Shown: positions 1 through 64,000 of the stretch, one piece after another | Layout: each line of letters starts with the position of its first letter | How positions within the stretch are numbered: the stretch's first letter is position 1 | DNA from: Martelella lutilitoris | GTDB taxonomy: Bacteria > Pseudomonadota > Alphaproteobacteria > Rhizobiales > Rhizobiaceae | Length of the DNA stretch: 64,000 nucleotides | NCBI RefSeq assembly: GCF_005924265.1 | Contig: NZ_VCLB01000004.1 | Location: forward strand, 124,001-188,000 | Direction: 5' to 3' | Position numbers and translations under genes: made by a program | The notes under the pieces: generated by a model | What the model saw: only the letters and a program-made list of their open reading frames with translations | What the model was told of the DNA's origin: nothing | Database searches by the model: none

Positions 1-458
1 GCGAGCAGGATGCCGATGAGGATGCCGGCGGTTACCATGCCGAGCGTCCGTCCCTTCTGCGCGGCCGGCGCCAGATGTACGGCAAGCGGAACAATCTGCT
101 GAGCCACGGTGGCAAACAGGCCCACGGCAAGACTGACCGTGGCAAGCCACACGAAACTGGTCGAAACCGCAGCGCCGATCAACGCGGCCACCAGAAAGGC
201 GGTCGTCGCAAGGATCAGCGATTTTCGCTCCAACCGGTCTCCGAGAGGGGCAAGAAACAGCACTCCAAGCGCATTGCCGGCCTGGGTCAGCACCGGCACA
301 ATGACAGCCGTTCCGGCCGCAAGGTCGAAATCGATGGTCAGATGTCCCAGGAAAGCCTGGTTGTAGTAGCTGTTGGCAACGGCCGCCCCTGCCCCGATGG
401 CAAGAAGGCGGACAAGGGCGGGGGAAAGCCGCTCGGAGACGGAAGGGTTTGTTTGCAT
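1..458 (-). CDS. MFS transporter, N-terminal part (runs off the window)
   Basis: Reverse-strand open frame starting at the ATG at 456-458 and still open at base 1, so only about 152 residues are visible. The protein begins MQTNPSVSERLSP and shows four hydrophobic stretches typical of a major facilitator N-half, with the MFS-like loop segment LGDRLERKS between segments 2 and 3. It diverges from the LysR gene at 539, with 80 bp between the two starts, so it is the likely target of that regulator. The substrate cannot be told; the family includes drug and sugar exporters. The fold is seen with confidence, the function is not. Confidence 0.75.
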   Translation of the reverse strand, partial: MQTNPSVSERLSPALVRLLAIGAGAAVANSYYNQAFLGHLTIDFDLAAGTAVIVPVLTQAGNALGVLFLAPLGDRLERKSLILATTAFLVAALIGAAVSTSFVWLATVSLAVGLFATVAQQIVPLAVHLAPAAQKGRTLGMVTAGILIGILL

Positions 459-515
459 GCGGATATGACATACATGCCCGGTCCGCTCATACAAATCATA
501 TCTATTGCTGAACGA

Positions 516-530
516 TTTAGTTTTGCTAAA
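516..530 (+). promoter_or_regulatory. LysR-type operator between the divergent MFS and LysR genes
   Basis: Perfect inverted repeat TTTAG-N5-CTAAA containing the T-N11-A core of LysR-type boxes. It ends only 8 bp before the LysR start codon, in the shared intergenic region. Position suggests autoregulation and control of the divergent transporter. No Shine-Dalgarno sequence lies between the box and the ATG. Confidence 0.45.
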
Positions 531-538
531 CTGTCTTC

Positions 539-1420
539 ATGGTTTCACCCGTCTCCTTCGGCGCATTGCGCGCCTTCGTCGAGGTCGGCCGTCAGGGTAG
601 CATCAAACGCGCGGCGCATGTGCTGAACGTGACCCCGGGCGCCGTCAGCCAGCAGATCAGGACACTTGAAGCGCGCTTTGACGTGACCTTGCTGGAGCGT
701 GGAAACCGCTCGATAAAGCTTTCGCCGGATGGTCTTCGCCTGTTCGGCAAGATTGCGCCGGGTTTTGAGCAGATTGACAGCGCTGTTGCGCTTTTCGGAG
801 ATCGACGGACGCGCCCGCTCGTCATTACCACGACGCCCTCCTTCGCCGCATGCTGGCTCACGCCCCGACTCAGCCGCTTTACCACGCGGCACCCGGAGAT
901 CGAGGTTCAGATCGGAACCTCGGCGCAACTTGTCGACATGGCGAACGGGATGGCGGATATCGCGATCCGGCATGGTTCCGGAAAATATCCCGGCCTCGAT
1001 AGCAAGCCGCTGTTCAGGCCCCGACTGATTGTCGTCGCGAGCCCCGAAATTCTGGTCAACGGACCGCCGGCCAGTCCTGCTGATTGTCTGCGTTACCCGC
1101 TGCTGCAGGATCGTGACAGGGCCGACTGGTCATTCTGGCTGGACGCCCACGGCGTTGCCCCGACCCGAAACGCGACAAAGGGACCGGGATATGCCGACGA
1201 CGCTCTGCTGATCCAGGCGGCCATCGCCGGCCAGGGCCTCGCCGTCGTGCGCGACATCTATGCCGCAAACGCGCTGAAAGCCGGCAGCCTGGCGCTGGCG
1301 ATCGACGCGCCCGTAGACCTGTCAGCAGGCTATTTTGCGGTTGTAAGGCCGGACAAGGCGAGACGCCCCGGGTCCGCTGCATTCATGCAATGGCTCCTCA
1401 ACGAAGCGCGCGAACAGTAG
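539..1420 (+). CDS. LysR family transcriptional regulator (GcvA-like)
   Basis: A 293-residue protein with the LysR winged helix-turn-helix at residues 5-64 (FGALRAFVEVGRQGSIKRAA followed by the VSQQIRTLEARF recognition helix), then a substrate-binding-like effector domain. Length and layout match LysR regulators of the GcvA/AmpR branch. It diverges from the MFS gene that starts at 458, the usual arrangement for a regulator and its target. A palindrome (516-530) lies just before the start codon, and no clear ribosome binding site is present, so translation may be weak, leaderless or initiated elsewhere. The effector is unknown. Confidence 0.85.
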   Translation: MVSPVSFGALRAFVEVGRQGSIKRAAHVLNVTPGAVSQQIRTLEARFDVTLLERGNRSIKLSPDGLRLFGKIAPGFEQIDSAVALFGDRRTRPLVITTTPSFAACWLTPRLSRFTTRHPEIEVQIGTSAQLVDMANGMADIAIRHGSGKYPGLDSKPLFRPRLIVVASPEILVNGPPASPADCLRYPLLQDRDRADWSFWLDAHGVAPTRNATKGPGYADDALLIQAAIAGQGLAVVRDIYAANALKAGSLALAIDAPVDLSAGYFAVVRPDKARRPGSAAFMQWLLNEAREQ

Positions 1421-1446
1421 CTCGATCAAGCACGGAAATGACGAAT

Positions 1447-3726
1447 TCACCCCCGAAACGTCCCGTTCCGCGGAAAGCCTTTGGGTGCGATCCTTCCGGC
1501 GGTGGCGCGGTCGCCGCGCCATTCCATCAGTTCATCGACGCTGCGGGTGTGGGTGCGCCCCGCGCTGTCGGTCCAGGTGAGGCCATCTTCCAGCGCGAAG
1601 CATTTGGCGTCTGACAGACCGCCATCCTTGTAGCGTTGCAGGCGCACGCCCTTGCCGCGCGCCATCTCGGCGATCTGCGACAGCGGGAAGACGAGGAGCT
1701 TGCGGTTCTCGCCGATGACAGCGACGTGGTCGCCCTTGGCCGGCGTCAGCAGCTTCACCTCCACGGGCATCGTCACATTCATCACCTGCTTGCCCTTGCG
1801 GGTGTTGGCAACCATCTGGTCTTCGTCGATGACGAAACCGTTGCCGGCGGTGGACGCGATCAGCATCTTGCGGCCGGGCTCGTGCACGAAGGCGGTGACG
1901 ACGTCCTGGTCGGCATCGATATCGACCATGATGCGCAGCGGCTCGCCATGGCCGCGCCCGCCCGGCAGCTTGTCGGCGCCGAGGGTGAAGGCCTTGCCGC
2001 CGGTGGTGACGATCAACAGCTTGTCGGTGGTCTGCGCCGGGAAGGCAAGCTTCAGGCTGTCGCCATCCTTGAACGAAAGGCCGGAGGCATCGACATGGCC
2101 CTTGAGCGCCCTCACCCAGCCCTTTTCCGAGATGACGATCGTGACCGGCTCCTTCTCGATCATCGCCTGCTGGATCGCCTCGACATCGGTCTCCGGCGCA
2201 TCATCGAAGGTGGAGCGGCGGCGGCCGAGCTCGGTCGCCTTGGCGAAGGTCTTCTTCACCTCGCCGATCTCCCAGGCGACCGTCTGCCACTGCTTGTCGT
2301 CGGAGGCGAGCAGCGCCTCGATATCGGCCTTTTCCGCCGACAGCGCGTCGAATTCCTTGCGGATCTCGATTTCCTCGAGCTTGCGAAGCGCGCGCAGCCG
2401 CATGTTGAGAATGGCTTCCGCCTGCACGTCGGTGATCTCGAAACGCTCGATCATCACCTGTTTCGGCTCGTCCTCCTCGCGGATGATACGGATCACCTCG
2501 TCAAGGTTCAGATAGGCGATCAGAAGCCCGCCGAGGATTTCAAGCCGCCGCTCGATCGCCGCCAGCCGGTGGCGCGAGCGGCGCTGCAGCACCTCGCGAC
2601 GGTGGCCGAGCCATTCGGTGAGAACATCGACGAGGCCCATCACCTTCGGCACCTTGCCTTGGGAAAGCACGTTCATGTTCATGGAAAAGCGGCTCTCCAG
2701 ATCGGTGAGCTTGAACAGCGATTCCATCAGCAGCGCCGGGTCGACGGCGCGCGATTTCGGCACCAGGACGACGCGGATATCTTCGGCCGACTCGTCCTGG
2801 ATATCTTCGAGAAGCGGCAGGCGGCGGGCGATCAGCAGTTCGGCGATCTTCTCGATCAGCCGCGATTTCTGCACCCCATAGGGAATTTCGGTGACGACGA
2901 TCTGGTAATTGCCGCGCCCGAGATCCTCCTTCTCCCAGCGCGCCCGCACGCGAAAGCCGCCACGGCCCGTCTTGTAGGTTTCGACCATGGAGGCGAAATC
3001 CTCGACGATGATGCCGCCGGTCGGGAAATCCGGCCCCTGGATCATGTTCGCCTTCGGCCCGTCGGCGTTCGGCAACGTCATCAGGTCTTCGACCGTTGCG
3101 TCCGGATGCTTGATCAGGTGGATCGCCGCCTCGCACAGCTCATGAGCATTGTGCGGGGGAATGGAGGTCGCCATGCCGACGGCAATGCCGGTGGAGCCGT
3201 TGGCGAGCAGGTTCGGAAAGGCGCCGGGCATGACCACCGGCTCCTCGTCCTCCTCGTTATAGGTGGGGCGGAAGTCGACGGCATCCTCGCCGATGCCTTC
3301 CAGCATCAGCGCCGCCACATCGGTCATGCGCGCCTCGGTGTAGCGCATGGCCGCCGCGCTGTCGCCGTCGATATTGCCGAAATTGCCCTGGCCGTCGACC
3401 ATCGGATAGCGCTGGGCAAAGCTCTGCGACAGGCGCACCAGCGCATCATAGATCGAGGCGTCGCCATGGGGGTGGAACTTACCCATGACATCGCCGACGA
3501 TGCGGGCGCACTTCTTGTAAGCCGACCCCGGGCGCACCCCGATCTCGCTCATGCCGTGGATAATGCGGCGGTGCACGGGCTTCAGCCCGTCGCGCACATC
3601 CGGCAAGGCGCGGTGCATGATCGTCGACAGCGCATAGGCGAGATAGCGTTCTTCCAGCGCCTTGCGCAGGTCCACGGCATCGATGTGGTTGTCGCCGTCA
3701 TCCGGCGGAAGAATTTCGTTTCCCAT
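1447..3726 (-). CDS. parC: DNA topoisomerase IV subunit A
   Basis: A 759-residue subunit of the ATP-dependent type IIA topoisomerase that decatenates daughter chromosomes. The N-terminal breakage-reunion domain carries the quinolone pocket [12 protein letters not shown] (residues 85-96) and the catalytic tyrosine in AMRYTEARM (Tyr129). The C-terminal part has the degenerate beta-pinwheel repeats expected of ParC rather than GyrA, and no GyrA-type QRRGGRG box is seen. At the positions equivalent to E. coli Ser80 and Glu84 it has Ala90 and Asp94, so it lacks the serine that anchors the quinolone water-metal bridge. The start ATG is in CAT at 3724-3726. parE is not in the window. Confidence 0.96.
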
Positions 3727-3933
3727 GGGGTTTTGTTAGTGGATACAACCGGCTCCCGCAAGGCGCGCGAGGGCCCAATCCCCTGAATTCACGGGCGCTC
3801 CGGCAAGTAAAGAGGCAAAGAAGCGCGTCCGCGCGCGGCCCAAGCGGCTTCATCTTTTCTGGCACAATTGCATTTCGGTCATATATGCCGAATAACACGT
3901 GTGAGAATCAAAAACCGACCTGGGAGTGACACC

Positions 3934-5169
3934 ATGCGCACATCGCCTTTCCGCCACCTTCTCCTCGCCGGCAGCATCCTCTCGGCAAGCGCGGCTCCCG
4001 CCTTCGCGCTCGATGCCGAAGACATGCTCTCAAAGCTCAATGCCGCCGCCACCGCCCAAGGCAGCCTCAGCTTTACCTATGACGATGTCGAGGAGAGCGA
4101 CGACGGCGATCTCACGGTTTCCGGCGTGGTCTTCGGCCCCGGTGCGGAAATGACGGATGCGTCGATCGAGATGGAACAGGTCGCGCCGGTGACGCTTAAT
4201 TTCGAGGGCGTGCGGGAAGACGGCAATGGCGGCTACACGATCGACAAGGTCTCAACCTTCGATCTTGCCTTCTCCGCCGATGATTTCGCAATCGATATCG
4301 GCTCCTTCACCCAGGGCGACATCAAGGTTCCGGCAAGCCCGGACGCGGATATGATGTCGGGCATGAACTATGCCGGCTCCACGCAAGCCGCCGACATCAC
4401 CTTCACGACCGACGGCCACCAGGTGGCGAAGATTGAAAACGTCGCCGCCGACCAGACCATCGAGAGCGGCACGAAAGCGAGCTTCCTCGGCACCGTTTCC
4501 GGCATCGCGATCGACCTATCCGGTGTCGACGACATGGAGGACGAGGCGCGCGAGACGCTGAGGGCGCTTGACCTGATGGAGATGCATGCAGCCGTGACCG
4601 TCAGCGGCGACTGGGACATGCAGTCCGGCGACATGAACTTCTCGACCTATGAGATCGCGGTCGAGGATGTCGGTACGCTCAATATCAGCTTCGGTATGAC
4701 CGGTCTGACGCTCGAGACCATGGAGACGCTCCAGAAGCTGGCCGAGGAAGGGCAGAAAGCGCAAGAGATCGGCGCTTCAGAGGCCGAAGACGGGCAGAAC
4801 CCCTCCCAGCAATATCTTCTCGAACTCGGCCAGAAGATCGGGCTTTCCGAACTCCGCTTGAGCTTCACCGACGATTCGATCACCACGCGGGCGCTGCAAT
4901 ATGCGGCCGAAAAGGAAGGCATGATCGCCGAGGAGATGGCTGACAAGATCGAGGTCGATCTCGGCGCGAGCCTTTCGGCGATGAATGTGCCGGGCCTTGC
5001 CGACATGGTGACCACCGCCGTCGGCACCTATTTCTCCGATCCGCAGAATATTTCGGTGTCGATCAAGCCGCAGATGCAGATGCCGATCCTGGCCGTCGTG
5101 ATGGCCGGCGCCGCCGCCCCGCAATCGATCCCGAAACTGCTGAACCTGCAGATTACGGCAAACGAATAG
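3934..5169 (+). CDS. Secreted protein of unknown function
   Basis: A 411-residue protein with a clear Sec signal peptide: MRTSPFRHLLLAGSIL, then a likely cleavage after APAFA near residue 23. The ATG at 3934 follows a GGGAG ribosome binding site, so I prefer it over an in-frame ATG at 3868. The mature part is acidic, rich in Asp, Glu, Met and Thr, has many alternating hydrophobic stretches suggesting beta structure, and carries no metal or catalytic motif that I recognise. Cysteine is absent from the mature chain. It is probably periplasmic. No function can be assigned. It diverges from parC and is followed by a repeat element at 5208-5422. Confidence 0.85.
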   Translation: MRTSPFRHLLLAGSILSASAAPAFALDAEDMLSKLNAAATAQGSLSFTYDDVEESDDGDLTVSGVVFGPGAEMTDASIEMEQVAPVTLNFEGVREDGNGGYTIDKVSTFDLAFSADDFAIDIGSFTQGDIKVPASPDADMMSGMNYAGSTQAADITFTTDGHQVAKIENVAADQTIESGTKASFLGTVSGIAIDLSGVDDMEDEARETLRALDLMEMHAAVTVSGDWDMQSGDMNFSTYEIAVEDVGTLNISFGMTGLTLETMETLQKLAEEGQKAQEIGASEAEDGQNPSQQYLLELGQKIGLSELRLSFTDDSITTRALQYAAEKEGMIAEEMADKIEVDLGASLSAMNVPGLADMVTTAVGTYFSDPQNISVSIKPQMQMPILAVVMAGAAAPQSIPKLLNLQITANE

Positions 5170-5180
5170 GCCTTGTTGCA

Positions 5181-5207
5181 AGCCCCGGCAAAAAAACCGC
5201 CGGGGCT
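5181..5207. terminator. Terminator-like hairpin, copy adjacent to the gene
   Basis: A perfect 9-bp stem (AGCCCCGGC / GCCGGGGCT) around a 9-base A-rich loop, 11 bp after the stop codon of the secreted protein gene. It lacks a downstream T tract. A near-identical hairpin lies at 5423-5447, on the other side of the repeat element, and does have a T-rich tail. Confidence 0.6.
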
Positions 5208-5422
5208 CAGACTGCTGACAAAGCCTGTTGGAGATGTAAGAAACCTGCTCCCCATTCTCCGTCACCCCGGCCTTGAGCCGGGGTCCAGGGTGCAGAGCAA
5301 GGGCCACAAGAAAACCTTTTGCCACAGTGCCCTACGCGCCACGGCCCTCGCTATTTGGCCCTGGATGCCGGCTCAAGGCCGGCATGACGGATGACAGTGA
5401 AGCACAGTTTGCTAATAAACTG
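5208..5422. repeat. REP-bearing small element, full copy A (about 215 bp)
   Basis: Starts with CAGACTGCTGACAAAGCC and ends with the imperfect inverted version GCTAATAAACTG. Inside are two palindromic REP units in opposite orientation: 5261-5290 (core CCGGCCTTGAGCCGG) and 5359-5390 (core CCGGCTCAAGGCCGG). The whole unit, including the non-palindromic spacer (GGCCACAA, CACAG and TTTGGCCCTGG blocks), is recognisable in inverted orientation at 45931-46134. It contains no reading frame of note, so it would be non-autonomous. It is flanked by two copies of the same hairpin (5181-5207 and 5423-5447). Confidence 0.7.
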
Positions 5423-5447
5423 AGCCCGGCAAAAGACCGCCGGGGCT
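5423..5447. terminator. Terminator hairpin, distal copy with T-rich tail
   Basis: A stem of 8-9 bp (AGCCCGGC / GCCGGGGCT) followed by TTTCTTC on the plus strand. It probably was the terminator of the secreted protein gene before the repeat element came between them. It also lies directly behind the convergent SDR gene (stop at 5456) and could serve both. Confidence 0.6.
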
Positions 5448-5455
5448 TTCTTCGG

Positions 5456-6235
5456 TCAAAGCAGCATGCCCCCCGAGACCTCGATGCGCTGGCCGTTGAC
5501 CCAGCGGTTGGCCGGTTGAAGCAGGGCCGCGATCATTGGACCGATGTCCTCCGGTTCGCCGGCCCGGCCAAGCGCCGTGTTGCCGGCGACCATGGCGTTG
5601 ACCTCCGGATTGTCGCGAACCATGCCGCCGGAAAAGTCCGTCGCGATCGCGCCGGGCGCGACGGTATTGGCGGCAATGCCGCGTTCGCCGAGTTCGCGCG
5701 CCAGATAGCGGGTCAGCACTTCCACTGCGCCTTTCATTGCTGCATAGGCCGCGCTGCCGGCGAATGAAAAGCGCGTCAGCCCAGACGAGACGTTCACGAT
5801 GCGGCCGCCGTCATTCATCAGCGGCAGAAGCGCCTGGGTCAGCAGGAACACGCCCTTGAAGTGAATGTTGTAGAGGGCATCAAGTTCGGCCTCGGTCGTG
5901 GCCTCGATCGGCTTGTGCAGTCCGGTTCCGGCATTGTTGACCAGATAGTCGAACCGGCCGGCGCCCACTTGGGCGAGCGCGTCGCGGACCTCCTCGAAAA
6001 AGCGGACAAAGCCCGCCGGCTCTGCCGTATCAAGCTTAAGCGCGACCGAACGGCTTCCGGCAGCCTCCGCCAGCGCCAGAACCTTGTCCGCCTCTTCGCG
6101 GTTTGATCGATAGGTGAAGATCGTCGAGACACCCTGCTTCGCAAGGCTCAGGACGGTGCTGCGGCCAAGCCCTCGGCTACCGCCGGTGATGATCGCGACC
6201 GGGCGTCGTCCGTCTGTTGTATTTTCGAAAGTCAT
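5456..6235 (-). CDS. SDR family oxidoreductase
   Basis: A 259-residue classical short-chain dehydrogenase/reductase. It shows the cofactor motif GGSRGLG (residues 18-24), the structural NNAG motif, the serine in NVSSG, the catalytic YAAMK, and a C-terminal VNGQRIEVSGGM typical of 3-oxoacyl-ACP reductase-like enzymes. A Shine-Dalgarno AAGGAG precedes the ATG. Thr-Tyr-Arg-Ser after beta-2 suggests NADP preference. It diverges from an AraC regulator (start 6365), a common arrangement in which the regulator controls the SDR. The substrate is unknown. Confidence 0.9.
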   Translation of the reverse strand: MTFENTTDGRRPVAIITGGSRGLGRSTVLSLAKQGVSTIFTYRSNREEADKVLALAEAAGSRSVALKLDTAEPAGFVRFFEEVRDALAQVGAGRFDYLVNNAGTGLHKPIEATTEAELDALYNIHFKGVFLLTQALLPLMNDGGRIVNVSSGLTRFSFAGSAAYAAMKGAVEVLTRYLARELGERGIAANTVAPGAIATDFSGGMVRDNPEVNAMVAGNTALGRAGEPEDIGPMIAALLQPANRWVNGQRIEVSGGMLL

Positions 6236-6364
6236 GATGTGCTCCTTGTTGTCGGAGCCCGGAAAATACGGCCCGGGGACACGAATTCGAATGTCGGATC
6301 GACAGCGCTTCTTGCCTATTCCTGCTCAATCCCTATCTCGAATGAAAACAGGGGAGTTTCTTCG

Positions 6365-7255
6365 ATGCTTGACCAACTGGCGGCGCGGGCCGAGCGCCTG
6401 ACACGGGACAGGACGCGCGACGGCGTCTACGAAACCGGGATCGAAGGTTTTTGCCTGCTGCGGATCCCGGACGCGGACAAGGCCTCGCACACGATCCACA
6501 AGCCCGCGCTCTGCTTCGTGCTGCAGGGCGCGAAATGGACGATGTTCGGCAACAGGCGGTATGACTATCGCGCCGGCCAGGCGCTTGTCGCCTCGGTGAC
6601 GATGCCCGGCAGCAGCCGCGTGGTCGCAGCCAGTGACGAAGCGCCCTATATCGCCGCCGTCATCGAGCTCGACCCTGATGCCATGCTTGCCATCCTTGAG
6701 GATATGGATGACCAGCCCCTGCCTGCCGGCGGTCCGGCGAGCGCCGCCCATGTCGTCGATTGCGGTCCAGCGCTGATCGCCAGCATCTCGCGCGCGCTTG
6801 ACATTGCCGAAACGCCGGAAGAGGCCGCCATCCTCTATCCCGGCGTCATGCGGGAACTGTGCTACCGCTTGCTCAGAAGCCCGAACGGCGCGGACATCGC
6901 CCGCATCCTGCTCGGGCCGGGCCACAAGCGCGGCGTCATCGAGGCGATCCACGCGTTGAGGAACCGGTATGCGGAACCGATCCGCGTCGACGAATTGGCG
7001 ACAATCGCGCGGCTCAGCCCGTCGGCCTTTCACCGCCAGTTCAAGGCGATCACCGGCATGACCCCGCTGCAATACCAGAAGCAGACGCGTCTTGTGGAAG
7101 CGCGCCGGATGATGCTTTCGGAGGGCGTCAACGCAGAGGCGGCCGCCTTTGCCGTCGGCTATGAGAGCGCATCCCAGTTCAGCCGCGAATATGCCCGCGC
7201 CTTCGGCGCGCCGCCGCGCCGCGACATCGAGGCGCAACGAAAGACGGCGGCCTGA
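6365..7255 (+). CDS. AraC family transcriptional regulator
   Basis: A 296-residue regulator with an N-terminal cupin-like ligand domain (AraC_N type, residues about 20-170) and a C-terminal pair of helix-turn-helix motifs, LATIARLSPSAFHRQFKAIT and the signature YESASQFSREYARAFG. I chose the ATG at 6365 because GGGGAG lies 8-9 bases upstream; an open frame extends to 6239 but would run through the promoter region shared with the SDR gene. Divergent position implies control of the SDR at 5456-6235. The inducer is unknown. Confidence 0.88.
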   Translation: MLDQLAARAERLTRDRTRDGVYETGIEGFCLLRIPDADKASHTIHKPALCFVLQGAKWTMFGNRRYDYRAGQALVASVTMPGSSRVVAASDEAPYIAAVIELDPDAMLAILEDMDDQPLPAGGPASAAHVVDCGPALIASISRALDIAETPEEAAILYPGVMRELCYRLLRSPNGADIARILLGPGHKRGVIEAIHALRNRYAEPIRVDELATIARLSPSAFHRQFKAITGMTPLQYQKQTRLVEARRMMLSEGVNAEAAAFAVGYESASQFSREYARAFGAPPRRDIEAQRKTAA

Positions 7256-7272
7256 TTGCTCGGGCCGCCGTC
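7243..7272. terminator. Bidirectional terminator-like hairpin between araC-type gene and aspS
   Basis: A 10-bp stem (GACGGCGGCC / GGCCGCCGTC) with a 10-base loop, overlapping the stop codon of the AraC gene. On the minus strand it is followed by TTTCGTT, so it fits best as the aspS terminator. Confidence 0.5.
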
Positions 7273-7298
7273 GCATGATTTCGCTCTGATCCGAAAAA

Positions 7299-9098
7299 TC
7301 AGTCTTTCTTCTGCGGCAGGATGCGCAGGCCCAGCTCACGAAGCTGCGCCGGGCTAGCCTCGGCAGGGGCGGACATCAAGAGGTCCTGCGCCTGCTGGTT
7401 CATCGGGAACAGCGTTACCTCGCGCAGGTTCTTCGCGCCGACGAGCAGCATCACGATGCGGTCGATGCCGGCCGCCATGCCGCCATGGGGCGGAACGCCG
7501 TACTGGAAGGCGCGGTAAAGGCCGCCGAAACGCTCCTCGACCACATCGGCGCCCAGGCCGGCATGACCGAAAGCGGCCACCATGGTTTCCGGCGAGTGGT
7601 TGCGGATGCCGCCGGAGGCGATCTCGAAGCCGTTGCAGACCATGTCGTACTGGAAGGCCTTCAACGCCAGCAGGCCTTCATCGCCGTCCGCCGCCTTCAG
7701 CGCCTCCATGCCGCCCTGGGGCATGGAGAAGGGGTTGTGGGCAAAGTCGATCCGCTTCTCGTCCTCGTTCCATTCGTAGAACGGGAAATCGACGATCCAG
7801 CACAGCGCGTAGCGGTCCTTGTCGGTCAGGCCCAGCTCGTCGCCCACACGGGTGCGCGCCTCGCCGGCAAAGCGGACGAACTGGTCCGGACGGCCGGCGA
7901 CGAAGAAGCAGGCGTCGCCGTCTTCCAGGCCAAGCTGCGCGCGGATCGCATCGGTGCGTTCCGGGCCGATATTCTTGGCGAGCGGACCGGCACCAGTTAC
8001 CTCTTCGCCTTCCTTGCGCCAGAAGATGTAGCCGAGACCCGGCTGGCCCTGGCTCTGCGCCCAGGAATTCATCCGGTCGCAGAAGGCGCGGGAGCCGCCG
8101 GTCTTGGCGGGAATGGCCCAGACCTCAACCTTCGGGTCCTTGGCGATCATGCCGGCGAAGACCTTGAAGCCCGAGCCGTCGAAATGCTCGGTCACGGCTT
8201 CCATCTCAATCGGGTTGCGGAGGTCCGGCTTGTCGGAACCGTATTTGCGCATGGCAACATCATAGGGGATGCGCGGGAATTCTTCGGTCACCGGCTTGCC
8301 GTCGGCAAACGCCTTGAACACGTCGCGCAGCACCGGCTCCATCGTTTCCAGAATGTCGTTCTGCTCAACGAAGCTCATTTCCAGGTCGAGCTGGTAGAAT
8401 TCGCCCGGCAGGCGGTCGGCGCGCGGATCCTCGTCGCGGAAGCAGGGCGCGATCTGGAAATAGCGGTCGAAGCCGGAGGCCATCAGAAGCTGTTTGTACT
8501 GCTGCGGGGCCTGCGGCAAGGCGTAGAACTTGCCCTGATGGATGCGGCTCGGCACCAGGAAGTCGCGCGCGCCCTCAGGCGAGGAGGCCGTCAGGATCGG
8601 GGTCGAATATTCGGTGAAGCCAGCTTCTGCCATCTGCTTGCGCATTTCGGCGATGATCTTGGTGCGCTTGACGATATTGGCGTGCAGCGTTTCCCGCCGC
8701 AGATCCAGGAAGCGGTATTTCAGGCGCAGGTCTTCCGGATATTCCGGCTCGCCGAAAACCGGCAGCGGCAGTTCCTTGGCGGCCGACAGAACCTCGATTT
8801 CCTCGGCGTAAAGCTCGATCTCGCCGGTCGCCATGTTCGGGTTAACCGTCTCTTCGGTGCGTGCCCGCACCTTGCCGTCGACGCGAATCACCCACTCGCC
8901 GCGCACCTTTTCCGCGTTGGAGAAAGCGGGCGAATCCGGGTCGGCAACAACCTGGGTCATGCCATAGTGATCGCGCAGGTCGATGAAGAGCACGCCGCCA
9001 TGGTCGCGCACGCGGTGCACCCAGCCGGAAAGGCGGGCGGTCTGGCCAACGTCGGACTTCTTGAGGGCGGCACAGGAATGGCTGCGATAGCGGTGCAT
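7299..9098 (-). CDS. aspS: Aspartyl-tRNA synthetase
   Basis: A 599-residue class II synthetase that charges tRNA-Asp. It shows the N-terminal OB-fold anticodon domain (residues 1-105), motif 2 with [10 protein letters not shown], the bacterial GAD insertion in the middle, and motif 3 [13 protein letters not shown] near the C terminus. The length is typical for bacterial-type AspRS. Alphaproteobacteria often use a relaxed AspRS that also charges tRNA-Asn, with GatCAB correcting the product; the sequence alone does not settle this here. The start is the ATG in CAT at 9096-9098. Confidence 0.97.
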
Positions 9099-9344
9099 AA
9101 TCTTATCCGTAAAAGGTTCTGGAAGGCAGGCAGGCGGTATTCCGCGCCGGACTTCGCGGGTGAATTCCGGCGGAAAAGCGCATGGCAGGCCCTCTTTGTC
9201 AAGGCAAAGCCCGTTTGGACGCTGCTAAACCACATCGGGCGCGCAACAGCAAGCTTTACCGCCGGCAGGAGGCCCGCAAGCGGCGTTTTCCCTCCGGCAT
9301 TTTCCGTCGCGCCTTGACATCACCGCCCTAAAGGCCAAGGAAAG

Positions 9345-10520
9345 ATGGCGAAACCAAACGACCGATATGTCCTGATGATCGAAACCACTGCTGCTCTTGA
9401 AGAGGCCTGCGCCAAGCTCGCCAAATCCGAATTCGTCACCGTTGACACCGAATTCATCCGCGAAAGCACGTTCTGGCCTGAGCTTTGCCTGATCCAGATG
9501 GCAAGTCCGGACCTGGAAGTGCTGGTCGATCCGCTGGCCAAAGGCATCGACCTGAAGCCGTTTTTCGACCTTATGGCCGACCCGTCCGTGGTCAAGGTGT
9601 TCCACGCCGCCCGCCAGGATCTCGAGATCGTCTATCATATGGGCGGGTTACTGCCCGCGCCGCTGTTCGACACGCAGGTGGCGGCCATGGTCTGCGGCTT
9701 CGGCGATTCGATCTCCTACGACCAACTCGTCTCGCGGCTGACGGGCGCGCATATCGACAAGTCGTCGCGCTTTACCGATTGGCGTGCGCGCCCGCTCGAT
9801 GACAAGCAGCTGTCCTATGCGCTGGCCGACGTCACCCATCTGCGCGACGTCTATCTGAAGCTGAAGGAAGAGCTTTCCCGCGAAGGCCGGACCGACTGGG
9901 TAGACGAGGAAATGGCGATCCTCGAATCGCCTGCAACCTATGACCTGCCGCCCGAACAGGCGTGGACGCGGCTCAAGCTCCGGATCAAGAAGCCGCTCGA
10001 TTTCGCCGTGATGCAGGAAGTCGCCGCCTGGCGCGAACGCGAGGCGCGCGAACGCAATGTGCCGCGACGGCGCGTGCTGAAGGACGACGCGGTCTACGAG
10101 ATCGCCCAGCAGCACCCGACGGAGCCGCAGGCGCTTGCCAAACTGCGGATGATCCCCAAGGGCTGGGAACGCTCGCAGCCCGCTTCCGGCCTGATGGAGG
10201 CCGTCAAGTCGGCGCTTGCCACCCCGAAGGCCGACCTGCCGCGCATTCCGCGCCAGCCGCAGATGCCCGAAGGCGCCGCCGCTGCCGCCGAACTCCTGAA
10301 GGTCCTGCTCAAGATCGTTGCCGAGCAGAACCAGGTCGCCGCCCGCGTCATCGCCTCTTCAGACGATCTGGACAGGATCGCTGCGGAAGGCGAGGAAGCC
10401 GATGTGGAAGCGATGAAGGGCTGGCGGCGCAAGCTCTACGGCGAACCGGCGCTGCAACTGCTGAGGGGCGAGGTCGCCTTGCGCTTCGTCGAGAAGAAGG
10501 TGGAGATGATCACGGTCTAG
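9345..10520 (+). CDS. rnd: Ribonuclease D
   Basis: A 391-residue 3'-5' exoribonuclease of the DEDDy group that trims tRNA 3' ends. Exo I is visible as VDTEFIRE, exo II as FHAARQDLEI, and exo III as YALADVTHLRDVY with the Tyr-x3-Asp pattern. HRDC-type helical domains follow in the C-terminal half. Spacing to the AAGGAAAG ribosome binding site is good. It is next to and divergent from aspS, as in many rhizobia. A double-hairpin repeat begins right at its stop codon. Confidence 0.95.
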   Translation: MAKPNDRYVLMIETTAALEEACAKLAKSEFVTVDTEFIRESTFWPELCLIQMASPDLEVLVDPLAKGIDLKPFFDLMADPSVVKVFHAARQDLEIVYHMGGLLPAPLFDTQVAAMVCGFGDSISYDQLVSRLTGAHIDKSSRFTDWRARPLDDKQLSYALADVTHLRDVYLKLKEELSREGRTDWVDEEMAILESPATYDLPPEQAWTRLKLRIKKPLDFAVMQEVAAWREREARERNVPRRRVLKDDAVYEIAQQHPTEPQALAKLRMIPKGWERSQPASGLMEAVKSALATPKADLPRIPRQPQMPEGAAAAAELLKVLLKIVAEQNQVAARVIASSDDLDRIAAEGEEADVEAMKGWRRKLYGEPALQLLRGEVALRFVEKKVEMITV

Positions 10521-10622
10521 CGCATCGGCCCGAAAATCGGAATCGATTTTCGGAAAGCACGATGCGTAGACAAAATAGGTTAGAGCGTCCTTTGTGCGTC
10601 CGAATGGACGCACGGCGCTCTA
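10520..10622. repeat. Rhizobial-type double palindromic repeat
   Basis: Two consecutive hairpins. The first (10520-10566) has outer arms GCATCG / CGATGC and inner arms CCGAAAATCG / CGATTTTCGG. The second (10581-10622) has arms TAGAGCG / CGCTCTA and inner arms GTGCGTCC / GGACGCAC. CCGAAAATCGATTTTCGG palindromes followed by GATGCG are dispersed repeats in many Hyphomicrobiales genomes (family knowledge). It starts at the rnd stop and ends just before the DUF2000 stop, so it may also act as a transcript end. Confidence 0.65.
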
Positions 10623-10628
10623 GGTGCT

Positions 10629-11036
10629 TCAGGGATGCATTTTCGCACCCTTGGAGATTTTGTCCGCGACCTTTCTTTCCGCGCGAAATGCGATGCCGAC
10701 GAGCTTGGCGTCTTCCCGCGAGAACTTTGCGAAGACGGCGCGATTGGCGGCATCATGGCCGGTGGAAAACATCTCCTCCACATAAACCGAGGCAGGTACG
10801 CCGCGCTCAACGGCGCGCTGCAGCGCCTTTGAGAGTATGGCCTGATTTCCGCCGAGCACTATGATCGGCTGGGCGCAGAGCGGGTAATAGACATTGCCGT
10901 CGCGGTCCCTGTAGTCTTCCCCCATCAGCCCCTCCTCGGCCGCCGCGATGCCGGTGGACAGGAAAGCGGTGACGTTGAGCTTTTGCCAGACGGCAAGGTC
11001 TTCGCGCACGATGATGACGAATTTGGTGTCGAACAT
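10629..11036 (-). CDS. DUF2000 family protein
   Basis: A 135-residue protein, MFDTKFVIIVREDLAVWQKL to the C terminus, matching the small DUF2000 family (a peptidyl-tRNA hydrolase-2-like fold, no proven function). The start is the ATG at 11034-11036, preceded by GGAG with a 9-base gap. Its start codon shares CATG with an ATG of the divergent AraC gene. Divergent DUF2000/AraC pairs suggest that the regulator controls this gene; the biochemical role is unknown. Confidence 0.82.
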   Translation of the reverse strand: MFDTKFVIIVREDLAVWQKLNVTAFLSTGIAAAEEGLMGEDYRDRDGNVYYPLCAQPIIVLGGNQAILSKALQRAVERGVPASVYVEEMFSTGHDAANRAVFAKFSREDAKLVGIAFRAERKVADKISKGAKMHP

Positions 11037-11052
11037 GAAAACGAACTCCGGA

Positions 11053-11961
11053 ATGGGATTTGAGGGACCGGACGACACCCTACAGCGCCGGAGGGACGGC
11101 GATCTTGAACGTTTGTGCAGAGGCGACGCCATCATCACCGCCCCGGTTGAAGACGGGATCGAGCGGATCGAGGCGCGCTTTTGCGGGAACGGCTTCTCGC
11201 CGCATCGCCACGACACCTATGCGCTGGGACTGACAATGTCCGGCGTCCAGACATTTTCCTATCGCGGGGCCACTCGCTTCTCCCTGCCCGGACGGCTGAT
11301 CATTCTTCATCCGGACGAACTGCATGACGGCGGCGCCGGCGACGACGCCGGTCTGACCTATCGGATGATCTATCTCAGTCCCGAGCGGATCGGCGCGGCG
11401 CTTGAAACAATGTCGGGTTTTCGGAACCTGCCGTTCGTGCAGGCGCCGGTGATTGATGACCCGGCCTTACGCGCGACCCTGGCCGACGCGCTTGGTGAAC
11501 TTGATGCGGAAATGGGAGAGCTGAAGCGCGACGGTCTGATTGCCGATATCGCTGGCCATCTTCTGCGCCTCGGAGATGCCGGAGCGGGATGCAAACCCGG
11601 GCCAGTCGCACGGCCGGCACTCCGGCGCTGCCGGGAATATCTTGCCGAAAGCGCCGGGACAGATATCGGCTCCGAAACACTTGAGGCCATCAGCGGTCTC
11701 GACCGGTTTTCGCTTGCCCGCCAGTTCCGCGCGGCCTTCGGCACCTCGCCGCACCGGTATCTGGTGCAGAGGCGACTGGAACGGGCAAAGGCGATGATTG
11801 CCGCAGGAGAAACGCTCGCAGGCGCAGCACTCTCCGCCGGTTTCGCCGACCAGAGCCATATGACCCGGCATTTCCGGAAGACCTACGGCATGACGCCGGG
11901 ACGGTTTCAGACGCTGGCGGCACGACACAGGCCCTCCACTTTGTCGAAGCCTTCGACATAG
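11053..11961 (+). CDS. AraC family transcriptional regulator
   Basis: About 302 residues. The N-terminal cupin sensor (FSPHRHDTYALGLTMSGVQTF, residues about 35-60) is followed by two helix-turn-helix units, the second with the AraC signature GFADQSHMTRHFRKTYGMTPGRF written here in part. The start is uncertain: ATG at 11053 is given because it leaves DUF2000 its own start and ribosome site, but ATG at 11035, which overlaps the DUF2000 start in a CATG palindrome, and a TTG at 11113 are possible. None has a strong Shine-Dalgarno. The ligand is unknown. Confidence 0.85.
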   Translation: MGFEGPDDTLQRRRDGDLERLCRGDAIITAPVEDGIERIEARFCGNGFSPHRHDTYALGLTMSGVQTFSYRGATRFSLPGRLIILHPDELHDGGAGDDAGLTYRMIYLSPERIGAALETMSGFRNLPFVQAPVIDDPALRATLADALGELDAEMGELKRDGLIADIAGHLLRLGDAGAGCKPGPVARPALRRCREYLAESAGTDIGSETLEAISGLDRFSLARQFRAAFGTSPHRYLVQRRLERAKAMIAAGETLAGAALSAGFADQSHMTRHFRKTYGMTPGRFQTLAARHRPSTLSKPST

Positions 11962-12077
11962 CTATGGCATGCCGCGCGGGCTTCCTCGCGTGGAATGACC
12001 GGTTTGGCCAAACAGAACGGATTTCATTTAAACCTGAAGGGCTCTAAGCCCTTCGCGCTGCGGCACGCCGGCAGAAC

Positions 12078-13112
12078 CTACTCGCCCTCGTCAAACAGCC
12101 GGAACTGGTCGATTTCCTTCGGCGGGTTGAGACCGAGATGTTTCCAGGCGGTGGCGGTCATCACCCGTCCGCGCGGGGTGCGCTGAATAAAGCCCTGCTG
12201 GATCATGTAGGGCTCGATGATATCCTCGATCGCATCGCGCGGCTCTGAAAGCCCCGCCGCGATCGTCTCGATGCCGACCGGACCGCCGCCGAAATGCTGG
12301 CAGATCATGTTGAGATAGCGCCGGTCCAACTGGTCGAGACCCATATGGTCAACTTCCAGCCGCGTCAGCGCCTCGTCGGCGATCGTGCGCGAGACTTCGG
12401 TCGCGTCGGCCACCTCGGCGAAATCGCGCACGCGCCGCAACAGCCGGCCGGCGATACGCGGCGTTCCGCGCGCGCGACGGGCGATTTCGCGCGCGCCGTC
12501 ATCGCTCATGCCAAGCCCCATCAGACGCGCGCCCCGACGGATGATGCTCTCAAGCTCCTCCACCGTGTAGAAATTAAGCCTGACGGGAATGCCGAACCGG
12601 TCCCTGAGCGGCGTTGTCAGAAGCCCAAGCCGGGTGGTGGCGGCCACGAGCGTGAATTTGGACAGGTCGATCTTGACCGAACGCGCGGCGGGGCCCTCGC
12701 CGATGATCAGATCGAGTTGAAAATCCTCCATCGCCGGATAGAGGATTTCCTCCACCGCCGGGTTCAGCCGGTGGATTTCGTCGATGAACAGCACGTCGCG
12801 TTCTTCGAGATTGGTCAGGAGCGCCGCCAGATCCCCGGCCTTGGCGATCACCGGGCCAGACGTGGCGCGGAAATTGACGCCGAGTTCCTTGGCCATGATC
12901 TGCGCCAGCGTCGTCTTGCCAAGGCCCGGCGGGCCGACGAAGAGAACGTGATCCAGCGCCTCTCCGCGCCGTTTGGCCGCCTCGATGAAGATCTTCAGGT
13001 TCGCCCGCGCCTCTGCCTGTCCGGTGAAATCATCCAGCGTCTGCGGCCGCATGGCCGCATCGAGGTCTTCGACGCGGGCGTCGGGCGATATCAGGCGTTC
13101 AGGTTCGCTCAT
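12078..13112 (-). CDS. ruvB: Holliday junction branch migration helicase RuvB
   Basis: A 344-residue AAA+ ATPase that drives branch migration with RuvA. Walker A is [11 protein letters not shown], Walker B is LFIDEIHR, sensor 1 lies in [10 protein letters not shown], and the arginine finger lies in the segment just after. The C-terminal winged helix ends with [17 protein letters not shown]. The start ATG (13110-13112) overlaps the TGA of the upstream vapC gene, so translation is probably coupled to the toxin gene. It is the last gene of ruvC-ruvA-vapB-vapC-ruvB. Confidence 0.97.
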
Positions 13113-13507
13113 TTCAAAAGTTCCATTCCCGGAATTGCGGCCGCGGCGGCCTTGTCCAGCGTCATCGTGACGCGACATCCCGCGTGTTCGTTCCTGAGCG
13201 CGATCAGGATATCGGCAAATTCGGCACTCGTCTGCCGCATCAAATCAAGGGCGCTCTCGACCAGACGTTCATCTTCCATTTCAATGTCGCCCGCCTCGAG
13301 AAGGTCGCCGATCGCCAGCGAGACATCACCGCGCGAAATGCCAAGGCGCTTGCGCAGAAACCAGGCAAACTCCATCAGCGTGATGCAATTGATAAAGCCC
13401 GGCCCCTTCTCCGGCAATTGCCGGATGAGGTCGTTCACGGCCTGCGACTGACTTTCGTCGTCCTGCAATACAAGCCTCAGGAGGACATTTGTATCGAGAC
13501 CGATCAT
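13109..13507 (-). CDS. vapC: VapC-type PIN domain toxin
   Basis: A 132-residue PIN-domain ribonuclease of the type II toxin family. The acidic residues expected in the active site are present: Asp5 in GLDTNVLLR, a Glu in TLMEFAWFL, and an Asp in [10 protein letters not shown], with a further Asp in MTLDKAAA. The ATG overlaps the end of vapB by 4 bases, and its stop overlaps the ruvB start, so it is fully locked into the ruv operon. Free VapC toxins cleave tRNA or rRNA; the target here is unknown. Confidence 0.88.
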
Positions 13508-13764
13508 GAACGCTCGGCCACATGCGTTGCAATTGCCTCTCCGACGATATCCTCCATCTCTTCCGCCGAAATCGTCACCCTTTCGGGATCGTGAAACCGG
13601 CCCTTGAGGTCGATCGCCCGCTTGTTCTTGGCCTTCATGACGATCTCGCCATCACGCACCACATAGCGTATGCGGTCGCCGGGGTTGAGATTGAGGATCG
13701 CCCGGATCTCGGCGGGAACAGTCGTCTGCCCCTTCGATGTCATAGTGCCGTAGTAGACGCTCAT
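13504..13764 (-). CDS. vapB: VapB-type antitoxin (AbrB/SpoVT fold)
   Basis: An 86-residue protein with the swapped-hairpin AbrB DNA-binding motif MTSKGQTTVPAEIRAIL at the N terminus and an acidic C-terminal tail that would neutralise VapC. The ATG at 13764 has AAGGA nine bases upstream, better than a GTG six bases earlier. It overlaps vapC by 4 bases. It lies 54 bp after ruvA in the ruv operon and may bind its own upstream DNA, which here would mean autoregulation of ruvB as well. Confidence 0.86.
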   Translation of the reverse strand: MSVYYGTMTSKGQTTVPAEIRAILNLNPGDRIRYVVRDGEIVMKAKNKRAIDLKGRFHDPERVTISAEEMEDIVGEAIATHVAERS

Positions 13765-13818
13765 CGCCACGTGTCCTTACATCTAATGCCCTGCAAGGAA
13801 AACACTAGCATGAAAGGA

Positions 13819-14439
13819 TTAACTCGCCAATTCCTTCAGACCCAGACGGATAAGGACGGCGCTGTCTGCCCCCTCGCCCGCCTTCTTCAGCGCGGCCGAG
13901 ACCGCGCCGGCGGCCTGATCGCGCGAGTAACCAAGATTGGAGAGTGCCGAAATCGCATCCGAGACGGCGGCAGGCGCGGCCCCCTCGCCCACCTCCTGGC
14001 GAAAGGCAATCTCCGCGCTGTCGCCCATGGAGAGCCCGGCGGGCACCTTGTTCTTCAGTTCTGTGACGATACGGGTGGCGACCTTTGGCCCGACACCGGG
14101 CGCACGCGAAACGGCCGTCTTGTCGCCCAGCGCAATGGCATTGGCGATCTCGCCGGCGGTCAGGGTGGAGAGAATGGCGAGCGCAACGCGCGTGCCGACC
14201 CCCTGCACGCTTTGCAACAGATTGAACCAGCCGCGCTCCTCGGCGCTGATGAAGCCGTAAAGCTTCAGCTGGTCCTCGCGCACGAAGGTCTCGATCACCA
14301 GCGTCACCGCCTCGCCGGGCGAACCGATGCGCGAGAGCGTGCGCGCCGAACAGAAGGCCACATAGCAGACGCCATGGACATCGACGAGCACATGGTCATC
14401 GCCGATCTCGTCAATCACGCCCTTCAACTTGCCGATCAT
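13819..14439 (-). CDS. ruvA: Holliday junction protein RuvA
   Basis: A 206-residue subunit that binds four-way junctions and loads RuvB. Domain I is the OB fold ([20 protein letters not shown]), domain II carries the helix-hairpin-helix segments [17 protein letters not shown] and [17 protein letters not shown], and domain III at the C terminus is the RuvB-binding three-helix bundle. It is 12 bp downstream of ruvC and in the same transcript. Confidence 0.96.
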
Positions 14440-14451
14440 GCTGCCTAATTC

Positions 14452-14964
14452 CTATCCGGCCAACGCCGCTTTCATCATCCGGTTCGCACCACGGTTATGC
14501 GCGTGACAGATGGCGATCGCCAGCGCATCCGCCGCGTCGCTGCCCTTGAACTGAACCTTTGGCATCAGGACCTTCAACATCATGTGGATCTGCGCCTTGT
14601 CGCCATGGCCGACGCCGATCACCGCCTTCTTCACCGCGTTCGGCGCATATTCGGAAACATGCAGGCCGGCAAGAGAGGGCACCAGAAGCGCGATGCCGCG
14701 CGCCTGGCCAAGCTTCAGCGTCGCCACCGCATCCTTGTTGACGAAGGTCTGCTCCACCGCCGCCTCGTCCGGCCGCTGGCTGTGCACAACTTCTGAAAGC
14801 CCGTCGTGCAGTTGCCTGAGACGCGAGGCGAGATCCATCTGCCCATCCGTCGTCACCGTGCCGGAGGCGATGAATTTCAGCGAATTGCCAAGCGTCTCGA
14901 TCACGCCCCAGCCGGTGCGCCGGAGGCCCGGATCAATGCCAAGAATACGAATCGTCTTTTCCAT
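14452..14964 (-). CDS. ruvC: Holliday junction resolvase RuvC
   Basis: A 170-residue nuclease that cuts Holliday junctions symmetrically. All four acidic residues are seen: Asp in [15 protein letters not shown], Glu in [12 protein letters not shown], and the pair in [11 protein letters not shown]. Start ATG at 14962-14964. The frame stays open far upstream across the antiporter gene, but that is antisense noise: the family length is about 170 residues and the conserved start is here. First gene of the ruv operon, with a LexA-like motif at 15010-15024. Confidence 0.96.
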
Positions 14965-15009
14965 GCGCTTCACCCTATCGATGTTGGTGCAAGCCTTCCA
15001 GACAAAAGT

Positions 15010-15024
15010 GAACAAAACAAAAAC
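15010..15024. promoter_or_regulatory. Possible LexA box upstream of ruvC
   Basis: GAAC-N7-AAAC, one mismatch from the alphaproteobacterial LexA motif GAAC-N7-GAAC. It is 46 bp before the ruvC start, where a repressor would cover the promoter. ruv genes belong to the SOS response in many bacteria. The mismatch keeps this tentative. Confidence 0.35.
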
Positions 15025-15138
15025 ATCCACAAAGACCGCCCGCCGCCCGGACTTTAAAAGCGAACCGCCGCGCACTATCTGGCCCCTCACATCAGGGTTT
15101 GGAAATGCGTGCCGGCCGCCGGCCGGAAGGAAAGACGA

Positions 15139-16929
15139 TTGACGACATTCTATCTCGCGGTGATGATCTTTTCCGCGCTTGTTCTGCTTGCCGCGCTTTC
15201 CAGCGCGCTTGCCTTTCGCTTCGGCGCGCCGCTCCTGCTGCTCTTCCTCGGCGTCGGCCTTCTCGGCGGAACCGACGGTTTCGGCATCGAATTCAACAAT
15301 GACGCGCTGACCTTCTATGTCGGCTCCCTCGCCCTTGCCGTGATCCTGTTCGACTCGGGCTTCGGCACCGCGTTCAAGACCTTTCGCGCCACGGCGGCGC
15401 CGGCGATCCTGCTCGCGACCCTCGGGGTTCTTCTCACCGCCGGGCTGGTTGCGGTCGCGGCAACCTTCATTCTCGGCTTCACCCTGCTCGAGGGGTTCCT
15501 GCTCGGCGCCATCGTCGCCTCCACGGATGCGGCAGCGGTGTTCTTCCTGATGCGGATCGGCGGCATTCACGTGGTCGACAAGGTGAGCTCGACGCTCGAG
15601 GTGGAATCCGGCATCAACGACCCGATGGCGATCTTTCTGACCATGACGCTCGTCTCCATGCTCTCGGTGCAGGGCTCCGGCGCCGAAGAGACGCTCACCA
15701 TGGTGCTCCATTTCTTCCGCGAGATCGGCTTCGGCCTGATCTTCGGACTTGCCGGCGGCGTGCTGACCATCCTGATCGCCAATTCCTTCGGCCTCAATCG
15801 CGGCCTCGCGCCGATCCTGGTGCTCACCGTCGCGCTTCTGGTTTTTTCCGCAACGGGGGCTGCCGGCGGCAGCGGCTTCATGGCCGTCTATATCGCAGGC
15901 CTCGTGGCCGGCAACCAGCGGGTGCGCTATTCCGGCTCGATCCGCCGTTTCCAGGAGGGGATGACCTGGCTTGCGCAGATCATCATGTTCCTGCTCTTGG
16001 GCCTTCTCGCCACGCCGCGCAATTTTCCGGAAATCCTTGTTCCCGCGCTCGGGCTGGCACTGTTTCTCGTCTTCATCGCCCGGCCTATCGCCGTCTGGAT
16101 CTGCCTTTCCTTCTTCGACTACCGCCCGCGCGAGACGAAATTCATCGCCTGGATCGGCCTGCGGGGCGCTGCCTCGATCCTGCTTGCCATCCTGCCGGCG
16201 ATCTACGGGCTGGAGAATGCCGGCCTCTATTTCAACATCGTCTTCATCATGGTGCTGGTCTCCCTCATCCTGCAGGGCTGGCTGCTCGGACCGGTCGCCC
16301 GGCTCCTGAAGCTTGTGCGGCCGAAGGCGAGCGGCGCACTGGAAACCGTCGAGATCGACCTTCCCGGCAATGCCAAGCACGAGCTTCTCGTCTATCGCCT
16401 GGCCGAAGGCGCGCCGGTGTTGAAAGGCGCGCTCATTCCGCGCTGGGCGATCCCCTCGCTCGTCGTGCGCGATGGTCTTTCCATGCGCTATTTCTACGCC
16501 GGCGACCTGAAGGCCGGGGATTACCTCTATCTCTTCGTTGTGCCGGGCATGTCCTATCTGCTGGACCAGATATTCGCTGATCCGCAAATGGTGGGCGAAA
16601 AGGGCGAGGAGCCGATGCTTGGCACGGACGTGCTGATGCCCGACCGTCCGCTGCGCGAGCTTGGCGCGATCGATCCCGAGGTCGCCATTCCGCCCGGCCA
16701 GGAAGAAACAGCGCTTGCCGACTTCATGAAGGCCAGGCTCGGCGGCAAGCCGGAGGTTGCCGACCGGCTGCATCTCGGCCCCCTGTCGCTGATCGTGCGC
16801 GAGACCGACGACCAACACAATGTGGTTTCCGTCGGAGTCTGGCGGGAGCCCCTGGAAGACGACGCGCCGCAACTTCTGCCGCCCTTCTGGCAGCGGGCCA
16901 TGCGCCGTCTTCTGCGCAAGGGGCTTTGA
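15139..16929 (+). CDS. Potassium/proton antiporter, CPA1 family (NhaP2/CvrA type)
   Basis: A 596-residue membrane protein. About 12 hydrophobic segments form the Na+/H+-exchanger domain, with the [10 protein letters not shown] motif of transport helix 5 and [13 protein letters not shown] of helix 6. A cytoplasmic tail from about residue 410 has TrkA-C-like ([14 protein letters not shown]) and transporter-associated ([10 protein letters not shown]) domains, the layout of NhaP2. The start is a TTG at 15139 with AAGGA seven bases upstream; an in-frame GTG at 15109 has no such site. It probably exports K+ in exchange for protons. It diverges from ruvC. Confidence 0.9.
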
Positions 16930-17163
16930 CGAAGAGGGGCTCCTGCCGGCCCGGGTTTTCCGCTGCGCTTTTCTGACCTCTGTCATTGCCGCCTGAAGCG
17001 TTTTTGACTAGGAGTCGAAGCGCCCAAGATGATTTCTGGCGGTGCATCATGCACCCGACGTCAAGGACCGGCATGCCGAGGCCTGGGAAAAGGCCTCCGC
17101 CGGCCCGCAAAATCCCGAAGCGCCGGCCTGCCGGCCCTTCCAACCGCAAAAGAGGAAGACACC

Positions 17164-18360
17164 ATGCCTGCCTTCAAAACTCTCGATGACCTTTCGGACC
17201 TGACCGGCAAACGCGTCCTGGTCCGCGTCGACCTGAACGTGCCTGTCAGCGAAGGCCGGGTCACCGACACGACGCGTATCGAACGGGTCGCCCCCACCAT
17301 CCTGGAACTCTCCGGCAAGGGCGCCAAGGTCATCCTGATGGCCCATTTCGGCCGTCCGAAGGGCCAGGTCGTTGCCGACATGTCGCTGAAGCTGATCGTG
17401 CCGGCCGTCGAGGAAGTGCTCGATCACGCCGTGAAATTTGCAGACGACTGCATCGGCCCGGACGCCGAAAAGGCCGTCGCGGCCATGCATGACGGCGATA
17501 TTCTGCTTCTGGAGAACACCCGTTTCCACAAGGGCGAGGAAAAGAACGATCCCGAATTCGTCGCCGAACTGGCGAAGAACGGCGATATCTACGTCAACGA
17601 CGCCTTCTCCGCCGCCCACCGCGCCCATGCCTCGACCGAGGGCCTCGGCCACCACATGCCCGCCTATGCCGGCCGCACCATGCAGGCCGAGCTCGAGGCG
17701 CTGGAAAAGGGCCTCGGCGCTCCCAAGCGCCCGGTCGTCGCCATCGTCGGCGGCGCCAAGGTGTCCACGAAGATCGATCTCCTGGAAAACCTGATCGAGA
17801 AGGTCGACGCGCTGGTCATCGGCGGCGGCATGGCCAACACCTTCATCGCCGCCAAGGGCATCGATGTCGGCAAGTCGCTGTGCGAGCATGATCTAGCCGA
17901 TACGGCGCGCGCGATCATGGCGAAGGCAGAGAAGACCGATTGCGCGATCGTTCTGCCGGTCGACGGCGTTGTCGCCCGCGAGTTCAAGGCGCATGCGGCA
18001 AACGAGACGGTGGCCATCGACGCCATTCCGGCTGATGCAATGATGCTCGATGTCGGCCCCGAATCGGTCAAGGTCGTCAACGAGTGGATCGGCAAGGCGG
18101 AAACGCTGGTCTGGAATGGCCCGCTCGGCGCCTTCGAGATCGAGCCCTTCGACGCTGCCACGGTCTCGGCCGCGAAATTCGCCGCCGAACAGACCAAGGC
18201 CGGCAAACTCACCTCGGTTGCCGGCGGCGGCGATACCGTCTCCGCGCTCAACCATGCCGGCGTCAAGGATGAATTCAGCTATGTCTCGACCGCCGGCGGC
18301 GCCTTCCTCGAATGGATGGAAGGCAAGGTCCTGCCGGGCGTCGACATTCTGAAGAAGTGA
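17164..18360 (+). CDS. pgk: Phosphoglycerate kinase
   Basis: A 398-residue glycolytic enzyme (1,3-bisphosphoglycerate + ADP to 3-phosphoglycerate + ATP). It shows the N-domain signature [10 protein letters not shown], the substrate loop [19 protein letters not shown], the hinge [10 protein letters not shown], and the C-domain nucleotide site with [10 protein letters not shown] and GGGDTVSAL. The ATG at 17164 follows AAGAGGAAG. gap and fba, often adjacent in rhizobia, are not next to it here. A strong terminator follows at 18392. Confidence 0.97.
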
Positions 18361-18391
18361 GCGTCACGACAGACAATGGCATGACGTATGG

Positions 18392-18417
18392 GGCGGCCCG
18401 CGCGGCCGCCTTTTTTT
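18392..18417 (+). terminator. Rho-independent terminator of pgk
   Basis: Stem GGCGGCC / GGCCGCC with a 5-base loop followed by seven T residues, 31 bp after the pgk stop. Confidence 0.88.
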
Positions 18418-18421
18418 GGCC

Positions 18422-18580
18422 TCAGGACGGACGGATCATCAGGACCAACACCATCATCGCCAGGGCAAAGGGCGCGATCTTCCAGAAATCCATGCGCTTC
18501 TTCAGGCCCGGCAGGCCGAGCGGCTTGATGATCTGAACCGCCATGGCGGCAACGAGAAGCAGCGAAATCAGCTTTGCCAT
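18422..18580 (-). CDS. Small two-helix membrane protein
   Basis: A 52-residue protein, MAKLISLLLVAAMAVQIIKP then a basic turn (GLKKRMDFWK) and a second hydrophobic helix ending VLVLMIRPS. The ATG is preceded by AGGGA at good distance, which supports a real short gene, and the sequence is almost wholly hydrophobic apart from the turn. Convergent with pgk and sharing its terminator area. Similar tiny proteins occur beside pgk in rhizobia (recollection, not verified). Function unknown. Confidence 0.7.
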   Translation of the reverse strand: MAKLISLLLVAAMAVQIIKPLGLPGLKKRMDFWKIAPFALAMMVLVLMIRPS

Positions 18581-18782
18581 CAACGTCCCTGTCCGCCCGG
18601 TCGCGGGCGGTTTGTCGTGAGCCTTACCACTCTTAGCGCGCCCGAAACGGCGCGTCACCCGTAACGGATTGATTTCTTCAGTGCATTCCCGCTACGCGGT
18701 GGTAATATTGGCGGAACATGCGCAGGCCGTGCTGCGTTGCGCCTAAGCTCCCTTTATGTCTTTCATTCACCCAGGCGACTTG

Positions 18783-20066
18783 ATGAAACGTAATCTCTTC
18801 CCTGTTTTCGCGCTGCTTCTCGGCACGCTCTTCCTTTTCTTCGGCAACGGTCTCCATGGTCTTCTTCTGCCGCTGCGCGGCACGGCGGAAGGCTACAGCG
18901 ACACGGCGCTCGGCTTCATCGGCACGTCTTGGGCATCCGGTTTCGTGCTCGGCTGTCTGTTCGCGCCGAAGCTGATCATGCGCATCGGCCATGTGCGTGC
19001 CTTCGCGGGCTTCATTGCGCTGATTTGCATGGTCGCGCTGATCACCGGCGTGTTCGTCAACCAGTATGCCTGGATCGGGCTCAGGGCTGCCACCGGCTTT
19101 GCCATGGCCGGCACGCAGATGATCATCGAAAGCTGGCTGAACGAGCGGGTCGACAACAAGAGCCGCGGCACGGTCTTCACCTTCTACACCGGCATCACGC
19201 TGTTCGGCGTCGTCGGCGGCCAGCTCGCCGTCGGTTTCGGCAATCCCAACGCGCCGATCCTGTTCATGGTCGCCGGCATTGTCTACTGCATCGCAATGCT
19301 GCCGACGACGGTGTCGAACGCCGCCTCGCCGCGACCGCTTCAGGCCGTGCGGATCGACCTGAAACTGCTCTACCGCAATTCGCCGGTCGCCTTTTTCGGC
19401 GTTCTGCTCACCGGCATCGCCAATGGCGCCTTCGGCACGCTGGTGGCCGTATTCGCCGCGCGCGCTGGGCTTCCCGACAATCAGGTCGCCTTTCTGGTGA
19501 CTGGCGCCATTCTCGCCGGCGCGCTGGCGCAGGTGCCCGTCGGCCGGCTGTCGGATCGGATGGATCGCCGCCACGTGATCGCGGGACTTGCCGGCATTGC
19601 CGCCGCCGCCGCCATCGCCGTTCTCATCCTCAAGCCCGGCAGCACGACGCTGATCGTCCTGATCGCGATCTACGGCGCGACGGCCAACGTGCTTTACCCG
19701 ATCACGGCGTCCCATGCCAACGACTTCGCCCGGCCGGAAGACTATGTGAAGATCGCCAGCGGCCTGCTGTTCCTGTTCGGCGTCGGCACGATCATCGGCC
19801 CGACGGTCGGCGGCCCGGTGATGTCGAGCTTCGGGCCTTACGCCCTGTTCTTCGTCACGGCCACCGCGCATGTGCTGATCCTTGCCTATGCCATCATCCG
19901 CTCACGCATCCGCGCCGCCATACCCGTCGACGAGCGCGACGCCTTCACCGCGATGCCGGATGCCGCCACGCCGGTTTCAACGCCGGAAGGCGTTGCCATG
20001 AAGAACCCGAACCGCGATGCTCCCGCGCAAGAAGATCAGGACAGGAGGGAAGACCATGCCGCTTGA
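18783..20066 (+). CDS. MFS transporter
   Basis: A 427-residue major facilitator with 12 predicted helices; loop motif LSDRMDRRH sits between helices 8 and 9. The start MKRNLFPVF at 18783 has AGGCG seven bases upstream; an ATG at 18756 has none. The C-terminal tail is long and polar (about 45 residues). Its end overlaps the start of the DUF1192 gene by 11 bp, so the two are coupled. The substrate is not predictable; it resembles the YcaD-like branch of exporters. Confidence 0.87.
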   Translation: MKRNLFPVFALLLGTLFLFFGNGLHGLLLPLRGTAEGYSDTALGFIGTSWASGFVLGCLFAPKLIMRIGHVRAFAGFIALICMVALITGVFVNQYAWIGLRAATGFAMAGTQMIIESWLNERVDNKSRGTVFTFYTGITLFGVVGGQLAVGFGNPNAPILFMVAGIVYCIAMLPTTVSNAASPRPLQAVRIDLKLLYRNSPVAFFGVLLTGIANGAFGTLVAVFAARAGLPDNQVAFLVTGAILAGALAQVPVGRLSDRMDRRHVIAGLAGIAAAAAIAVLILKPGSTTLIVLIAIYGATANVLYPITASHANDFARPEDYVKIASGLLFLFGVGTIIGPTVGGPVMSSFGPYALFFVTATAHVLILAYAIIRSRIRAAIPVDERDAFTAMPDAATPVSTPEGVAMKNPNRDAPAQEDQDRREDHAA

Positions 20067-20256
20067 CGACGACAACGAGGCACGCAAACCGCCGAAGGGA
20101 CAGTATATCATCGGCGCGGACCTCGAAGAACATTCCGTCGAGGCGCTGGAAGGCTTTGTCGCGGATCTGCGCCGCGAGATCGAACGCCTTGAGGCAGCCA
20201 TCACCAAGAAGGGCAGCGGCCGCGAGACCGCCGAAAGCTTCTTCAGAAAGAAATGA
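20056..20256 (+). CDS. DUF1192 family protein
   Basis: A 66-residue protein (MPLDDDNEARKPPKGQYIIG) ending in a helix SVEALEGFVADLRREIERLE, the DUF1192 pattern of a short coiled segment conserved in alphaproteobacteria. The ATG at 20056 lies inside the last codons of the MFS gene and is served by AGGAGGGAAG. Function unknown; regularly found near rcdA and cell-cycle genes. Confidence 0.85.
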   Translation: MPLDDDNEARKPPKGQYIIGADLEEHSVEALEGFVADLRREIERLEAAITKKGSGRETAESFFRKK

Positions 20257-20276
20257 CACGCGCCCGGCAGACTCCG

Positions 20277-20292
20277 TTAAACAGATATTAAC
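20277..20292. promoter_or_regulatory. CtrA binding site 1
   Basis: TTAA-N7-TTAAC, an exact match to the CtrA consensus. It sits about 15 bp upstream of a TATAA-like -10 (around 20306-20311), so it covers the -35 region as in CtrA-activated promoters. It would control the predicted small RNA and possibly rcdA. Confidence 0.7.
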
Positions 20293-20311
20293 CTTTCCAA
20301 GGTGTTATAAG

Positions 20312-20399
20312 GCATCCGCCATGCGGAGTCGGGATTTCTGTCTTTATTCCGATCATCACCCTTTGACTTATGAGCCGCCCATCGCGGCTCTTTTTTTTT
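20312..20399 (+). ncRNA. Predicted small RNA between DUF1192 and rcdA
   Basis: About 85 nt from the presumed start behind the CtrA box and TATAA to a strong terminator. Three hairpins can be drawn: TCCGC-CAT-GCGGA (20316-20328), a 7-bp stem TCGGGAT / ATTCCGA with one wobble pair and a 10-base loop, and the terminator GAGCCGC-N5-GCGGCTC with nine T (20372-20399). No reading frame is seen. It may instead be only an attenuated leader of rcdA. Identity with a known alphaproteobacterial small RNA family was not testable here. Confidence 0.5.
20372..20399 (+). terminator. Strong rho-independent terminator ahead of rcdA
   Basis: Stem GAGCCGC / GCGGCTC with 5-base loop and a run of nine T. It ends the predicted small RNA and separates rcdA from the MFS-DUF1192 transcript, so rcdA needs its own promoter near the second CtrA box. 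Confidence 0.88.
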
Positions 20400-20426
20400 G
20401 GGGTTGCGCGCAATCGGCGGTGGGTA

Positions 20427-20441
20427 TTAACCCTTCATTAA
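20427..20441. promoter_or_regulatory. CtrA binding site 2, upstream of rcdA
   Basis: TTAA-N7-TTAA located 98-112 bp before the rcdA start, downstream of the terminator. Fits direct CtrA control of rcdA, as described in Caulobacter and Sinorhizobium. Confidence 0.6.
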
Positions 20442-20538
20442 GAAACGGGTTGCGGAAATACGCTACAGGTATAAGTGTTGTCGACGTTGTTGAAGACCTG
20501 CCGCACAGGCGTATCGCGGCGGTCGGCGTAGCCAGAGT

Positions 20539-21054
20539 ATGCAGATGACCAGTACCGGGGCAAATCCGATCAATTTCGCGGGACGGGCCGCCAACTCACC
20601 CCAGTTCGAGGCCCTCTATGCCGAAGGCATGACGCTGGTCGAAGAGACGGCCGCCTATCTGGACGGCCCCGGACGGGCCGCCTCGAAACATTTGAACGCC
20701 AAGGCCGCCTCGCTCTATTCCGCTGAATCGATCCGCCTGACCACGCGGCTGATGCAGCTGGCCTCCTGGCTTCTGCTTCAGCGCTCACTCAATTCCGGCG
20801 AAATGACGCGCGAACAGGTGGTGCAGGAGCGCCGCAAGCTGAGGCTCGGCGGCGGCGGAAACGAGGACGAAATCTCCGCCTGGAGCGAACTGCCGCCGGG
20901 CTTCCGCGACCTCGCCGACCACGCGACCCGGCTGGAAACCCGCATCCGCAAGCTGGACGAAAGCCTGATGCGCGAGAACGCAACGCCCGAACCCGCGAAC
21001 AACCAGGTCATCGCCCAGATCGACCTGTTGCAGACGGCCTTTGCGCGGCGATAA
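20539..21054 (+). CDS. rcdA: Regulator of CtrA degradation RcdA (DUF1465)
   Basis: A 171-residue helical protein of the DUF1465/RcdA family. In Caulobacter RcdA is the adaptor that, with CpdR and PopA, delivers the master regulator CtrA to ClpXP. The family segment SIRLTTRLMQLASWLLLQRS is present at residues about 65-85 and the disordered Pro/Asn-rich tail follows the last helix. The start may be the ATG at 20539 or 20545. Two CtrA boxes upstream imply a feedback loop in which CtrA activates its own destruction factor. Confidence 0.88.
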   Translation: MQMTSTGANPINFAGRAANSPQFEALYAEGMTLVEETAAYLDGPGRAASKHLNAKAASLYSAESIRLTTRLMQLASWLLLQRSLNSGEMTREQVVQERRKLRLGGGGNEDEISAWSELPPGFRDLADHATRLETRIRKLDESLMRENATPEPANNQVIAQIDLLQTAFARR

Positions 21055-21128
21055 AGAGCGGATTTCAGGGCAACGCTTTTCTCACCCAGGCGTCGCGGTT
21101 GAACACCCCCCCTCCCTACCTATATCGG

Positions 21129-21242
21129 GTCATGCTCGGGCTTGACCCGAGGATCCAGGCCGCACGACAAACAGCTGCAAAAACTGTCCTGGATTCAATC
21201 ATCTGAACCGCCTGGATGCTCGGGTCAAGCCCGAGCATGACG
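21129..21242. repeat. Inverted pair of REP palindromes (CTCGGG type)
   Basis: Two palindromic units facing each other: 21129-21159 (core CTCGGGCTTGACCCGAG) and 21211-21242 (core CTCGGGTCAAGCCCGAG), 50 bp apart. The same type recurs at 25522-25600. Located between rcdA and the TonB receptor, in a 373-bp stretch without genes. Confidence 0.75.
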
Positions 21243-21299
21243 CAGGTGGAAGGATGGAGACCAAAAAGAAAACCCGACTGATGGCTAAACCGGACACCA

Positions 21300-21371
21300 A
21301 TGGCTCAAGGCCTGGGTGACGGAGAATGGGAGCAGGCTCTTTGCTCCTTCAACGGGCTTTGTCAGCAGTTT
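21300..21371. repeat. End remnant of the REP-bearing small element (copy C)
   Basis: About 70 bp that match, in inverted orientation, the left end of the element at 5208-5290: a GGCTCAAGGCC half-palindrome, GGGTGACGGAGAATGGGAGC, then GGGCTTTGTCAGCAGTTT. It ends exactly where a terminator hairpin begins (21372). The rest of the element is missing or unrecognisable. Confidence 0.6.
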
Positions 21372-21408
21372 GAGGCCGGGCGATTTCGCGTCCGGCCTCT
21401 TTCTTTTT
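21372..21408 (+). terminator. Rho-independent terminator, displaced from rcdA
   Basis: Stem GAGGCCGG / CCGGCCTC with a 12-base loop followed by TTTCTTTTT on the plus strand. Its polarity suits rcdA, whose stop is 318 bp upstream; the repeats at 21129-21371 lie in between. Confidence 0.7.
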
Positions 21409-21427
21409 GAATCGGTGTTAGCCGACC

Positions 21428-23659
21428 TCAGAATGTCTGCGTCAGCGAGATCTTGAAGGTCCGACCGGGCTCCGAATAGAAGCTCTGCGGCTGGTCCATC
21501 GTCACGTCCTGCAGTTCCAGGGCATCGTAATAGGTCTGGTCGAAGAGGTTGTAGACGCCGGCCTGCAGCGTCATGCCCTCGAAGCGTTCCGGCGCCCACC
21601 AGGCGGTGACGTCGACAATGCCGTAGCCGGGCGCCTTGAAGTCGGCTGTGGAGCCATCCGGCACCTTGGCGGAGAGGATCCAGTTCGAGTTCACGCCCCA
21701 GGTCTCGTCATTGTAGCCGCCGCCGATGACGGCCTTGAGCGGCGCCACGGACCCCAGGATTTCGTTTGTGTCCATGTTGAAGCCGCGGGCGAAGGCGAGC
21801 GAGGCACGGACGTCCCAGTTGTTGATGAACGACTTCTGGACGCTTGCCTCGACGCCGGCAATCTCGACATTGTCGATGTTGACGGTTTGGGTGATGCCGA
21901 AGGGATAAAGGCCAGAGGCGATGCCGACATCGCCGGGCTCGACGGACTGGGTGTCGATGAAGTCCTTGTAGCGGCTGTAGAAGGCCGAGATCCGGCCGCC
22001 GTCGTCGTCATCACCAAAATTGGCTCCGAGCTCGAAGCCCCAGCTCGTTTCCGGCTTGAGGTCGGGATTGCCGATCCTGAGGTAAGTGCCCGGACCGCCG
22101 TAATCGACATAGAGCTCGCCCGGCGTCGGCGCGCGGAAGGCGGTGGAGAACTGACCGTAGAGCTGGGTGAAGTCGGTCAGGTCGTAGGTGGCGAGGATCT
22201 TCGGCGAAATCCGCCAGTCGCTCTGCCCGTCCGGCAAGCCGTTGTAGTTCGGATTGTTGGTATAGGCTTGCGTTTCCTTCGGGTCATACTGGTACCAGTC
22301 GAAGCGCACGCCGGGGGTCAGCGCAAAGCCGCTGTCGCCGAAGATGATCTCGTCATGGGCGTAAAGGCCGAGGACATAGCCGTCCACATCCGGCGTATCC
22401 GCCTGGTTGGTGTGGAGGAAGTTGCAGGCGCTATAGGGCGAATAGGGCCCGGGACCGCAATTGTCCTCGCCGCTCGAATACTGGCTCGTCTGCGAATAGT
22501 AGAAATCGCCGCCGATGGTGAAATTATGGAAGAGCGAACCGGTCTCGATGCCCTTGGCGGCCCAGCCCGACCAGCCGTAACGCTCGTCATCGGTCCTCGA
22601 CGTGCGCGAATAGGGGCCATAGGGCGGGGTCGGCCGCGCGCCCGGCAGACGGGTGCCGCTGGTGCCGCTCTCGCGCTCGCTCTTCAGCCAGTAGAATGTG
22701 CTGAAGGCGCTGTCGAACAAGCCATCGGCGGCGATTGCCTCGTAATTATAGTCGATCGAGACGCGGTCGCGATGCTTGATCTCGCTGCCGTTCCAGTCAT
22801 CCTGCGCATAGGTGTCGCCCTGCTCGGTCAGGAGGTCGATATCCTTGTCGCGGTCATAGCGCTCCAGGGTGAGACCCAGCGTGTGGGCGCCCATGAACTG
22901 CTGGCGCAGCTTGAACAGGAGATTGTTCTCGTCAAAGCTTGCCGGGTTGGGCTCGCTGCGGGTCGCGCCATAGCCGCCGACCGTACCTTGGTTCTCCGTC
23001 TCGCTGCCCGCGCCGAGGTCGCCCTGAAACAGCATCGAGGTGTTGCCGGAGCGAATGGCGAAGGCGCCCTGCGCGTTGATGCTCTGGTCCGTGCTGTCAT
23101 ACATCAGCCCAGTTCGTCCGCCCCAGCCCTTTTCCGGGTCGATCAGGTCTTCCGGCTCCAGCGTGCGCAGCACCACCGTGCCGCCGAGAGAACCGCTGCC
23201 GGAGCGCGAGGAGTCCGAACCGCGAACGATGTCGATCGTCGCGATCGAATCGAAGCTGAAACTGTCCATATTGCCAACGGCATCGCCGCGCGCGGCGTCG
23301 TCGAGATAGGGAAGCTGAATGCCGTCGATGACGGTCGAGACGCGCGGCCCCTGCATGCCGCGAATATTGACCGAGCCCGAATCATCGCCGACAAAGGTGA
23401 CGCCCGGCTCAAGCACGCGGGTGAAATCACCGAAATCGGAGACGATATTGGCGTCGAGCGCGTCGCGCGTCGTTTCGGTGGCAAGCGGCGTGTCGGCAAT
23501 GCCGTCCTTGCCGCCGGTCGTCGTCACATTGACCGCCGGAAGCAGCGTCGTCGCATCATCGCTCGAAGCATCCTGCGCGAGTGCAGAATGTGTCAAAACA
23601 GCCGACGCCAGTGCGGTGCACGACGCCAGCAAAAAGGTGCGGGAAAGTCCCATACGCAT
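21428..23659 (-). CDS. TonB-dependent receptor, hemoglobin/haem family
   Basis: A 743-residue outer-membrane receptor. Signal peptide about residues 1-29, then the plug (SVNIRGMQGPRVSTVIDGIQ, DIVRGSDSSRSGSGSLGGTV) and a 22-strand barrel ending in the terminal aromatic ISLTQTF. The FRAPTPGELY and NPDLKPETSWGFELG segments are hallmarks of the hemoglobin/haem/lactoferrin receptor group (HmuR/ShmR-like). The ATG at 23659 has AGAGGA seven bases upstream. The promoter overlaps an RirA-type box, so induction under iron limitation is likely. No haem ABC importer genes are next to it. Confidence 0.9.
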   Translation of the reverse strand: MRMGLSRTFLLASCTALASAVLTHSALAQDASSDDATTLLPAVNVTTTGGKDGIADTPLATETTRDALDANIVSDFGDFTRVLEPGVTFVGDDSGSVNIRGMQGPRVSTVIDGIQLPYLDDAARGDAVGNMDSFSFDSIATIDIVRGSDSSRSGSGSLGGTVVLRTLEPEDLIDPEKGWGGRTGLMYDSTDQSINAQGAFAIRSGNTSMLFQGDLGAGSETENQGTVGGYGATRSEPNPASFDENNLLFKLRQQFMGAHTLGLTLERYDRDKDIDLLTEQGDTYAQDDWNGSEIKHRDRVSIDYNYEAIAADGLFDSAFSTFYWLKSERESGTSGTRLPGARPTPPYGPYSRTSRTDDERYGWSGWAAKGIETGSLFHNFTIGGDFYYSQTSQYSSGEDNCGPGPYSPYSACNFLHTNQADTPDVDGYVLGLYAHDEIIFGDSGFALTPGVRFDWYQYDPKETQAYTNNPNYNGLPDGQSDWRISPKILATYDLTDFTQLYGQFSTAFRAPTPGELYVDYGGPGTYLRIGNPDLKPETSWGFELGANFGDDDDGGRISAFYSRYKDFIDTQSVEPGDVGIASGLYPFGITQTVNIDNVEIAGVEASVQKSFINNWDVRASLAFARGFNMDTNEILGSVAPLKAVIGGGYNDETWGVNSNWILSAKVPDGSTADFKAPGYGIVDVTAWWAPERFEGMTLQAGVYNLFDQTYYDALELQDVTMDQPQSFYSEPGRTFKISLTQTF

Positions 23660-23786
23660 CACCCAATCCTCTTGTTCTCTTCAGAACCTGGCTGGCTGAC
23701 GCCGGGAAAATCCCGAAACGAACTGGCTGGCTGGGTATTCCGGTCCGGCGGGGCGCCGGCTTCTCGTGCCTACGGGCTATAAAACA

Positions 23787-23801
23787 TGAGTATTATTGTC
23801 A
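23787..23801. promoter_or_regulatory. Iron-responsive operator (RirA type) at the receptor promoter
   Basis: TGA-N9-TCA, the symmetric core described for rhizobial RirA operators. On the minus strand it overlaps a TTGACA -35, with TATAGC about 16 bp downstream as -10, so binding would block RNA polymerase. Lies about 128 bp before the receptor start. Confidence 0.55.
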
Positions 23802-23934
23802 ACATAAATTGCCTGATTTCTGTCATATTTTCCGCACTGCGACAGCATGTCGGTGGATATCCCCCATCACCCGGGCTAAGTTTCGCCGAAATGCGGGCGT
23901 TAGTGGTCCGATCGCAATTCTGGAGTGAAGATGG

Positions 23935-24501
23935 ATGGACGCAAGGGCCGTTTTGAAGCGTTGTGCTTGGTCAGCCGGAGCACTGGTGCTCGCCGCCGGA
24001 ATTTACCTCGGCGGCCTGCAGCTCACCGGTAATTTTCATGAGGTCCACGCAGGCGAGCTTTATCGTTCGGCACAACCGAGCGCCGATGATCTCGCCGACT
24101 ATGCGAGACGGCACGGCATCAAGACGGTGATCAACCTGCGCGGCGCGCATCCGGGCCGGGACTGGTATGATCAGGAAATCGCAGCAAGCGAGGCGCTCGG
24201 GCTCACCCATGTCGATTTCGGCATGTCCGACAGCCGGGAATTGCCGCTCGATCGCAGCCTGGAACTTCTGGCGCTGATGCGCGACGCGGAAAAGCCGCTT
24301 CTGATCCACTGCAAGGCGGGCGCCGACCGCACGGGGCTGGCTGCGGTCATGTATCTGCAGCAACTGGCAGGCATTGACGAGGAAACGGCCGAATGGCAGC
24401 TTTCCCCGATCTACGGCCACCTCAATATTCCGATGACCGGCCCGTGGGCCATGGACCAGACCTGGGAAAGGCTGGAAAAGGATTTCGGCCTGCCCAGTTG
24501 A
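23935..24501 (+). CDS. Membrane-anchored tyrosine/dual-specificity phosphatase-like protein
   Basis: A 188-residue protein with one N-terminal hydrophobic anchor (residues about 12-30), then a periplasm-facing or cytoplasmic phosphatase domain. The Cys-based active loop HCKAGADRTG places Cys126 and Arg132 in the required C-x5-R spacing; Asp99 or Asp106 could be the acid. ELYRSAQPSADDLADY and IKTVINLRG match the bacterial DSP-like (Siw14/PFA-DSP related) branch, which includes inositol polyphosphate and protein phosphatases. The substrate is unknown. Convergent with the LysR gene, 6 bp apart. Confidence 0.82.
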   Translation: MDARAVLKRCAWSAGALVLAAGIYLGGLQLTGNFHEVHAGELYRSAQPSADDLADYARRHGIKTVINLRGAHPGRDWYDQEIAASEALGLTHVDFGMSDSRELPLDRSLELLALMRDAEKPLLIHCKAGADRTGLAAVMYLQQLAGIDEETAEWQLSPIYGHLNIPMTGPWAMDQTWERLEKDFGLPS

Positions 24502-24507
24502 GTTTCT

Positions 24508-25401
24508 TTATGCTTCATCGGCGATGAACCGCCTCCTCTCTTCCCGGAACCGCCGGGAGAGAAAGGCGCGTACCAGCGCAATGCGCGCCAGATTGCCCGT
24601 ATCGGGGTGTGACAGCAGATAATAGGAGCGTCGGAACCGGATATCCGGCAGAATGCTGGCCAGCCCCGGACTGTCTCGCACGACGAAATCATGCAGGATG
24701 CCGATGCCGATGCCCGCGCGCACGGCCTCGACCTGGCCGGCAACGCCGGCGCAGCGAAACAGCCGGCCTGCGGACCGGCCGAGATGATTGGCATAGTTCA
24801 GCGAGGAGGCATAGGCATAGTCCTCCACCCCCGTCACCGCAACATGGCCGACAAGCGCGTGCTCGTCATCCGGCGTCCCGAACCGCTCCAGATAGGACCG
24901 CGCGGCATAGACGCCGAGCGTATAGTCCGTCAGCTTGGAGACGACCAGCCTGCCCTCCTCCGGCGGATCGAGCGTGATCGCAAGGTCCGCCTCGCGCTTC
25001 GACAGCGAGAATGTGCGCGGCAACGGCACAAGTTCGACGATAAGGGCGGGATGTTCCTCCTGCAGGCGGCCGAGTTCGCCCGCCAGGAAATAGGTGCCGA
25101 GGCCATCCGGCGCGCCGACCCGAACGGTGCCGGCAAGGCGCGCACCGCGCGCCCGCGTATCCTCCGCGATCCCGAGAATTTCCGTTTCGACCCGCTCGGC
25201 GACGGCAAGCAGCCGCTCGCCCGCTTCCGTCAGTGCCGAACCGGCAGGCGTGCGCTCGAACAGCGGCTCGCCGAGCGCCTCCTCCAGCGCATTGATGCGC
25301 CGCGAAACCGTGGCGTGGTTGAGCGCCAGCGCCCGGGCCGCCGCGAGGAACTGGCCATGGCGGGCGACCGCCAGAAAAACGCGCAAATGATCCCAGTCCA
25401 T
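24508..25401 (-). CDS. LysR family transcriptional regulator
   Basis: A 297-residue regulator; helix-turn-helix at residues 4-62 (DHLRVFLAVARHGQFLAAAR then NHATVSRRINALEEAL) and an effector domain behind. The HATVSRR recognition helix is typical of the CrgA-like LysR branch. Start ATG at 25399-25401. It diverges from mmsA (start 25650), with a REP pair between them, and may regulate mmsA or the valine pathway; this is inferred from position only. Confidence 0.87.
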   Translation of the reverse strand: MDWDHLRVFLAVARHGQFLAAARALALNHATVSRRINALEEALGEPLFERTPAGSALTEAGERLLAVAERVETEILGIAEDTRARGARLAGTVRVGAPDGLGTYFLAGELGRLQEEHPALIVELVPLPRTFSLSKREADLAITLDPPEEGRLVVSKLTDYTLGVYAARSYLERFGTPDDEHALVGHVAVTGVEDYAYASSLNYANHLGRSAGRLFRCAGVAGQVEAVRAGIGIGILHDFVVRDSPGLASILPDIRFRRSYYLLSHPDTGNLARIALVRAFLSRRFREERRRFIADEA

Positions 25402-25521
25402 CGATGTCCTATAATTTCCGCACAACGGATTTGTATACTATCCTGTTTATTTGCAGAAATTAATAGGCAAGAGTGCAAATGATCGTCAAACCAAGACGTG
25501 ACAGCATTCTTCCTTGCTTGT

Positions 25522-25600
25522 GTCACCCTTGGGCTTGACCCGAGGGTCCAGGCGGAACTGCTCCGCGACAATGGATCCTCGGGTCAAGCCCGAGGATGAC
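25522..25600. repeat. Inverted pair of REP palindromes in the mmsA leader region
   Basis: Units 25522-25552 (TTGGGCTTGACCCGA core) and 25572-25600 (CTCGGGTCAAGCCCGAG core) face each other with 19 bp between, the same family as 21129-21242. The second unit ends 49 bp before the mmsA start. Confidence 0.75.
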
Positions 25601-25649
25601 GCCGAAGAGGACGGCGTGCCTGTCGCCAGTAAACACCGGAGGAACCACC

Positions 25650-27146
<1,497 letters not shown>

Positions 27147-27176
27147 GCGAAAACTCTCATATCCGCCACAATTGAA

Positions 27177-27203
27177 AATCCGCCCTTACCGGGCGGATTT
27201 TTT
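27177..27203 (+). terminator. Terminator of mmsA
   Basis: Stem AATCCGCCC / GGGCGGATT with a 5-base loop and a T tract, 30 bp after the mmsA stop and just ahead of the riboswitch. Confidence 0.88.
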
Positions 27204-27226
27204 CTGTTATACCGGCTGTCACAAGA

Positions 27227-27303
27227 GCGACAGGGGCGCCCGCTAAAGCGGGCTGAGAAGCACCCTTGGAACCTGATCCGGATCATACCGGCGGAGGGAG
27301 TCA
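27227..27303 (+). promoter_or_regulatory. TPP riboswitch (THI element)
   Basis: Contains all hallmark THI-box segments in order: GGGGCGCC, GCTGAGAAGCACCCTTGGA, ACCTGATCCGGATCATACC and GGCGGAGGGAGTC, with the closing helix GAC / GTC. It precedes thiM by 63 bp. Thiamin pyrophosphate binding would lower expression of thiM and thiD. A GGGCC / GGCCC hairpin (27306-27328) between the sensor and the ribosome site may be part of the switch. Confidence 0.95.
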
Positions 27304-27366
27304 CTCGGGCCTTCTCCTCTCCGGCCCGTCCGGCTTTCCCGCTGAAACACGAAAAGGGAGACCGGC

Positions 27367-28161
27367 ATGGCGGACGCCGATATTCTGCTGAGCGAAATGC
27401 GCGAGAAAGCGCCGCTGGTGCACTGCATCACCAATCATGTGGCGATGAACATCGCCGCCAATGTCCTGCTTGCGGCCGGCGCATCCCCAGCGATGGTTCT
27501 GGCAGAGGAAGAGGCGGGCGAATTTGCCGGGCTCGCCGATGCCTTGACGATCAATATCGGCACGCTCACATCCGAGAGACTTGCAAGCATGAAGGCGGCC
27601 ACTGCCGGTGCAAGGAACAGCGGCAAACCCTGGGTTTTCGATCCCGTTGCCCATTTCGCCACCGGCTTTCGTAGACAAGCCGCGCGCGACATCCTCGATC
27701 TTGGCCCGACCGTGCTGCGCGGCAATGCCTCCGAAATCCTCGCCTTCTCCGATGCCCCGGCGAGCGGCAAGGGCGTGGACGCCGGCGACGGCGTGGAAGC
27801 CGCGGAAGAGACCGCGCGCCGCCTTGCCGCCGAGGGCAATATGGTGGTGGCGGTCACCGGCGAGACCGATTTCGTCACCGATGGCCGCCGCGCCGCGCGG
27901 GTTGCGGGCGGCTCTCCCCTGATGCCGAAGGTCACCGCGCTCGGCTGCGCGCTGACCTGCCTTGTCGGGGCCTTTGTCGGCACGCGCCCGGCCGATCCCT
28001 TTTCGGCGACGGTCGCCGCCTTCGCGCTTTACGCCGTCGCCGGCGGCAAGGCGCATCCCATGGCGCAAGGCCCCGGCTCCTTCGCCGTGCAGTTTCTCGA
28101 CGCCCTCGCGGCAACGACACCGGCGGAACTGAAGGCCGGGGCCAGGGTTACGCATCTATGA
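27367..28161 (+). CDS. thiM: Hydroxyethylthiazole kinase
   Basis: A 264-residue ribokinase-like enzyme that phosphorylates 4-methyl-5-hydroxyethylthiazole in thiamin salvage. Family motifs seen: PLVHCITNHVAMNIAANVLLAAGASPAM, WVFDPVAHFATGFR, LRGNASEILAF, and the catalytic cysteine region KVTALGCALTCLVGAF. AAAAGGGAGA lies before the ATG. First gene behind the TPP riboswitch. Confidence 0.95.
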   Translation: MADADILLSEMREKAPLVHCITNHVAMNIAANVLLAAGASPAMVLAEEEAGEFAGLADALTINIGTLTSERLASMKAATAGARNSGKPWVFDPVAHFATGFRRQAARDILDLGPTVLRGNASEILAFSDAPASGKGVDAGDGVEAAEETARRLAAEGNMVVAVTGETDFVTDGRRAARVAGGSPLMPKVTALGCALTCLVGAFVGTRPADPFSATVAAFALYAVAGGKAHPMAQGPGSFAVQFLDALAATTPAELKAGARVTHL

Positions 28162-28182
28162 GGCGGGGTATGAGCGGTTTTA

Positions 28183-28201
28183 CCGGGGCAAGGCGCCCCG
28201 G
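28183..28201. other. Hairpin between thiM and thiD
   Basis: Stem CCGGGGC / GCCCCGG with a 5-base loop and no T tract, in the 151-bp thiM-thiD gap. It may be a processing or stability structure. Confidence 0.4.
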
Positions 28202-28312
28202 CATCGGCCGATTGAAACACGGGAAGCCCCTTTCCACATGTCCCTCAGGCGGCCCGGCCGCCGAAAATACCAACAGGCAGCGATGGCTCTTGACCATCGG
28301 GAAGGCAAAGAC

Positions 28313-29113
28313 ATGATTGCGAATATTCTCTCGATCGCCGGATCCGATCCCTCTGGCGGCGCGGGCATTCAGGCCGACCTCAAGGCGTTTTCGGCGCGGG
28401 GAACCTACGGCATGGCGGCGATGACGGCGCTGACGGCGCAGAACACGCAGGGCGTGACCGGCGTGCACGAAGTGCCGTCCGCCTTCGTCGCCGAGCAGAT
28501 CGCCGCGATCTTTGACGACATCTCCGTCAGCGCCATCAAGATCGGCATGATCGCCAACGCCAATATCGCCGTCACCATTGCCGACAGCCTGCGCCACCAC
28601 GTCGAGGTCCCGGTCGTGCTCGACCCGGTGATGGTGGCTAAGGGCGGACACCGGCTCCTGCCGGAAGACGCGGTGGAAGCACTGAAGGACCACCTCCTGC
28701 CGCTGGCCGCCCTCCTGACGCCGAACCTGCCGGAGGCCGCGGCTCTCCTCGATGAAGAGGTTGCAAGCGATCGCGAGGCGATGATCGCCCAGGGTAAGGC
28801 GCTGCGCGGGCTCGGCGCCCAGGCGGTTCTGATGAAGGGCGGACATCTGGAGGGCGAGGATTGCCCGGACCTGCTGGTGTCCGCCGAAGGCCATCAATGG
28901 CTGGAAGGCGCGCGGATCGACACGGAAAACACCCACGGCACGGGCTGCACGCTGTCGAGCGCCATCGCCGCCGAAATCGGCAAGGGGACCGCGCTTTCCG
29001 AGGCCGTCAGCATCGCCAAGGACTATGTCGCCGGCGCGATCGCGGCATCGGACGCGCTGTCGGTCGGCTCGGGTCATGGCCCCACCCATCACTTCCATGC
29101 TCTGTGGCCGTGA
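28313..29113 (+). CDS. thiD: Hydroxymethylpyrimidine/phosphomethylpyrimidine kinase
   Basis: A 266-residue kinase that makes HMP-PP for thiamin. GSDPSGGAGIQADLKAF at the N terminus, VLDPVMVAKGGHRLL, and the anion hole DTENTHGTGCTLSSAIAAE are all present. The ATG at 28313 has GGAAGG upstream. It lies 151 bp after thiM, in the position where rhizobial operons often have thiE; no thiE frame is found here, so thiamin phosphate synthase must be elsewhere. Confidence 0.95.
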   Translation: MIANILSIAGSDPSGGAGIQADLKAFSARGTYGMAAMTALTAQNTQGVTGVHEVPSAFVAEQIAAIFDDISVSAIKIGMIANANIAVTIADSLRHHVEVPVVLDPVMVAKGGHRLLPEDAVEALKDHLLPLAALLTPNLPEAAALLDEEVASDREAMIAQGKALRGLGAQAVLMKGGHLEGEDCPDLLVSAEGHQWLEGARIDTENTHGTGCTLSSAIAAEIGKGTALSEAVSIAKDYVAGAIAASDALSVGSGHGPTHHFHALWP

Positions 29114-29237
29114 TTTCAACAAATAGTGATGGCTAACATCAGCGGACTTGCCGATTTGATCTTTCGCGGCGCGCTTACCCTACTGGCTTCCTGCCGGCGG
29201 CTGGATATACTGCTGGCGAGAAGAGAAGGAGGTCTCG

Positions 29238-29681
29238 ATGAAGAAAAACTATCTGATCGCCGGCGCGCTGGCGCTCTGTCTGGGCGCGGGTTCGGTTATG
29301 GCACAGGACGCCCCGCAAATGCTTCGCCAGGATGACATGAAGGCCATCGGCCAGGCCATGGGCCAGCTCGGCGCCATCGCCAAGGGCCAGAAGGATTACG
29401 ATCCGGTCGTCGTAGAAGGCGCTCTCTCGTCGATCGCCGATCATGCCAAGGACTTCCCGACTCATTTCCCGCCCGATTCCAAGACCGGAAACGACACGGA
29501 AGCTAGCCCGGCGATCTGGGAGAACATGGACGATTTCACCGGCCGCGCTGACAAGCTTGCCGCTGACGCGACCGCGCTTCTTGCCGACCTTCCGGCCAAT
29601 CAGGCCGCCGTCGGCAAGGCGATGCAGACACTCGGCGCCAATTGCGGCTCTTGTCACGAGATCTATCGCGCCAAGAACTGA
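29238..29681 (+). CDS. Class II cytochrome c (c556-like)
   Basis: A 147-residue periplasmic protein: signal peptide with cleavage near SVMAQ (residue 22-23), a four-helix bundle, and a C-terminal haem site CGSCH (Cys136, Cys139, His140). The C-terminal placement of the haem motif defines cytochrome c' / c556. The Met that would be the sixth ligand is present in the first helix (QMLRQDDMKAIG). AAGGAGG precedes the ATG. It forms an operon with the following dihaem cytochrome, 51 bp away, so it probably exchanges electrons with it. Confidence 0.92.
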   Translation: MKKNYLIAGALALCLGAGSVMAQDAPQMLRQDDMKAIGQAMGQLGAIAKGQKDYDPVVVEGALSSIADHAKDFPTHFPPDSKTGNDTEASPAIWENMDDFTGRADKLAADATALLADLPANQAAVGKAMQTLGANCGSCHEIYRAKN

Positions 29682-29732
29682 CCCTGGCTGCCCTGAGCCG
29701 GGGATGAAAACGGGTATTCAAGGAGCCGAAGC

Positions 29733-30641
29733 GTGAGACCACGCATCACGATCGGAGTGCTGGTTGTCGCCGCGCTGTTCATGGGCGCGGCGTTCATCGT
29801 TGCGCTCACGCCGCCCAGGCTTGATCCCGTTGCGCTCAGAAGCGCCGCGGTCGCCGATACGCAAAACGGAGAGAAGATTTTCTGGGCGAGCGGCTGCGCC
29901 GGCTGCCATGCCGCTCCCGGCTCGGAAGGCGACCAGAGGCTGGTGCTCGCCGGCGGTCTGCCGATCGAGAGCGACTTCGGCACGTTTCATGCCCCGAACA
30001 TCTCGCCGGACGAAGGCTATGGCATCGGCGACTGGACCTTTTACGAATTCGCCAATGCGCTGAAGAAGGGCATCGGGCGCCATGGCGAGAACCTTTACCC
30101 CGCCCTGCCCTACACATCCTATGTGCGCATGACCAACCAGGATGTGCGCGACCTGCACGGCTACATCATGACGCTGCCGAAAAGCAGCGAGCCAAGCAAG
30201 CCGCACGATATCGCCTTCCCGTTCGACATCCGACTGGCGCTTTCCTTCTGGAAGCGGCTCTATTTCTCAGATCAGCCGCGCGTCGCGCTTGCCGATGCCA
30301 CGCCCGAGGTCATGCGCGGGCAATATCTGGTGGAAGGCCCGGGCCATTGCGGCGAATGCCACACCCCGCGCAATGCGCTTGGCGGCCTGAAATACAGCGA
30401 CTGGCTTGCCGGCGGGCCCAATCCCGACGGCGAGGGCATGATCCCCGACATCACGCCGGGCTCGACGGCGATCGGCGACTGGACGGCGGGTCAGATCGCC
30501 GACTATCTCGAGACCGGGTTCACGCCCGATTACGATACGGTCGGCGGCTCGATGGTCGAGGTACAGCAGAATGTCTCGCACCTCACGCGCGCCGACCTCG
30601 AGGCGATCGGCGCCTATCTGAAGGCCGTGCCGGCAAAGTGA
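29733..30641 (+). CDS. Dihaem cytochrome c, membrane-anchored
   Basis: A 302-residue protein with an N-terminal membrane anchor (ITIGVLVVAALFMGAAFIVAL) and two class I haem domains, CAGCHA (Cys55, Cys58, His59) and CGECHTPRNALGG near residue 205. Two-domain layout matches the cytochrome subunit of periplasmic alcohol, gluconate or sulfite dehydrogenases, but no catalytic subunit gene is adjacent. It is downstream of the c556 gene and likely carries electrons from it to the oxidase chain. Confidence 0.9.
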   Translation: MRPRITIGVLVVAALFMGAAFIVALTPPRLDPVALRSAAVADTQNGEKIFWASGCAGCHAAPGSEGDQRLVLAGGLPIESDFGTFHAPNISPDEGYGIGDWTFYEFANALKKGIGRHGENLYPALPYTSYVRMTNQDVRDLHGYIMTLPKSSEPSKPHDIAFPFDIRLALSFWKRLYFSDQPRVALADATPEVMRGQYLVEGPGHCGECHTPRNALGGLKYSDWLAGGPNPDGEGMIPDITPGSTAIGDWTAGQIADYLETGFTPDYDTVGGSMVEVQQNVSHLTRADLEAIGAYLKAVPAK

Positions 30642-30653
30642 GGCCGGCCGGTT

Positions 30654-31145
30654 TCAGGCGAGCGACTGCAGATAGCGCATGCCCGTCACCGGCCGGGCGA
30701 CAAACTCCATCTGCTGATAGAACTGGTGCGCCTTGGTGTTGCCCGTGGCGGCACTGACGGAGAGATAGGCGCAGCCGGCAGCCTTGGCGAAGTCGCGCGC
30801 GCGGGCAATCAGATGCTGGCCGACGCCATGGCTGCGATGACCGTCGCGCACGAAGAGATGATGCAGGTCCATGCCGCGCTTGCCCTGCTGGGCGCGGTAG
30901 AGAGGGGTCAAAAGCGCATAGCCCAGAAGCTGCGCTCCGCTGTCGGCGACAAGCGCCGTCACCCAGGGCGCCGGCCCGAACAGGTCGCGCTTCAGCCCTT
31001 CGGCGCTCGCCTCCACGGCGTCACCGTGAAAGGCGGCCAGAAGGCCGATCATTTCAAGCAATTGGGGAATATCGGTTTCGACCGCCCTTCTGATGGTCAT
31101 CAGAGCGGGTCGTTCCAGCGAAATTTCATCGTGATCGTCAGTCAT
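30654..31145 (-). CDS. GNAT family N-acetyltransferase
   Basis: A 163-residue acetyltransferase. The acetyl-CoA binding motif A is seen as LFVRDGHRSHGVGQHLIARAR (given in part), with a characteristic aromatic-rich end MEFVARPVTGMRYLQSL. AGGGA precedes the ATG at 31143-31145. It is convergent with the dihaem cytochrome gene, 12 bp apart. Substrate unknown; diamine acetyltransferase-like features are weak. Confidence 0.85.
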   Translation of the reverse strand: MTDDHDEISLERPALMTIRRAVETDIPQLLEMIGLLAAFHGDAVEASAEGLKRDLFGPAPWVTALVADSGAQLLGYALLTPLYRAQQGKRGMDLHHLFVRDGHRSHGVGQHLIARARDFAKAAGCAYLSVSAATGNTKAHQFYQQMEFVARPVTGMRYLQSLA

Positions 31146-31342
31146 TGTCGTCCCTGGCCTTCGTTTCGAGCACCGCCGGGGACTTTGCTTCAACACCTTA
31201 GCCGCCCCCTGGCGGCCGGTGATGAACATGATCAATCGCGGCCGCTCCTATCGGAACAGCCAAAAATACGTGTGGTTGTGGGTCACGGTCTTGATCATGG
31301 ATTTTCAGATGCGCCGAAACGGCAGACTTGTCAATTGAAAAA

Positions 31343-31759
31343 TCACGCATGCTCCTCCGCGCACAGGCCGTGGTCGGCGAGCGAGCGGATGACGTAGCAT
31401 TCGCCGACAGCGTCGGCGTCGCAATGACCGGCGATCCGCGCCAGTTCCGTCTCCAGCCGTTTCAGCCGCGCGATCTTCTCGCGTACGAGGGCGAGGTGGT
31501 CGCGGGCAATCGCATCGGCGCGATCACACGGTGTTTCGGGATGGGCCGACAGCTCCAGCAATTCGCGGATCGCATCAAGCGAGATGCCAAGGTCGCGGGC
31601 ATGACGGATGAAGGCGAGCCGGCCTTCCTCGTCTCGTCCGTAGCGGCGCTGGTTACCCTCGGACCGTTCCGCCGGCGCAATCAGCCCGCTCTGCTCGTAA
31701 TAGCGGATGGTCGGCACCTTGACGCCGGTGCGCCGGGAAAGTTCGCCGATGGAAAACAT
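31343..31759 (-). CDS. MerR family metal-responsive regulator (CadR/ZntR/PbrR type)
   Basis: A 138-residue regulator: winged HTH MFSIGELSRRTGVKVPTIRYYE at the N terminus, a dimerisation helix, and metal-site cysteines Cys78, Cys113 and Cys121, which line up with the ZntR/CadR set. It is therefore expected to sense Zn2+, Cd2+ or Pb2+. It diverges from a cation-diffusion transporter whose promoter (31775-31805) has the 19-bp spacer that MerR proteins need. Confidence 0.9.
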   Translation of the reverse strand: MFSIGELSRRTGVKVPTIRYYEQSGLIAPAERSEGNQRRYGRDEEGRLAFIRHARDLGISLDAIRELLELSAHPETPCDRADAIARDHLALVREKIARLKRLETELARIAGHCDADAVGECYVIRSLADHGLCAEEHA

Positions 31760-31774
31760 GCTTCAGAAAACCTC

Positions 31775-31805
31775 TTGAACCTATAGTCGCTGGAGCAATT
31801 ATGGT
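31775..31805 (+). promoter_or_regulatory. MerR-type promoter of the cation transporter gene
   Basis: TTGAAC as -35 and TATGGT as -10, separated by 19 bp containing CTATAGTCGCTGGAG, the imperfect dyad bound by MerR regulators. The long spacer is the classic sign of activation by DNA distortion. Confidence 0.75.
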
Positions 31806-31838
31806 GACCGGCATCGACAATTACAACGGGTGCGGACA

Positions 31839-32534
31839 ATGAGCGCATGCTGCGGACAAGCCACTTTCGACGGCATGTCGGAGGCCTACAAGAAAAGACT
31901 GAAGATCGTCATCTTTCTCAATGCGGCGATGTTCGTCGTCGAAATGGCGGCGGGCCAGGCCGCACGCTCGCAGGCGCTGCAGGCCGACGCGCTCGACTTC
32001 CTCGCCGACGCACTGACCTATGGCATCTCCATGGCGGTGATCGGCGCGTCCCTCAGGACCCGGTCGATGGCCGCGGCCTTAAAGGGCGCGAGCCTGTTGC
32101 TGATGGGTCTCTTTGTGTTCGGGTCGACCGTATGGCGGGTTTTCGCCGCCGGCGTGCCGGAAGCGCCGGTGATGGGCGTGATCGGCCTGATGGCGCTTGC
32201 CGCCAACCTCGCCACGGTGCTGCTGCTCGTTCGCTACAAGGATGGCGATGCCAATGTCCGCTCCGTCTGGCTGTGCTCGCGCAATGACGCGATCGGCAAT
32301 GTGGCTGTGATGGTCGCGGCGCTGGGGGTATGGGGCTCGAGCGCCGCCTGGCCTGATCTTGCGGTCGCCTTCATCATGGCAAGCCTTTTCCTCTCCTCCG
32401 CCTTCCAGATCCTGACCCAGTCATGGCGGGAGTTCCGCGCGGGGGAAGCGGAGGCGGGCGCGCTTGCCGAAAACGCATGCCGCGAAAAAGCTTGCTGCGA
32501 CAGTCGAGACGATAGCGAAAGCCGGCCCGCCTGA
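31839..32534 (+). CDS. Cation diffusion facilitator-like metal efflux protein
   Basis: A 231-residue membrane protein with six predicted helices. The helix-2 metal site is LQADALDFLADALTYG and the helix-5 site is RNDAIGNVAV; the usual His-Asp pair of helix 5 appears as Asn-Asp, a difference from zinc CDF pumps. Both termini carry cysteine pairs (MSACCGQ and ACREKACC), and there is no long cytoplasmic domain, so it is shorter than typical CDF proteins (about 300). It is under the MerR promoter and probably exports a soft metal ion. Confidence 0.85.
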   Translation: MSACCGQATFDGMSEAYKKRLKIVIFLNAAMFVVEMAAGQAARSQALQADALDFLADALTYGISMAVIGASLRTRSMAAALKGASLLLMGLFVFGSTVWRVFAAGVPEAPVMGVIGLMALAANLATVLLLVRYKDGDANVRSVWLCSRNDAIGNVAVMVAALGVWGSSAAWPDLAVAFIMASLFLSSAFQILTQSWREFRAGEAEAGALAENACREKACCDSRDDSESRPA

Positions 32535-32541
32535 AACAAAA

Positions 32542-32567
32542 AAGCCCGGACGCGCGCGTCCGGGCTT
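32542..32567. terminator. Bidirectional terminator
   Basis: Stem AAGCCCGGACGC with its near-perfect complement, A tract before and TTCC after; it lies between the convergent metal efflux and aminotransferase genes. Confidence 0.85.
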
Positions 32568-32590
32568 CCTGACGATCCGCCGGGCGCGGC

Positions 32591-33466
32591 CTATTTGCAG
32601 TTTGCCCGTGCCCAGTCCATGTAGAGTTCCATCGCCTTCTTCGCCATCGGGCCGAGATCATAGTCACGGTCATCGAGCTTGGTGACGGGGACCACCTTGT
32701 TGTAATTGCCGGTCATGAACAGCTCGTCGGCTTCCATGAAGTCCTTCACCGTCAGCGTGCGCTCCTCGGCGGCAATGCCGTTCTCGCGGAAGAGCTTGAG
32801 GATGCGGCGGCGAGTGATGCCCGCCAGGAAGCAGCCATTGTCGGCCGGCGTCATCGGGATGCCGTCCTTGACGAGGAAGATGTTGGCGGAGGCCGTTTCG
32901 GCGACATTGCCGTTCATGTCGCAGGCGAGCGCATTGTCAAAACCGCGAGCCCGGGCTTCCAGCATCATCCGGCCTGAATTCGGATAAAGACTGCCGGCCT
33001 TGGCATGGGTCATCGCCACTTCCGGCGAAGGGCGGCGGAAGGGCGACAGCGTGAGGCGCACCGGCACGGTGGAGCGCATCGGCGTCTCGAACAAGCAAAG
33101 CGCGAACCGCGTGGAGGCCGGATCGGGCGGCACGAGGCCGGCAAGACCGTGCTCGGCCCAGTACATCGGCTTGATATAGACGGCTTCCGCGCCCTTGAAG
33201 CGCTTCAGGCCTTCCCAGACCAGGGCTTCGATCTCCTCCGGCGTATGGGTCGGCTCAAGGCCGAGCGCCCGCGCCGAGCGGTTGATGCGCTTGCAGTGCT
33301 CATCGAGATCCGGCGCCATGCCCTCGAAGAAACGCGCGCCGTCGAAAACGGTCGAGGCAAGCCACATCGCATGCGAGGTCGGGCCGATCAGCGGCGGATT
33401 GCCGGGAAGCCATTCGCCATCCACATGGGTCCAGGTTTCCGATGACGGGGAAGTATCGACTGCCAT
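32591..33466 (-). CDS. Class IV aminotransferase (branched-chain amino acid type)
   Basis: A 291-residue PLP enzyme of fold type IV. The PLP lysine is in AMTHAKAGSLYPNSG, the class IV signature is EARARGFDNALACDMNGNVAETASANIFLV (quoted in part), and the cofactor phosphate loop is LAGITRRRIL. Substrate-side features match the branched-chain amino acid aminotransferases that rhizobia carry in addition to the canonical IlvE. ATG at 33464-33466 with AAGGAGAA upstream. Substrate range not proven by sequence. Confidence 0.88.
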   Translation of the reverse strand: MAVDTSPSSETWTHVDGEWLPGNPPLIGPTSHAMWLASTVFDGARFFEGMAPDLDEHCKRINRSARALGLEPTHTPEEIEALVWEGLKRFKGAEAVYIKPMYWAEHGLAGLVPPDPASTRFALCLFETPMRSTVPVRLTLSPFRRPSPEVAMTHAKAGSLYPNSGRMMLEARARGFDNALACDMNGNVAETASANIFLVKDGIPMTPADNGCFLAGITRRRILKLFRENGIAAEERTLTVKDFMEADELFMTGNYNKVVPVTKLDDRDYDLGPMAKKAMELYMDWARANCK

Positions 33467-33706
33467 TTCATTCTCCTTGCAACGCCGCCTGTCTTCACAA
33501 TGCGCCTCGCAAGATCGGTCACTGGAAAAGGGGCCGGAGCGGCAGCTTGCGCCTGAAGGCGGGCGGCGGAAATTCAACGCCGCCAATCAAGACTTCGCCC
33601 GGCTGAAGGTCAAGCGGAAAATCCTGACAGATGCGCTTTCCCGGCGAATGGGCAAGATGACGGGAAGGTGCTATGGCAACTATGGCAAGATGCGGAGGAA
33701 AACGGG

Positions 33707-34477
33707 ATGGCCTGGTCGGCAACGCAATATCTGAAATTCGAGGACGAACGCTCGCGCCCGGCGCGCGACCTGATCAACGCGCTGCCCGACATCCCGCCGG
33801 GACCGATCATCGATCTCGGCTGCGGGCCGGGAAATTCGACGGAGCTGCTGAAGGCGCGGTTTCCCGAAGCCCCGATCTCAGGGGTCGATCTCGACACGGA
33901 CATGCTGGAAAAAGCCCGCACGCGTCTTCCGGATATCCCGTTCGAGCAGGCCGACCTTGCCGCATGGCAGGCGCCGGGAGAACCGGCCCTGCTCTTTTCC
34001 AATGCGACCTTCCAGTGGGTGCCAGACCACCTGGGCCAGCTCGCAAAGCTTCTCGGCGGATTGCCGTCTGGCGGCGTGCTGGCGGTGCAGATGCCCGACA
34101 ATTTCAAAGAACCAAGCCATGTCGCGATGGAAGACACGGCCCACCTGGCCGATTTCGCGCCGTTCTTTTCCGGCAAGTCGCCGGCGCGCGCGCCCCTGCC
34201 GGCGGCGGAGACCTATTACGACAGGCTCCATCCGAAGAGCAGCCGCCTCGATATCTTCCGGACCACCTATCATCACCCGCTCGCGGATGCAGACGCCATT
34301 GTCGAATGGGTGAAGAGCACGGGTCTCAGGCCCTATCTCGACTGTCTTCCGGATGACCGGCAGGAGGATTTCATCGCCGCCTACCGCAAACGCATCGCGA
34401 CAGACTATCCGGCAATGGGCGACGGACGCGTGCTGCTGCGCTTCCCGCGCCTCTTCATTGTCGCCACGGCGGCATGA
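33707..34477 (+). CDS. tam: Trans-aconitate 2-methyltransferase
   Basis: A 256-residue SAM-dependent methyltransferase. Motif I is IIDLGCGPGNSTELL, motif II region VDLDTDMLEKAR, with FSNATFQWVPDH and VQMPDNFKEPSH typical of Tam. Tam methylates trans-aconitate, an inhibitor formed from cis-aconitate. The ATG follows GCGGAGGAAAA. The upstream 240 bp shares the divergent promoter with the aminotransferase. Confidence 0.9.
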   Translation: MAWSATQYLKFEDERSRPARDLINALPDIPPGPIIDLGCGPGNSTELLKARFPEAPISGVDLDTDMLEKARTRLPDIPFEQADLAAWQAPGEPALLFSNATFQWVPDHLGQLAKLLGGLPSGGVLAVQMPDNFKEPSHVAMEDTAHLADFAPFFSGKSPARAPLPAAETYYDRLHPKSSRLDIFRTTYHHPLADADAIVEWVKSTGLRPYLDCLPDDRQEDFIAAYRKRIATDYPAMGDGRVLLRFPRLFIVATAA

Positions 34478-34483
34478 AAAAGC

Positions 34484-34500
34484 CGGCGGGCAAACCGCCG
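34484..34500 (-). terminator. Terminator of ohr
   Basis: On the minus strand, CGGCGG / CCGCCG with a 5-base loop followed by GCTTTTT, 23 bp after the ohr stop; the hairpin also faces the end of tam. Confidence 0.7.
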
Positions 34501-34522
34501 ACCTTGTGATCTGCCGCTGACC

Positions 34523-34951
34523 TTATTCGGCGAGCGAAACCGGAACCTCGTAGTTCACCCTCAGCGCGTGGCTGTAAGGGCAGACGATATGGGCCTGATG
34601 GACGAGGTTTTCCGCCGTCTCGCGGTCGAGTCCCGGAATGGCGATGGTCAGTTCCGCGGTAATGCCGAAGCCCTCGCCGTCATCACGCGGACCGACGCCG
34701 ACGGTCGCCGATACGGTGGTTTCCTTCGGAAGCTCGACCTTCTTCTTGGCGGCGACATTGTGAAGCGCAGAATTGAAGCAGGCGGCATAGCCGGCGGCGA
34801 AAAGCTGTTCGGGATTGGCGCCGTCGCCGCCCGGACCGCCCATTTCCTTCGGCAAGGCGAGATTGACTTCGAATGCGCCGTCCTCGGTGCGGGCGGTGCC
34901 TTCGCGGCCGCCGGTCGAAATGGCCTTGGTGGTGTAAAGCGTCTTGATCAT
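34523..34951 (-). CDS. ohr: Organic hydroperoxide resistance protein Ohr
   Basis: A 142-residue thiol peroxidase of the OsmC/Ohr family. Both redox cysteines are present: Cys58 in AAGYAACFNSAL and Cys123 in AHIVCPYSHAL. N-terminal LYTTKAISTGGREGTA is the Ohr pattern. It reduces organic and fatty acid hydroperoxides with lipoylated proteins as donors. It diverges from ohrR, the usual regulatory pair, with the OhrR box between them. Confidence 0.95.
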   Translation of the reverse strand: MIKTLYTTKAISTGGREGTARTEDGAFEVNLALPKEMGGPGGDGANPEQLFAAGYAACFNSALHNVAAKKKVELPKETTVSATVGVGPRDDGEGFGITAELTIAIPGLDRETAENLVHQAHIVCPYSHALRVNYEVPVSLAE

Positions 34952-35066
34952 GGCATTGCTCCTTGTTGAGGCGGAAACCGCCTTTCTTGAGAAAACTTCC
35001 ATTTCTTATACGACGCGGCGGAGCCCGATCGGTTCCGTTCCGTATCGCGTGACATCTAAATAGTGC

Positions 35067-35086
35067 ACAATTAAATTGTTTACAAT
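35067..35086. promoter_or_regulatory. OhrR operator
   Basis: Overlapping palindromes: ACAATT-A-AATTGT (35067-35079) and ATTGT-TT-ACAAT (35075-35086). These are the AT-rich inverted repeats known for OhrR of rhizobia and Xanthomonas. Placed in the ohr-ohrR gap, 41 bp before ohrR and 116 bp before ohr. Confidence 0.7.
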
Positions 35087-35126
35087 ATTATTTTGCGATT
35101 TTTATCGCGCCTATTATATTGCGCCA

Positions 35127-35576
35127 ATGACCCATGAAGACGACCGCCAGCCCCGGCTCGATGACCAGCTCTGTTTCGCCGTCTACGCGACCGAGCACGC
35201 ATTCGCGCGCGCCTACAAGCCGCTCCTGTCAAAACTCGGCCTGACCTATCCGCAATATCTGGTGATGATGGTGCTGTGGGAGCATCGGACGCTGTCGGTC
35301 AACGCCATCGGCGCGCGGCTGGGGCTCGACAGCGGCACGCTGTCGCCCCTTCTGAAACGGCTGGAAACGGCGGGCCTTGTCGTAAAGCGCCGGGCAGCCG
35401 ACGACGAGCGCCGCGTGGAAATCACGCTGACGCCGAAAGGCGCGGACATGCGCGAGGATGCCGAGACCGTCGGCAGGGCGATCGCCGTGAAAACGGGATG
35501 TACGGCAGAAGAGGCCCGCGCGCTTCACGCCCGGCTGAACGCGCTGAGGCAGCATCTCCTGGAGAGCGAGGAATAG
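35127..35576 (+). CDS. ohrR: MarR family peroxide sensor OhrR
   Basis: A 149-residue MarR-type repressor. The reactive cysteine is Cys16 in DDQLCFAVYATEHAF, as in OhrR; the winged helix is at residues about 45-95 (VNAIGARLGLDSGTLSPLLKRLE, and wing RRAADDERRVEITLT). Oxidation of Cys16 by organic peroxide would release DNA and open ohr. Convergent with the asparaginase gene. Confidence 0.93.
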   Translation: MTHEDDRQPRLDDQLCFAVYATEHAFARAYKPLLSKLGLTYPQYLVMMVLWEHRTLSVNAIGARLGLDSGTLSPLLKRLETAGLVVKRRAADDERRVEITLTPKGADMREDAETVGRAIAVKTGCTAEEARALHARLNALRQHLLESEE

Positions 35577-35593
35577 CGCATCGTGCTTTCGCC

Positions 35594-36592
35594 TCAGGGC
35601 AGGACGGCGCGCACCCTGCCGACGTCCGTGCCGTTCCAGTTCTTCAGCCCGGAATCGGCCATCAGCCGCAGGCGCTCCGAAAGCGCCGCGTCATCGGCAA
35701 GAAGCCTTGCGAGAACGGCCGCCACCATGGCCTCGGCGGCGCGCGTCGTGCCGTCCTCGCATTTGAGCGCAATGCCGAGGCCCTGCTCCGGCAGTACCGC
35801 GCAGAAAACGCCCTCCGCCCCGGTCTTGGCGAAGATGCGGCCGGGCGCCATCTCCATCAGCGCGGTGCAGGCCCGGCCCGTGCCGGCGACATAATAGGGC
35901 TCGGCCATCGCCGCATCGATGATGCGCCGGGCAGCGCGGGCGCGGGTCGGCGAAAGCCCCTCGCCCGTCGCCATGCGGGCAAAGCCTCGGGCGAGCGCCT
36001 TCAGCGGCACCGCATAGGTGGGAATATTGCAGCCGTCGACGCCGCAGACATCAGTACCGACGAGGGCGCCGGTCACATCCGCCATCGCCTCTCGGATCTG
36101 CGCCTGAAGCGGATGATCGTAGCCGGTATAGCCTTTCGGATCGATACCCTGGTGGCAGCAGGCGCAGACGAAGCCGGCATGCTTGCCCGAGCAATTGTTG
36201 CAGAGCGCATCCGGCATCTCACGCGTGCGGGCCTGGTGGATGAGGACAGGCTGCTGGAACGACCAGTGCGCCCCGCATTCCAGATCCTCGACGCCGCGTC
36301 CTGCCCTCCCAAGCATTTCTGCCGCAAGCGCCGCATGGGCGTCTTCGCCGGAATGGGAAGAGGCTGAAAGCGCGATCTCGCGATTGCCGAAGTCATAGGC
36401 ATCCGCCGCCCCGCTTTCGACAAGCGGCAGCGCCTGGATCGCCTTGCAGGCCGAACGCGGAAACACCGCCGCCTCGATATCGCCGGCGGCATAGACCAAG
36501 CCGCCCGCCGCATCGGCGACCGCGATCATGCCGCGATGGCGGCTTTCGACGAGCGCACCGCGCGTCACCTCAACCAGAACAGGATTGACCAT
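35594..36592 (-). CDS. ansA: L-asparaginase, Rhizobium etli type (ReAII-like)
   Basis: A 332-residue enzyme of the third asparaginase class, unrelated to E. coli AnsB. Residues match ReAII with an offset of one: Ser47-x2-Lys50 (RSACK), Ser79 (SASSHSG), the zinc site Cys134, Lys137 (CNNCSGKH) and Cys188 (VDGCNIP), and Asp186. It hydrolyses asparagine to aspartate and ammonia. The start MVNPVLVEV at 36592 is the conserved one; an upstream ATG adds seven residues. 30 bp downstream of the quinone reductase gene in the same direction. Confidence 0.92.
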   Translation of the reverse strand: MVNPVLVEVTRGALVESRHRGMIAVADAAGGLVYAAGDIEAAVFPRSACKAIQALPLVESGAADAYDFGNREIALSASSHSGEDAHAALAAEMLGRAGRGVEDLECGAHWSFQQPVLIHQARTREMPDALCNNCSGKHAGFVCACCHQGIDPKGYTGYDHPLQAQIREAMADVTGALVGTDVCGVDGCNIPTYAVPLKALARGFARMATGEGLSPTRARAARRIIDAAMAEPYYVAGTGRACTALMEMAPGRIFAKTGAEGVFCAVLPEQGLGIALKCEDGTTRAAEAMVAAVLARLLADDAALSERLRLMADSGLKNWNGTDVGRVRAVLP

Positions 36593-36622
36593 CAGCCCGA
36601 ACCTCCCCCGCAACCCGTGATG

Positions 36623-37624
36623 TCAGTCGAATGTCAGAACGATCTTGCCGATATGATCGCCGGCCTCCATGCGCCGGTGCGCATCGGGAGCCTCCTCGAA
36701 GGCAAAGACGCGATCGATCAGCGGCTTCACGCGGCCCTCGGCAATGAGCGGCCAGACCTTCTCGGCAAGATCGTCGCGCACGGCCTTCTTCTCGGCATCG
36801 GTGCGCGGACGCATGGTTGAGCCGGTCACCTTGAGCCGTTTGACCATGATCGGCGTCAGATTGACGTTCTCGGCCTTCGGCCCGCTCAGGAAGGCGATCA
36901 TCGACAGGCAGCCATCCCTGGCAAGGGCGGAAAGATTGCGCTGGAAATAGGCCGCTCCGACCATGTCGAGGATGATATCGACCCCGCGTCCCTCCGTCGC
37001 CGCCTTCACCACCTCGACGAAATCCTGCTCATGATAGTTTATTGCGACCGTCGCGCCGAGCTTCACACAGGCATTGCATTTCTCCGTGGTGCCCGCCGTG
37101 GCGAAGACCCGGGCGCCGAACGCTTTTGCAAGCTGGATGGCCGTCGTGCCGATGCCGCTCGAGCCGCCGTGGATGAGCACATCCTGACCGTCCCGAAGGC
37201 CCGCCATCTGGAAGAGATTGGCCCAGACGGTGAAGAAGGTCTCCGGGATCGCGGCGGCGGAAACGTCATCGATGCCGTCGGGCACCGGCAGAACCTGGCC
37301 TGCCGGAAGCAGGCAGTATTCCGCGTAGCCTCCGCCATTGGCAAGGCCGCAGACGCGCGCGCCGATCTCGATGCCCTCGACATCGTCGCCCCTGGCGACG
37401 ACCGTGCCGGCCACCTCCAGCCCCAGAACCGGGCTTGCGCCGGGCGGCGGCGGATAACTGCCCTGCCTCTGGGCGACATCCGGCCGGTTGACGCCGGCGG
37501 CGGCAACCTTGACCAGAACATCGTTCGCCCCGGGCTTCGGGCGCGGTCCCGTTGCCACCGACATGACCTCCGGGCCGCCAAAGCCGCTGATCGTGATGTA
37601 GCGCATCGAACCGTCTGAAGACAT
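36623..37624 (-). CDS. NAD(P)H quinone oxidoreductase (PIG3 family)
   Basis: A 333-residue zinc-free medium-chain dehydrogenase. The GroES-like domain is seen at the N terminus ([15 protein letters not shown]), [30 protein letters not shown] is diagnostic of the PIG3/Qor group, and the nucleotide site is [19 protein letters not shown]. The start may be the second Met (MRYIT). It likely reduces quinones with NADPH in stress defence. Confidence 0.92.
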
Positions 37625-37663
37625 TGCTCTCTTGCCTCGGTTGCTCGAATTCCAGAAACCAAG

Positions 37664-37702
37664 AGGCCCGGCCGCGTCCGCCCGGGAACGCCGACCGGGC
37701 CT
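37664..37702 (-). terminator. Terminator-like hairpin behind hdeD-type gene
   Basis: Arms AGGCCCGG / CCGGGCCT around a 23-base loop region that can fold further; it is 10 bp past the HdeD family stop. On the minus strand the tail is CTTGG, so the T tract is weak. Confidence 0.45.
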
Positions 37703-37711
37703 TCCTTCAAC

Positions 37712-38275
37712 TCAACCGTTGCTGCCGGGACGCAGCGCAAGCGCGAAGACCACCATCGACACGCCGTAGACCAGGAAGTCGGCCGCGACGAACAGGCCGA
37801 GCAGCCACAGGCTGTTCTGCGGAAAGTTGGAGGCGATCAGCACGGCGGCCAGTATGAGAACCAGGCCGGAGAAGATCATGAAGCCCCAGCCCTTCAGCGG
37901 GCGCATGGTCATGCCGAGATAGAGCCTGAAGCCGCCGGCAACGGCCAGCGAGACGCCGACGATGATGGTGAACAGGCTGGAGGCCAGAACCGGATTGCGC
38001 ATCAGAACGATGCCGGCCAGCACGTAAAGAAGCCCTGAGATCACCCAGAAGGCGACATGACCCTTCGAACGGTTGTAGAACAGCTGCAGAAGATGGACGA
38101 CACCGGCGACGATCAGCATCGCACCGAAGAAGACCACCGAGGCGACGGTCGTCGCCACAAGATTGCCCAGAAGAATGAGGCTCAGCAGCACGAGCAGCAG
38201 GCCAAAGGCCATGACCCAGCCCCAGCGTCCCCTGATCTTGTCAATATCCGGGCCCTGATCTCCGAAAGTCGTCAT
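37712..38275 (-). CDS. HdeD family membrane protein (DUF308)
   Basis: A 187-residue protein with six closely spaced hydrophobic helices and short loops, matching the DUF308/HdeD family of inner-membrane acid-stress proteins. Recognisable features are the WGWVMAFGLLLVLLSLI first helix and the repeated G-x3-L pairs. Its own promoter region is about 100 bp upstream. HdeD function outside enteric bacteria is not established. Confidence 0.85.
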   Translation of the reverse strand: MTTFGDQGPDIDKIRGRWGWVMAFGLLLVLLSLILLGNLVATTVASVVFFGAMLIVAGVVHLLQLFYNRSKGHVAFWVISGLLYVLAGIVLMRNPVLASSLFTIIVGVSLAVAGGFRLYLGMTMRPLKGWGFMIFSGLVLILAAVLIASNFPQNSLWLLGLFVAADFLVYGVSMVVFALALRPGSNG

Positions 38276-38381
38276 GGTGGAATATCCCCTTCATCACCGC
38301 GTAAAATCGATGCGACGATAGTGATGAAGCTGAATATTAGCAACTATTCTTCGCGCGCGGGCGCGTTTTCCAAAGGGCGCC

Positions 38382-39245
38382 TCAATGCGCCTGGTGGCGC
38401 ACCGCAGGTCGCAGATAGATGACCCAGTAGGCGATCCCGACGAACAACGCGCCGCCGATAATATTGCCGATGGTGACCGGGATCAGATTGGCAAGCACGA
38501 AATTGCTCCAGGTCAGATCGGCAAAGTCTGCCGGATTTGCACCCGATGTCGCCCAGAACTCCGGTCCGGCAAGCGTCCTGGTCAGGATCGCCATCGGGAT
38601 CTGGAACATGTTGGCGACGACGTGTTCGAAGCCTGAGGCGACGAACATGGCGACAGGCAGGATGACGGCCAGGATCTTGTCGGTCGCCGTGCGTCCGGCA
38701 TAGGTCATCCACACGCCGAGGCAGACAAGGACGTTGCACATGATGGCCAGCGCCACCGCCTGCAGGAAGGTGTGGTGCAGCTTGTGCTGGGCGATGTGCA
38801 TGTAGTTGATGCCGAGAAGACCGCCATCACCCTCATAGTGCCGGGCAAGCTGCATGATTCCGACAAGCGTGATCGCGCCGATGAAATTGCCGACATAGAC
38901 CGTCGCCCAGTTGCGAGCGAGCGCGCCCCAGCTGATCTGCCCCGTCGCCTTGCCGATGATGGTCAGCACGGTGCTGGTGAAAAGGTCGGCGCCGGTGAGC
39001 ACGACGAGAACCAGCCCGAGACTGAAGGCGAGGCCGCCGATGAACTTGTTCGCGCCCCAGCCGATATCGCCATTGCCGGTTGTCACGACAGTGTAGAAGA
39101 TGAACGCTATGCCGATGAAAGCGCCGGCCATCATTGCGGAGACGAGCAGCGACACGGGATCCTTTTTGACCTTTGCAATGCCCGCGGCTTCGGCCTTTTC
39201 GGCCATGACATGGGGCGGGAAGGCATCGAAATTGAAATGCTGCAT
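38382..39245 (-). CDS. Formate/nitrite transporter family protein
   Basis: A 287-residue FNT channel with six helices. The central histidine motif is ASGFEHVVANMFQIP, and the first half repeat has the GAFIGIAFI segment. FNT pentamers pass formate, nitrite, acetate or hydrosulfide. No nitrite reductase or formate dehydrogenase gene is adjacent, so the substrate stays open. Convergent neighbours none; it diverges from the GST gene at 39423. Confidence 0.92.
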   Translation of the reverse strand: MQHFNFDAFPPHVMAEKAEAAGIAKVKKDPVSLLVSAMMAGAFIGIAFIFYTVVTTGNGDIGWGANKFIGGLAFSLGLVLVVLTGADLFTSTVLTIIGKATGQISWGALARNWATVYVGNFIGAITLVGIMQLARHYEGDGGLLGINYMHIAQHKLHHTFLQAVALAIMCNVLVCLGVWMTYAGRTATDKILAVILPVAMFVASGFEHVVANMFQIPMAILTRTLAGPEFWATSGANPADFADLTWSNFVLANLIPVTIGNIIGGALFVGIAYWVIYLRPAVRHQAH

Positions 39246-39422
39246 GGTCAGAAAACTCCGTCGGTGGACGCTTGGGAGGCGCGTGGCCGATACCTAGCAG
39301 CCCGGAAAGTCCTTGCGTTGATCTTGATCAGTCCGACAAGGACGGCAAATCTGGGGCTGATCGCCAGGCGCGACATCTGCATAATGGCAATCATTACCGA
39401 ATCATACCGGAAGGACCGTGAC

Positions 39423-40064
39423 ATGCTGAAAATATGGGGCCGCGCGACATCATCCAATGTACAAGCGTTGATGTGGACTGTCGGCGAGCTTGGACTTGAA
39501 CACGAACGGTATGATGTCGGCTTCAAATTCGGCGGCACCGACACGCCGGAATTCCTGGCGATGAACCCGAACGGACTGATCCCTGTCGTCAAGGACGGCG
39601 ACGATGGTGAGGCCCTGTTCGAGACAGGCGCCATCTGCCGCTACCTCGCCGCCCGCTATGCACGTGACAGCTTCTGGCCGAAAGATCCGGCAGCGCGCGC
39701 CCATGTCGACAAATGGGCCGAATGGGGCAAGGTCACCGCCGCTGCCGCCTTCACCATGCCGATCTTCTGGCCCGTGGTGCGCACGCCGGAGCAAGACCGC
39801 GACCCGGAAGCGATCGCCGGCGCGATAGCCGCCTTCGACAGGCTCCTGGGCATTGCCGAGGCCGAGCTCCAGAAACACGCCTTCCTTGCGGGCGACGACT
39901 TCACGCTGGCCGACATCATGTTCGGCCACATTCTCTACCGCTACTACACGATGGAGATCGACCGTGCCGCGCGACCGGCGGTCGAGGCCTATTATGCGGC
40001 CATGACCGAGCGGGCGGCCTATCGCGCCCATGTCATGGTTTCCTATGAGAGCCTGCGTCCCTGA
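39423..40064 (+). CDS. Glutathione S-transferase family protein
   Basis: A 213-residue GST: N-terminal thioredoxin fold (MLKIWGRATSSNVQALMW, with Ser10/Ser11 as the likely catalytic position), NPNGLIPVV, and the glutathione-contact ETGAICRYLAARY, then an all-helical C domain with the family Asp in GDDFTLADIMFGH. The ATG at 39423 has GGAAGGA upstream; the frame stays open upstream across the FNT gene but that is antisense. Its TGA shares one base with the next start. Confidence 0.9.
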   Translation: MLKIWGRATSSNVQALMWTVGELGLEHERYDVGFKFGGTDTPEFLAMNPNGLIPVVKDGDDGEALFETGAICRYLAARYARDSFWPKDPAARAHVDKWAEWGKVTAAAAFTMPIFWPVVRTPEQDRDPEAIAGAIAAFDRLLGIAEAELQKHAFLAGDDFTLADIMFGHILYRYYTMEIDRAARPAVEAYYAAMTERAAYRAHVMVSYESLRP

Positions 40065-40987
40065 TGGCCGGGGAAGCAAAGAGCGGCGAAGCCCGGCAAA
40101 CCGGCAACGCCCTGGCGAAGACCGTGCTTGTTGCCGGCGCGACAGGCTATCTCGGACGACATCTGGTCGCAGCGTTTCACAAATCGGGTTATCGGGTGAT
40201 CGCCCTTGTGCGCGACGGAAACCGCGCGGCGCGGCTCCTGCCCGAGGCAGACCAGTTGATCGAGGCGGAAGCGACGGAGGCCGAAAGCCTCTCCGGCATC
40301 ATGAACAATGTCGATATCGTGATATCCGCCCTCGGTATAACCCGGCAAAAGGACGGGCTCACCTATCACGACGTCGACTACGGCGCCAATTGCAATCTGC
40401 TGGCGGAGGCTGAACGCGCCGGCGTCTCGCGTTTTGCCTATGTCCACGTTTTCAAGGGCGATCAGTTTGCCGACGAGAGCGCGCTGGCCCGCGCCAAGCA
40501 GGATTTTGTCGACAGACTTGAGGAAAGCGCCCTGCCCTCCACGGTCATAGCCCCCACCGGTTATTTCTCGGATATGGGCGACGTCTTCAACATGGCCGCG
40601 CGCGGCCGCGTCTTTCTTTTCGGCGATGGCCAAGTGCGCGTAAACCCGATCGCCGGCGCGGACCTTGCGGCGGCATCGGTCGATGCGATCGAAAACGGGA
40701 CGGCGCATGTCGATATCGGCGGCCCGGACGTTTTCACCTTCGACGACATCGGTCGGCTTGCCTTTGCCGCGTTGGGAAAACCGCCCCGTTTTCTTCATCT
40801 GCCGCAGTTCATAGCCGACGGTCTGCTTTTTATCCTCAAAAGGATCACCGGACCCGCCACATGGGGACCGTTCGAGTTCTTTCTCGTTGTCTCCCGCCGT
40901 GACATGGCCGCGCCGTGTTACGGCACGCAAACGCTTCAGGCGCATTTCGAAGAGCTTGCGCAAGACAGGACAAATAACCGTGGGTGA
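40064..40987 (+). CDS. NAD(P)-binding oxidoreductase (atypical SDR, NmrA-like)
   Basis: A 307-residue Rossmann protein: TVLVAGATGYLGRHLVAAF (G-x-x-G-x-x-G) near residue 20, DIVISALGITRQKDG, and a C-terminal extension with FLHLPQFIADGLLFIL. The classical SDR YxxxK is not evident, which places it with the NmrA/atypical group of complex I assembly or redox-sensing proteins. The ATG lies in TGATG with the GST stop, so the two genes are translationally coupled and may act together. Confidence 0.85.
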   Translation: MAGEAKSGEARQTGNALAKTVLVAGATGYLGRHLVAAFHKSGYRVIALVRDGNRAARLLPEADQLIEAEATEAESLSGIMNNVDIVISALGITRQKDGLTYHDVDYGANCNLLAEAERAGVSRFAYVHVFKGDQFADESALARAKQDFVDRLEESALPSTVIAPTGYFSDMGDVFNMAARGRVFLFGDGQVRVNPIAGADLAAASVDAIENGTAHVDIGGPDVFTFDDIGRLAFAALGKPPRFLHLPQFIADGLLFILKRITGPATWGPFEFFLVVSRRDMAAPCYGTQTLQAHFEELAQDRTNNRG

Positions 40988-41130
40988 ACGGAAATTGCGT
41001 TACGCGGCCTTGAAATCAACCAACGGCAAGAGGATAACGGGTTCAACCGCCCCGCTTCCTGTACTTTGATACCGGGCCCCGGACCGGGATATTTTTAAAA
41101 CACCAAAGAGATTGCCGCGAAAGCCAGGTC

Positions 41131-42543
41131 ATGCGCCCCTATTACAAGAACGTCAAAATGGTCCGTCGCACACGGGTGATGTGGGGATCATGGCGCATAT
41201 GGCAACCAAGGCTGGTTTTCTGGGTCGGGGCCCTCATGATCGGGGTGATCAGCGTGTTTTTCGCGCGCGCTGCCGATTTCGCCTATGAACTGTTCGAGCA
41301 CATGCGGCAATCGACCGCCTATTCGCCCTATCTCCCGCTGATCCTGACGCCGCTCGGCTTCATGCTCTGTTCCTATCTGAGCACGCGCTGGTTTCCCAAT
41401 TCCCAAGGGTCGGGCATCCCGCAGGCGATCGCCGCCCGGCATTTGCACAACACCGAAAGCCAGCACCGGCTGCTCAATCTCAGGGTCGCCGCCGGCAAGA
41501 TCCTGATCACCGTGATTGGCCTCTTCTGCGGCGCCTCGATCGGCCGCGAGGGCCCGACCGCGCAGGTCGGCGCCTCGATCATGATCCAGACCGCGCGCTG
41601 GGGAAAGATGATCCAGACCAAGGGGTTGATCGTCGCCGGTTCGGCCGCCGGCATCTCGGCCGCCTTCAACACGCCGCTCGCCGGCATCGTCTTCGCCATC
41701 GAGGAAATGAGCCGCGCCTACGAATCGCGCGCCAACGGCCTTGTTGTCTCCGCCATCATCCTTTCCGGCCTTGCGGCGATCGGGCTTGCAGGCAACTACA
41801 CCTATTTCGGCCAGGCCTCGGCCATCGCCGTCAGGCCAGAGGAATGGGTCGCGGTGTTCGTCTGCGGCATCGGCGGCGGCCTGCTGGGCGCCATGTTCTC
41901 GCTCTATTCGCTGAAGGTGGCGCGGCGCGTCAAGCGCTGGGCGCAGCCTGCGCCGATCAAGCGGATGGCGCTTGTCGCCGGCGGCTGCGGCCTGGCCGTT
42001 GCCGTCATCGGCATTCTCTTTGGCGGCGCGACCTTCGGCACCGGCTATGAGCAGGCCAGAACCGTGATCGAGGGCGGATCAATCAGCCCCTTCTTCTTCG
42101 TCGGCAAGCTGGCGGCAACCTTCCTTTCCATGGCGTCGGGCATTCCCGGCGGCCTGTTCGCGCCATCGCTCTCGGTCGGCGCAACGCTCGGTTCCTCGGT
42201 CGCCCACCTGCTCGGCGTCAGCATCGGTCTTGGCGCCATCCTCGGCATGGCGGGCTATTTCGCCGGCGTCGTGCAGTCGCCGATGACCGCCTTCGTCATC
42301 ATTCTGGAAATGACGGACAATCATGACGGCATCATCACCTTGATGGCGACCTCCATGCTCGGCTATATCGCCTCGCGCATGATCTCGCGCGAACCGCTCT
42401 ATCATGGCCTGTCGCGCGCCTTCATCGCCGACAGCATCAAGTTCCAGCGCGCCCGCAACCGCGAGTCGGCGCTGGAAGAACGCGGCACCGCCGACGAGAT
42501 GCGTGAGGAAACCCGTCGTTATAATGACAAGGGCGCCATATAG
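41131..42543 (+). CDS. ClC family chloride channel/antiporter
   Basis: A 470-residue ClC protein. Selectivity motifs are present in order: NSQGSGIPQA, GREGPTAQVG with the gating glutamate (Glu148 of ClC-ec1), and FAIEEMSRAY with the internal proton glutamate (Glu203). Both glutamates mean a Cl-/H+ exchanger rather than a passive channel. No CBS domains; the tail is short. Located between the NmrA-like gene and cysH, each with its own upstream gap. Confidence 0.93.
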   Translation: MRPYYKNVKMVRRTRVMWGSWRIWQPRLVFWVGALMIGVISVFFARAADFAYELFEHMRQSTAYSPYLPLILTPLGFMLCSYLSTRWFPNSQGSGIPQAIAARHLHNTESQHRLLNLRVAAGKILITVIGLFCGASIGREGPTAQVGASIMIQTARWGKMIQTKGLIVAGSAAGISAAFNTPLAGIVFAIEEMSRAYESRANGLVVSAIILSGLAAIGLAGNYTYFGQASAIAVRPEEWVAVFVCGIGGGLLGAMFSLYSLKVARRVKRWAQPAPIKRMALVAGGCGLAVAVIGILFGGATFGTGYEQARTVIEGGSISPFFFVGKLAATFLSMASGIPGGLFAPSLSVGATLGSSVAHLLGVSIGLGAILGMAGYFAGVVQSPMTAFVIILEMTDNHDGIITLMATSMLGYIASRMISREPLYHGLSRAFIADSIKFQRARNRESALEERGTADEMREETRRYNDKGAI

Positions 42544-42685
42544 AACCGGTCCGGGCAGCGCGTTCTAGCAATCGAAGGTTTTACGCCAAGCTTTTGTCGC
42601 CGCCGCCTCGATTTCGACAAGCCGGTTCCTCGCGCAAAGCCGGCTTGAACGCGATACTGCAGCAAACGGACATGATGCGAGTTTG

Positions 42686-43402
42686 ATGATGACGCTTTCC
42701 TCAAAGATCGACCTTGAAGACACCCTTGCCGCGCTGGACCTTGAAGGAAGGCTGCGGCTCGTGGCCGAATCCGGCCGACCTGCCGTTTTCACCACCAGCC
42801 TCGGCATCGAGGATCAGGTGCTGACCGGCGCGATCGCCATGGCCGGCCTGCCGATCAGGATCGTCACGCTCGACACCGGTCGACTGTTTGACGAGACCCT
42901 GCAGCTAATCGAGGACACCGAAGCCCGCTTCGACATCACAATCGAACGCTACCGTCCCCGCCAGGAGGCCGTGGATACCTACGTGGCCGAACATGGCCGT
43001 AACGGTTTTTACGAGAGCGTTGAGGCGCGCCACGCCTGCTGTCACATCCGCAAGCTCGAGCCGCTCGCGCAGGCGCTCGAAGGCGCTGCCTACTGGATCA
43101 CGGGTCTGAGGCGCGGCCAGTCCGGCAATCGGGCGACGACACCCTTTTCCGAGGAAGACAAAGCGCGGCATCTGACAAAGATCAACCCGCTCGCCGACTG
43201 GAGCATCGAGGACATCCGCGCCTTCGCCAAGACGCATGAGGTCCCCCTCAACCCGCTGCATGAGCGTGGCTATCCCTCCATCGGCTGCGCCCCCTGCACG
43301 CGCGCGATCAAGCCCGGCGAACCGGAGCGCGCCGGGCGCTGGTGGTGGGAGAATGACGCCAAGCGCGAATGCGGCCTGCATGTCGCGCGCGCCGCACGCT
43401 GA
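42686..43402 (+). CDS. cysH: Adenosine 5'-phosphosulfate reductase (assimilatory)
   Basis: A 238-residue enzyme that reduces APS to sulfite. The four [4Fe-4S] cysteines are present as ACCHIRK and GCAPCTR, so this is the APS type, not the PAPS type without a cluster; the redox cysteine is in KRECGLH at the C terminus. TSLGIEDQVLT is the nucleotide-binding PP loop-like start. The ATG at 42686 is chosen over an in-frame TTG at 42683. Other cys genes are not adjacent. Confidence 0.95.
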   Translation: MMTLSSKIDLEDTLAALDLEGRLRLVAESGRPAVFTTSLGIEDQVLTGAIAMAGLPIRIVTLDTGRLFDETLQLIEDTEARFDITIERYRPRQEAVDTYVAEHGRNGFYESVEARHACCHIRKLEPLAQALEGAAYWITGLRRGQSGNRATTPFSEEDKARHLTKINPLADWSIEDIRAFAKTHEVPLNPLHERGYPSIGCAPCTRAIKPGEPERAGRWWWENDAKRECGLHVARAAR

Positions 43403-43414
43403 CGGCTCTGCCCG

Positions 43415-44512
43415 TTACCGCCGGGTCGAATTGCCCTCGATGATCTCGAACGGCAGTTCGACGGCGGCCTCCGGGCGTTCGCCCTCCGTCAAATAGCGCA
43501 TGATCAGTTCGGCCGCCTTGAAGCCGATCTCGTAGAGCGGAACATAGACCGAGGTCAGCGGCGATTCTTCCATCTCGGCAAAATCCACGCCGTTATAGCC
43601 GCAGATGCCGAGTTCCTCCGGCACGCGGACGCCGAGTTGCTGGGCGCCGAAATAGACCCCCATGGCAAGCCGGTCATTGTGACAGAAGACGGCATCCACC
43701 TCCGGCATGCGTCGCCGGAGGTTGCGGATGAGGTTCACCCCCTGCTCCATCGGATTGCCGGTTTCAGCTTCGAAAACATAGGCCGGATCGTAGCATCCGG
43801 CCTTCAAAAGCGCATCGCGATAGCCCTCGAAGCGACGGCGGGAGCGGATGTCCTTGCCGCCGCCCAAAAGCGCAATCCGCTCATAGCCCTGCGCCAGGAG
43901 ATGCTCGACGGCGGCGGCGGCGGCCGCACGGTTGCGGATGCCAACGCCCATGTCCAGCGGCTCGATGCTGGTATCCATCATCTGCACCACCGGACAGCCG
44001 AGCTCGGCGATCAGCGGCTTGTTGACCGGGAACTCGGCAACGCTCTCGAGAATGATGCCGGCGGGGTTCTGCGCCACGAAGAGCCGCAGCAGCTTGGCTT
44101 CCTCAGCGGCGTTCAGACCGATATTGGCGAATTGCGTACTGACGTCGCTGGTCAGGAACCGGTCCTCGACGCCGCGGGCGGCGTGAAAGAAGCCGCTCAT
44201 CTCCATGATCGGCGCCAGCACCGCGACGATGCCGCTGTGCCGGCTGGCCAGCGCCCGGGCGGCGAAGTTCGGCACGTAGCCGATCTCCTCGACGACGTCG
44301 AGAATGGTCTCGCGCAGCTTTTCGCTCACCTTGTGCGGTTCGCGCAGCGCGCGTGACACAGTGATCGGGCTGACGCCCGCCAGCCGCGCGACATCGCTCA
44401 ACGTCGTTCGCGATTTCGAACCGCCCCTCAGCCGAAAAGACAATTCTTCAATCCCCTGTCCCGCCCACCGGCGCTTTTCGTTCCATTCACTTGCGTCGCA
44501 TGTCCCGTTCAT
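43415..44512 (-). CDS. LacI family transcriptional regulator (GntR/GluR-like)
   Basis: A 365-residue regulator. The HTH TTLSDVARLAGVSPITVSRAL begins only at residue 36, giving an unusually long N-terminal arm; an internal TTG near residue 25 with a GGGGA site would give a normal length and may be the true start. The periplasmic-binding fold follows. The ligand pocket resembles gluconate-type regulators. No sugar pathway is adjacent; the target may be the FAD reductase gene upstream or be elsewhere. Confidence 0.85.
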   Translation of the reverse strand: MNGTCDASEWNEKRRWAGQGIEELSFRLRGGSKSRTTLSDVARLAGVSPITVSRALREPHKVSEKLRETILDVVEEIGYVPNFAARALASRHSGIVAVLAPIMEMSGFFHAARGVEDRFLTSDVSTQFANIGLNAAEEAKLLRLFVAQNPAGIILESVAEFPVNKPLIAELGCPVVQMMDTSIEPLDMGVGIRNRAAAAAAVEHLLAQGYERIALLGGGKDIRSRRRFEGYRDALLKAGCYDPAYVFEAETGNPMEQGVNLIRNLRRRMPEVDAVFCHNDRLAMGVYFGAQQLGVRVPEELGICGYNGVDFAEMEESPLTSVYVPLYEIGFKAAELIMRYLTEGERPEAAVELPFEIIEGNSTRR

Positions 44513-44577
44513 TATTTTACCATGAAATTCAAATCCACGGCAAAACGGCTTTTGTCAACCTCGCGGGCAATTGCTCC

Positions 44578-45798
44578 TCAAGGATTGGCCAGCGCCTTCA
44601 GATCGGTAGCGGGGTCGGAAATCACGTCGACCGACGGATTGATCCCCGCAGAAAGCATCTTCTTGGCACAGACATAGGCGCGCGCGTCGTTGATCGCATC
44701 GACGGCCAGAAGCGTATCACCCTTGAAATACCAGACTGATTTGCTGCCTTCGCGGGCCCCCTCTCGCACCACGACACGATCATAGCCGCCATTATAGCCG
44801 GCGATTTGAAGTTTCACATCATATTGATCCGACCAGAACCACGGTTCGGGTTGATAGGTCTTGTCCGAGCCTGCGATCACCGCTGCAATCGCCTCTCCCT
44901 GGTCGACGGCATTGGGCACCGATTCGAGGCGGATACGCGCCCCGCGATAGGGCTGTTCGACGCAATCGCCGACGGCAAAGATGTCTGGATCGGATGTCCG
45001 TCCGAATGCATCGACGACGATGCCGTTTCCGACGGCAAGGCCCGCTTCCTTTGCCAACTGGTCGTTCGGCGTCACGCCGATTCCCACAACCACCATGTCG
45101 ATCTCGAGCGTTTCGCCGCCCGAAAGCACCGCGCGGCGGACATGTCCGTCCTCGCCCTCTAAATGGATCAGGCCGGTGTTCTCGCGGATGTCAACGCCGT
45201 GATCGCGATGGATGGCGCGCATGATCTCGGAGGTTTCAGCCGCTGCGACGCGTTTGAGGATGCGGTCAGCCATCTCGATCACGGTGACCTCGACCTCGAA
45301 TTTCCGCGCAACGGCAGCCGCCTCGAGGCCGACATAACCGCCGCCGACGACCAGAAGCCTTGCGCCCGGCTTCATCGCTTTGGCAAGCCGGTCGGCATCA
45401 TGCTTGTCGCGCATGACGAATACGCCGTCGAGATCGCCGCCGAGATCTTCCGGCAGTCGGCGCGGCGCGGCACCCGTGGCGAGCACCAGCGTGCCGTAGG
45501 GAAGCGTTGAGCCGTCCTGCATCACCACCTGCCTGGCATCCCGGTCGATACGTTCGACGAAGCGCTCCAGCAGAAGGTTCACGTCGTTTTCACCGTACCA
45601 GGTCTCGGGCCTGAACAGCAGACGGTCGAAGGCCATTTCGCCGAGAAGGTATTTCTTCGAAAGCGGCGGCCGCTGGTAGGGCGGCACGGCTTCCGCACCG
45701 ATCAACGTAATCGGTCGCTCGTCTTTCAGCGCCCTCAATTTGGCCGCGACGGCAAAGCCGCCCTGACCTGCTCCGACAATGACAATCCGATCAGACAC
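44578..45798 (-). CDS. NAD(P)/FAD-dependent ferredoxin/rubredoxin-type reductase
   Basis: A 406-residue two-dinucleotide-fold flavoprotein. FAD site GAGQGGFAVAAKL at residues 8-20, NAD site VVGGGYVGLEAAA at about 150, the FAD C-domain motif DIFAVGDCVEQPYRG, and the C-terminal interface domain WSDQYDVKLQIAGYN. Length and motifs fit the class that feeds electrons to [2Fe-2S] ferredoxins of Rieske oxygenases or P450s (ThcD/BphA4/CamA type). No partner ferredoxin or oxygenase is in the window. Confidence 0.92.
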   Translation of the reverse strand: MSDRIVIVGAGQGGFAVAAKLRALKDERPITLIGAEAVPPYQRPPLSKKYLLGEMAFDRLLFRPETWYGENDVNLLLERFVERIDRDARQVVMQDGSTLPYGTLVLATGAAPRRLPEDLGGDLDGVFVMRDKHDADRLAKAMKPGARLLVVGGGYVGLEAAAVARKFEVEVTVIEMADRILKRVAAAETSEIMRAIHRDHGVDIRENTGLIHLEGEDGHVRRAVLSGGETLEIDMVVVGIGVTPNDQLAKEAGLAVGNGIVVDAFGRTSDPDIFAVGDCVEQPYRGARIRLESVPNAVDQGEAIAAVIAGSDKTYQPEPWFWSDQYDVKLQIAGYNGGYDRVVVREGAREGSKSVWYFKGDTLLAVDAINDARAYVCAKKMLSAGINPSVDVISDPATDLKALANP

Positions 45799-45910
45799 GG
45801 GTGCCCCTCTTTTCGTTTGTTTTCGATGCAGACCAATGGCTTACGTTCAGATCAAGGCCCCGTCAATCATCTGAGCAGCGCCGATTAGGCACCGGTGCGC
45901 GACAAAAAAA

Positions 45911-45930
45911 GGCCCGGTTTGCGCCGGGCC
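45911..45930 (-). terminator. Terminator hairpin with T tract (displaced from the TRAP gene)
   Basis: A 20-bp near-perfect palindrome, arms GGCCCGG / CCGGGCC, with seven T on the minus strand (GGGCCTTTTTTT). Polarity fits the TRAP binding protein gene, whose stop is at 46199, 269 bp away. An identical 20-bp hairpin lies at 46135-46154. Confidence 0.75.
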
Positions 45931-46134
45931 CCAGTTTGTTGACAAAACATGCGTAACCCGCATCCGTCATACCGGCCTTGAGCCGGTATCCAGGGCCAAA
46001 GAGCAACGACTATCGCCCTTAAGTTACTGTGACAAAGAGTGTTTTTGTGGCCCTGGACCCCGGCTCAAGGCCGGGGTGACGGAGATTTGGGGGCAGGCCC
46101 CTTGCATCTGCAGCCGGCATCGTCAATAGCCAGA
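45931..46134. repeat. REP-bearing small element, full copy D (about 204 bp)
   Basis: Inverted relative of the element at 5208-5422. Left end CCAGTTTGTTGACAAAAC; REP units 45966-45998 (CCGGCCTTGAGCCGG core) and 46048-46082 (CCGGCTCAAGGCCGG core) with the GTGGCCCTGG and GACAAAGAG spacer; right end with GGGGTGACGGAGATTTGG then a degenerate inverted end (CTATTGACG read in reverse). No coding capacity. Flanked by two identical 20-bp hairpins. Confidence 0.7.
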
Positions 46135-46154
46135 GGCCCGGTTTGCGCCGGGCC
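46135..46154 (-). terminator. Hairpin, gene-proximal duplicate without T tract
   Basis: Identical in all 20 bases to 45911-45930 but followed by TCTGG on the minus strand, so a poor terminator by itself. It lies 44 bp after the TRAP gene stop. Confidence 0.6.
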
Positions 46155-46198
46155 TCCTCGCGTGTTGTTCTATGATCCAGCCGATGGCGGAGCAGTCT

Positions 46199-47305
46199 TC
46201 AGAGATTGCCCTTGCGCTGCTGGACCATCATGAACTTGTCGAAGGAGAATTCGGCAAGCTGCATCCACAGATAGGCGTCCTTCTTGAACTCCTGCTGGCT
46301 GTCATAGATGCGCTTGAACCAGGCGTTCTCGGCCGAGATCTCGGCGAAGGTCTCCTGGGACACCTTGTAGCAGGCGTCGAGGATTTCCTCGCTGAACGGC
46401 TTCAGGACGGCGCCTTCGGCCACCAACTGGCGCAGCGCCTGCGGATTGCCGGCGTCGTAGCGGGCCAGCATGTCGAGGTTTACCGCGTCGCAGGCATCCT
46501 TCAGGATCTGCTGATAGCTTGCCGGCAGTTCGTTGAACTTGTCGAGATTGGTGAAGGCGTGGATGACCGGGCCGCCTTCCCACCAGGCCGGGTAATAGTA
46601 GTATTTGGCAACCTTGACGAGGCCGAGGCTGAGATCGTCATAGGGGCCGACGAATTCGGTGGCATCAATCGTGCCGCGTTCCAGCGCCGAATAGACGTCG
46701 CCGGCGGCAATCTGCTGCGGCGTGACGCCGAGCTTTGCCATGACCTGGCCGGCCAGACCGGCGATGCGCATCTTCAGGCCCTTGAGGTCTTCCAGCGAAT
46801 TGATCTCATTAGCGAACCAGCCGCCCATCTGTGCCCCGGTATTGCCGGCCGGACGGCCCCAGACGCCCTTTTCGGCGAAGAACTCGTCAAACAGTTCGTT
46901 GCCGCCGCCCTGATAGAGCCAGGAATTCTTCAGGCGCGCATTCATGCCGAAAGGAACGGCCGTGCCCAGACCATAGGTCATGTCCTGGCCGATATAGTAA
47001 TAGGACGGCGTGTGGCACATTTCGATCGTCCCGTCGCGCACGGCGTCGAGCACCTGCAGCGGCGGAACCAGCTCGCCACCGGCAAAGACCTGAATGTCGA
47101 AATTGCCGTCTGTCGCCTCGCGCACACGCTCCGCGATACCGGTCGAGCCGGAATAGAGAATATCGAGCGACTGCGGGAAGGCAGACGAAAGACGCCAGTT
47201 GAGCTTGGGGCTTTCCTGGGCGATGGCGGGAGCGGCGAGCGCTGCCGGGGCAAGTGCGCCGGCCGAAGCAACGCCTGCCTTTTTGAAGAATGTGCGGCGG
47301 TCCAT
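46199..47305 (-). CDS. TRAP transporter solute-binding protein (DctP type)
   Basis: A 368-residue periplasmic binding protein. A Tat signal is seen (MDRRTFFKKAG then AGALAPAALAAPAIAQ), and the DctP/TAXI-type core follows: LNWRLSSAFPQSLDILYSG, GLKMRIAGLAGQVMAKLG, and EFVGPYDDLSLGL. Features match the DctP7-like binding proteins with Tat leaders used for 2-oxoacids and similar carboxylates. The membrane subunits dctQ and dctM are not in the window, so it is either orphan or served from elsewhere. Confidence 0.93.
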   Translation of the reverse strand: MDRRTFFKKAGVASAGALAPAALAAPAIAQESPKLNWRLSSAFPQSLDILYSGSTGIAERVREATDGNFDIQVFAGGELVPPLQVLDAVRDGTIEMCHTPSYYYIGQDMTYGLGTAVPFGMNARLKNSWLYQGGGNELFDEFFAEKGVWGRPAGNTGAQMGGWFANEINSLEDLKGLKMRIAGLAGQVMAKLGVTPQQIAAGDVYSALERGTIDATEFVGPYDDLSLGLVKVAKYYYYPAWWEGGPVIHAFTNLDKFNELPASYQQILKDACDAVNLDMLARYDAGNPQALRQLVAEGAVLKPFSEEILDACYKVSQETFAEISAENAWFKRIYDSQQEFKKDAYLWMQLAEFSFDKFMMVQQRKGNL

Positions 47306-47723
47306 TGGTGTTTCCTGCTTCTTTATCCAAGGATCATCCGAATGCGGACGGGAGGGAACCATGTCCGGGCGATCCGTACCGGTGGGTACTATACGTTTTC
47401 ATCTTTGCGCGCAAGCCCGAAACCCGCACTCTTGTTGCGGCGCGTCATCAGGAATGGCCGATGCGTTGAAGCCGAACCGCAAGGCGCCGGCAATGACCTG
47501 CCGCAAACCGCGAGAAATGCCTGAAGGTCTGCACGGAAACGCTGTTGCCAGTGCGCAGGCCGGCCGTAAAGGGCGCCAGTCGACGCAACAACCGCAACGG
47601 GCACAACCTCCAGACACTACACGCAAAATGCTGCATTGCGTCGGGCAAGACGGCAGAGGGCGACCGCCGGCCCTCTGGATATCGCGAGCCCGAGACGTCT
47701 TGCGAAAGCCGCCGTCAGTTGCT
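47306..47723. other. Intergenic stretch without a supported gene
   Basis: About 420 bp between the TRAP gene and the TetR operator. Only short open frames without ribosome sites occur. One hairpin stands out at 47654-47677 (CAGAGGGC / GCCCTCTG, 8-base loop). It should hold the TRAP promoter; no clear -35/-10 pair was found. Confidence 0.5.
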
Positions 47724-47743
47724 ATGACTGACTGGTCAGTCAT
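47724..47743. promoter_or_regulatory. TetR-type operator of the exporter operon
   Basis: ATGACTGAC-TG-GTCAGTCAT, a 9+9 palindrome 25 bp before the TetR start. The TGACTGAC half site is typical for TetR autorepressors of this kind. Confidence 0.75.
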
Positions 47744-47767
47744 GATCCGGAAAGGATAGGCCCTGTC

Positions 47768-48394
47768 ATGAACAAAGCGCCAAAACGCCGGTCGCTCCCC
47801 CCCGAGGCCCGCCGCAAATCCATCATGGATGCAGCCCTTGTCGTCTTTTCCGAGAAGGGTTTTGCCAATGCGCGCATCGAGGATATCGCCCGGCATGCCG
47901 GAATCGGCAAGGGGACGGTCTATCTCTATTTCCCGGACAAGGAGAGCCTGTTCAAATCGCTGATCAGCGAGGCACTCGGCCCGCTGCTGATGACGGCGCA
48001 CGCAAGGCTCGAGGAAGCCCGGCTGCCTCCGCGCGAGACGCTCGGCATCTTCTTCGACCTGATCAGAACCGAGGTTCTCGGCACGGAAAAACGCGATCTG
48101 GTGCAATTGATGGCGATGGAGATGCGCAATTTCCCCGAGATTGCCGAATTCTACCACGACACCATCATCCGCGCCGGCCTCGCCCTCATCCTGCGCGTTC
48201 TGGAAAGGGCAGAAGCGCGCGGCGAGTTGCGCTCGACCGCGGTGCTCAAGGTCCCGCAGGTCATTTTCGCGCCGGCGCTGCTGTCGGTCATCTGGAACGC
48301 GAATTTCGCCCGCTACGGCGATCTCGATCTTGATGCCGCATTCGATTTCTATCTGGATACCCTGTTCAAGCCAGCCGAGGGGGATGCCCCATGA
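47768..48394 (+). CDS. TetR family transcriptional regulator (CecR-like)
   Basis: A 208-residue repressor with the TetR HTH at residues 18-62 (RKSIMDAALVVFSEKGF, then IARHAGIGKGTVYLYFPDKESLF) and a helical ligand domain. Its stop overlaps the start of the HlyD gene by 4 bases, so it is the first gene of a four-gene operon. It resembles the regulators of the ybhGFSR type exporter of enteric bacteria, which sense small toxic compounds. Confidence 0.9.
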   Translation: MNKAPKRRSLPPEARRKSIMDAALVVFSEKGFANARIEDIARHAGIGKGTVYLYFPDKESLFKSLISEALGPLLMTAHARLEEARLPPRETLGIFFDLIRTEVLGTEKRDLVQLMAMEMRNFPEIAEFYHDTIIRAGLALILRVLERAEARGELRSTAVLKVPQVIFAPALLSVIWNANFARYGDLDLDAAFDFYLDTLFKPAEGDAP

Positions 48395-49353
48395 AGCGCC
48401 TTATCATCATCGCCGTTCTGCTCGCCGCTGCCGCAGGCGCGGGGTTCGCGCTCTTCCGCCCTGCCCAAGACCACGGCTTTCTCGGCTGGGTCGAGGCGGA
48501 CGCGCTCTATATTGGCGCGCCCAACACCGCGCGGCTGACCGAACTCACCGTCGAAGAGGGCGATCAAGCCGAAACCGGGCAGTTGCTGTTCTCGCTTGAA
48601 GCGGAGACCGACAGGGCTGCCGTCGAAACCGCCCGCGCCAACCTTGAAAAGGCAAGAGCCGCCCTCTCTCTCACCCGGGCCCCGCAGGACCGGCAGGAAC
48701 AGCTGCAAGCGCTCGAAGCCTCGCGCAAGGAAGCAAAGGCCGCGCTCGACTATGCCGAAAAATCGCTGACGCGGGCGCGGTCTCTGTTCCAGCAGGAAAG
48801 CGGGACCAAGGCCAATCTGGACAGTGCCGTCAGTTCCTACGCGCAAGCCAAGGCCGCGCTCGACAAGATCAACGCACAGATCGCCCTTGGCGAACTGCCC
48901 CAGCGCGACCAGCAGATCGAACAGGCCGAGCAGAGCGTTGCCGCCGCGCGCTCCGAGCTTTCCGCCGCCGAGGCGGCGCTTTCGCTGAAGACGGTCATGG
49001 CGCCGGCGACCGGCAGCATCGAGCAGGTCTATTACCGGACCGGCGAAGTCGTGCCGGCGGGCCGCCCGGTCGTCTCGCTGCTGCCGCCTGAAAACATCAA
49101 GATCGAATTTTTTGTGCCGGAAGGCGAGCGCGCCGCGCTGAAGGTCGGCGACAAGGTGCGCGTCACCTGCGACGGCTGCCGGTCGCAAGACGCAACGATC
49201 TTCTTCATCGCCAAAGACGCGGAATACACTCCGCCGGAGATCTTCTCGCGCGAGGAGCGCGCCAAGATGGTCTACCGGCTGGAGGCGCGGCCTGAAGACC
49301 CTGCGCCGCTTGCCGTCGGTCTTCCCGTCAATGTCGAAGCGGAGGCGCGCTGA
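48391..49353 (+). CDS. HlyD family periplasmic adaptor (YbhG-like)
   Basis: A 320-residue membrane-fusion protein: N-terminal anchor MKRLIIIAVLLAAAAGAGFALF, a biotinyl-lipoyl half DALYIGAPNTARLTELTVEEGD, a long alpha-hairpin (residues about 70-200, rich in Ala, Glu, Gln), and the second lipoyl half with TVMAPATGSIEQVYYRTGEVV. It would link the ABC permease to an outer-membrane channel. It overlaps TetR by 4 bp and the ATPase gene by 1 bp. Confidence 0.92.
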   Translation: MKRLIIIAVLLAAAAGAGFALFRPAQDHGFLGWVEADALYIGAPNTARLTELTVEEGDQAETGQLLFSLEAETDRAAVETARANLEKARAALSLTRAPQDRQEQLQALEASRKEAKAALDYAEKSLTRARSLFQQESGTKANLDSAVSSYAQAKAALDKINAQIALGELPQRDQQIEQAEQSVAAARSELSAAEAALSLKTVMAPATGSIEQVYYRTGEVVPAGRPVVSLLPPENIKIEFFVPEGERAALKVGDKVRVTCDGCRSQDATIFFIAKDAEYTPPEIFSREERAKMVYRLEARPEDPAPLAVGLPVNVEAEAR

Positions 49354-50288
49354 TGGCTCCGGCGGAAAATGTCATATCCGTCGAGGGGCTGACAAAAAGC
49401 TTCGGCGGGCGCACCGTGGTCGACCATCTGACCATGAATGTGCGCAAGGGCACAATCCATGGCTTTCTCGGGCCGAACGGCTCCGGCAAGACCACCACGA
49501 TCCGCATGCTGTGCGGGCTTTTGACGCCCGACAGCGGCTCCGGCACATGCCTTGGCTACGACATCACCCGCGACGGGGAGCGGCTCCGACGCCACGTCGG
49601 CTACATGACCCAGCGGTTTTCCCTCTACGAGGACCTGACGATCCGCGAAAACCTCGATTTCGTCGCCCGCATCCACGGCCTGAGGGACCCGCGGAAAAAG
49701 GTCTCCGACGCCATCGAGCGACTGGGGCTTGGCGGACGGGAAAAGCAGCTTGCCGGCAATCTCTCCGGCGGCTGGAAACAGCGGCTCGCGCTCGGCGCCT
49801 GCACGCTTCCCGATCCGGACCTCCTGCTGCTCGACGAGCCGACGGCGGGCGTCGACCCCAAGGCGCGGCGCGAATTCTGGGCCGAAATCCATGCGCTGGC
49901 CGCAGACGGACTCTCCGTCCTGGTCTCCACCCACTATATGGACGAGGCGGAACGCTGCCACGAGATCGCCTATATGGCCTATGGCAAGCTGATGGTGACC
50001 GGCACGGTGAAGGAGGTGGTGGCCGCCTCGAAGCTCGAAAGCTACCTGATTACCGGCGCCCATGTTCATGACCTTCAGACCGAACTGGAGAAGGCCGACG
50101 GCGTCGATCTCGTCGCCCCCTTCGGCTCTTCGCTGCATGTCTGCGGCCATGACAGGGCGGCGCTCGAGCGCGCCATTCAGCCCTATCGGGACCGACCCGA
50201 TACCGAATGCCGCCCGAGCGAGGCAACGCTGGAAGATGCCTTCATCTACATGATGAACGCTTCGAAGGACAATTTCGATGACGGATGA
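49353..50288 (+). CDS. ABC transporter ATP-binding protein (YbhF-like, single domain)
   Basis: A 311-residue ATPase with Walker A FLGPNGSGKTTTIRML, Q-loop YMTQRFSLYEDLTIREN, signature LSGGWKQRLALGACT, Walker B LLLLDEPTAGVD and the H-loop STHYMDEAERC. Enteric YbhF carries two ATPase domains; here there is only one, as in other drug-exporter subunits. The C terminus overlaps the permease start by 11 bp. Confidence 0.95.
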   Translation: MAPAENVISVEGLTKSFGGRTVVDHLTMNVRKGTIHGFLGPNGSGKTTTIRMLCGLLTPDSGSGTCLGYDITRDGERLRRHVGYMTQRFSLYEDLTIRENLDFVARIHGLRDPRKKVSDAIERLGLGGREKQLAGNLSGGWKQRLALGACTLPDPDLLLLDEPTAGVDPKARREFWAEIHALAADGLSVLVSTHYMDEAERCHEIAYMAYGKLMVTGTVKEVVAASKLESYLITGAHVHDLQTELEKADGVDLVAPFGSSLHVCGHDRAALERAIQPYRDRPDTECRPSEATLEDAFIYMMNASKDNFDDG

Positions 50289-51423
50289 ACGGCCACAACG
50301 TTTTCCTGCCTTCCGCCGCTTCTGGGCGATGACGGTCAAGGAATTCATCCAGATGACGCGCGACCGACTGACCATGGGCATGATGATCATGCTGCCGATC
50401 ATGCAGCTTCTGCTGTTCGGCTTTGCCATCAACACGACGCCGCACCACCTGCCGACCGGCGTCATGCTGTCGGAAAGCACCGATGTCTCCCGCGCCATCC
50501 TGGCCTCGCTGGAAAACACTGATTTCTTCGACATCACCGGCATTGTCACCAGTGAGGCGGACATGGACCGGTTGCTCGAATCGGGAGAGGTTCTGTTCGT
50601 GGTCGAGATCCCGCCGGACTTCGAGCGCGACCTCAGGCGCGGACAGTCCCCTTCCCTGCTGGTGGCGGCCGATGCGACGGATCCGGTCGCCTCCTCCTCC
50701 GCCCTCGGCGCGCTTTCCGGCGTGGTTTCCACCGCCCTTTCCGGCCTGCACGGCATTGCGATCGCAGAACCCCAGCAGCCGGCCTTCAACATTATCCAGC
50801 ACCGTCGCTACAATCCAGCGGGCAAGTCGACGCTCAACATCGTGCCGGGCCTGCTCGGCACCATCCTGACCATGACGCTCTTGATCTTCACTGCCCTTGC
50901 CGTCACCCGCGAGATCGAACGCGGCACGATGGAGAACCTGCTCGCCATGCCGATCCGACCGATCGAGATCATGATGGGCAAGATCATGCCCTATGTCTTC
51001 GTCGGCGCCTTCCAGGCCGCCCTGATCATCACCTCGGGCCTGTTCATCTTCGACGTCCCGATCCTCGGCGATCCGTGGTCACTGGCGCTTTTGACCCTGC
51101 TCTTCGTCGTCACCAATCTGTCGATCGGCTACACCTTCTCGACAATTGCCAGGAACCAGCTTCAGGCGGTGCAGATGTCGATGATGTTCTTCCTGCCGAG
51201 CATTCTTCTCTCCGGCTTCATGTTCCCCTTCGACGGCATGCCGCGTTGGGCGCGATATCTCGGTGAAATCCTGCCGCTGACGCATTACCTCAGGATCGTG
51301 CGCGCCATCATGCTGAAGGGCGCGAACATCACCGTGCTCGGCTTCGACAGCGCCATGCTGGCGGCCATCGCGCTCGTCGCCATCGCTATCGCCGTCAGCC
51401 GCTTCAACAAGACGCTGGACTGA
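50278..51423 (+). CDS. ABC-2 family permease (YbhS/YbhR-like)
   Basis: A 381-residue permease: a basic N-terminus, helix 1 (GMMIMLPIMQLLLFGFAIN), a large extracytoplasmic domain (residues about 50-175), then five helices with the ABC-2 signature region (EIERGTMENLLAMPIRPIEIMMGKI) quoted in part. One permease follows the ATPase; the enteric system has two. A homodimer is likely. It ends 9 bp before the convergent EAL gene. Confidence 0.92.
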   Translation: MTDERPQRFPAFRRFWAMTVKEFIQMTRDRLTMGMMIMLPIMQLLLFGFAINTTPHHLPTGVMLSESTDVSRAILASLENTDFFDITGIVTSEADMDRLLESGEVLFVVEIPPDFERDLRRGQSPSLLVAADATDPVASSSALGALSGVVSTALSGLHGIAIAEPQQPAFNIIQHRRYNPAGKSTLNIVPGLLGTILTMTLLIFTALAVTREIERGTMENLLAMPIRPIEIMMGKIMPYVFVGAFQAALIITSGLFIFDVPILGDPWSLALLTLLFVVTNLSIGYTFSTIARNQLQAVQMSMMFFLPSILLSGFMFPFDGMPRWARYLGEILPLTHYLRIVRAIMLKGANITVLGFDSAMLAAIALVAIAIAVSRFNKTLD

Positions 51424-51431
51424 GCCGCTGA

Positions 51432-53003
51432 TCATCCTTTCTTGACCTTCCGGCCAGCGGGAAAGGCACGCGAGAATTCTCGTGCGGGCACCGGCCGCCC
51501 GATCAGGAATCCCTGGATGCAGATGTCGGGATGAATGGCAACGAGGTGGTCAGCCTGGCCTTTGGTCTCCACGCCTTCGCAGATCAGGGTCACCTCGAGC
51601 GCGACGGCAAGTTCGCAGACCTTGCTGACGATCACCGCGCCGATCGCCTGCTGATCGAGCGCCTGGGTGAACATACGGTCGATCTTGATGCCCGCGATCG
51701 GCATGCGGGCGATATAGGCAAGGTTCGAATAGCCCGTGCCGAAATCATCGATGAGAATGCGATAGCCCCGCCTGCTGAAGGCCGCCATCGCCTGGTTCAG
51801 GCTGTCCTGGTTCGCTGTCGAACGCTCGGTCAGTTCCAGAGCGACCTGGCTGGCGGAAAGCCCGTGGGAGCGGATTTCGGTCTCGAGAAAATCCAGAAAC
51901 TCCAGGCTCAGTATGTCATCGGAGGCGACATTGATGCTGACATAGAAATTCGGATCGGCCTCAAAATGATCTCTCAGGTCGGCGAATGCATGTCTGACAA
52001 CGCTTCGGGTTATTCTTCCAATGAAACCGCAGGTCTCTGCGGCAGGGATGAATTGGTCGGGGGGCACCAGCGATCCATCGAAATCGATTAGCCGCACAAG
52101 CGCCTCCGCGCCGCACAGGCTCTCATCGGAAAGCCTCACGATCGGCTGATAATGGACCGTAAGCCGATTGTCATCGAGAGCCCGTTCCAGCTTATACCGC
52201 CAGGACCGGCTTTCACGATAGAGCTGGGCATGCCAAAGCCCCACAGAGCCGCCGGCGGCAAGCCCGCCGGCAAGGACAAGCAGGAAATCGAGCGGCGCCG
52301 TTTTCAACAGGCTTGGCGCGTCATAAGTCGCGACCACGCAGACATCCAACCTCATATTGCAGCTTGAATAGATCCTGCGCCGTGTAATGCGAAACCATTT
52401 GGTCGTTTGCCCGAGCAGCAGCGAGAGCCCTTCTGTCTCGCCGAAAGCCTGGTAGATATAACTGCCGTCGCGCGTCAGCACGAGGGCGGCAAGCCGCTCG
52501 GCGGGGTCTTCGTATCGCGCAAAGGCGGAGGGTTCGGTCATCACCACGCTGTTGCCGAAAGACGCCATATCCGCAGCCAGACCCGACGGAACCACACCGC
52601 TGGCCCCTTTCCAGAGAATAGCGGAATTGACGCCGACAACCTCTGAAAACGGCGGCAAGGTCACAGGGGTTGCGAGTTTGCCCCAGACGCCGGTGCAGGC
52701 CAGCTTGCCCTCCTGCAAGCGCCCGACATCCGCGAGAAACGGGACGACGAAAACGATACGGCGCATCGCCTCAAGATCATCGGCAGAGCAGGACGCATCG
52801 GACGATCGGTCAAGCGTACGAAGGACCGCCAAGCTGGTTTCGGCCACGGAGACGGCGTTCTGAAAGACGTCCGAACCATAGTAATCGACGTGCTCGTCGG
52901 CGTTATGATTGCTGATGAATTCGGCAATCACAAATGCGCAAATCCCGCCGAGACAGACCCAGACGAGAGAGATTATCCAGACACTCCGCTTACCCGCCTC
53001 CAT
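51432..53003 (-). CDS. Cyclic di-GMP phosphodiesterase (CSS-motif and EAL domains)
   Basis: A 523-residue inner-membrane protein. A helix near residue 8, a periplasmic CSS-type domain with cysteines (SSDASCSADDLEAM, KLACTGVW, SSCNMRLDVC), a second helix near residue 235, then a cytoplasmic EAL domain. The catalytic set is intact: CGAEALVRL, LELTERS, DDFGTGYSNLAYI, GIKIDRMF, CEGVETKGQAD. It should degrade c-di-GMP and, like other CSS-EAL proteins, may respond to periplasmic thiol state. ATG at 53003 with AAGGAAA upstream. Confidence 0.93.
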   Translation of the reverse strand: MEAGKRSVWIISLVWVCLGGICAFVIAEFISNHNADEHVDYYGSDVFQNAVSVAETSLAVLRTLDRSSDASCSADDLEAMRRIVFVVPFLADVGRLQEGKLACTGVWGKLATPVTLPPFSEVVGVNSAILWKGASGVVPSGLAADMASFGNSVVMTEPSAFARYEDPAERLAALVLTRDGSYIYQAFGETEGLSLLLGQTTKWFRITRRRIYSSCNMRLDVCVVATYDAPSLLKTAPLDFLLVLAGGLAAGGSVGLWHAQLYRESRSWRYKLERALDDNRLTVHYQPIVRLSDESLCGAEALVRLIDFDGSLVPPDQFIPAAETCGFIGRITRSVVRHAFADLRDHFEADPNFYVSINVASDDILSLEFLDFLETEIRSHGLSASQVALELTERSTANQDSLNQAMAAFSRRGYRILIDDFGTGYSNLAYIARMPIAGIKIDRMFTQALDQQAIGAVIVSKVCELAVALEVTLICEGVETKGQADHLVAIHPDICIQGFLIGRPVPAREFSRAFPAGRKVKKG

Positions 53004-53156
53004 AGCGTTTCCTTCCGCAGCCGCGCAATTGAGACCGCACATCCGTGCTTCTCACGATGACGCAAAAGTCGCCCTGACGATCTCCCACACCAGCCGTGAA
53101 GACAAGGCCCCGTACAACAGCAAATGCTAACGCTTTCATTCTAGCAGAAAATACAA

Positions 53157-53180
53157 AAGGCCGCCGAATTCGGCGGCCTT
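53157..53180. terminator. Terminator of the rpoBC operon
   Basis: A 24-bp perfect palindrome (arms AAGGCCGCCGAA / TTCGGCGGCCTT) with a T-rich tail on the minus strand (TTTTGTATTTTC), 51 bp after the rpoC stop. Confidence 0.88.
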
Positions 53181-53230
53181 CAGTATGGGGGTGTTGGAAA
53201 CGCCCCCGGGCACGCGGCCCAAGCAGGCGT

Positions 53231-57445
<4,215 letters not shown>

Positions 57446-57592
57446 GCCTGTCTCCTTGACTGGGCGGCATCGCCCTTGCTGACAGTGGCTGCCGGCCAAA
57501 CCCCGATGCCGGCATTCTGTCTCTTGAAACGGTGATAGCCGCTAAATGCGGCAAAAATGACACTTCGCGCTTACCATGCACTCGGTGTCAAA

Positions 57593-57623
57593 GGTGCGCC
57601 CGGCTTTTGGCGGCGGGCGCACC
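57593..57623. other. Hairpin between rpoB and rpoC
   Basis: Stem GGTGCGCCC / GGGCGCACC (9 bp) with a 13-base loop, 11 bp after the rpoB stop, without a T tract. Likely an RNA processing or stability structure. Confidence 0.5.
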
Positions 57624-57634
57624 GTGTTCTGATC

Positions 57635-61777
<4,143 letters not shown>

Positions 61778-61955
61778 CGTCGCTCCTTGTCAATCTGCAT
61801 CCGGGCCTGCAACAGACGGGTACCGATGGCCAGTCGGCTCCGTCATCACCGAGAGCCGTTTCCATTGGAACGGCTCGATCTCCATAATTTCTCGACTATC
61901 CGAGCGTCAGGCCGTTGCCGGCAGCGCTGCCCGTCGAAAGGGTCCTGAAGAGAAC

Positions 61956-61994
61956 CCATTACCCAAAGGCCCGAAATGGGACTTTGGGTAATGG
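61956..61994. other. Long hairpin between rplL and rpoB
   Basis: A perfect 13-bp stem, arms CCATTACCCAAAG / CTTTGGGTAATGG, with a 13-base loop and no T tract, in the 281-bp rplL-rpoB gap. A second stem CCGCGGGC / GCCCGCGG lies at about 62014-62041. They suit an attenuator or RNase III site that sets the L12 to beta ratio. Confidence 0.6.
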
Positions 61995-62058
61995 TTTCAG
62001 TTCAATTGTCGCCCCGCGGGCAGGCCTGCGCCCGCCCGCGGAACAGAAAAAGTAAAGC

Positions 62059-62436
62059 TTACTTGAGCTCGACCTTGGCGCCGGCTGCTTCCAGCTTGCC
62101 CTTGAGCTCTTCGGCTTCGCCCTTGGAAACGGCTTCCTTGACAGCCTTCGGAGCGCTCTCGACGAGTTCCTTGGCTTCCTTGAGGCCGAGACCGGTGATG
62201 GCGCGAACTTCCTTGATGACGCCGATCTTGTTGGAGCCGGCTTCAGCCAGGACAACGTCGAATTCGGTCTTCTCTTCAGCAGCGGCAGCAGCTTCGCCAG
62301 CACCACCGGCAGCAGCGACGGCGACCGGAGCAGCGGCGGAAACGCCCCACTTCTCTTCGAGCATCTTGGACAGTTCAGCGGCTTCGAGAACCGTCAGTTC
62401 AGAAAGTTCGTCTACGATTTTGGCGAGATCAGCCAT
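62059..62436 (-). CDS. rplL: 50S ribosomal protein L7/L12
   Basis: A 125-residue stalk protein. The N-terminal dimer helix [28 protein letters not shown], an Ala-rich hinge (residues 34-54), and the C-terminal factor-binding domain with KTEFDVVL and [12 protein letters not shown] are seen. It recruits translation GTPases. AAGGAAGACTAAC precedes the ATG. Confidence 0.98.
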
Positions 62437-62502
62437 GTTAGTCTTCCTTCAGTGTGTTTGGTTCGAACTGGGTCGAAATTTCATAAACAGCGAAAAACCG
62501 CC

Positions 62503-63021
62503 TCAAGCGGCTTCGTCCTTCGTGGCGTAGGCGTTGAGCACGCGGGCAAGCTGGCTTGCCGGTGCAGAAGCAATCGTCGCGATGCGGGTTGCCGGGGTCT
62601 GGATCATACCAACCAGCTTCGCACGCAGCTCATCCAGCGAAGGCATCGTCGCAAGCGACTTGACACCATCAGCATCGAGCACGGTTGCCCCCATGGCGCC
62701 GCCGATGACAACGAGCTTGTCGTTGCCCTTGGCGAAATCCATGCAGACCTTCGGAGCCGTCACCGGGTCATCGCAATAGGCGATGAGCGTCTGACCTGTG
62801 AACAGGTCAGCCATTCCCTCGGACTCCGTACCCTGAAGGGCAATCTTGGCCAGGCGGTTCTTCGCGACTTTGACAGTGCCGCCCGCTTGACGCATCTTCG
62901 AACGGAAATCGTTCATCTGCGCAACGGTGACACCGGCATAGTGGGCCACGACAACCGAGCCGGAAGCCTTAAAGACTTCGTTCAGTTCCGTGACGAATTC
63001 GCGTTTTTCCGCTCTTTCCAC
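62503..63021 (-). CDS. rplJ: 50S ribosomal protein L10
   Basis: A 172-residue stalk base protein that binds L7/L12 and represses its own mRNA. N-terminal [17 protein letters not shown] and [12 protein letters not shown] are family features. The start is a GTG (63019-63021) with GGAG seven bases upstream, as in other rhizobia. The 342-bp leader contains two hairpins (63278-63297 and 63301-63324). Confidence 0.97.
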
Positions 63022-63363
63022 TGCCTATCTCCAGTTGACAGGACCATTGACGGACCTGTCGGTTGCCTTTGCCGCAAGGGACTTGCTTTGACCCAAGATC
63101 CCAAGCGACGCTCGAGGATCCTGCCCCCTTCGGCGCGCGATTTCTCAAGCGCCTAGGCACACCAGGTTCGAACCGAACTTAACCGCGTCAGGCTTGACCG
63201 CCAGCGGTAAAATTGGGTCTCACCCGTCTCATGCAGGCATTGAATTAAGGTTGCCCACCTGCAATCTCGGACAGGAAACCGGGATGTTCGTCCCGGTCAT
63301 TTTCCGGGCCCTGGAGCCCGGAAACTTTTCACCGGAAGACAAGCGCTTCCGGAAATTCAAAAC
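63022..63363 (-). promoter_or_regulatory. rplJ leader region with two hairpins
   Basis: A 342-bp region between rplA and rplJ. Two stems are clear: ACCGGGA / TCCCGGT at 63278-63297 and TTTCCGGGC / GCCCGGAAA at 63301-63324, both without T tracts. The remainder is likely the L10 autoregulatory leader; its L10-binding fold is not resolved here. Confidence 0.5.
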
Positions 63364-64000
63364 TTAAGCGTTGACCGACGAGAAGTCGATCTTGACGCCG
63401 GGGCCCATCGTCGACGAGAGCGCAACGCGCTTGACGTAGTTGCCCTTGGCGCCGGCCGGCTTTGCCTTGACGACGGCATCGGCGAAGGCGCGGATGTTTT
63501 CTTCCAGCGCGCTTGCGTCAAACGAGGCCTTGCCAACGCCGGCATGCACGATACCGGCCTTTTCGACGCGGAACTCGACAGCGCCGCCCTTGGAGGCTTC
63601 GATGGCGGCCTTGACGTCCATGGTGACGGTGCCAACCTTCGGGTTCGGCATCATGCCGCGCGGGCCGAGCACCTTACCGAGACGGCCGACGAGCGGCATC
63701 ATGTCCGGGGTCGCGATGCAGCGGTCGAAGTCGATATTGCCGGCCTGAACCTGCTCGACGAGATCTTCCGCGCCGACGACATCCGCACCGGCTTCCTTGG
63801 CTTCATCAGCCTTCGGGCCGCGGGCGAACACGGCAACGCGAACGCTCTTGCCCGTGCCGTTCGGCAGGTTGACGACGCCGCGAACCATCTGGTCGGCGTG
63901 ACGCGGGTCAACGCCGAGGTTCATCGCGATTTCGATGGATTCGTCGAACTTTGCAACAGCCCGTTCCTTGACCATCTGAACGGCCTCGGAAAGCGGATAG
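63364..64000 (-). CDS. rplA: 50S ribosomal protein L1 (C-terminal part; start beyond the window)
   Basis: The frame is open to base 64000 with [21 protein letters not shown], so the first 20 or so residues are outside. Visible about 212 residues cover both domains of L1, with [26 protein letters not shown] and the end [13 protein letters not shown] Met near 63975 is internal and not the start. L1 binds 23S rRNA and represses the L11 operon. Confidence 0.97.

Follow-up and report, generated by a model that had tools for sequence, protein, structure and literature searches.

The DNA ahead of rcdA in Martelella lutilitoris very probably holds a real small RNA gene, and we describe here, as a new finding, that the 3′ core of the predicted RNA is complementary to the ribosome-binding region of a gene for a DUF6101 protein. 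Judging from sequence comparison across genera, core and target have changed together between lineages. We propose, with moderate confidence, that the locus specifies a free-standing, CtrA-activated, trans-acting small RNA that would pair with and block DUF6101.

Layout and homology of the RNA locus

The motif TTAA-N7-TTAA occurs exactly twice in the window (the whole 64-kb stretch of DNA analysed), against 0.06 copies expected, and none of 100 shuffles of the window contained two; the whole genome of 4.45 Mb has 13 such sites. As an earlier note on this DNA had described, the two copies, box 1 at 20277-20291 and box 2 at 20427-20441, flank a stretch with TATAA at its head (20306-20310). This pentamer belongs to a -10-like TTATAA (20305-20310) that lies 28 nt after the start of box 1, so that box 1 occupies the -35 place of the putative promoter, which is the layout of a CtrA promoter. 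A generic sigma-70 scan of the region found no promoters, with 0.3 expected. The predicted RNA of about 86 nt spans 20314-20399, where its 5′ end is placed just after the -10, and it would end at an intrinsic terminator (20372-20399) with a 7-bp GC-rich stem (hairpin 20372-20390) and nine T (20391-20399), as strong as the earlier note had judged it. Box 2 precedes rcdA (20539-21054; 171 aa), whose product was likewise correctly named in the earlier note: it matches Pfam DUF1465 and, at 189.7 bits (cut-off 170), the NCBIfam equivalog NF051867, "protease adaptor protein RcdA". All of these features are on the + strand. Beyond rcdA, and before an opposite-strand TonB-dependent receptor gene, stands an inverted repeat (21129-21160 and 21210-21241; 32 nt, 97% complementary, 49 nt apart) that may be a dispersed palindromic element (21129-21241).

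Folding of 20314-20399 gives two stem-loops and the terminator hairpin at -28.0 kcal/mol (z -4.37), with none of 200 shuffles equally good. Stem-loop 1 (UCCGC/GCGGA; 20315-20327, +) corresponds to helix 1 in relatives; it is followed by stem-loop 2 (GUCGGGAU/AUUCCGAU; 20328-20353, +) and by a mostly unpaired core, AUCAUCACCCUUUGAC (20352-20367, +). When the 5′ end is moved to 20306, different small stems form ahead of the same terminator (z -2.86), and with 20258 the upstream pairing differs again (z -2.16; 4/200 shuffles equally good). The upstream stems thus vary with the 5′ end chosen, and the terminator is unchanged across all three folds. The three stems counted in the earlier note are obtained if the terminator is included or a longer 5′ end is used; otherwise there are two stem-loops.

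A search against Rfam, which the earlier note had suggested, returned RF02356 (BjrC1505) over 20270-20397 at 30.2 bits (E 0.001 for 701 bases), a match that falls below the gathering score of 50. The RNA at 20314-20399 is a divergent homologue of RF02356, although not a member of the Rfam family by Rfam's own score, and searches with the family model within the window's own family and class-wide gave no match for the window's genome at E<=0.001. The sole Rfam match above its gathering score in the window is a TPP riboswitch at 27222-27316 (+; 71.5 bits). BjrC1505 was reportedly described in Bradyrhizobium by Madhugiri et al. 2012, and it is said to have been verified there by northern blot; to our knowledge RF02356 is an expressed RNA without known function. 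The model has one match each in 48 of 61 genomes of the window's family (one genome per genus), 35 of them above the cut-off, and class-wide, under stricter filters, in 29 of 289 genomes. RF02356 and the window RNA share homologous RNA, stem-loops, an exposed core, a GAGCCGC terminator, the place before rcdA and a CtrA-like box. They differ in the core, which is GACGCCUCCCUG in RF02356 and AUCACCCUUUG in the window RNA: the CCUCCC of RF02356 sits in a small hairpin loop, whereas the Martelella AUCACCC is unpaired in the fold and lacks that hairpin.

We built a second model, R1, on 40 relatives that exclude Martelella and the Agrobacterium-type clade. Its 99 positions all align to 20313-20398, with 35.9 bits and an E-value of 2.6e-6 for the window, and this is the single match in the window's genome at E<=0.001 (E 1.8e-4). 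The genus Martelella is evidently divergent, since only 4 of its 13 genomes reach E<=0.001 with R1 in genome-wide searches; at the other Martelella loci R1 scores 17.9-30.5 bits (L006-L011 and L013), L012 not being among those listed. A second, weak R1 match at 53150-53263 (-; 18.8 bits, E 0.017 in the window) is absent from the genome matches at E<=0.001 and is probably due to chance. RF00519 (suhB/MmgR) has a similar 3′ module, with an exposed CUCCCU-like core and then a terminator, but its match is confined to 20339-20405 at 26.1 bits, short of its gathering score of 41. RF00519 accounts for part of the RNA, while RF02356 and R1 account for its whole length. Between pgk and the MFS gene, the search for suhB/MmgR returned nothing at E<=1.

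The predicted stems covary. In a sequence-only alignment of 63 relatives RNAalifold recovered only the terminator, and the first helices of Martelella were visibly misaligned there; for this reason covariation was counted on the 40 relatives, from which Martelella and the Agrobacterium-type clade are absent. Among these, both partners had changed in 12 of the 25 pairs, including 5 of the 6 pairs of the stem-loop 2 helix. Double-changed cells numbered 33, against 5.9 in shuffles (0/500 as many), and further pair types 28, against 24.1 (6/500). When the partners were slid along the alignment, pairing fell from 95% to 39-54%. Loss of the stems in relatives, which the earlier note had named as a result that would speak against the RNA, was thus looked for, and the stems are kept. 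Of 136 loci, 133 have a terminator-like hairpin ahead of rcdA.

The DNA between the MFS gene and rcdA could, in principle, comprise nothing more than the terminator of upstream genes and a promoter for rcdA, with no separate RNA. A small ORF of 66 aa (20057-20257, +) overlaps the end of the MFS gene and ends before box 1, and its end lies about 115 nt before the terminator stem, which would suit such an arrangement. This ORF has no Pfam or NCBIfam match and gave a tblastn match in only 7 of the 12 other Martelella loci; the region as a whole is matched by DNA in 13 of 13 Martelella genomes, and the six named rcdA loci closest to that of the window all belong to this genus. The conservation of a CtrA box and a -10 before the stems, the covarying stem-loops, the homology with RF02356 and the conserved core all argue against an account in which no RNA is made, and we regard it as extremely unlikely.

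Box 1 and the ownership of the promoter

Box, -10, stems and terminator recur together across many genera, which agrees with the earlier prediction of a separate small RNA gene with a CtrA-type promoter, ending before rcdA. Of 120 distinct relatives, 85 have a strict box 1 where one would be looked for, against 0.35 by mononucleotide shuffles, and 104 have a relaxed form, the shuffle expectation applying to the strict form only. In the 85 relatives with a strict box, offsets 28, 29 and 30 after the box start are T, T and A in 80, 71 and 83 cases, respectively. The 13 Martelella genomes all have a strict box 2; a strict box 1 is found in only 7 of them.

The most informative loci are those in which no rcdA was found. 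Fifteen loci match R1, have at least 1.4 kb of downstream sequence available and show no RcdA there; the count omits two loci whose record ends before the next gene (L138, L154) and one that does not match R1 (L152). Nine of these 15 have a strict box 30-51 nt ahead of the RNA, and with the relaxed form the count is 11 of 15. A very divergent RcdA could have been missed in some of the 15, and in several loci without RcdA other genes plainly adjoin the RNA. Because the box precedes the RNA also where no rcdA was found, box 1 is best assigned to the RNA gene, and the earlier prediction of a separate gene gains from the fact that the box stays with the RNA. Four loci outside the window's order (L128, L129, L130 and L132) have the same RNA and a CtrA box with no RcdA nearby. 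Two of them (L130 and L132) presumably carry the RNA between a quinone oxidoreductase-like gene and a metY-like gene.

These loci also bear on the reading of the RNA as a 5′ leader or attenuator of rcdA, in which transcription from box 1 would read into rcdA and the hairpin would be a conditional terminator. The close association of the two genes favors this reading: of the 30 loci that score highest for RF02356 among the 48 matched genomes of the window's family, 28 have rcdA next. An agrobacterial study that, in its available text, treats extra transcription start sites as secondary sites of rcdA favors it too (PMC10469942). However, RNA and box also occur together at loci that showed no rcdA in the adjoining 1.5 kb or so. 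Box 2 provides rcdA with a site of its own, all three folds keep the same terminator, and an attenuator would leave the conserved core and the DUF6101 partner unexplained. We therefore consider the attenuator reading very unlikely. Class-wide, rcdA follows RF02356 in 14 of 30 loci.

Box 1 is likely to be a CtrA binding site, to judge from its motif and spacing, and both transcription and CtrA binding at this place in Martelella are predicted on the same grounds. According to the available text of one study in Sinorhizobium meliloti, ChIP-seq places CtrA on the rcdA promoter, and rcdA RNA is unchanged upon depletion of CtrA (PMC4433202). In three agrobacteria, the available text of another study describes rcdA orthologues with several mapped transcription start sites and possible CtrA sites (PMC10469942). 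Both sets of data fit a separate RNA under box 1, on the assumption that S. meliloti has the RNA, although neither paper says so in the text available. The S. meliloti depletion result also counts against the scheme proposed below. Our comparisons suggest that CtrA bound ahead of rcdA may serve more than rcdA. The alignment to the RF02356 consensus places the box inside the Rfam model, which begins upstream of it. The model thus seems to start too far upstream, with its 5′ part covering promoter DNA, and part of the consensus structure may itself represent promoter DNA. Our literature search, which left most subscription papers outside, found no paper linking BjrC1505 to CtrA or rcdA; the mention of BjrC1505 that it did find is a table entry.

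Complementarity to the DUF6101 start region

The core is GACGCCUCCCUGUU in most relatives and GAUUUUUCUCCCUGUUUUACC or close to it in the Agrobacterium/Rhizobium-type clade, both differing from that of the window. Allowing at most 3 mismatches, 23 sites in the window's genome are complementary to the window's own core, the RNA itself included. Among the 19 sites looked at, one stands directly before a start codon, as CAAAGGGUGAUCAG-AUG, and the gene that follows encodes a protein of Pfam DUF6101 (PF19596; contig C1 near 47923 of the window's genome, G000). Positions 20355-20365 of the core form an 11-nt perfect complement of the ribosome-binding region of this gene. Complements of the common core in 16 genomes numbered 40 sites including the RNA itself, one site in G049 being the DUF6101 start, and a spaced pattern picked out, besides two further sites, chiefly the RNA and the start of DUF6101 in G079.

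The DUF6101 gene is present in 27 of 27 genomes searched and in 30 of 30 further ones. In 14 genera outside Martelella, its start region carries CAGGAAGGC (9 genomes), a near variant (4 genomes: G016, G043, G058 and G078) or CAACAAGGG (G052), and each of these start regions is complementary to the differing RNA core of its own genome. In all 14 the complementarity runs upstream into a GGCTCTC-type stretch that would pair with the next part of the RNA, and in three genomes (G016, G049 and G052) this stretch follows the RNA's own variant. For the Agrobacterium/Rhizobium clade a GGTAAAACAAGGG-like stretch at the DUF6101 start was predicted beforehand and was found in the 12 genomes of that clade; for example, one of them (L034 for the RNA, L323 for the target) has CGGCTCTCAGGTAAAACAAGGGTAGAA at the DUF6101 start, where the complement of its RNA is CGGCTCTCAAGGTAAAACAGGGAGAA. 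Three exceptions (L319, L321 and L326) lack part of the stretch, and the rest of the prediction, for lineages such as Bauldia, Roseibium, Breoghania and Ancalomicrobiaceae, was not clearly borne out, the outcome in the last three being mixed or weak. Other lineages covary in their own way, namely Ahrensia (L046/L332), Notoacmeibacter (L088/L331), L085/L335, L091/L334 and L023/L327. In L064, L070 and L083 the match to DUF6101 (L337, L336 and L340) seems to lie at the start codon and the first codons rather than at the Shine-Dalgarno sequence.

Permutation of partners among genomes supports this covariation, with the qualification that the permutations described here take no account of relatedness. 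For a 46-nt RNA segment in 57 genomes, pairing with the genome's own DUF6101 averages -42.1 kcal/mol, against -34.1 (sd 0.73) for permuted partners (0/5000 as good). By plain alignment score in 44 of the 57 genomes, a test that leaves out 13 with pairing at the start codon, unclear or unanchored, the values are 41.0 and 30.6 (sd 0.95; 0/20000). Sixteen clade representatives also gave 0/20000, although these were hand-picked after the sequences had been seen, and the tests on 57 and 44 genomes are less selected. When Martelella and the Agrobacterium clade are set aside, permuted partners in the remaining 14 genera were as good in 71/20000 (0/2000 with slightly different segments), and within Martelella the own pairing beats swapped pairings modestly (22/2000). 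Outside Martelella the DUF6101 gene starts were set by hand or by the expected protein start, and in four loci (L333, L345-L347) the start could not be anchored. The own pairing is weaker than the mean swapped pairing in 7 of the 57 genomes (L333, L339, L340, L347, G001, G005 and G006), and better by less than 2 kcal/mol in 5 more (L319, L338, L342, L346 and G007). Complementarity to the translation-start region of a target, conserved here across 57 genomes with these exceptions, is a hallmark of trans-acting small RNAs.

When the RNA is folded jointly with each of 323 gene starts sampled from the window's genome, DUF6101 ranks first, at -20.2 where the mean is -5.4, and it is second with a 16-nt core and fourth with the 46-nt segment, ranks that are not independent evidence because the target was found by its match in this genome and the sample contains the gene itself. 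With a 32-nt core ranked against the same 323 starts, DUF6101 comes first in G012, 7th in G003, 10th in G000, G002, G009, G010 and G011, and 11th in G004, and it ranks low in 5 of the 13 Martelella genomes (G007, 50; G001, 54; G006, 127; G008, 189; G005, 192).

The same statistics weigh on a different target. The RNA might act on ctrA (or gcrA) mRNA through its C-rich core and so close a CtrA feedback loop, as is described, in the available text, for the Caulobacter crescentus RNA CcnA, whose CCCC loop pairs with GGGG in the leader of each of these mRNAs (PMC8959179). AAGGGGA stands just before the ctrA start in 25 of 29 genomes, and ctrA ranks 10/323 by joint folding in the window's genome. 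Its rank falls to 61/323 with a 20-nt core, however, and there is no covariation: permuted partners were as good in 4250/5000 for ctrA (27 genomes) and in 376/5000 for gcrA (20 of 22 genomes located), and neither is favored as the main target. We consider a regulator of this kind unlikely, and an additional weaker effect of the RNA on ctrA is possible.

The start region of rcdA ranks 146/323 by joint folding and is not a predicted target; its own pairing is slightly better than swapped pairings (84/5000), possibly through relatedness. The suggestion in the earlier note that the RNA and rcdA form a CtrA feedback unit is not supported, given this rank, a linkage to rcdA that is not constant, and a covarying partner that is DUF6101.

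A proposed CtrA branch

CcnA, as described in the available text of PMC8959179, is a noncoding RNA of C. crescentus, presumably activated by CtrA, that acts on the ctrA and gcrA leaders and for which no clear homologue was found in S. meliloti. Compared by description rather than by sequence, CcnA and the window RNA are both small RNAs for which a CtrA site is predicted in the promoter, and in both a C-rich site serves, or in the window RNA would serve, for action on translation-start regions. CcnA differs in its length (182 nt against about 86 nt), its place (at the replication origin rather than before rcdA) and its targets (ctrA and gcrA rather than DUF6101). GspR (SmelC775) of Sinorhizobium is another trans-acting small RNA of the same order linked to CtrA. 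It has, in the available text of PMC5928217, a length of 143 nt, a location between SMc03844 and SMc03845, a distribution limited to Sinorhizobium and no known promoter signature, and it down-regulates ctrA; its different location and its restriction to Sinorhizobium led us to reject it as a counterpart. SmelC691/sra57, an S. meliloti RNA of 83 nt, was likewise rejected, being grouped with SmelB053, which has as its second loop a GGAUGUA that is absent from the window RNA.

We favor the following scheme. Phosphorylated CtrA on box 1 (20277-20291) would turn on transcription from about 20314, which would end at the terminator (20372-20399) ahead of rcdA, and rcdA would be driven separately from box 2. 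The core (20352-20367) would then cover the Shine-Dalgarno region of DUF6101 mRNA and stop its translation, and DUF6101 would be made when CtrA is low. The RNA would thereby depend on CtrA and follow the timing of the cell cycle. A strict CtrA box near DUF6101 itself was seen in none of 57 loci.

The RNA probably switches DUF6101 off, the choice of repression over activation being drawn from the position of the pairing. It is conceivable that the pairing is real but that the mRNA acts on the RNA as a sponge, or that the pairing activates DUF6101. In the other genera the complementarity extends over about 30 nt and takes in the left arm of the terminator hairpin, so that the hairpin would need to open, and pairing of that extent could destabilise the small RNA. 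In Martelella, however, the pairing lies mainly at the Shine-Dalgarno sequence and reaches to a few nucleotides before the start codon, the usual place for repression, and we think a sponge or an activator quite unlikely.

We know of no function for DUF6101. We found no relative among solved structures and no NCBIfam model, its neighbor genes were uninformative, and our literature search, with most subscription papers outside its reach, found no paper naming it. A broader reading is that an RNA of the RF02356 type, as a local counterpart of CcnA, forms an order-wide branch of the CtrA network in which CtrA would activate the RNA and the RNA would repress DUF6101 at its translation start. In that case DUF6101 would act in the cell cycle of the Hyphomicrobiales, a role so far unrecognised, and Martelella would have rewired both the core and the target site while keeping the link. 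We put this forward tentatively, at somewhat less than even chances, since support from beyond the window's own family is mixed. These comparisons place the 5′ boundary of RF02356 better, predict CtrA as its regulator and give it a candidate target whose pairing appears to co-evolve in many genera, and DUF6101 becomes a protein worth testing in the cell cycle.
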